Shown: positions 1 to 35,340 of the stretch, in pieces
How positions within the stretch are numbered: position 1 is the first letter of the stretch
Layout of the letters: each line of letters begins with the position of its first letter
NCBI GenBank assembly: GCA_024275235.1
Contig: JAJRZN010000005.1
Span: 1-35,340, forward strand
Direction of reading: 5' to 3'
Length of the DNA: 35,340 bases
Source of the DNA: Deltaproteobacteria bacterium
GTDB taxonomy: Bacteria > Desulfobacterota > Desulfobulbia > Desulfobulbales > VMSU01
Translations under genes and position numbers: made by a program
Notes under the pieces: model-generated
The model's input: only the letters and a program-made list of their open reading frames with translations
What the model was told of the DNA's origin: nothing
Database searches by the model: none

Positions 1-1
1 G

Positions 2-1015
2 GTTTACGCCCTGACCCCCAATGGTGATGTCAAGGAACTGCCCACGGGCAGCAGTCCCCTTGATTTCGCCTACAGTATTCACACCGATGTGGGGCATCAT
101 TGCGTGGGAGCTAAAATTGACGGCCGGATAGTTCCTCTGAAATACAGCATCCAGAATGGTGATGTTATTGAGATTATAACCGCGCCCCGCCAGCATCCGA
201 ATCAGGGCTGGCTGGCCCTGGCCAAAACCAGCCGGGCTCGCAGCCGCATTCGTCACTGGTTGAAGCAGGAGGAGAAAAACCGTTTTCTTGAGGACGGCCG
301 TGACATCTGTGAACGGGAATTGCGCCGCCATAATCTAAGTATCAAACGCCTGATAAAAACCGGCCATCTCCAGAACTTACTCAAAAAATTCAACAGTCAT
401 CATCTTGATGACTTACTATGCCGGGTGGGGAGCGGGGAGATTACCGTGGCCCAGTTAACCGCAGCCTTTGAGCCGCCGGAATTAAAGGACGGGAAGGGTG
501 ATGCTGCTGATTTAACAACGGGATGCCTGCCCGTGGGGGCGAGAAAAAAGGCCAGAAGCCGACAAGATGGCAGTGGCAGTCTGGTAAAAATTGACGGCAT
601 TGATAATATGATGATTAAGATCAGCAACTGTTGCATGCCCATGCCGGGCGATGAGATTGTCGGTTTTATTACCTCTGGACGCGGAGTTTCGGTACATAAG
701 GCGGGTTGCCGAAACTTTCTGGCCACCGACCCTCAGCGCCACGTGGCGGTGGAATGGGCCGCTGATTCACACCAGACGCTTAAAGCCAGAATTCAGGTGA
801 TGGCCCATAACAGTAAGGGCCTGCTGGTCAGTCTCTGTAACGTGATAACTAACAGTGATGGAGCGGAAATTATGGATGTTGAAGCCCATACCTCAAAAAA
901 TTCCGGCCAGGCCCATATCGGTATAGTGGTGAATGTCTCTGGCCGACGCCAGTTAAATACTATTCTGCAACAGATAAGACAGATGGAAAACGTCCTGGAG
1001 GCCGAGAGGGGATAG
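2..1015 (+). CDS. RelA/SpoT (p)ppGpp synthetase/hydrolase, C-terminal part (TGS and ACT regions); 5' end outside window
   Basis: Open frame runs to the window edge (VYALTPNGDVKELPTGSSPLDFAYSIHTDVGHHCVGAKIDGRIVPL = TGS domain), followed by an RSH-type C-terminus and ACT-like end. Confidence 0.93.
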   Translation, partial: VYALTPNGDVKELPTGSSPLDFAYSIHTDVGHHCVGAKIDGRIVPLKYSIQNGDVIEIITAPRQHPNQGWLALAKTSRARSRIRHWLKQEEKNRFLEDGRDICERELRRHNLSIKRLIKTGHLQNLLKKFNSHHLDDLLCRVGSGEITVAQLTAAFEPPELKDGKGDAADLTTGCLPVGARKKARSRQDGSGSLVKIDGIDNMMIKISNCCMPMPGDEIVGFITSGRGVSVHKAGCRNFLATDPQRHVAVEWAADSHQTLKARIQVMAHNSKGLLVSLCNVITNSDGAEIMDVEAHTSKNSGQAHIGIVVNVSGRRQLNTILQQIRQMENVLEAERG

Positions 1016-1018
1016 TAG

Positions 1019-1040
1019 GCGCTCTCTCGAGAGAAAGCGC
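1019..1040. terminator. Palindrome between convergent relA/spoT and rpmB; possible bidirectional terminator
   Basis: gcgctctctcgagagaaagcgc, near-perfect palindrome in the 46-bp convergent gap. Confidence 0.45.
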
Positions 1041-1061
1041 TTATTCGTTGGCGGCTGGGCG

Positions 1062-1268
1062 TTATTTTAATTTTACCGCTGGTTTGGTGATGGCCCCGGA
1101 GCGGATACAGCGGGTGCAGACGGTCATCCGTTTGGCGTTACCGCCGTCAGCAGCAACTCTCACTGTCTTCAAATTAGGCAGCCAGCGGCGGCGGGTTTTG
1201 TTGTGGGCGTGGCTGACATTATTGCCGGAAACCGGCTTTTTACCACATATTTCACACATTCTGGACAT
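1062..1268 (-). CDS. rpmB: 50S ribosomal protein L28 (zinc-binding CxxC...CxxC form)
   Basis: [33 protein letters not shown]...RCIRSG is characteristic of L28. Confidence 0.96.
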
Positions 1269-1354
1269 AATAAACTCCTCTTATAACAATAATAATATTA
1301 AATTTGAGAATCCGATAATATACTATTTTTGTCAGATTTTAGCAAGACAAATAA

Positions 1355-3244
1355 ATGAAAGTCAAATTCAAAATTTCAGTCATAATTTTACTGTTTTTAT
1401 GGCAGCCCCTGAGTACCGAGGCAAGGGTCACAATTACCGTTAACCGTCGTCAGATTGTTCAGCCTGATTTTAAGGGTTTTAATGCCGTATACCATGCCTT
1501 TTGCTATATGCCGGAAGCTAAGGAGGAGGGGATGAATGACGCCTTGCGGGCCGTGGAGTTCCGACGGGTCAGCAGCTCAGGCCTCAAGATAGCCCGTACC
1601 TTTTACCGCCCTGACTGGGCCATGGGTCATGGTTACTGGTCAAGACCCGATTGGCAGTCAGTGCGGATGAAGGCCCTTTATAAATGGCTGGCGGCCATGC
1701 GGCAACGCCATATTAAGGTGGGCCTTAATATGGGCTGGTGGTTCAGTCGTGACGTGATCTGGCGGCACGATCAACATCTGCCCGTCTACCCGGGGGACAT
1801 TGATCATTACGCGGCCTGGGTTAGTGAATCCCTGGGGCAGATCATTGAAACCCGCGGATTCACCAATGTAAAATATATCTTCATGTTCACGGAACCAGGT
1901 TCCAAAATGGGCGATTTGCCTGGCGGCTGGCGCCAATGGCCCTATTATGTCAAGGTTTTAAAGGCGGTAGACAAACGACTGCGGGCCGACGGCCGCCGCC
2001 GCCTGATAAAGATTGTCGGCCCCGATACTTCTCATGGCCGGGGGTGGTTGAAAAGGGCGGTGGTTGAATTAAATAAGGTTATTGATATCTATAGTGCTCA
2101 TAGTTACCGCCCCCGTAATTACAAGGAATGGTTAGAGCTGGCTCGTGAAATTAAGGCGGAGACCGCTGTCACCGGTAAACCGTTCTGGATTGATGAATAT
2201 GGGGTGCCTGGCCTTAAGCTGCGTCAAACAGCGCTCTATGGCAATCTTATCGCCCAGGCCAATGCCGCTTTTTTAAACGCCGGGGCTCAGGCCACATTTT
2301 TATGGACGTTCAATGATCAATACTACCCTTACCCCCTGCAATATCTTTCCAACAAGGATGACTTTATCGACGGCCTTCATAAGTGGGGACTCTTTCCCTG
2401 GCTGCCGGAAAGTCGGGCGGTCCGGCCGGCCTGGTATGTCTATACCATGCTGGGCCGTTTCCTCGGCGGGTCGGCAAGACAGGTGTATAAAACAGAGGGC
2501 GGCCCGCGGTTACGGGCTGCCGCCACCGGCCGGGCTCACGAGTTGAGTATTCTGCTGGTAAACAGCGGCAGTAAAAGGCTTGATTTTCGGCTTAAGGTCA
2601 GAGGATGGGCCGGAACCGGCCTTTATTCCTATATCTTCGACCCGCAGGCCTTGAACAGCTGGCAGCCGGGTGAGGAAATAATTCCCCGTCATTGGGTTTT
2701 ATTTTCCGCCGGTGGAGTTTTGAGGGCCAGTATTCCGGCTCGGGGGGTAATGGTCTACAGTACGAAGCGGCAGAACCTGACGGGGCCGCCTCTCCTGGCC
2801 GGTGGGGAGGGTATAAACTTAAGCTCAGGCAAACAGATCCAGGCCTCTTCGAGTGTCAGCGGTCATCCTGCCGCCAATCTCGTTGATGATCGCCGATTAT
2901 CTTATTGGCGGGCCAGTGATAATGATCGCCACCCCTGGTTTGTCATTGATTTAGGTAAAGAGTATTGGCTCAAAAAGGCTGAGGTCTGCCCCCGGGTTGA
3001 TCGCCAAAAGAAGATTGGAGCTGGATTCCCGGCAGCTTATATACTGGAAACCAGTCTCAATGGCAGCTCCTGGCAAGAGGCGGGCGCTGAAACCAACATT
3101 CAGCATCTGACGGCCGAAGTACGCGGACTTTCCTTCACCCCCCGTCTGGCCCGCTATGTACGTTTTACCGGTACCAGAGCCTCAGGTTCAACTAATCTTA
3201 CGATCAGCGAGCTGCGACTTTATGGGATGGCGCGGAAGCGGTAA
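1355..3244 (+). CDS. Secreted glycoside-hydrolase-like protein (clan GH-A-type barrel) with C-terminal F5/8-type carbohydrate-binding (discoidin-like) domain
   Basis: N-terminal signal peptide; FTEPG and FWIDEYG motifs resemble GH-A acid/base and nucleophile strands; C-terminal PAANLVDDRRLSYWRASDNDRHPWFVIDLGKEYWLKKAEV resembles the F5/8 C fold. Confidence 0.7.
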   Translation: MKVKFKISVIILLFLWQPLSTEARVTITVNRRQIVQPDFKGFNAVYHAFCYMPEAKEEGMNDALRAVEFRRVSSSGLKIARTFYRPDWAMGHGYWSRPDWQSVRMKALYKWLAAMRQRHIKVGLNMGWWFSRDVIWRHDQHLPVYPGDIDHYAAWVSESLGQIIETRGFTNVKYIFMFTEPGSKMGDLPGGWRQWPYYVKVLKAVDKRLRADGRRRLIKIVGPDTSHGRGWLKRAVVELNKVIDIYSAHSYRPRNYKEWLELAREIKAETAVTGKPFWIDEYGVPGLKLRQTALYGNLIAQANAAFLNAGAQATFLWTFNDQYYPYPLQYLSNKDDFIDGLHKWGLFPWLPESRAVRPAWYVYTMLGRFLGGSARQVYKTEGGPRLRAAATGRAHELSILLVNSGSKRLDFRLKVRGWAGTGLYSYIFDPQALNSWQPGEEIIPRHWVLFSAGGVLRASIPARGVMVYSTKRQNLTGPPLLAGGEGINLSSGKQIQASSSVSGHPAANLVDDRRLSYWRASDNDRHPWFVIDLGKEYWLKKAEVCPRVDRQKKIGAGFPAAYILETSLNGSSWQEAGAETNIQHLTAEVRGLSFTPRLARYVRFTGTRASGSTNLTISELRLYGMARKR

Positions 3245-3248
3245 GCGC

Positions 3249-4190
3249 TCAGGCGGGTGCGGGAATCATCTCCTGCCATATCTGCCGCATCTCAGCGGCG
3301 AAATTAAGATCATCATTCGGCATCCGGCCACGTTCGGTGAGATAACCGCCGATCATCATCCCGTCAGCCCCGGCCATGAAGGCGGAACCGAGAAAGTCCT
3401 GTAAAGCGGTTTCCCGGCCGGCAGCCAGGCGGATCGGGATATCCGGCATGAGAATACGGTAGATGGCAATACCACGCAGGGCGTCAAGTGCCGATAGCGG
3501 CGGCTGGTGGGCCAGGGGGGTGCCGGGCAGGGGAATGAGGATGTTGATGGGAACTGAATCCGCTCCGCAGTCCCGCAGGGAAAGAGCCATTGAAATACGG
3601 TCATCTTCCGTCTCGCCCAGGCCGAAGATACCGCCGGCACAGACTTCAAGCCCGGCCTCGTGGGCGGCATCAATGGTGGCGATACGTTCCTGGAAACTGT
3701 GGGTACTGACGATATTCGGGAAAAATTCTCTCGAAGTCTCTAAATTATGATGATATCGGCTCAGGCCCGCTTCCTTCAGCATCTTGAAGTCCTGAAGTCC
3801 GAGTATCCCGAAAGAGGCGCAAACCTTAATGCCGACCTGCTTCCTGATGGCCGTAATTGCCTCAGCGGCCTGTTTTAAATCTTGTGCTCCGAGACCACGG
3901 CCGCTGGTAACTAAGGAAAAATGGCTGGCCTGATTGTCCCTGGCCTGGCTGGCAGCCTGGAGAATTTCATCACGTTCCTTAAGGCCGTAAACCGGAGCGT
4001 TGGTATGGTAATGAGCGGATTGAACGCAGAACCGGCAGTCTTCACTGCAGTTACCAGATTTGGCATTTATAATACTGCACAGCGAGAAATCAAGGCCCCG
4101 CCGGCCATTAAGCTTGGCAGCCAAGGCCTGGGACATAAGCTCATGACAGGTATTTCCTTTAAGATTTTCGAGCTTTTGCCTCATCGTCAT
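3249..4190 (-). CDS. bioB: Biotin synthase (radical SAM); start chosen at the internal MTMRQKLENL
   Basis: SLCSIINAKSGNCSEDCRFCVQSAHY radical-SAM CxxxCxxC motif and conserved BioB blocks. Confidence 0.95.
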   Translation of the reverse strand: MTMRQKLENLKGNTCHELMSQALAAKLNGRRGLDFSLCSIINAKSGNCSEDCRFCVQSAHYHTNAPVYGLKERDEILQAASQARDNQASHFSLVTSGRGLGAQDLKQAAEAITAIRKQVGIKVCASFGILGLQDFKMLKEAGLSRYHHNLETSREFFPNIVSTHSFQERIATIDAAHEAGLEVCAGGIFGLGETEDDRISMALSLRDCGADSVPINILIPLPGTPLAHQPPLSALDALRGIAIYRILMPDIPIRLAAGRETALQDFLGSAFMAGADGMMIGGYLTERGRMPNDDLNFAAEMRQIWQEMIPAPA

Positions 4191-4197
4191 TCCTCGC

Positions 4198-5550
4198 TTA
4201 ATTCTGGCGGAAGCCGAAAACACCACCCTTGGTATTTATGGCATAGGCCGTTCCCCGGCCGCCATGTGACGGCCCTCTTCTGCCCGGTGGGCGACCTGCC
4301 TTTTTAGGTTGATCAACAATAGCCGGGGCAAGAAAAGGAAGATCGTCGGCAATTGGGCCGCCATTGACCTCCTTGATAATCTGAAAGAGATGCATGCCGC
4401 TTTTGAAATAGCTCTTTTTCTGCAGCCATTTGGGCCAGTCCTTGCCGTTATCGTGTTTCAGCAGCAACGGCAGAGTCGCCAGACTGCGGGCCACATCATC
4501 CTGCATGGCACGCTTTATATTAAGATTACTGAACATTTCGGCCAGTCTCTCTCGAATATTACGGGAGAGAAGATAGGATTCCTTCTGGGTCCGGGTGTTT
4601 TGCATATCTAATTCCGCCTCGGCCCATGGCACAAGAAGTAAAGAGATGAGCAGACCGTCGGGCAGTTTCTGGGCTGTTTTAATCAGGCGGTCAATAACGT
4701 TCAGGATGGCCGACAGCCTGCTCTTATTAGCCGCGGCGTTTTCATGCTCGGTAAGTATATGGCTATAAAAGGGGAAGATGGTGTAGAAAATCCCACTTTC
4801 AACGGCCAGTTCAGCCCATGACCGGCAGGCGCCTCCGCGTAGATCTTTTAATAACTCATCCCGAATGCGGGAGACCGGACAGAGTAGTAATTTATCCCGA
4901 TTGCGGAGAATTGCCTGCCAGGTCTCCGCTTCTACCTCGAAATCAGCCCGGGCCGCGTGCCTGATTACCCGCATCATGCGGACCGGATCCCTGGTGATGC
5001 GCCGGTCTGGATCGCCAATGAGCCGGACAATACGGTTCTTAAGATCATCGACTCCACCGATAAAATCAATCACGGTGGAGCCCTCAATCTCATAGAAGAG
5101 GGCGTTAATGGTTAAATCCCGGCGAAAGGCATCTTCAACGGGGGTGCCGAAGGAATTATTGGCGGGCAGCACAACATCATCGCCGGTAATTTCATATTCA
5201 CTGCGGCGGCGAAAGGTGGCCACCTCAATAATTTTACCACCATTAAAAAAAACCTGCACCAGACGAAAACGACGGCCAATTATCCGGCTGTTACGAAAGA
5301 CCTTCCTGACCTGAGCCGGCCGGGCACTGGTGCTGATATCAAAATCCTTGGGCGCTTTGCCGAGAAAAATATCCCGCACTCCGCCACCAACGAGATAGAC
5401 GGTAAAACCCGCCTGCCGCAAACGCCTTAAGACCATAAGGGCATCGGCGTCAATTTCATTATTGGTAATGGGATGCTGACCCCTGGGGATAATCTGAGGA
5501 GCCGGTAAATTATCATCTACTGCTTCTGCCGTTGATTCTGAAGTGGTCAT
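4198..5550 (-). CDS. pcnB: CCA-adding / poly(A) polymerase family nucleotidyltransferase (PcnB-like)
   Basis: LRQAGFTVYLVGGGVRDIFLGKAPKDFDISTSA and RRDLTINAL motifs. Confidence 0.9.
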   Translation of the reverse strand: MTTSESTAEAVDDNLPAPQIIPRGQHPITNNEIDADALMVLRRLRQAGFTVYLVGGGVRDIFLGKAPKDFDISTSARPAQVRKVFRNSRIIGRRFRLVQVFFNGGKIIEVATFRRRSEYEITGDDVVLPANNSFGTPVEDAFRRDLTINALFYEIEGSTVIDFIGGVDDLKNRIVRLIGDPDRRITRDPVRMMRVIRHAARADFEVEAETWQAILRNRDKLLLCPVSRIRDELLKDLRGGACRSWAELAVESGIFYTIFPFYSHILTEHENAAANKSRLSAILNVIDRLIKTAQKLPDGLLISLLLVPWAEAELDMQNTRTQKESYLLSRNIRERLAEMFSNLNIKRAMQDDVARSLATLPLLLKHDNGKDWPKWLQKKSYFKSGMHLFQIIKEVNGGPIADDLPFLAPAIVDQPKKAGRPPGRRGPSHGGRGTAYAINTKGGVFGFRQN

Positions 5551-6527
5551 AATGTATGGCTGTCTTCCTTGTATACCGATTCCGCCTGTGAGACAAATTG
5601 CTCAAAAACCTGTTTGACGGTCAATATTTCATTGAGTTTATAGACGTTTTCGCCGGAAAAAACCAAACCGTTCTCCGCGTCTCCCTGGCAGGCCGCCATA
5701 TTGAGACGCTGATTGATACAGTAGAGATAATCACACTTTTTCAGGCACTTATATTCACAGGATTCAGGTTTGACAGATTTGCCGCCCATCAAGTCCCGCA
5801 CGAATTTATTTTTAATGGCCCGGCCCGGCAGGCCAACCGGTGAACGCATCAGGGTTACATCATCCTTGCCCGCCTTCAGAAAGGCCTGCTTAAAGCTGTC
5901 AGCAACATCACATTCCTTAGTGAGGACAAAACGGGTGGCAATCTGGATGCCGTCGGCCCCGTATTTATCCATCATTTCTGCCATTTCAAAGCCATTGGTA
6001 ATGCCGCCGGCGGCAATCAGTGGAACCTTTTTAACCACCTTTCTGATTTCCGGGAAAATTTTTCTCAAGGGCTGATCCGTGCCAAGATGGCCACCGGCCT
6101 CCTTGGCCTCGACAATAATAGCCGCCGCCCCCAGCTTCTCGGCCAGGCGGGCAAAGGCGGGGGTGGAGACAATTGAGACGATGGGAGTATTATGTTTCTT
6201 GCCAACCTTGAATATATCACGGGAAAAACCGGCCCCGGTAACAATAATGTCTACTCCGGCCTCAATGGATCCCATGACAAGATTGTAAAAATTCTTCATG
6301 GCGAACATAATATTAACGGCTATAATGCCCTTGGTGGCCTTCCTGGCCCGGGCAATATCTTCCTTCAGCTCTGATACCGGCAGCCCGGAGCCGCCAATAG
6401 TACCGATTCCACCGCATTCGGAGACCGGAGCGGCCAGGGCGGAGGTGGAAACTCTGATAGACATACCACCTTGAATCAGGGGAACAGCCGCAGTATATTG
6501 ACCAATAGTCAAAGAGGGTAATTTCAT
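5547..6527 (-). CDS. Nitronate monooxygenase / FabK-like FMN oxidoreductase
   Basis: PLIQGGMSIRVSTSALAAPVSECGGIGTIGG, AGGHLGTDQPL, AAGGI; C-terminal Cys-rich motif CEYKCLKKCDYLYC. Confidence 0.88.
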   Translation of the reverse strand: MKLPSLTIGQYTAAVPLIQGGMSIRVSTSALAAPVSECGGIGTIGGSGLPVSELKEDIARARKATKGIIAVNIMFAMKNFYNLVMGSIEAGVDIIVTGAGFSRDIFKVGKKHNTPIVSIVSTPAFARLAEKLGAAAIIVEAKEAGGHLGTDQPLRKIFPEIRKVVKKVPLIAAGGITNGFEMAEMMDKYGADGIQIATRFVLTKECDVADSFKQAFLKAGKDDVTLMRSPVGLPGRAIKNKFVRDLMGGKSVKPESCEYKCLKKCDYLYCINQRLNMAACQGDAENGLVFSGENVYKLNEILTVKQVFEQFVSQAESVYKEDSHTL

Positions 6528-6695
6528 TCAGCAGGACTCCGGCCAGCGGCAACAGCCGCCAGGGTTAATGATTTTTATTTATTGTTTAAAACAAGTAAAA
6601 GAATAGAAGAGTCTCATATAATGCAACTCTTGGCCATGTTTGTCAAGGATGTTAGGCGTAGTGAGCCGAAATACAGAAAATCACAGGATATAATT

Positions 6696-7271
6696 ATGCG
6701 GGTTGAACCGGGTACGATTGGCTTTGATATTGACGGCGTGGTGGCCGATACCACTGAGGCCTTTCTTCGTATTTTGCGGACAAAATACGGAATCAGCGGG
6801 ATTAAAGCGGCTGATATTGTTGAATTTGATGTCTGTCAATGCCTCGACATTGATCCTGAAACAGTAGAGGGAGCCTTTGCCGTCCTGCTGGCCGATCCGC
6901 TGGCGGCAGAAATGCGGCCTCTGCCAGGGGCCGTATCCGTTCTCCAGCGCCTGGGGCGGCAGGCCCCGCTTACCTTTATAACCGCCCGCCCGCAGCATCG
7001 GCCCATTGCCGACTGGCTGTCTCATGTCCTGGGTCGCGAAACATTTCAACGCTGCAGTTTAATTGCCATGGGCGACCACGATGACAAGGCCCGCCATATC
7101 AGGCGGGCGGGGCTGAATTATTTTGTCGATGACCGCTATGAAACCTGTATAGAACTGGAAAGCCAGGAGGATATAACCCCTCTGATCTTCACCCAGCCCT
7201 GGAACAGGGGACGTCATCAGTTGCGCAGTGTATCGTCATGGCAGGAGATCGCGGAATTATGTCATTTATAA
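6696..7271 (+). CDS. HAD-superfamily phosphatase-like protein (5'-nucleotidase/NifX-associated-like); start reassigned to [14 protein letters not shown]
   Basis: [11 protein letters not shown] (HAD motif I), [21 protein letters not shown]. Confidence 0.75.
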
Positions 7272-7744
7272 TCTGCCCTCATTGCGGCCGTAATACCGGT
7301 GAATACAAGGCTCCCAAGCCTACGGTTGATATAATTATCGAGATTGCTGGCGGTATAATTCTTATTGAACGCCGCAATCCGCCTCTCGGCTGGGCCCTGC
7401 CTGGCGGTTTTGTTGATTATGGAGAGTCGTTAGAGCAGGCCGCGGTTCGTGAGGCCCGGGAAGAAACCGATCTTGATGTTACCCTGACGGGGCAGTTGGG
7501 GACTTACTCCGATCCCAGGCGTGACCGCCGTTTCCATACCATAAGCACGGTTTTCACCGCCCGGGCCGGCGGCATTCCTCACGGCCGCGATGACGCCCGG
7601 CAGGCCCTGGTGTATTATCCCAACAATCTGCCGTCCCTGGCCTTTGATCACCAGGCTGTTCTCCAGGACTATTTCGCCTTAAAAGATAAAAACACGAGCC
7701 CTGTCCAGCCGCTATTTAGCACGGAGAAGCGAATTGCAAAATAA
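7259..7744 (+). CDS. NUDIX hydrolase
   Basis: Nudix box [27 protein letters not shown]-terminal CPHCG. Confidence 0.93.
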
Positions 7745-7813
7745 AATATTGAAATATACCTTCCGGTCTGGTATAAAACTCTATTCTAAAATAGAACAGG
7801 AGGCTTGTCTTTA

Positions 7814-9613
7814 ATGGGAAACAATGTAACAGAAACCACAGAACAGGTTCAGTCCGCGCCTGACGTTGAGAGCGTCGAAGCGGTAAGTGCCAGTCAGTTT
7901 GACAATATAAGTGATGATGCCAGCTTTGCCGATTTATTTGAGGACAGCTTAAAGGTTGCCAATGTCGGAGAGGTTGTACCAGGTACGGTTATTGACTTCA
8001 TCAGTCAAATGGCGGTTGTTGATATCGGTGACAAATCCGAGGCCATGATCTCCCTGTCGGAGTTTAAAAACGACGGCGAACAGTTAGAGGTTCATGTTGG
8101 TGATGTCTTTGATGTCTTTGTCGAAAAACGCGAAAAAGACGGCGGTCTCTGTCTGTCGCGTGAAAAGGCTATTGCAATAAAGGTCTGGGAGGCTATTGCC
8201 CAGATTCAGGCGGATGACGGTACCATCCCCGGGGTTATTGAAAACCGGGTCAAGGGCGGTCTTTCCGTTGATATAGGAGTACCGGCCTTTTTACCTTATT
8301 CGCAGATTGATCTGCGGCCGGTTAAGGATCTGGATGCCATGCTGGGCCAGACCTATGATTTCAAAATTTTAAAATATAACCGCAAACGTAACAACGTGGT
8401 TATTTCCCGCCGGGCCATTCTTGAGGAAGAGAGAAACAAACTGCGTGAGGCTATGCGCGATTCTCTGCAGGAGGGTGCGGTTATCAAGGGAACCATTACC
8501 AATATCACTGATTATGGTATCTTTGTTGACCTCGGCGGCATGGACGGCCTCTGTCATATCACCGATCTTTCCTGGGGCCGGGTGTCACATCCCTCCAAGA
8601 TGTTCCAGGTCGGAGAGAATATAGATGTTAAGATCCTGAAATTCGATAAGGATTCCGGCAAGGTCTCTCTCGGCGTTAAGCAGCTTAAGGAAGATCCCTG
8701 GTCAACTGTCCAGGAGCGTTATCCTGTAGGCACCAAGGCCAGCGGCAAGGTAGTCAGTATCACGGATTACGGGGTATTTGCCGAATTGGAAGAGGGCGTT
8801 GAGGGCCTGGCACATATTTCGGAGATGACCTGGTCAAAAAAGGCCAAACATCCCTCCAAGCTGGTTGCCATGGGTGATCAGATTGAGATAGTTATTCTCA
8901 ATGTTGATGCCGCTGCCAAACGTATCTCCCTGGGCATGAAGCAGTTACAGCCTAATCCCTGGGATCTGGTTTCTGAAAATTACCCGGTGGGCTCCATCAT
9001 TGAAGGTAAGGTTAAGAATATTACGGACTTTGGCGTCTTCATCGGTATTGAGGAGGGCATTGACGGTCTTATTCATGTCTCCGATCTTTCCTGGACCGAG
9101 CGCATTAAGCATCCTTCAGAGAAATACAGCAAGGGTGATACCCTGCAGGCCGTGGTCTTGAAAATTGACCGCGAAAACGAGCGCTTCTCTCTCGGGGTCA
9201 AGCAGTTGGAACCCGATCCCTGGCAGGAGGCCGTAACCAAATATCCCGTGGGCAGCAAGATCACCGGTAAGATCACTAATGTGACGGATTTTGGAGTTTT
9301 TGTTGAGGTTGAGGACGGCATCGAGGGGCTGGTGCATGTCTCTGAGATCAGTGAAGACAAAATCAACAGCCCGGTTGGTCTCTATAAGGTCGGTAATGAG
9401 TTGGAGACGAGAGTAATTAATGTCTCAGCCAAGGATCGCAAAATAGGCCTGTCCATTAAGGCTCTGGCCGACAAGCAGGAGGATGTGCTTGAGGAATATC
9501 AGAAGAAACAGGCCAGCCCCTCTACTATTGGCGACCTTTTAAATGCCAAGAAGGAGGAGATTGCTGCCCAACAGCATAACGAGGACGACGATAAAAAAGA
9601 GACAGACGCCTGA
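7814..9613 (+). CDS. rpsA: 30S ribosomal protein S1
   Basis: Repeated S1 motifs (ITDYGIFVDLGGMDGLCHITDLSWGRVSHPS etc.); AGGAGG ribosome-binding site upstream. Confidence 0.97.
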   Translation: MGNNVTETTEQVQSAPDVESVEAVSASQFDNISDDASFADLFEDSLKVANVGEVVPGTVIDFISQMAVVDIGDKSEAMISLSEFKNDGEQLEVHVGDVFDVFVEKREKDGGLCLSREKAIAIKVWEAIAQIQADDGTIPGVIENRVKGGLSVDIGVPAFLPYSQIDLRPVKDLDAMLGQTYDFKILKYNRKRNNVVISRRAILEEERNKLREAMRDSLQEGAVIKGTITNITDYGIFVDLGGMDGLCHITDLSWGRVSHPSKMFQVGENIDVKILKFDKDSGKVSLGVKQLKEDPWSTVQERYPVGTKASGKVVSITDYGVFAELEEGVEGLAHISEMTWSKKAKHPSKLVAMGDQIEIVILNVDAAAKRISLGMKQLQPNPWDLVSENYPVGSIIEGKVKNITDFGVFIGIEEGIDGLIHVSDLSWTERIKHPSEKYSKGDTLQAVVLKIDRENERFSLGVKQLEPDPWQEAVTKYPVGSKITGKITNVTDFGVFVEVEDGIEGLVHVSEISEDKINSPVGLYKVGNELETRVINVSAKDRKIGLSIKALADKQEDVLEEYQKKQASPSTIGDLLNAKKEEIAAQQHNEDDDKKETDA

Positions 9614-9634
9614 TTACGGCGTTAATTAACAGTC

Positions 9635-10540
9635 ATGGAGAAAAGGTTATTTCACCAGAGGCATCCCGTCGTATTCGGTTTATTCGTTTTGACGGGTCTG
9701 TTCCTCTTCCTCTTTGGTGGAATAACCTTTTTTATTGCCCGTCTGATTCACCCTCAGGCCTATGAGACCACCCGAGCCAATGCCATTGGGGTTCTGCGTC
9801 TGCAGGGTGTTATTATGGATGCTGATAAATCCATTAAGATATTAACCGACTTTCGCCGTAATCCCCATATCAAGGCCGTAGTTGTACGGATAGACAGCCC
9901 TGGCGGGGCCGTGGGTGCCTCCCAGGAAATATATGATGAAATCCGGCGGACGGCACGGGTAAAACCCGTGGTTGCCAGTATGCAGTCCGTGGCAGCCTCG
10001 GGGGCGTATTACGCCGCCCTGGGAGCTACCCGTATTGTCGCTGATCCAGGGACCATAACCGGCAGTATCGGGGTTATTATCAAATTCCCCAATTTGAAAA
10101 AAATATTCGATAAGATTGGCTATAAGACGGAAGTGATAAAGAGTGGAATTAATAAGGATATTGGTTCAATGTCCCGCAATATGACCCCAGAGGAACGCCA
10201 GCTGCTCCAGAAGATGATTAACAACGTCCTTAAACAGTTTATCGGAGCGGTGGCACAGAGCCGTCATCTAACGGTGGCTAAGGTTAAAAAGATTGCCGAT
10301 GGCCGGGTATTCAGCGGTGAGCAGGCCCTGAATCTGGGGTTGCTTGATAAACTTGGTAATTTTACCACCGCCGTGCAAATGGCGGCCAAACTTGGCGGTA
10401 TTGCTGTTAAAAATCCTCCTCTGATCTACCCGGAAGATAATAAATTTAACCTTCTCCATTATCTGAGCGACATGAAGAGTCAGGTGTTAGGCAGTGTGCT
10501 ATGGAACAGGATGCCGGCCCTTATGTATCAGACTAATTAA
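9635..10540 (+). CDS. sppA: Signal peptide peptidase SppA
   Basis: RIDSPGGAVGASQEIYDEI, QSVAASGAYYAAL, ITGSIGVI. Confidence 0.93.
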   Translation: MEKRLFHQRHPVVFGLFVLTGLFLFLFGGITFFIARLIHPQAYETTRANAIGVLRLQGVIMDADKSIKILTDFRRNPHIKAVVVRIDSPGGAVGASQEIYDEIRRTARVKPVVASMQSVAASGAYYAALGATRIVADPGTITGSIGVIIKFPNLKKIFDKIGYKTEVIKSGINKDIGSMSRNMTPEERQLLQKMINNVLKQFIGAVAQSRHLTVAKVKKIADGRVFSGEQALNLGLLDKLGNFTTAVQMAAKLGGIAVKNPPLIYPEDNKFNLLHYLSDMKSQVLGSVLWNRMPALMYQTN

Positions 10541-10545
10541 CCACC

Positions 10546-10827
10546 ATGCTTAAAAAAGATATTATTAATTATATAGTGGATAATATGCCGTACTTGATGA
10601 AGCAGGACGCTTCACGGGCGGTACAAATTATTATAACATCCCTGGTTGAGGGGTTGAAGAACGGCCAGCGGGTTGAGATCAGAGGTTTTGGCAGTTTAAG
10701 TGTACGTGAGCGCCGCGCTAAATCGGTACCCAATCCCAAAACCGGGGAAATGATGCATATCCCGGCCCGTAAATCAATTCACTTTACTATGAGTAAATCA
10801 CTGAAAGAGCCATTGATTAAGGGGTAA
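10546..10827 (+). CDS. Integration host factor beta / HU-family DNA-binding protein
   Basis: GQRVEIRGFGSLSVRERRAKSVPNPKTGEMMHIPARKSIHF is the IHF/HU signature. Confidence 0.92.
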   Translation: MLKKDIINYIVDNMPYLMKQDASRAVQIIITSLVEGLKNGQRVEIRGFGSLSVRERRAKSVPNPKTGEMMHIPARKSIHFTMSKSLKEPLIKG

Positions 10828-10863
10828 GCCGTTTTTCACTTTCCCGGTCATGATCTGTCGCGG

Positions 10864-11469
10864 TCAGAATGATTCGCTATCCCCCTTCCCCTCTCTCAAA
10901 ATTACCGGTTCCGAGCCAGTCAAGGAGATAACAGTTGACGGTTCTGGGTATATCGGGCCGCCGTCAATTATCAGATCAACCACGTTGGCCAGCTTTTCTT
11001 CAAGTTCATAGGCCTCGCCAACCGGTTCTTCATCGGCATTAAGAATGGCGGAGGTGGTCAGAATTGGATTACCAAGGGCCTCCACCAGGGCCAGACATAT
11101 ATTATTATCCGGTACCCTTATTCCCACCGTCTTCTGCTTACTGGTCATGATCCTGGGTACTATTTTCATGGTGGGCAGGATAAAGGTGTAGGCCCCCGGG
11201 AGATGCCGTTTCATTAACCGATAGGCCTGGTTTGAGATGTGGCAGTATTGGCTTACATTTTTCAGGCTGCTGCACATGAAACTGAATGGTTTATGGGTGG
11301 GCCGCCGCTTTAGTTGATGAATCCTTTTCACCGCCTTCTGGTTGAATATATCGCAGCCGATTCCATAAATGGTATCGGTTGGGTAACAGATAACATCACC
11401 GCGGCGCAGCCTGTCTGCCACCTGCGCGATAAGTCTGACTTGTGGATTGTCGGGGTTGATATTAAGCAT
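10864..11469 (-). CDS. L-threonylcarbamoyladenylate synthase (Sua5/YciO/YrdC family)
   Basis: GDVICYPTDTIYGIGCDIFNQKAVKRIHQLKRRPTHKPFSF. Confidence 0.93.
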   Translation of the reverse strand: MLNINPDNPQVRLIAQVADRLRRGDVICYPTDTIYGIGCDIFNQKAVKRIHQLKRRPTHKPFSFMCSSLKNVSQYCHISNQAYRLMKRHLPGAYTFILPTMKIVPRIMTSKQKTVGIRVPDNNICLALVEALGNPILTTSAILNADEEPVGEAYELEEKLANVVDLIIDGGPIYPEPSTVISLTGSEPVILREGKGDSESF

Positions 11470-11560
11470 TGGACGATATTGCGCCGAATGGCTATACTTG
11501 TCAAGTAAAGAATTTCCCCTTTAAGTACCCGTAACGCGCTCTGCCTGGTTTTTTCCGGTC

Positions 11561-12538
11561 TTGTCGGGACTAAAAGCGGATATCGGAGTAAATATCGTGT
11601 CAGCCCCCAAGGAGACAAATTTTGCCGCCATTGATCTGGGTAGTAATAGTTTCCGCCTGCTGGCGGTCTCCGGTCTGTCGGCGAAATGGCCTCCACGCCG
11701 AATTTTGCTTGATAGCTGCCGTCAGACCTGCCTTGGTGAGGAATTAACAACAACAGGTGGATTAAGTGCGGCGGCCCGCCGGCGCGGACTTGCCGCCTGT
11801 CGGATATTTGCTGGACAATTGCGGGAGCTGCCGGTTATGCCGTTACGGGCCTGTGGTACTCAAGCCCTGCGTCAGGCGGTCAACAGCCGGGAATTTATTC
11901 AAGAGGTCAAAGAAATTTTATCCTGCCGCGTTGATATCCTCAGCCCGGAGCAGGAGGCGGCATATACTCTTCTGGGTTGTCAGGCCGGGCAAAAAAAGGA
12001 CAGCCACCCTTTGCTTTTAGTCGATGCCGGGGGCGGCAGTACCGAGATAATCCTGGCCCGCTACAGACAGAAGCCGCTTATCCGCAGTCTGCCCATCGGG
12101 GTAGTCAATTTAACGGAACGATTTTTCCAGGCCGGAATCAACGCCCCGGCCCTGGCTCAAATGAGAATTTTTCTCATTGAACAGATTGGGCCCGTATTGA
12201 GTGAGCTGCTGCCTGCCAATCTCAGTAAAGTACGTCTCGCGGCCTCCGGCGGTACCGCTAACGCCCTGGCCATGCTCTCCCTGGGACTGCGGGACTACCA
12301 GGCGGAATTGATTCAGGGCAGCAGATTGACCAGAGCCGGATTAGATAAAATTCTGGCCCGCTTAATGACTCTCAGCTCCAGGGCACTCCGCTCTATACCG
12401 GGCATAAGAGCAAGAGGAGTAATTATTCCGGCGGGTATAATGCTGCTTCAGGCCATTATTGAATTTGTCGGTCAGGACTTAACCGTAAGTACCAGCGGAT
12501 TTCTAGAAGGAATTATTCTGCGTCATGGGGATGATTGA
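11561..12538 (+). CDS. Ppx/GppA exopolyphosphatase/pppGpp phosphohydrolase family (start uncertain; GTG at 11597 is an alternative)
   Basis: NFAAIDLGSNSFRLLAV, LLVDAGGGSTEIIL, LAASGGTANALA. Confidence 0.92.
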   Translation: MSGLKADIGVNIVSAPKETNFAAIDLGSNSFRLLAVSGLSAKWPPRRILLDSCRQTCLGEELTTTGGLSAAARRRGLAACRIFAGQLRELPVMPLRACGTQALRQAVNSREFIQEVKEILSCRVDILSPEQEAAYTLLGCQAGQKKDSHPLLLVDAGGGSTEIILARYRQKPLIRSLPIGVVNLTERFFQAGINAPALAQMRIFLIEQIGPVLSELLPANLSKVRLAASGGTANALAMLSLGLRDYQAELIQGSRLTRAGLDKILARLMTLSSRALRSIPGIRARGVIIPAGIMLLQAIIEFVGQDLTVSTSGFLEGIILRHGDD

Positions 12539-12707
12539 GTTGCTGCCTCATGCTTTTTATAAAAACGCCGTTTTGGTCATTTATGAAAATAATTTGGTAA
12601 CTGTTCAAAATAACGGTCATGCACGACTATCCGAACACAATGAAACATGATAGTCTTGATAAGGCCAACATCCCTGGCAGGTGACTTTCATATAAGTGTT
12701 GAACTAT

Positions 12708-12909
12708 GATGGACTCGTAAAAAGTCCATCACTAACTAAAGATGGCTAAGTCAGCTAAGCGAAGACTGTGAAAAGTTCGATATACAGGTAAGCGAGTTTA
12801 CGAGACTCCGAGGCGTGGTGGTTCGGCAGGGCTTCGGCCATACATATGGTATGCCGAAGGTCTGCCGAACCACCACAACACCGTAGATCGGACTTTTTAC
12901 GACGCCATC
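12708..12909. mobile_element. MITE-like element copy A (202 bp) with TIRs and 6-bp target-site duplication AACTAT (12702-12707 and 12910-12915)
   Basis: GATGGACTCGTAAAAAGTCCATC at left; the right end reads GATGGCGTCGTAAAAAGTCCGATC when reverse-complemented; flanked by AACTAT on both sides; central hairpin 12815-12876. Confidence 0.88.
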
Positions 12910-12958
12910 AACTATTACAAGCCAACCACCATAATTTTTTTCCTGGGAGTTCTTTGCG

Positions 12959-14419
12959 ATGCAAGATAAAATTATACTTGATGCCTATACCTTTGACGAC
13001 CTGCTGCTGGTTCCACAGGCCTCCGATGTCCTGCCCGCCGAGGTGGAACTCGGCACCCGATTGACCAGGACGATTAATCTGCAGATTCCCCTGATCAGTG
13101 CCGCTATGGACAGTGTCACCGAGCACCGGACGGCCATCAGCATGGCCCGGGAAGGGGGGATGGGCATTATTCATAAAAACATGGGGATTAATAACCAGAT
13201 TCTGGAGGTACAGAGGGTCAAAAAATCCGAATCCGGTATGATTGTTGATCCAATTACCGTGGAGGAGGAGGCCACGGTGGCCGATGTCCAGGCCATTATG
13301 CAGCGTTTTCATATCTCCGGGGTACCGGTAAGGCAGGGTAAAAAGCTGGTGGGAATTGTCACCAACCGTGACCTGCGCTTTGTCTCCGACCCCCTGCTCC
13401 GGGTACGCGATGTCATGACCAGCAAGAATCTGATAACCGCTAAAGTTGGAATTACCCTGGAACAGTCCAAGGCCCTGCTCCATGAACACCGGATTGAAAA
13501 ATTGCTGGTAGTGGACGACGAGGGTAATTTAACGGGGCTTATTACTACCAAGGATCTGGAAAAAATCAAACGCTACCCTCACGCCGCCAAGGATGACCTG
13601 GGTCGTCTGCTGGTGGGGGCGGCAATTGGGGTTGACACCCCCCCCGAATCATTAGATGGTCTGATGAAGGCCGGAGTGGATATTGTGGTTCTGGATTCCG
13701 CCCATGGTCATTCCCGAAATATCATCAACGCCTTAAAGAGATTAAAAGACAACTTTCCCGACCTGCAGGTGGTGGCCGGCAATATTGCCACTCCGGAGGC
13801 GGTGGTAGATCTGATAAAGGCCGGGGCTGACTGCGTCAAAATCGGAGTGGGGCCGGGTTCAATCTGCACTACCAGGATTGTGGCTGGAGTCGGGGTACCG
13901 CAGATGACCGCGATCTATCGCTGCGCCAAAGCAGCGGCTGAATACGATATTCCAGTGATTGCCGACGGCGGGATTAAATTTTCCGGTGATATTACCAAGG
14001 CCATCGGCATGGGGGCTCATGTTATTATGGTAGGCAGTCTCTTTGCCGGTACCGATGAGGCACCGGGGGAGACCTTTTTATATCAGGGCCGTACCTATAA
14101 GGGGTATCGGGGTATGGGCTCTCTTGGGGCCATGAAAAAGGGCAGCAGTGACCGCTATTTTCAGGATAAAGTAGAGAATCCCGCCAAACTGGTTCCTGAG
14201 GGTATTGAAGGAAAGGTACCCTATCGGGGGCCGATTTCAGACACCATCTATCAGCTGCTCGGCGGTCTGCGCTCAGGTATGGGTTATGTGGGGGCCAGGG
14301 ATATTGAGGCCCTGCGCCAGCGGGCAAAATTCGTCAGGATTACCGCTGCCGGGCTCAAGGAAAGTCACGTTCACGATGTTATTATTACCAAGGAGGCGCC
14401 TAATTACCGCTTAGGATGA
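12959..14419 (+). CDS. guaB: IMP dehydrogenase with CBS domains
   Basis: [53 protein letters not shown]. Confidence 0.98.
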
Positions 14420-14424
14420 TCATT

Positions 14425-15972
14425 ATGGATATTCAAACAGAAAAGATATTAATTCTTGATTTTGGCTCACAGACCACCCAGTTAATCGCCCGTCGTATCC
14501 GGGAGCAGAAGGTTTATTGTGAGGTTCATCCCTATTATTTAAGTCTGGAAAAGATCAAGGCCATGACCCCGAAGGGGATAGTGCTCTCCGGCGGCCCCAG
14601 GAGCGTCTATGATGAAGACGCTCCCAAGAGTGATCCCGATATATTCAATCTTGGCATTCCGGTACTGGGTATCTGCTACGGGGCCCAGTTAATGACTATG
14701 CAGAGCGGCGGCGAGGTGGAAAAGGCGCAAAAACGTGAATTCGGCAAGGCTGAACTGGTAATCAAAAACAGCGAAGGACTCTTTGCCGGTCTGGACCCCG
14801 AAGGCGCCAACCAGGTGTGGATGAGTCATGGTGACCGTATAGAAGAATTACCGGCCGGGTTTATGGTCTCGGCAGTGAGTGAACATTCGCCCAACGCCGC
14901 TATCCGCCACCGGGACAAACCCCTGGTGGGGGTTCAGTTTCATCCGGAGGTGGCTCATACCCTGATTGGCAGCGATGTCTTACGTAACTTTGTCTTTGGC
15001 ATGTGTCATTGCCGGCCCAGATGGACCATGCAGTCCTTTGTGGACTCCAATATTGCCGCTATCCGGGAGAAGGTGGGCCGCGATCAGGTGATCTGCGCCC
15101 TGAGCGGCGGGGTTGATTCCTCGGTGGTGGCAGCCCTTATTCATCGGGCCATCGGCAGTCAGCTGACCTGTATCTATGTCGATAACGGCCTCATGCGCAC
15201 CGGAGAGACGGAGAGTGTTATGCGCTTCTTCCGTGAAAAGACCGGGCTCAATGTTATCCAGGTGGATGCCCGCGATGAATTTCTCAATCAACTCACCGGC
15301 GTAAGTGATCCCGAGAAGAAACGTAAAATTATAGGCCACGGATTTATCCGGATATTTGAACGGGAGGCCGGCAAGATCAAAGACGCCAGATACCTGGCTC
15401 AGGGTACTCTCTATCCGGATGTGATTGAGAGTGTTTCCTTTGTCGGTGATACGGTGATTAAATCGCATCATAATGTCGGCGGTTTGCCCGAAATCATGAA
15501 ACTTGATCTCATTGAGCCGCTGCGAGATTTGTTTAAGGACGAGGTGCGGCTCCTCGGTCTGGAACTTGGTCTGCCCGAAGAGGCCGTTTACCGCCAGCCC
15601 TTCCCCGGCCCCGGCCTGGCGATCAGGATAATCGGCGAAATTACCCCCCAGCGTCTTGAGGTTGTGCGCCAGGCCGACGCCATTGTCCTTGAGGAGATGA
15701 AACGGGCCGGATTATACCGTCAGACCTGGCAGTCCTTCGCCGTTCTGCTTCCCATTCAAACCGTAGGAGTCATGGGTGATGAACGGACATACGAGCATGT
15801 AGTGGCCCTGCGCTGTGTGGACAGCCTGGATGCCATGACCGCTGACTGGTCAAGACTGCCCTATGATTTATTAGGCCGGATGTCCAACCGGATTATCAAT
15901 GAGGTGCGGGGGGTCAACCGGGTGGTCTTTGATATCTCTTCCAAACCGCCGGGCACCATTGAATGGGAGTAA
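14425..15972 (+). CDS. guaA: GMP synthase (glutamine-hydrolysing)
   Basis: [33 protein letters not shown]. Confidence 0.98.
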
Positions 15973-15975
15973 ACC

Positions 15976-17244
15976 ATGAGCTGCGATAAACCTCCGGAAC
16001 CGCGCCGTCTCTCTGTGGAACGAGCCAACTGTCTGCTGGAAAGCATCTCTAAAATTATTAAAATTATCAATCAGAAAGGGGGTAATTTTAATAAACGCCT
16101 GGATGAAATCCTGGAGATACTCTTGAGCTATATGGGAGTGGAACAGGGGTCAATTATGGTTCTGGAGGGCCGTAATCTAATAGTAGTCACCGCCAGCCGT
16201 CGGGAAATAATCGGCAAAAAGCAGGCCCTGGACGACAAATCCATTGCCGCCCTGGCCGCCACAACAGCGGCTCCGGTCTTTATTCCCGATATCTCCGCCG
16301 ATCCTCGTTTTAATAATAAACGGCAGCGTAATCAGCATTATAAAAAAAACGCCCTGCTCTCCCTGCCGATATTTCAGGAGGAACAGTTATTAGGCGTAAT
16401 TAATGTTACCGACAAGATGGGTGACAAAGATCTGCTGCAGGAAGATATTACCTGTCTTCTTGATTTCAGCAGCATGATTATCTCTACTCTGGTTCAGCAG
16501 CGTCTCCACAGACAGCTGCAACGCCGGAAAGATACCCTGCGGCAGAAAAACAAGGAGTTAAAACGGCAGGAATCTCTGCGGGACGAATTGTATAAAATGC
16601 TGATTCATGATTTAAAGGCTCCCCTTGCTGAGGTGGTGGCCAACCTGGATATTATGTCTTATTCTATAAGCGGGGAGAATCGTGAATTTCTGGCTGCCGC
16701 CCAGATGAGCTGTGACCGTGCCGTCCGCATGGCAAATAATCTGGTAGCCATCAATAAGCTGGAAGACGGCAAATTAATTCCCTGTCTGGAGGAGGTTCAT
16801 CCCAGAGCGCTTCTTGAGGAGTCCTTGAGCGCCCTGCGCGGCCTGGCCCGGATTAAGGATGTGGAACTTGTGCTGGCCGCCGCTCCTGCCCTGCCCATGG
16901 CCTATGTTGATCGAATCCTGATCTTACGGGTCTTGCAGAATTTATTGACCAACGCTCTGGGCTATACCACACCAGGTACCAAAATTACCGCTGGTTGTAA
17001 TTATCTCGCTGTCAGTGAGGAGCTGGAGTTTTTTGTGCAGGATCAGGGGCCGGGACTGCCGGAGGATAAACAGGCTAAAATTTTTGCAAAATACTCCCGC
17101 CTCTCCGAAAAACAGGATGCCCTGGTGGGCACCGGCCTTGGCCTTTATTTCTGTAAACTGGCCGTTGAGGTTCATAAAGGTAAAATCGCGGTCAACAGCA
17201 AGCCCGGCGAGGGCTGCCGATTTTATTTCCTTCTGCGTCTGTAA
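15976..17244 (+). CDS. GAF-domain sensor histidine kinase
   Basis: GAF-like N-terminus; H-box LIHDLKAPLAEVVANLD; N/G boxes LQNLLTNALGYT, FVQDQGPGLPEDKQAKIF, GTGLGLYFCK. Confidence 0.9.
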   Translation: MSCDKPPEPRRLSVERANCLLESISKIIKIINQKGGNFNKRLDEILEILLSYMGVEQGSIMVLEGRNLIVVTASRREIIGKKQALDDKSIAALAATTAAPVFIPDISADPRFNNKRQRNQHYKKNALLSLPIFQEEQLLGVINVTDKMGDKDLLQEDITCLLDFSSMIISTLVQQRLHRQLQRRKDTLRQKNKELKRQESLRDELYKMLIHDLKAPLAEVVANLDIMSYSISGENREFLAAAQMSCDRAVRMANNLVAINKLEDGKLIPCLEEVHPRALLEESLSALRGLARIKDVELVLAAAPALPMAYVDRILILRVLQNLLTNALGYTTPGTKITAGCNYLAVSEELEFFVQDQGPGLPEDKQAKIFAKYSRLSEKQDALVGTGLGLYFCKLAVEVHKGKIAVNSKPGEGCRFYFLLRL

Positions 17245-17271
17245 CAAGTATTATTTTGAGAACTACACCCT

Positions 17272-18429
17272 ATGACAATAGATCCAGCCCAAATTAATTT
17301 TCTCATCGTTGATGACCTGGATAATATGCGGCGCTCCATTCGGGCCATGCTGAAGTTGATTAAATTCGGCCGTAAATATTATGAAGCGGCGGACGGTCTT
17401 GAGGCCTGGGAAATTTTAAATACCGGGCATTGCGCCATAAAATTCATAATCTCCGACTGGCAAATGCCCCGGATGAACGGCACTGAACTGCTGAATAAGC
17501 TGCGCGGCAACAAAAAGTTCAAGGATACCCCCTTCCTGATGATCACCGCCGAAGCCAACCAGAGTATTGTCGCCGAGGCCGCTGAACAGGATGTGGACGC
17601 CTATCTCACCAAGCCCTTTGTTACCGCTACCCTGGAGCAGAAGATTCTGGAGCTGCTTAACCGGGTGGATAATCCCAGTCCCCAGGCCGTACTGCTGCGC
17701 AAGGCCGAAAAATGGCGGGCCAAAGGCCAGTTTGATAATGCCATTGAATGCCTGCGCCGGGCGGCTGGTCTGAGTAAACACTCCTCCCGGCCGTGGCGGG
17801 AAATAGGCCGTCTGTTTTTAAAAAAGAATGACCTGCAGGGAGCCATTGAGGCCTTTGAACAGGCCATCACCATGAATCGTTTAGAGGTGCCCTCTTATCA
17901 TTATCTCGGCCAGATTTACCTGAAACAGGGAGAGGCGGACAAGGCCATTAAATATTTTACCAAGGCCCTGGATCTAAGCCCGCGAAACGCCGAGCGGGCC
18001 TTCAAGGTGGCAGCGCTCCTCCTGAAACATCAACGGGTTAAAGAGGCGGAAAAGATATTAAAATCCATGCTCCGCAATAATCCGGATAACCTTGATCTCC
18101 ATGAAGAGACCGTGGATCTTGCCATGGAGCACGGCCTTTTTAAATTAGCGGTTTTCTGCTGCCGTAAGGTGCTGGAAGCGGCACCTGAGCGTGATTACAT
18201 GCAGAAAAAGCTGGGCCTGGCGCTGCTGCGAAAAGGCGCGTATCAGGAGGCGGCAACTCTGCTTGAGAAGGTACAGCAGCACTTCCCCATGGATATAAAT
18301 GTTCTCCTCTATCTCGCTGAGTGCTATCTGCAGCTGAAAATGCGGATGCGGGCCGATAAATGGGCCTCAAAGGCCGTCAGAATTGATCCGGGCAATAAAC
18401 AGGCCCAGGAAATACTGGCTCAGTGTTAA
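17272..18429 (+). CDS. Response regulator (REC) fused to TPR repeats
   Basis: FLIVDDLDNMRRSIR, FIISDWQMPRMNG, DAYLTKPF; then TPR-like repeats. Confidence 0.9.
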   Translation: MTIDPAQINFLIVDDLDNMRRSIRAMLKLIKFGRKYYEAADGLEAWEILNTGHCAIKFIISDWQMPRMNGTELLNKLRGNKKFKDTPFLMITAEANQSIVAEAAEQDVDAYLTKPFVTATLEQKILELLNRVDNPSPQAVLLRKAEKWRAKGQFDNAIECLRRAAGLSKHSSRPWREIGRLFLKKNDLQGAIEAFEQAITMNRLEVPSYHYLGQIYLKQGEADKAIKYFTKALDLSPRNAERAFKVAALLLKHQRVKEAEKILKSMLRNNPDNLDLHEETVDLAMEHGLFKLAVFCCRKVLEAAPERDYMQKKLGLALLRKGAYQEAATLLEKVQQHFPMDINVLLYLAECYLQLKMRMRADKWASKAVRIDPGNKQAQEILAQC

Positions 18430-18432
18430 GCC

Positions 18433-20526
18433 ATGGCTCAAGAGAATCCCATCCTGACAGCCATTATGCCCATCCCCTACCAGGGGGCCAAACTTTTGGC
18501 GGGGGCATGGCCCGCCTTTACCAGAGAGCTCAACAATCTGCTTAAGGAAAGCGGCTTTGAGGCATCTGATACCTCTGCTGAACTGCTTCTTTTCTCCTTT
18601 CCCAATCCAACTGCCGCCCTGAAGGCTGTCCTGGGCGCCTTTGTCACCCTGCGCCGGAACCATAAAAATTTGAGCGGCAAGCCACTGCCGCTCAAATGCG
18701 TCATGCACCTTGTCTCGCCGCGGGATCCACGGCCGGCGCTGCTCTCTCCGGACGATGAACATTGGGATATACTGAAAGCGGAGACGATTTATGTCACCAG
18801 ACCCCTGAAAAATCAGATTGACCTGTTACTGACCCGCCGGAAGTTCCCGGCCTGCAGACTGAAGAATGAGGGCGGCGGTTTGACGGCGCTGATCTTCCCT
18901 GAGCAGGGCAAAATCAACGCCCGTCAGATACTCGCTTTCCGCTCTCTGTCCCTCACCGGCAGCGGCCGCCCCTGCTTTTATTGCGGCATGCGCTGGCATC
19001 TGCCCGCCCAATGTCCGGCCAAGGCCCTGAAGATAGAGCATAACGGGCTGCGGGAAATCGGTTATCTGCCCTTTAAGCAAATAAACATTCTCTACAAAAA
19101 GGTTTTTGTCGAACCTCAGAAAATGGCCCATACCCTGGCGGCAGGCATCCGGGTATCCCAGATCCGCAAGGATCCCCTGCTCGCGGTATATACCGCTTTT
19201 CTGGATATCAACAGGGTGTATCAGCCTCGTTTTTTATGGAATATCGCCTTCAGCGTCTACAACAAATGGGAATCCATTTTTAAGACGGATAAAAATAATC
19301 TGGATAATAATAATCTCCAGCTTGGTTTTGACTGTCTGCGGGTCAAGGAGTATGGCCGGGCCGAGGAGCTGTTTCTGCGGGAATGCAGTCACAAGGCCCC
19401 AAAAAGATTTTACGCCGTCCTGGGCCAGGCCTTTCTGGCTCTGGAAAGGGGACGTCTCGCTGATATGCGCAATCATCTGGAGCTGGCCTCTAATTTCGCC
19501 ATCGCCGAAAAGGAACGTATCTATATCTCACTGCTTTTATCGAGATATTATGACCTTAATGATGAAAGCTGGAAGGCGCGTGATTTAATCAAAAACGCCT
19601 TTACCATCAGGGCCGACTGCCAGGATCTTCTCTACCGCAAGGTGCAGCTTGAGGTCAAGGGCAATTTCAAGGAGCAGGCCTTTCAGCTCCTCCGTTCATT
19701 GATGGTTGACCAGCGGCGGCTGTACATGGTTATTATGATGGATCCGGAATTGATTCATATTCAGGCCAAGGTGGAGGATATCCTCCAGGCCCAATACCAG
19801 ACCATTGCCAACGCCGCCGGAGAAAATTTAAATAGAGCCAGAGAGGAAGTTAACGACCTGACAGGCTGGTTTGATAAAGAAGATAAAGAGATGACTGTAA
19901 ATGTTCAGACCCTGGCTAATCTGGAGAAGATGATGCTTAGAGGCAGCTATTTTGACTGCCTTGATGTGGCCTCAAGGGCCAAGGCCCTTTATGCCGCCAG
20001 TCGCCGGCTGCGGGAAAACAAACTAAACGCGCTCTATGATCAGGCTAATCGGGAGATGACACGCTGGAAGGGCTATTACAGTTTCTGGCTTTCATATCAA
20101 TTTCCGGGCTTTTTTAAAAAATTCCATCGCCAGCTGCTGCCTATCAAGAAAAAAATTAATACGATTATCAAACTGGCAAAAAGGAATCAGGCCGAATCCT
20201 ACCGGCAGGCCGTAGGTTTATTGGCCGAGGTCAGAACGGCCATTGAGGATATTGAGCCAATATATGAACGGATGACCTGGCTTAATTTTATCTGCTCCGG
20301 CGGCCTGGTTTTCGGTAAAAAACTGTTAATTGCAGAATTGGCATTAGCGGCTGTTGCCCTGACCGTTGTCTTTATTGCCGGAGTTATCCCGGAGTCATCC
20401 TCCTTAAACGGCCTGGCTTCACTGCTCTCGGAGCCCCTGTTTCTGAAAAAAGCCGGGGTAATTATCCCCACCATTGTCGCGCCGCTGCTGGCTCTTATCC
20501 TGACGGTACAAAGAATGGGGAAATAA
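18433..20526 (+). CDS. Membrane-anchored protein: N-terminal region, CCHC zinc-knuckle-like motif, helical-repeat region and two C-terminal transmembrane helices
   Basis: CFYCGMRWHLPAQC (CX2CX4HX4C); C-terminal hydrophobic segments LLIAELALAAVALTVVFIAGVI and AGVIIPTIVAPLLALILTV. Confidence 0.65.
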   Translation: MAQENPILTAIMPIPYQGAKLLAGAWPAFTRELNNLLKESGFEASDTSAELLLFSFPNPTAALKAVLGAFVTLRRNHKNLSGKPLPLKCVMHLVSPRDPRPALLSPDDEHWDILKAETIYVTRPLKNQIDLLLTRRKFPACRLKNEGGGLTALIFPEQGKINARQILAFRSLSLTGSGRPCFYCGMRWHLPAQCPAKALKIEHNGLREIGYLPFKQINILYKKVFVEPQKMAHTLAAGIRVSQIRKDPLLAVYTAFLDINRVYQPRFLWNIAFSVYNKWESIFKTDKNNLDNNNLQLGFDCLRVKEYGRAEELFLRECSHKAPKRFYAVLGQAFLALERGRLADMRNHLELASNFAIAEKERIYISLLLSRYYDLNDESWKARDLIKNAFTIRADCQDLLYRKVQLEVKGNFKEQAFQLLRSLMVDQRRLYMVIMMDPELIHIQAKVEDILQAQYQTIANAAGENLNRAREEVNDLTGWFDKEDKEMTVNVQTLANLEKMMLRGSYFDCLDVASRAKALYAASRRLRENKLNALYDQANREMTRWKGYYSFWLSYQFPGFFKKFHRQLLPIKKKINTIIKLAKRNQAESYRQAVGLLAEVRTAIEDIEPIYERMTWLNFICSGGLVFGKKLLIAELALAAVALTVVFIAGVIPESSSLNGLASLLSEPLFLKKAGVIIPTIVAPLLALILTVQRMGK

Positions 20527-20528
20527 AT

Positions 20529-20651
20529 GTAACTGTTCAGCAGACCCCATTTCGGAGTCTACGCTTTCCTTGCCCATTTAGGATTTCTTGAACACCAAAG
20601 TATGCTTCGAAGTCCTAAATAAACAAACCTGGAGCACTGCTGAACAGTTAC
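20529..20651. repeat. Intergenic inverted-repeat element (second repeat family)
   Basis: Perfect 15-bp IR GTAACTGTTCAGCAG (20529-20543) / CTGCTGAACAGTTAC (20637-20651) enclosing a second IR ATTTAGGATTTC (20576-20587) / GAAGTCCTAAAT (20609-20620). Confidence 0.75.
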
Positions 20652-20731
20652 GCTCCGGGGTTTTCGTCACTTTCAGGCATCACGCTGAATAGTTACAAAT
20701 AAATTAACACAACAGACAAACTGGAGGATTA

Positions 20732-21331
20732 ATGGATTTTTCAGAGGTGGTAAAATTTCACGGTCATGTCTGTCCCGGATTGACCATGGGCTTTCGGGCC
20801 GCGACACTCGTTATGAACAGAATGGAGTTATCACGCTCCGATGACGAGGAATTAGTGGCTATTGTGGAGAATAAGTCCTGCGCGGTTGATGCCATTCAAG
20901 TGATAACCGGTTGTACCCTTGGCAAAGGAAACCTTATCCTGCGCGATTACGGAAAACAGGTCTATAGCTTTATCAGAAGAGGAGATGGAGAGTCCCTGCG
21001 TCTCGCGGTTAAATGGCAGCCTCCGGCCGAAGATGAAGAAACCGCCGGGGCCTGGCAGCGTTATATGGCCGCTGAACGTACACCTGAGGTTATGGCCCGG
21101 ATAAAAAAGAGCAAGAGCCGTAAGATAAAGGCCATCCAGGAGGCCGCCGATGATGATTTATTTAGCATCGGCCCGGCCGTTGAGCCCCTGCCCCCCAAAG
21201 CCAGAGTCTTTCCATCCCTGACCTGCGCGCTCTGCGGCGAAAAGGTCATGGCTCCCAGGATTATCACCAACAACGGCCAGGACATCTGCCGTCCATGTCT
21301 GGAAGCAAAAAATTCTACCCCCGCCGTCTGA
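20732..21331 (+). CDS. FmdE-family protein (formylmethanofuran dehydrogenase subunit E-like) with C-terminal zinc ribbon
   Basis: FHGHVCPGLTMGFRAA, VTGCTLGKGNL; C-terminal CALCGEK...CRPC. Confidence 0.88.
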   Translation: MDFSEVVKFHGHVCPGLTMGFRAATLVMNRMELSRSDDEELVAIVENKSCAVDAIQVITGCTLGKGNLILRDYGKQVYSFIRRGDGESLRLAVKWQPPAEDEETAGAWQRYMAAERTPEVMARIKKSKSRKIKAIQEAADDDLFSIGPAVEPLPPKARVFPSLTCALCGEKVMAPRIITNNGQDICRPCLEAKNSTPAV

Positions 21332-21640
21332 AGACGGCGGGTTGAATCAACAGGCTTAAAGTCCCGGAAGCAAGCTCCCACCTGCCCGTCAGGGATACTC
21401 TATCCGGCTTTTAAGCCCAATAAAGTCTTCAGGAACAACAGTATCCTCATAATTACCTGGAATTTAAATAGACATTTTTGTCATTTTTCAGATCCCGCGT
21501 CTCCCCCCCTGCCCCAGGCATTTCAGATAGTGAAACAATCCCGTTAATTCACAAGGTTAAGCACTGCCCGGAAGCCAACGTCCCGCTGCCCGCCAGCTCA
21601 ATACATCGACATTTTTGAAGCATGATAAATAATTTATTCA

Positions 21641-21662
21641 CACAAATGTATTGATATTTGTG
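21641..21662. promoter_or_regulatory. Inverted repeat, possible regulator-binding site upstream of the sigma54 promoter
   Basis: CACAAAT-N8-ATTTGTG. Confidence 0.3.
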
Positions 21663-21683
21663 CCTGCCACCCAGTTAAAATCC

Positions 21684-21699
21684 ATCACAGTATTGTGAT
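21684..21699. promoter_or_regulatory. Inverted repeat, possible regulator-binding site upstream of the sigma54 promoter
   Basis: ATCACA-GTAT-TGTGAT. Confidence 0.35.
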
Positions 21700-21760
21700 A
21701 TACTTTTTTTCTCAATAAAAACATGGAACAAAGACGTAGTTTAAATAAATATTTGAGTTA

Positions 21761-21776
21761 TGGCACGGTGCTTGCT
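21761..21776 (+). promoter_or_regulatory. Sigma54 (-24/-12) promoter for glnB-amt
   Basis: TGGCACGGTGCTTGCT matches TGGCACG-N4-TTGCW with GG-N10-GC spacing, about 130 bp upstream of glnB. Confidence 0.85.
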
Positions 21777-21857
21777 TGCCATGGAAAATCATAATTCCAT
21801 CACCACAAAACCGGAAACACTCGCGATTTACCAGTCGCCTGACAGCGGCACCGCTAA

Positions 21858-22241
<384 letters not shown>

Positions 22242-22378
22242 CTAAAAAAATCGTAACTACTGGTCGTATCCCAAGCACATCCGAAGCCTGCGCTTTCCTG
22301 AGCCGTTACAGCTCACAGTTCAGGGCAGTTTTTCGCTTGTACCTGAGCAGTAACAAATCATCTTATAAGGAGAAGGAA

Positions 22379-24088
22379 ATGCGAAACAATTACTATATGT
22401 TTTTCATCCAGAAACAACCTGAGCGGCACTGGCCGGAAGGGGGCAAAAACATAAACTGGAGAAAAAAAATGAGGCAGTTACTCTGTGTATTATGCCTTGG
22501 AATGTGTCTGTTTATGGCGGGCACTGCTTATGCCGGTTACGAGATGCCGGGGGCCTCTTCCCTGCCGGCGGCTCCGGCAGTGCTGATGCCGGATCCATCG
22601 GGAACGAATACCGGCGGCGTGGCGGACGTGATTGGCGCCACAGCCAATGCCCCCACAAAACAGGATATGATACGAATGGCGAAAGCCGAGCCTCTGGCAG
22701 TAAAACTGGCCGATGTTATCGGCCATAACCGGATTGCCATCAATTTTATGTGGACACTGCTCTGTGGTTTTCTTGTTATGTTTATGCAGGCCGGATTCGC
22801 CCTGGCAGAAACGGGGTTCACGCAGGCCAAGAACGCCGGACATACCATGGCCATGAATATGATGGTTTACGGTATCGGGATGCTTGGTTACTGGATATGC
22901 GGCTTTGCCATCCAGATGGGCGGCGTGGGTAATATAGCCGCCCTGGGGAGCGGAACCGGATTGTTGAACGGGGAGTTCGCCATCCACCTTTTCGGCAGGG
23001 ATTTCGGCCTGTTCGGAACAAATGGTTTTTTTCTTTCCGGCAACACCTATGATGTCTCCATCTTTTCCCTCTTTCTCTTCCAGATGGTTTTTATGGATAC
23101 CACCGCCACCATCCCCACCGGCTCCATGGCGGAGCGCTGGACCTTCAAGTCCTTTGTTATCTACGGCTTCTTCATTGCCATGTTTGTCTACCCGCTTTAC
23201 GGGAACTGGGTATGGGGCGGCGGCTGGCTGTCACAACTGGGAACTAATTTTGGACTCGGCCACGGAACACTCGATTTTGCCGGTTCATCCGTCGTTCACA
23301 TGACGGGCGGCGTGGCAGCACTTGTCGGGGCCATGATTCTTGGACCGCGGCTGGGAAAATTTGACAAGGATGGAAAACCACGCGCCATTCCGGGACATCA
23401 TATCCCCATGGCCATCACCGGCTGCTTCATTCTCGCCTTCGGCTGGTTTGGATTTAACGCCGGATCAACCCTGGCCGGCGGGGATCTGCGCATCGGCATC
23501 ATCGCCACCAACACCATGCTGGCTTCCGCCTCCGGGGCGCTTTTTGCCATGTTCTATATGTGGATATTCTACGGCAAGCCCGATGTCTCCATGGCGGCCA
23601 ACGGTCTGTTAGCCGGGCTCGTTGCCATAACCGCACCCTGCGCCTACGTGAATTCAGTTGCCGCCGTCGGCATCGGCGCCATTGCCGGCGTTCTGCTCTG
23701 TGTCAGTGTGTTTTTGGTCGAGCGTGTTTTAAAGATTGATGATCCGGTTGGTGCCATCTCTGTCCATGGTGTCAATGGAGCCTGGGGACTCCTGTCTCTG
23801 GGGCTTTTTGCCGATGGAACTTACGGCGATGGAATCAACGGTGTCAGTGGTACAGTCAGAGGACTTTTTTACGGCAACACTTCGCAGTTCATCGCCCAGG
23901 TAGTGGGGATTGTCACTAATTTTGTCTTTGTCTTTGTGGTGATGTATGTCTTCTTCACCCTGCTGGATAAGGTTGTACCGCTCAGGGTTTCCAGAGAGGT
24001 GGAAATCAGCGGTCTTGATCAGAGCGAAATCGCGGTTTCCGCCTATCCGGAGTTTAACATCAGACCCGCTTATTTAGAGGAAAGGTAA
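22379..24088 (+). CDS. amt: Ammonium transporter (Amt family) with N-terminal signal-like segment
   Basis: LVMFMQAGFALAETGF, DFAGSSVVHMTGGVAALVGA, GHHIPMAITGCFILAFGWFGFNAGS; RBS AAGGAGAAGGAA upstream. Confidence 0.95.
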   Translation: MRNNYYMFFIQKQPERHWPEGGKNINWRKKMRQLLCVLCLGMCLFMAGTAYAGYEMPGASSLPAAPAVLMPDPSGTNTGGVADVIGATANAPTKQDMIRMAKAEPLAVKLADVIGHNRIAINFMWTLLCGFLVMFMQAGFALAETGFTQAKNAGHTMAMNMMVYGIGMLGYWICGFAIQMGGVGNIAALGSGTGLLNGEFAIHLFGRDFGLFGTNGFFLSGNTYDVSIFSLFLFQMVFMDTTATIPTGSMAERWTFKSFVIYGFFIAMFVYPLYGNWVWGGGWLSQLGTNFGLGHGTLDFAGSSVVHMTGGVAALVGAMILGPRLGKFDKDGKPRAIPGHHIPMAITGCFILAFGWFGFNAGSTLAGGDLRIGIIATNTMLASASGALFAMFYMWIFYGKPDVSMAANGLLAGLVAITAPCAYVNSVAAVGIGAIAGVLLCVSVFLVERVLKIDDPVGAISVHGVNGAWGLLSLGLFADGTYGDGINGVSGTVRGLFYGNTSQFIAQVVGIVTNFVFVFVVMYVFFTLLDKVVPLRVSREVEISGLDQSEIAVSAYPEFNIRPAYLEER

Positions 24089-24101
24089 ATGGGGCGGCCG
24101 A

Positions 24102-24135
24102 CACGGTGGGAGCGGGATTAATCAGCCTCACCGTG
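24102..24135. terminator. Hairpin after amt (possible terminator/attenuator)
   Basis: CACGGTG (24102-24108) / CACCGTG (24129-24135), no clear T-tract. Confidence 0.3.
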
Positions 24136-24163
24136 CGGCTTTCGCGCACCAATCTGCACTGAC

Positions 24164-24886
24164 ATGGCAAAACACCTTATTATTCTTCAACGCACCCTAT
24201 ATAAAAGACCGGGCAGGATTATTATCGAAACCGCCAAACGGTTTAATGTTAAATTAAATATTGTAAAACTTTGGCGGCAGTCCATCCCGTCCCTGGCAAA
24301 ATATGATGGTATAGTCGTCCTGGACGGCAATTTACCGTGTCCTGATAACAAAAGTTATACCTCCTTCCTGAAGCAAAAAGAGACCATTCATAAGGCACTT
24401 AACCAAGACCGGCCTTATTTGGGAATCGGCCTGGGACTTCATTTTCTGGCCTGGAACCAGGGGGCGGTTGTCAGCAGCAACTATTGCGCCAGTATCGGCT
24501 TTACCACCGGCTATCTTACCCATAAAGGCCGGGAGCATCCGATTTTTAAAAACATTCCCGCCAGTCTGCCTGTCTTTAAATGGCATGATCAGGCCATAAT
24601 GCCGCCTATACTCCATGCTTTTGACGTTTTGGCCACCTCTGCGGACTGTCAGTTTGAGGCAGTTTCCGTCCCGGGCCGCCCCTATATTACGGGATTGCAA
24701 TTCATTAATAACGCGGCATCTCCGCGGGAGGTAAAAAAATATTTAGCCAAAGATCAGAAGTGGTTATCATCAGCGGCTCCGCCTGAAATCAACCAGGCCT
24801 TTATTATGGCTGAAGCAAAGAGGCTTCATTCTGAAACGTCCCGGCATTTTACTGTTTTATTCTCTAATTTTATTAATATGTTGTAA
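24164..24886 (+). CDS. Class-I glutamine amidotransferase-like protein lacking the catalytic triad
   Basis: PYLGIGLGLHFLAWNQG aligns with GICLGHQ (Cys to Gly); GLQFINNA aligns with GVQFHPE (His to Ile, Glu to Asn). Confidence 0.75.
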   Translation: MAKHLIILQRTLYKRPGRIIIETAKRFNVKLNIVKLWRQSIPSLAKYDGIVVLDGNLPCPDNKSYTSFLKQKETIHKALNQDRPYLGIGLGLHFLAWNQGAVVSSNYCASIGFTTGYLTHKGREHPIFKNIPASLPVFKWHDQAIMPPILHAFDVLATSADCQFEAVSVPGRPYITGLQFINNAASPREVKKYLAKDQKWLSSAAPPEINQAFIMAEAKRLHSETSRHFTVLFSNFINML

Positions 24887-24909
24887 GTGATGAACGTATA
24901 GAAAATCTA

Positions 24910-25551
24910 TCACTTACCTCTGTGCAGCAGCCCTTCAAGCAGCACGAAACGCCCCAGGGTGATGACCTCGCAGGGCAGGCTGCCGGTGAAAATCGGATTG
25001 TCGCATAGACCGCCGGAGAGATACAGGCGGGCCGGAGAACCGGCGAAACGATAGGCGTTTACGGCAATGCCTTTAACGAATGAGGCCACGGCCTCGGCCG
25101 CCGGAGTTCCCTCAATAATGGCATCAAAGATACTGCTCATTCCTAAAACCCCGCAGGTCACGGAGAAGGTTCGGAGCGGTGGCCGCATATTCTGATAATC
25201 CAGGTTGTAATAGCGGGCCAGCAGCTCGATGGTAAAACCCATGGAGGCCCCGCATTCGGTGTTCCAGCCCATATCCGCCACCCGGCCGCCGGCATATTTT
25301 ATAAATTTTATATCCCGGCTGCCGCAGTCTAAAAGGACATAATTATCATCGGCAATCAGGCTTTCGCCGCCCCGGGCCAGGGCAATTAATTCGTTAACGT
25401 ATTTTCTGGCAAAACGCTGACCGTTATGACCGGTGGCAATGTCAACCCGAAGCCTGGGCGGCAGTTCCTTGGTGGCCGTGATTGTCGGCTTATTCCCTCC
25501 CTCGGTATCAAGAAACTTACAATACGAGGTGCCAAAATCGGCCAGAATCAT
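24910..25551 (-). CDS. BadF/BadG/BcrA/HgdC-like ATPase (acyl-CoA dehydratase activase family)
   Basis: LADFGTSYCKFL; LLDCGSRDIKFI (cf. DIGGQDxK); NTECGASMGFTIELLA; YLSGGLCDN. Confidence 0.7.
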   Translation of the reverse strand: MILADFGTSYCKFLDTEGGNKPTITATKELPPRLRVDIATGHNGQRFARKYVNELIALARGGESLIADDNYVLLDCGSRDIKFIKYAGGRVADMGWNTECGASMGFTIELLARYYNLDYQNMRPPLRTFSVTCGVLGMSSIFDAIIEGTPAAEAVASFVKGIAVNAYRFAGSPARLYLSGGLCDNPIFTGSLPCEVITLGRFVLLEGLLHRGK

Positions 25552-26327
25552 TGATAGGCCCCCGATAATTCCAGGAAGGCCTGGATTTTGGCCTTGGCGC
25601 TACCGCCGCAATTATAATCCGCGTCGAGATAAAGGGCGCTGGGGTGGCGGTCGGCCAGGAATTTGGCCAGCCCCGCTTTGGCGCAGAAAGACTGGGCAAA
25701 AAAGACCGTGGGGATTGTTGGATTATAGTAAAGTTCCAGATCTTCGGCGGCCGGGGTTTTGTTCTCCATGCAGCGAGTCCAGCCATAGATATGGGTGGTA
25801 TCCGGAAACAGTTCCAACAGCGAAAAATCACGCGGCGGTACCCCCCAGAAACCGGCCTGCGGTTGACATGGTTTGAAATTTACGCCGTCCTGAGGGCGGT
25901 GGTGCTTCACCCCTTCGGTGATGGTCAGAAATTTTTCCAGCAGAGCCAGGCGGGTTCTGCACACAGGGGTGCCAAAGTTTCGTCTGTCCTGGTTCCTGGT
26001 TCGAATAACCGGAATAGAAAGTATATTGGTTAGAATAGTGGAAACATGGAGAGCTGAATCGCATTTTCCGGCTCCCACGTCAATATAGACGGCATCAAGG
26101 GACAGGCGCAGGGCATTCAAGACCACTGTTCGCAGAATGGCGCAATAGACCCTCGGTAGATAAGGGGCGGTGCCTTCAATACTGTCCGGTACCAGCCTGG
26201 CATCCAGGTCATGGATGACAGTACCATGATCGTTGAGATATTGAATGACTTGCAGGGGCGGCATGCCAACGATTCCTGCCTTGCGCGGCGGGGTCGGCAG
26301 CTGCCATTTTGTCTGGCAGATATTCAT
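25548..26327 (-). CDS. HgdB/BcrB-like (2-hydroxyacyl-CoA dehydratase-related) protein; start chosen at MNICQTKW
   Basis: ATGA overlap with the HgdC-like ORF; GIVGMPPLQVIQYLNDHG; C-terminal DADYNCGGSAKAKIQAFLE resembles dehydratase D-component C-termini. Confidence 0.5.
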   Translation of the reverse strand: MNICQTKWQLPTPPRKAGIVGMPPLQVIQYLNDHGTVIHDLDARLVPDSIEGTAPYLPRVYCAILRTVVLNALRLSLDAVYIDVGAGKCDSALHVSTILTNILSIPVIRTRNQDRRNFGTPVCRTRLALLEKFLTITEGVKHHRPQDGVNFKPCQPQAGFWGVPPRDFSLLELFPDTTHIYGWTRCMENKTPAAEDLELYYNPTIPTVFFAQSFCAKAGLAKFLADRHPSALYLDADYNCGGSAKAKIQAFLELSGAYQ

Positions 26328-26364
26328 TTTGGGCCGTAGTTGTTGAAAGAGTTTTGGTAACTGT

Positions 26365-27447
26365 TTACCGGTCCTGGCGGGCCAGAAGCCACAAGCCAAA
26401 GGGGCAGACGATAATATACATAAGCCAGGAGGCAATCACCGGGTGAATATATCCCGCCCCGGCCATGGCCTGGGCCGCACTCCACCAGCTCCAGGCGGCA
26501 AAGGCCAGACCGCAGCTTATGGGAATTGCCACGGTCAGATCCTGGCCCCATCGTTGGTGAATAATCAGGAGAATGGGCAAGCCGATACAGATCAACGGCA
26601 GGCCAAGGAAGATAAAGGAGAGGCGCTTATTAAAGTTGAGCCAGGCCCCGCGGCTGTCAGGAACGTTACGAGTCTGGCGCAGGAGGCTGCTGATGGATTG
26701 TTCTCTCGCCTTATAGAAGGGCTTGAAAAACTGCCGCGGGTCATCGGGCAGACTCAGGGTCAGTTTTTTAAAGACCTTGACGCGGTAGAGATGATTACCC
26801 TGAGAGTCCGGCCTTTTAATCTGGCCGTCCTCAAAATGCCAGATGCCGTTGCGCCACCGGGCTCGGGCGGCGGAAATCATCATCTCAAAGTGAAAATCTT
26901 TATTACTGAGCTGGGTATAGGAAAAACTGGTAAACTCTCCTCGTCGGCGGCTGGAACGAATAAAGGTGTAAATTCCCTGCTTGCCGCGGTGATAGATCCG
27001 GCCGTTGCGCATTATGCCCTTGGGTACCCGATGTTCAACCTTTTCGTACCAGATGTGGTCAGTGGCGGCCTCGGTGGCGGGCAGCAGCCACTGGGCCATG
27101 CTGAGGGCGATTATAGTGCAGACGAGAGCCGCTGTCAGGATGGGAGCGGTTATGCGTTTGATACTGATGCCGCCGGCCTTTAAAGCCATCAACTCGTGGT
27201 TATGGTTGAGAAGGCCAAGGGTCAGGATTCCGGCCAGCAGGATGGAAATGGGCTGCATCATGTCCATCATAAAGGGGATTTTGAGGAGAAAATATTTCAG
27301 AGCCAGACCTAAACTCTGACCGGCCCCCAGGAAATTATCGAGACGTTCGAAGAAGTCGACCAGGAAGTAGATTCCCGACAGGGTACTGGATACCAGGATA
27401 AAATTTTTTAAAAATTGTTGTGAGAGATAACGATTTAGAATTTTCAT
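26365..27447 (-). CDS. lptG: LPS export ABC transporter permease, LptF/LptG (YjgP/YjgQ) family; start reassigned to MKILNRYLSQQF
   Basis: MKILNRYLSQQFLKNFILVSSTLSGIYFLVDFFERLDNF; conserved C-terminal permease helices. Confidence 0.88.
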   Translation of the reverse strand: MKILNRYLSQQFLKNFILVSSTLSGIYFLVDFFERLDNFLGAGQSLGLALKYFLLKIPFMMDMMQPISILLAGILTLGLLNHNHELMALKAGGISIKRITAPILTAALVCTIIALSMAQWLLPATEAATDHIWYEKVEHRVPKGIMRNGRIYHRGKQGIYTFIRSSRRRGEFTSFSYTQLSNKDFHFEMMISAARARWRNGIWHFEDGQIKRPDSQGNHLYRVKVFKKLTLSLPDDPRQFFKPFYKAREQSISSLLRQTRNVPDSRGAWLNFNKRLSFIFLGLPLICIGLPILLIIHQRWGQDLTVAIPISCGLAFAAWSWWSAAQAMAGAGYIHPVIASWLMYIIVCPFGLWLLARQDR

Positions 27448-27649
27448 AGCGCCCTGGGTTAAGGTCTGAAAACCGGGGCGCGGCACGATACCCAAGGCCG
27501 CCGCCCAAAACCATGAGCAGTATTTTACGCATGGGATTTGTTGAGAAAATAATGGATTACGGTTATGTTGCCAAGGCCTGGAAACGTATTCAGCCAAAGC
27601 AGATAAACTGCCCCTTGGCTGTGAGCTGCAATTATTCGGAGCAGAGATC

Positions 27650-29173
27650 ATGCCGCCAATCGTCAAATATATAACCATCAGCGCTCCCATTCCCAAACTG
27701 AGCGATAATCTGGCCGATATTGACCGTTTGAAAAGAGCCCTGCTTCCCGAGACTTCCGGCCAACCGCTTTATATCCCCTTAGCACAGGTGTCTAATGTGG
27801 CGGCCGCTTTTCGTCAAGCAAAATTTTCCGGCACCGCGGTTATTAATGATCTCGGTGAGCGTCTGGAACTGGTGGACTTTGTGGAGAATCCCGGCCCGCC
27901 GGACGCCATGGCCCTTGATTTGGGTTCCACCCATCTTGAGGCCTCGCTGCTGGATCTGCGCAGTGGTGAAACCCTGGCCCACGCCCATGGCGAAAACTCC
28001 CAGATTGCCTTTGGAGCCGATATTTTAAGCCGGATTCACTTTGCTGTCCGCCCTGGAGGGTTGAAGCGGCTCCATGAGGCGGTTCTCGACAATATTAATG
28101 ATCTGGCCCGGCAATTGGCCCGGCAGGCGGGGCTGGCCCCGCGGGAGATCAGGGCGCTTGCCGTCTCCGGCAATCCCACCATGACCCATCTCTTCCTTAA
28201 CCTGAATCCAGATCACATCTGCCGCGAGCCATATATTCCCCTGATCAACGCCCCGGACATCTGCTACGGCCGGGAACTGGCCCTTGATATCCACCCGGCC
28301 GCCCCGGTATTTATCATGCCGGGGGTCGGCAGTTATTTTGGCGGTGATCTTATCTCCGGGATCATGGCCAGCGGGTTGGATGAACAGGAACAGGTCTGTA
28401 TGCTCATTGACGTGGGGACTAACGCCGAGGTGGTTCTCGGTAACAGGGATTGGCTCATGGCCTGCGCCGGGGCCGCCGGCCCGGCTCTGGAGGGCGGTGT
28501 GGCCCGCATGGGTATGCGGGCCGGAGCCGGAGTTATTGAACATGTCAACATTACGCCCGGCAGCGGTACGGTGACATACGAAACCATCGACGGCAGTCCG
28601 GCCCGCGGGATCTGCGGCTCCGGCATCATCGACCTGATGGCAGCCCTGTATTTAACCGGCATCATTGATCTACGGGGTAAATTCAGACCTGGTAAAGACA
28701 GCCGCCTGCGTCAAGGCGCCGAGGGCTGGAGTTATACGGTGGTGCCTGGGGAGGAGACGGCCGACGGCCGGGCCATTGAGTTGAATCAGGTGGATCTGGA
28801 TGCCGTGATACGTTCCAAGGCCGCCATGTATGCCATTCTTACCACCCTGGTCTCGCAGGTTGGAGTCTCCTTTGCCGAGCTGGATAAGATTTATGTGGCC
28901 GGGGCCTTCGGGCGGCATATTTCGCCCCGGCAGGCTATAACCCTCGGCATGCTCCCCGACCTGCCTCTTGAGACCTATGTCCCCATTGGCAACAGCTCAC
29001 TGCGGGGAGCTGAAAAGGCCCTGCTGTCCGGTCGGGCCCGGACTCGCTGCCAGGAGATCAGGCGCAATATTACCTATATAGAATTAAACGTTAATCAGGA
29101 GTTTATGCTCCGTTTTTCCGGTGCCAGGTTCATTCCCCATACCGATAGAAGCCTTTTCCCCTCTGTGCCCTGA
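27650..29173 (+). CDS. ASKHA-domain (DUF4445/RACo-like) protein, no N-terminal [2Fe-2S] ferredoxin domain visible
   Basis: ALDLGSTHLEASLLDL, AVSGNPTMTHLFLNL, LIDVGTNAEVVLGNRDWLMACAGAAGPALEGG, GICGSGIIDLMAALYLTGIID, VAGAFGRHI. Confidence 0.88.
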   Translation: MPPIVKYITISAPIPKLSDNLADIDRLKRALLPETSGQPLYIPLAQVSNVAAAFRQAKFSGTAVINDLGERLELVDFVENPGPPDAMALDLGSTHLEASLLDLRSGETLAHAHGENSQIAFGADILSRIHFAVRPGGLKRLHEAVLDNINDLARQLARQAGLAPREIRALAVSGNPTMTHLFLNLNPDHICREPYIPLINAPDICYGRELALDIHPAAPVFIMPGVGSYFGGDLISGIMASGLDEQEQVCMLIDVGTNAEVVLGNRDWLMACAGAAGPALEGGVARMGMRAGAGVIEHVNITPGSGTVTYETIDGSPARGICGSGIIDLMAALYLTGIIDLRGKFRPGKDSRLRQGAEGWSYTVVPGEETADGRAIELNQVDLDAVIRSKAAMYAILTTLVSQVGVSFAELDKIYVAGAFGRHISPRQAITLGMLPDLPLETYVPIGNSSLRGAEKALLSGRARTRCQEIRRNITYIELNVNQEFMLRFSGARFIPHTDRSLFPSVP

Positions 29174-29266
29174 GCCTCTGTATAACTCCACCCATTAGCA
29201 GTTGCGGGAAGTGTCTCTATTGTGTTAAGATGGGCAAATTTGTTTGTTGTAATTTTGTTGAGAGAT

Positions 29267-30289
29267 ATGGTGGAAAAGAAAAAAACAGCCGCGAGAAAAC
29301 GTAACTGCAGGAAATTATCCCAGAGAACTGCCAAGGAGCGTCTGCGGGAATTTCTGGAGTTATTCAGCAAGGAAGATGACGTCCTGCTGGTTATTAATGC
29401 CGATCCGGACGCGCTGGCCTCGTCCCTGGCCGTGAAACGTCTGCTGCGCTATAAGGTACGAAGCGTAACCATCAGTTATCCCAACGAAATCAGACGGCTG
29501 AGTAATCTCGCCATGGTGGATCTTCTGAAGATTCCCATTGAACGTCTCCATAATATTTCCCTTAAAAACTATTCCAAAAAGGTAATGCTGGATTCTCAGC
29601 CCCTGCATCTGCCGGCCTTTGAAAATATCGCCTTTGACGCCGTGATTGACCATCATCCCATAACCAGCGGCTGGGAGGCGGATTATATAGATTTACGGCC
29701 TGATTACGGGGCCGTGGCTTCAATGATGATTGAATACCTGCGGGCCGGCGGGATGAAGCCCTCGGTGGCTCTGGCCACCGCCCTCTTTTACGCCATTAAA
29801 GTTGACACCAACAATTTCGAGAAAAAGGCCAATCTGGCCGATGCCATTTCCTTTCGTTATCTCTTTAATCTGGCCAATCATAATCTGGTGCGCAAGATTG
29901 AGTTGTCTGAACTGCGAATCTCGGAATTAAATTATTTCCGTACCGCCTTAACCGAGATGAAGATCTCCAACAACCGGCTTTATGTTCATGTCGGCCGGGT
30001 ATATAACCCTGACATTCTGGTAATTATCGCGGATTTTTTTAATCATGTCCAAAAGGTGTCATGGGTCTTTGTCTCCGGTATTCATGGTGAACGTCTCGTG
30101 GTCATCTTCCGCTGTGACGGTTATAAGAAAAATGCCGGCCGCCTGGCAGAAAATATATTCGCCGAGGTGGGGTCGGCCGGCGGCCATCGGGAGGCGGCCA
30201 GGGCTGAGGTGCCGCTTAAAAATCTTGACAAGCATGACCAGGATTTCAGTACCAGAATCCTGATGCGTCTGACAAGAAGGCATATGTGA
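29267..30289 (+). CDS. DHH/DHHA1-family phosphoesterase
   Basis: NADPDALASSLAV, DAVIDHHPI, C-terminal GGHREAA. Confidence 0.88.
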   Translation: MVEKKKTAARKRNCRKLSQRTAKERLREFLELFSKEDDVLLVINADPDALASSLAVKRLLRYKVRSVTISYPNEIRRLSNLAMVDLLKIPIERLHNISLKNYSKKVMLDSQPLHLPAFENIAFDAVIDHHPITSGWEADYIDLRPDYGAVASMMIEYLRAGGMKPSVALATALFYAIKVDTNNFEKKANLADAISFRYLFNLANHNLVRKIELSELRISELNYFRTALTEMKISNNRLYVHVGRVYNPDILVIIADFFNHVQKVSWVFVSGIHGERLVVIFRCDGYKKNAGRLAENIFAEVGSAGGHREAARAEVPLKNLDKHDQDFSTRILMRLTRRHM

Positions 30290-30482
30290 TGGACTCGTAA
30301 AAAGTCCATCACTAACTAAAGATGGCTAAGTCAGCTAAGCGAAGACTGCGAAAAGTTCGATATACAGCTAAGCGTAGACTGCAAGGCGTGGTGGTTCGGC
30401 AGGGCTCCGACTATACATGTGGTATGCCGGAGGTCTGCCGAAACGCCACAACGCCGTAGATCGAGCTTTTTACGACGCCATT
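30288..30482. mobile_element. MITE-like element copy B (195 bp) with 6-bp TSD ATATGT (30282-30287 and 30483-30488)
   Basis: Same TIRs and internal sequence as copy A; flanking ATATGT on both sides; central hairpin 30388-30449. Confidence 0.88.
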
Positions 30483-30503
30483 ATATGTAACTATCCCGCT
30501 AAT

Positions 30504-30538
30504 TTCAGCAGCCCCCATCTCGGAGTCTACGCTTACCT
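30504..30538 (+). repeat. Partial copy of the second repeat family
   Basis: TTCAGCAGCCCCCATCTCGGAGTCTACGCTTACCT matches 20536-20570 at 32 of 35 positions. Confidence 0.7.
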
Positions 30539-30658
30539 CCGCATTATTGTTTTACCCCCCCCCCTTTTTTTTATTACTCTTATTGTCAATTCCTCTTGTG
30601 CCACTTGGTGGGACTTTGAACAGGCTCCTTTCTCTTTGAAAAACTTGTAACAACTTGT

Positions 30659-30688
30659 TTGACATAGTTTTCTATTTATGACCATAAT
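30659..30688 (+). promoter_or_regulatory. Sigma70-like promoter of the hydrogenase operon
   Basis: TTGACA-N18-CATAAT, upstream of GGGGAGAAAG-N4-ATG. Confidence 0.5.
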
Positions 30689-30744
30689 GTAGATATTAAT
30701 GCCGGATTTTCCATTATTGTTACCAATTTAAGGGGAGAAAGTTA

Positions 30745-32256
30745 ATGCGGGTAAATATTGGCCCTGTAACCAGGCTGGAAGGGCATTTAAGCATTCATAC
30801 AACCGTGGAAAACAATATTATCACTGAGGCTAAAAGTGTTGGTGAGATGTTTCGCGGTTTTGAGGTTATCCTGAGGGGCCGTGATCCGCTGGATGCCCAG
30901 CAAATTACCCAGCGGATATGCGGTGTCTGTCCTTACGCCCATGCCATAGCATCGTCCTACGCCCAGGAAAACGCCTACAGCCTGCAGGTGCCGGCCAATG
31001 GCCGTATTCTGCATAATTTGATCCAGGGGGCTAATCATCTCTACGACTATCTTTTACAGTTCTATCAGTTGTCCGCCCTGGATTTTATTGATGTTACGGC
31101 TATTCTTAAATATTCCGGTAATGATACCGATCTGGTAACATTAAGAAACTGGGTTAAGAGGGAGCTGGCCTCTGATAAGCATTTCCCGGCCGCCCCTTTT
31201 TTGCCCCGGTTGTCGGGAAAATACATTAATAATGACGAAATAAATATCGGGGCCTTGAAGCACTATATTGAGGCCCTGGAGATTCAGAAAAAGGCCAACC
31301 GGGCCTCGGCAATCTTTGGCGGCAAATTCCCCCACGCCACCGCTATTTTCCCAGGGGGCTGTACCCTTGAACCCAATATTGACCATATCTCCACCTACCG
31401 CTCTTTAATCATGGAGGTTCGTGATTTTATCCATAAAAAATATATTCCTGATCTGCTTGCCGTGGCGGCTGGTTTTCCGGAGTATTGGCATATCGGTCAA
31501 AGTAAAGGAGGATTTCTGTCATATGGTCTGCTGCCCTTCGGCCCTGACCCCGCCAGCAAGCGCCTGTTTGCCGCCGGGGTTACAACGCCTGCAGGGGTAG
31601 AACCGGTGGATTTTGAGGCTGTTAAAGAGGATGTTAAGTACTCCAGATATTCATCGCCTTCCGGCCTCAAAGTACGTGATGGTACGCTTACCCCGGCTCC
31701 CCATAAGAAGTCGGCCTACAGCTGGATCAAGGCTCCCCGTTATCAGGGGAAGATGATGGAGGTGGGGGCGGCCGCCAGGGTAACCGTTGATTATCTCCAG
31801 GGGAACAACCAAACCATAAAGGAGCTGGTGAATAAATTCGCGGCTAAGGCGGGAATCGGGCTGGAAAATCTCAACTCGGTATTAGGACGTCACTTGAGCC
31901 GCGCCATCTCCGGGGTGGTGATTGCCGATTTTCTGCTGGCTGAAACGGAAAAAGTTGATCTTGGCTCCCGGGCCATGGTCGATTTCCAGATTCCGGCCTC
32001 GGGAGAAGGTTTTGGGGCCACAGAGGCCTCTCGGGGTGCCCTGCTGCATTATATCAAGATAAAAAACCACAAAATTGACAAATACGAGTGCGTGGTACCA
32101 ACCACCTGGAATTGTTCTCCCAGGGATGACCGGGATCAGCCGGGCGCTTTGGAGTCAGCTCTGGTCGGTACCAGGGTGGAAAATCCCCGGGAACAGATAG
32201 AGGCCAACAGGATTATTCACTCCTTTGATCCCTGTCTCGCCTGTGCCGTACATTAA
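30745..32256 (+). CDS. [NiFe] hydrogenase large subunit (group 1-like), no C-terminal extension
   Basis: RICGVCPYAHA (L1) and HSFDPCLACAVH-stop (L2). Confidence 0.93.
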   Translation: MRVNIGPVTRLEGHLSIHTTVENNIITEAKSVGEMFRGFEVILRGRDPLDAQQITQRICGVCPYAHAIASSYAQENAYSLQVPANGRILHNLIQGANHLYDYLLQFYQLSALDFIDVTAILKYSGNDTDLVTLRNWVKRELASDKHFPAAPFLPRLSGKYINNDEINIGALKHYIEALEIQKKANRASAIFGGKFPHATAIFPGGCTLEPNIDHISTYRSLIMEVRDFIHKKYIPDLLAVAAGFPEYWHIGQSKGGFLSYGLLPFGPDPASKRLFAAGVTTPAGVEPVDFEAVKEDVKYSRYSSPSGLKVRDGTLTPAPHKKSAYSWIKAPRYQGKMMEVGAAARVTVDYLQGNNQTIKELVNKFAAKAGIGLENLNSVLGRHLSRAISGVVIADFLLAETEKVDLGSRAMVDFQIPASGEGFGATEASRGALLHYIKIKNHKIDKYECVVPTTWNCSPRDDRDQPGALESALVGTRVENPREQIEANRIIHSFDPCLACAVH

Positions 32257-32260
32257 TTGT

Positions 32261-32355
32261 AATGGCGTCGTAGTTAACATGCTTGTCATGAAACGAAAAA
32301 TCCGATCTACGGTGTTGTGGCGTTTTGACAGGCCTTCGGCATCATATATTACCGG
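32261..32355 (-). mobile_element. Truncated, internally modified MITE-like copy C (right half), inverse orientation relative to A and B
   Basis: AATGGCGTCGTA ... AAAATCCGATCTACGGTGTTGTGGCGTTTTGACAGGCCTTCGGCAT is the reverse complement of the right half of A/B with about 24 extra nt near the TIR. Confidence 0.75.
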
Positions 32356-32384
32356 ATACTTAAAAAATTACCAGGGACAAGATT

Positions 32385-33314
32385 ATGCTGGATAGACGGA
32401 ATTTTCTGAAATTAGCGGCTTGTTTAAGTGCCGCTTTTGGTGTTGCTGATCTTCCGGAGCCGGTACGGGCGGCGTTAAAAAAAATTGCCCCCGACAAAGT
32501 CCCCACCCTGGTTTATTTACAAGGGCTGGCCTGTACCGGTTGTTCCATCTCCTTGTTGCAGGCCCAATCGCCAGGCGCGGTGACCATGATAACGGAATAC
32601 TCGAAACTGGCCTTTCATTCCGATTTGTCAGCCACCTCCGGGCAACAGGCCCTTAATCTGCTTGGCGACTACTTCGCGGGCCGGGCCGGGGATTATTTCC
32701 TGGCCCTTGAGGGCGCCGTTCCCCTAAGTATGCCGGAGGCCTGTGTAATTGGCGATAAAACTCTTGCTGAACATTTACTGAGCGCCGCCAGGACCATGAG
32801 CGGCGCGATAGCGGTGGGAACCTGCGCCTCCCACGGCGGCATTCCGGCGGCGGAGGGCAATCTCACGGGAGCGGTAAGTCTGAAGGAGTTTTATCAAAAA
32901 AACCAGTTGCAGCCTTTAATTATCAATATCCCCGGCTGTTCAGTGCATCCGGACTGGGTATGGAAGACCATTATCTATCTCGTCAGGGCGGGACTGCCGG
33001 AACTGATTAATGGTGGTGAGCCAAAAATGTTTTTTGAGCGTAAAGTCCATGATAACTGCCCCAGATATCATGATTTTCAACAGGAGAATTTTGCCCTTAA
33101 ATTAGGGGATAAAGGCTGCCTCTTCAAACTTGGCTGCCTGGGGCCGGATACCTACGCCGATTGTCCAAGCCGGTGGTGGAACGGCGGGCAAACCTGGTGC
33201 GTTGGGGTTAATGCCCCTTGTATTGGCTGCGCCTCCCCCATGTTCGCGGCCAAAAAAGACTTCCCGTTTTATCGGCATTTCAGCCAATCCGTAAACCAGG
33301 GAGGGGAAAAATAA
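32385..33314 (+). CDS. [NiFe] hydrogenase small subunit with Tat signal
   Basis: DRRNFLKLAA twin-arginine motif; LQGLACTGCSISLL; IPGCSVHPDW; GCLGPDTYADCP...CVGVNAPCIGCASPMF. Confidence 0.92.
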   Translation: MLDRRNFLKLAACLSAAFGVADLPEPVRAALKKIAPDKVPTLVYLQGLACTGCSISLLQAQSPGAVTMITEYSKLAFHSDLSATSGQQALNLLGDYFAGRAGDYFLALEGAVPLSMPEACVIGDKTLAEHLLSAARTMSGAIAVGTCASHGGIPAAEGNLTGAVSLKEFYQKNQLQPLIINIPGCSVHPDWVWKTIIYLVRAGLPELINGGEPKMFFERKVHDNCPRYHDFQQENFALKLGDKGCLFKLGCLGPDTYADCPSRWWNGGQTWCVGVNAPCIGCASPMFAAKKDFPFYRHFSQSVNQGGEK

Positions 33315-34733
33315 ATGAACCGATTTGCCGGCTTTTCAGTAACCTCAAGACTTATTCTCTCGGTAATCATCTCCATATCCCTGGCGTTGATAGTGATTAT
33401 TGTTCTTCTGAACAGTTTTGTCAAAAGACAGATGGTCCACAGTTATATAGGCACCGTTCAGACTCTGTACAGCTCGCTGGAGTATGGGGTAAAGGGTTCT
33501 CTTGAAAAGGGGCAGATGAAGAATTTTGAGAGGCTGTTGAACAGACAAAAAAAAATCGCGGGGGTACTTGACGTATCACTCTTCGACAAGTCGGGAGCTA
33601 TAAACCTGTCATCAAGCAGTCATGATAAAGGCCACAGGCTGCCGGCTGATTTATGGAATAAGATCGTGAAGGCCCGCCAGCCGATTTTGCTGCAAGACAG
33701 TTCGAAATTAATCATGTATGCCCCGCAAATAGTGGAACCGGACTGCATACGCTGTCATCCGAGCTGGCAGAAAGGAAGCGTCGGCGGGGTTCTTTCTCTG
33801 TCCTACGACCTGAGCACCCTGAATCGGGCCATTTCACGTCTGCAGCTTTTTATGTACTGCGGCGCCTTGATTCTGCTCCTGATTATCTGTGGTATTATCC
33901 TGTTGTCCATGCGTAAAATGTTAAGTTTACCGATTAACACCATCATCGGAAATCTTCATACAAGCGCCATAAGTGTCGGTAACGCCGCCCATAAATCATC
34001 CATAAGCAGTAACTCTCTGGCGGATAACTCCAGCCATCAGGCCGCCTCGCTGGAAGAGACTTCCGCTTCACTTGAAGAATTATCTTCCATGACCCGGATG
34101 AACGCGGAGAACGCCGTTCAGGCCGATGGTTTGATGAGTGAAACCAACCGGATTATGACGGAATCAAACCTGGTCATGCAGCAGATGCAGGAGGCTATGC
34201 GTAAAATTGCCGAAAGCAATGAGGAAACAACCGTTATCTTAAAAACAATTGATCAAATAGCCTTCCAGACCAATCTGTTAGCACTGAACGCCGCGGTTGA
34301 AGCCGCCCGGGCCGGAGAGGTGGGGGCAGGATTCGCGGTGGTGGCGGATGAGGTACGCAACCTGGCCCTGCGCACCGCCGACGCGGCCCGGGATGTCTCA
34401 AATCTTCTGGCAGGCACCAGTCAACGGGTAACGACCGGGGTTGAGTTCTCCGAGAATGCCGGCCGGGCCTTCCTGGAGTCAGCCGAAAAAATCAGTAAGG
34501 CCTCTGGTATAGTTAACGAAATCACCTCCGCCTCGCAGGAGCAGGAGACCGGAATTAAGCAGCTTGTCCAGGCCATCACCGAGCTTGACAATGTTACTCA
34601 GGCCAACGCGGCGGACGCCGACAAGGCCTCCTCGGTTGCGGCTGAAATGGAATCGCAATTTGACAAACTCAAAAATGACATTACCTCCTTGATAAAGCTG
34701 GTCAGGGGTCGTGGTCACCAGTTAGAGGAGTAA
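33315..34733 (+). CDS. Methyl-accepting chemotaxis protein with heme-c-type (CxxCH) periplasmic sensor domain
   Basis: Two TM helices; periplasmic [10 protein letters not shown]; cytoplasmic hairpin [37 protein letters not shown]. Confidence 0.93.
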
Positions 34734-34902
34734 GATTATTAAAAGCTCGAAGGGTTTTCTTTGCGGGAAGATTCCCATAGGTTGTTGATAGTTGCTACTT
34801 GACAAAGTTTGTTCATCAGGTAAGTTTGACGGTAGCTTCAGGCAGGGGCTGCGGCTCTTGACTTTATAACATTTCCGCTACCACTAAGCGAGCCAGATAA
34901 GC

Positions 34903-35340
34903 ATGAATGATAAAAACGGTGTATTGGCAATGGTATTGGCCGGGGGCCGGGTGGATGAGCTTAACGTCCTGACTTATTACCGCCCCAAGTCGGCGGTTCC
35001 CTTCGGCGGCTTTGCCAGAGTCATTGATTTCGCTCTGAGCAATTTATTACACTCCGGCTTAGAGCGCGTGGCTGTTCTCAGCCAGTTTCGCTCCTTTTCC
35101 CTGATTAATCATATTGGCTCCGGCGCTGCCTGGGACATGATGGGCCGCTACCGGGGTATTTCTATTCTGCCGCCCTCCAGCGGTTATGGTAATTCCGGCT
35201 GGTATCGAGGCACGGCGGATTCCGTATATCAGAATCTTGATTTTGTCCAATATTATGCCCCGGAGGTGGTTCTGGTTCTTTCCGGCGATCATGTATACAA
35301 GATGGATTATCAGGCCATGCTTGATTATCACCGCGCCAAA
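34903..35340 (+). CDS. Glucose-1-phosphate adenylyltransferase (GlgC)-like sugar-phosphate nucleotidyltransferase, 3' truncated by window end
   Basis: MVLAGGRVDELNVLTYYRPKSAVPFGGFARVIDFALSNLLHSG ... WYRGTADSVYQNLDF ... LSGDHVYKMDY. Confidence 0.88.
   Translation, partial: MNDKNGVLAMVLAGGRVDELNVLTYYRPKSAVPFGGFARVIDFALSNLLHSGLERVAVLSQFRSFSLINHIGSGAAWDMMGRYRGISILPPSSGYGNSGWYRGTADSVYQNLDFVQYYAPEVVLVLSGDHVYKMDYQAMLDYHRAK

Follow-up and report, generated by a model that had tools for sequence, protein, structure and literature searches.

Insertion sequences of the IS1182 family differ in what they leave at their targets: ISPse1 produces a target-site duplication (TSD) of 4 bp (PMC3281130), and IS1272 produces none and replaces a target stem-loop (PMC5678879). 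Among bacterial MITEs, the Chunjie element of Geobacter uraniireducens, as a review describes it, measures 178-235 bp, is present in 38 full and 57 partial copies, and has inserted into an operon without disturbing it (PMC10969869). The same review describes the QMITE families of Coxiella burnetii, which form size classes and include truncated REP-like copies that have lost their direct repeats (PMC10969869). The window analysed here, by which we mean the whole stretch of 35,340 nucleotides, is one contig of a 2.79-Mb genome (G000; 269 contigs, 93% complete) that is probably metagenome-assembled and, judging by its gene content and relatives, comes from a Desulfobulbales-like member of the Desulfobacterota. 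It carries two short elements, copies A and B (Table 1), which, judging from their sequences and those of their relatives, are very probably non-autonomous type II MITEs that an IS1182-like DDE transposase moves, or formerly moved, in trans.

Table 1. Positions of the MITE copies of the window and of the truncated copies found elsewhere in the same genome.
Feature	Position	Strand	Evidence
6-bp target duplication, left (AACTAT), of MITE copy A	12702..12707	+	sequence, TSD tabulation
MITE copy A, 202 bp, type II, without ORF; ACT end 12708-12730, GCG end 12886-12909	12708..12909	+	
Internal palindrome of copy A (GTGGTGGTTCGGCAG...CTGCCGAACCACCAC), strong hairpin	12814..12877	+	self-match 12815-12876 on the - strand
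6-bp target duplication, right (AACTAT), of MITE copy A	12910..12915	+	
6-bp target duplication, left (ATATGT), of MITE copy B; overlaps the final codons of a DHH-family gene	30282..30287	+	
MITE copy B (195 bp), whose initial GA finishes the TGA stop of the DHH gene (29222-30289)	30288..30482	+	
6-bp target duplication, right (ATATGT), of MITE copy B	30483..30488	+	
Truncated one-ended copies L072, L074, L077, L078, L081, L085	G000 contigs C117, C153, C200, C206, C251, C56		

Copy A lies between a Ppx/GppA gene, which ends at 12538, and guaB, which starts at 12959. Its junctions read AACTAT/GATGGACTCGTAAAAAGTCCATC...GATCGGACTTTTTACGACGCCATC/AACTAT, and those of copy B read ATATGT/GATGGACTCG...TCGAGCTTTTTACGACGCCATT/ATATGT. 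The two copies are 89% identical, and no ORF of at least 80 aa is found within either of them. Both carry terminal inverted repeats (TIRs; GATGGnnTCGTAAAAAGTC), the two ends being GATGGACTCGTAAAAAGTC and GATGGCGTCGTAAAAAGTC; over the first 19 bases, 16-17 positions agree between the ACT end and the GCG end. By itself, the ACT end is a perfect 8-bp hairpin (GATGGACT-cgtaaaa-AGTCCATC), and the right half of the element is occupied by the long palindrome. As RNA, the whole of copy A has a minimum free energy of about -98 kcal/mol on the + strand and about -89 kcal/mol on the - strand; no Rfam match was obtained in the window. The original prediction had given the coordinates, ends and duplications of both copies exactly as we find them. 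It had also described highly similar interiors, the lack of a credible ORF and terminal inverted repeats, all of which are borne out, the repeats being imperfect. Other dispersed repeats adjoin the two copies. Beside copy A, positions 12608-12695 belong to a second such repeat, which is intergenic (…TGGCAGGTGACTTTCATAT) and has many matches in genomes G001-G003; beside copy B, positions 30504-30539 belong to a third (about 36 bp; GCAGCCCCCATCTCGGAGTCTACGCTTACCTCCGCA), with at least 20 matches in G001.

A genome-wide search with copy A, which had been proposed as a check, retrieved about 40 long copies, which fall into one size class of about 195-203 bp and another of about 161-162 bp. Allowing at most one mismatch, the end pattern gave 88 matches across the genome and its reversed control gave 0. 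The tabulation of TSD length, also proposed, revealed an exact 6-bp duplication in 19 of the 26 copies with both ends readable; three more had a single mismatch, and two of the remaining four resemble 7 bp. When left and right flanks were taken from different copies (shuffled pairs), they agreed in 1.5% of cases; both the end matches and the TSDs thus far exceed what chance would give. The duplicated sites share the consensus AWNNNT, or A-(A/T)-N-N-N-T, with A at position 1 in 18/19 and T at position 6 in 19/19. Some copies depart from the common form. L010, L011, L014 and L027 have a 23-bp insert (CGTTTCATGACAAGCATGTTAAC) at the same position inside one terminal repeat, or a degenerate end (L010). 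Some copies have the insert in their left end and others in their right end, and L014 and L027 keep exact 6-bp TSDs (ATTCGT and ACTGTT) despite the altered end.

Comparison with related genomes, a further check that had been suggested, shows that sites A and B are both empty in the congener G001. At site B, the DHH gene of G001 shows 94-95% identity precisely as far as the base that precedes the element, after which it continues as CATATGTAAC; the empty allele (CATATGTAA) contains ATATGT once and has TAA as its stop codon. On the right of copy B, homology stops after ATATGTAAC, so this empty site has a short right flank. Insertion replaced the TAA stop of the G001 allele by a TGA made from the TSD and the element end and, since the first bases of the element make CAT ATG TGA, the DHH protein is unchanged. 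Site A lies upstream of guaB, which encodes IMP dehydrogenase. In G003 (C151, L348), the intergenic region upstream of guaB that corresponds to that of copy A also contains a MITE, with the TSD AACGCT on both sides. Because the two guaB-upstream copies have different but in each case perfect TSDs, they are independent insertions.

These comparisons bear on the view that the family is old and static, its hairpins having been retained as regulatory or terminator elements after mobility was lost. Such a history would be consistent with an assembly that has no transposase, with the intergenic position of both window copies and with the median identity of the copies, about 93%. However, identity reaches a maximum of 98-99%, the 139-bp ends of three copies (L024-L026) look identical, the TSDs are intact, and the G003 copy was acquired separately, all of which make a static family improbable. 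The near-identical copies, the intact TSDs and the empty sites show that the family moved after the split from G001.

Unexpectedly, six truncated copies of the same genome keep the GCG end only; they break off within about 55-66 bp, where the internal hairpin has its tip. The direct repeats that flank them are about 15-26 bp long and thus exceed 6 bp. They are exact at L074 (18 bp) and L081 (16 bp), and inexact at L072 (21/22), L078 (22/26), L085 (21/26) and L077 (about 15, with a gap). On one side the repeat ends at the terminal repeat of the element; the opposite boundary is the point where similarity to the element stops. The empty-site comparison was readable for two of the six, the relatives being too diverged or devoid of the flank at the other four. 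A single copy of the repeat was found for L074 in G003 and for L077 in G001 and G003, which shows that L074 and L077 are real insertions. No long duplication was seen at truncated copies that keep only the ACT end. As the likeliest reading of these copies we tentatively raise a second, one-ended route of insertion, possible but on balance doubtful, in which the GCG end alone is joined, the copy stops at the hairpin tip and about 15-26 bp are duplicated. After strand transfer of the GCG end alone to the target, the extruded hairpin might be cut at its tip or cause stalling there, with loss of the remainder of the copy. End-joining to a second-strand break about 15-26 nt away could then generate the longer duplication, a mechanism that is speculative. 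Action on stem-loops has been proposed for IS1272, of the IS1182 family (PMC5678879), and a structure-dependent step therefore merits testing.

The original prediction had also called for a transposase gene carrying these ends, and such genes were found in G066 and in other genomes. In G066, a complete genome of the same order, convergent ends bound an IS of 1887 bp (L302:2950-4836) with the TSD ATATTT and a single ORF of 584 aa. Its left end is identical to the GCG end of the MITE at 18/18 positions, and an IS end in G043 is identical to the ACT end at 19/19. The IS and the MITE have these 18-19 terminal bases and nothing else in common, which defines a type II MITE. Five copies of the IS in G066, and others in G043, G091, G162, G171 and G174, carry variants of the same end, and their TSDs are of 6-7 bp where readable. 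The G066 transposase contains the Pfam domains DUF772, DDE_Tnp_1 and DDE_Tnp_1_6. Its best NCBIfam match is IS1182 (E = 4e-46), with 157.8 bits against a curated cut-off of 270. All seven homologues tested (that of G066 and six others) have IS1182 as their best NCBIfam match, at 135-172 bits, below the same cut-off; as the curated model is not passed, we name the element IS1182-like. Residues D157, D362 and E487 are invariant in an alignment of eight homologues and were assigned, from this conservation, as putative catalytic DDE residues. A search by sequence for PDB relatives of protein P0001 returned none.

The transposase protein was detected in 18 of 251 genomes of the order (G066 and 17 others). 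The exact TIR is commoner in transposase-bearing genomes (12/18 versus 82/240, p = 0.007), the genomes being not phylogenetically independent. No intact transposase with these ends was found in the assembly of the MITE-bearing genome (93% complete), in its genus or in its family; G001 has a 48-aa transposase remnant containing a stop. At least 14 contigs of the assembly end inside a MITE copy, and a multicopy IS of greater length could therefore easily have remained unassembled; since the MITE breaks the assembly, the missing transposase carries little evidential weight. The claim that the elements are non-autonomous and mobilised in trans is supported: their ends and TSDs match those of the IS, and from this match we infer mobilisation in trans. 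The IS1182-like transposase, or a close relative that was lost or left unassembled, probably acted on the window copies. It would recognise the end of about 19 bp, GATGGnnTCG(T/C)AAAAAGTC, and insert the element into 6-bp, AT-rich sites that follow AWNNNT (phylum-wide, AANNTT-like), where staggered cutting would duplicate the 6 target bp.

Two further sources of mobility were weighed. An unrelated transposase with a 6-bp stagger might have converged on the same ends, and several other DDE_Tnp_1 genes are indeed present in the family of the host. However, these loci have no TIR in their flanks, L120 excepted, and the ends and TSDs of the MITE match the IS1182-like element exactly, which renders an unrelated mobiliser very unlikely. 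The TIR beside the L120 transposase belongs to an independent MITE (TSD AATCTT), and the unrelated transposase gene there has different ends. Spread as REP/BIME-like palindromes by a RAYT (HUH, Y1_Tnp) transposase, although it would agree with the strong internal and terminal hairpins, with Y1_Tnp genes in 9/10 genomes of the family and with a near-match to the TIR in a RAYT gene of the same genome (L086:8550-8568), is largely refuted and hardly credible, as 6-bp TSDs are the rule in the MITE family whereas HUH transposases are not known to make target duplications, an IS with identical ends exists, and no fetched Y1_Tnp locus has the TIR in its flanks. The L086 match is due to chance and lies inside coding sequence (..NFYDAIIR..).

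Other candidates for an autonomous element were rejected. The 806-bp TIR pair at L082 (1704-2509) is not a transposon; it consists of two MITE ends around a gene for a HAD-type phosphatase, without a TSD, and this gene is either bracketed by two truncated copies or captured. The 1390-bp pair at L232 represents separate MITEs around a sigma-factor-like gene. Twenty proteins encoded by ORFs beside single TIRs were scanned, and no transposase was among the Pfam families listed.

The exact end GATGGnnTCGTAAAAAGTC is present in 94 of 258 genomes of the order, and the reversed-pattern control gave 0 matches. A scan of named genomes detected it in at least 118 stretches, and almost all of the matches listed come from Desulfobacterota, including Desulfobacteraceae, Desulfobulbaceae, Desulfuromonadales, Syntrophaceae, Geobacteraceae and others. 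Nearly all of the matches listed are short (about 80-350 bp) and differ in their interiors. Tandem insertions also occur: at L220, L260, L275 and L302 a MITE has entered the target that an earlier insertion had duplicated (at L302, that of the autonomous IS), so that the same short site was reused. Among these matches (127 TIR instances in 118 stretches), a partner end lies at most 400 bp away in 91, and 48 of the 91 have an exact 6-bp TSD of the AANNTT type. No similar element was found in the phage and plasmid collections. The TIR pattern occurs in nine viral contigs, none of which contains an autonomous element.

The elements are short, end in TIRs, contain no transposase gene, occur in many dispersed copies with TSDs of constant length, are missing from empty sites in relatives, and have an autonomous element with matching ends. 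This is a genuine and widespread type II MITE family, and a biologically ordinary one. In open-access literature the end sequence was not found as part of a described repeat, the matching articles bearing titles on unrelated subjects. The family, its breadth and its partner appear undescribed in the open-access literature searched, a scope outside which ISfinder lies; systems of this kind are well known. The 19-bp end, which is highly conserved and extends to many other Desulfobacterota, is now tied to a specific IS1182-like transposase. This makes it possible to annotate these repeats, at which many assemblies of sulfate-reducer metagenomes break, and to test their partner. The one-ended copies and their long duplications may preserve, as natural traces, a transposition pathway that was either aborted or alternative, in a transposase family with a member, IS1272, for which structure-dependent insertion has already been claimed.

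Compared with described systems, the family resembles Chunjie as a MITE of a related bacterium, a comparison made from the description in the review, with ends and TSD outside it. It resembles the QMITE families in having size classes and truncated copies; however, the truncated copies of the present genome gained long duplications (about 15-26 bp), whereas those of QMITE lost their repeats. The partner IS is like members of the IS1182 family such as ISPse1 and IS1272 in its DDE transposase with DUF772, DDE_Tnp_1 and DDE_Tnp_1_6 domains, and in its organisation as a single ORF of about 580 aa within a 1.9-kb element bounded by TIRs, but it differs from them in its fixed TSD of 6-7 bp.
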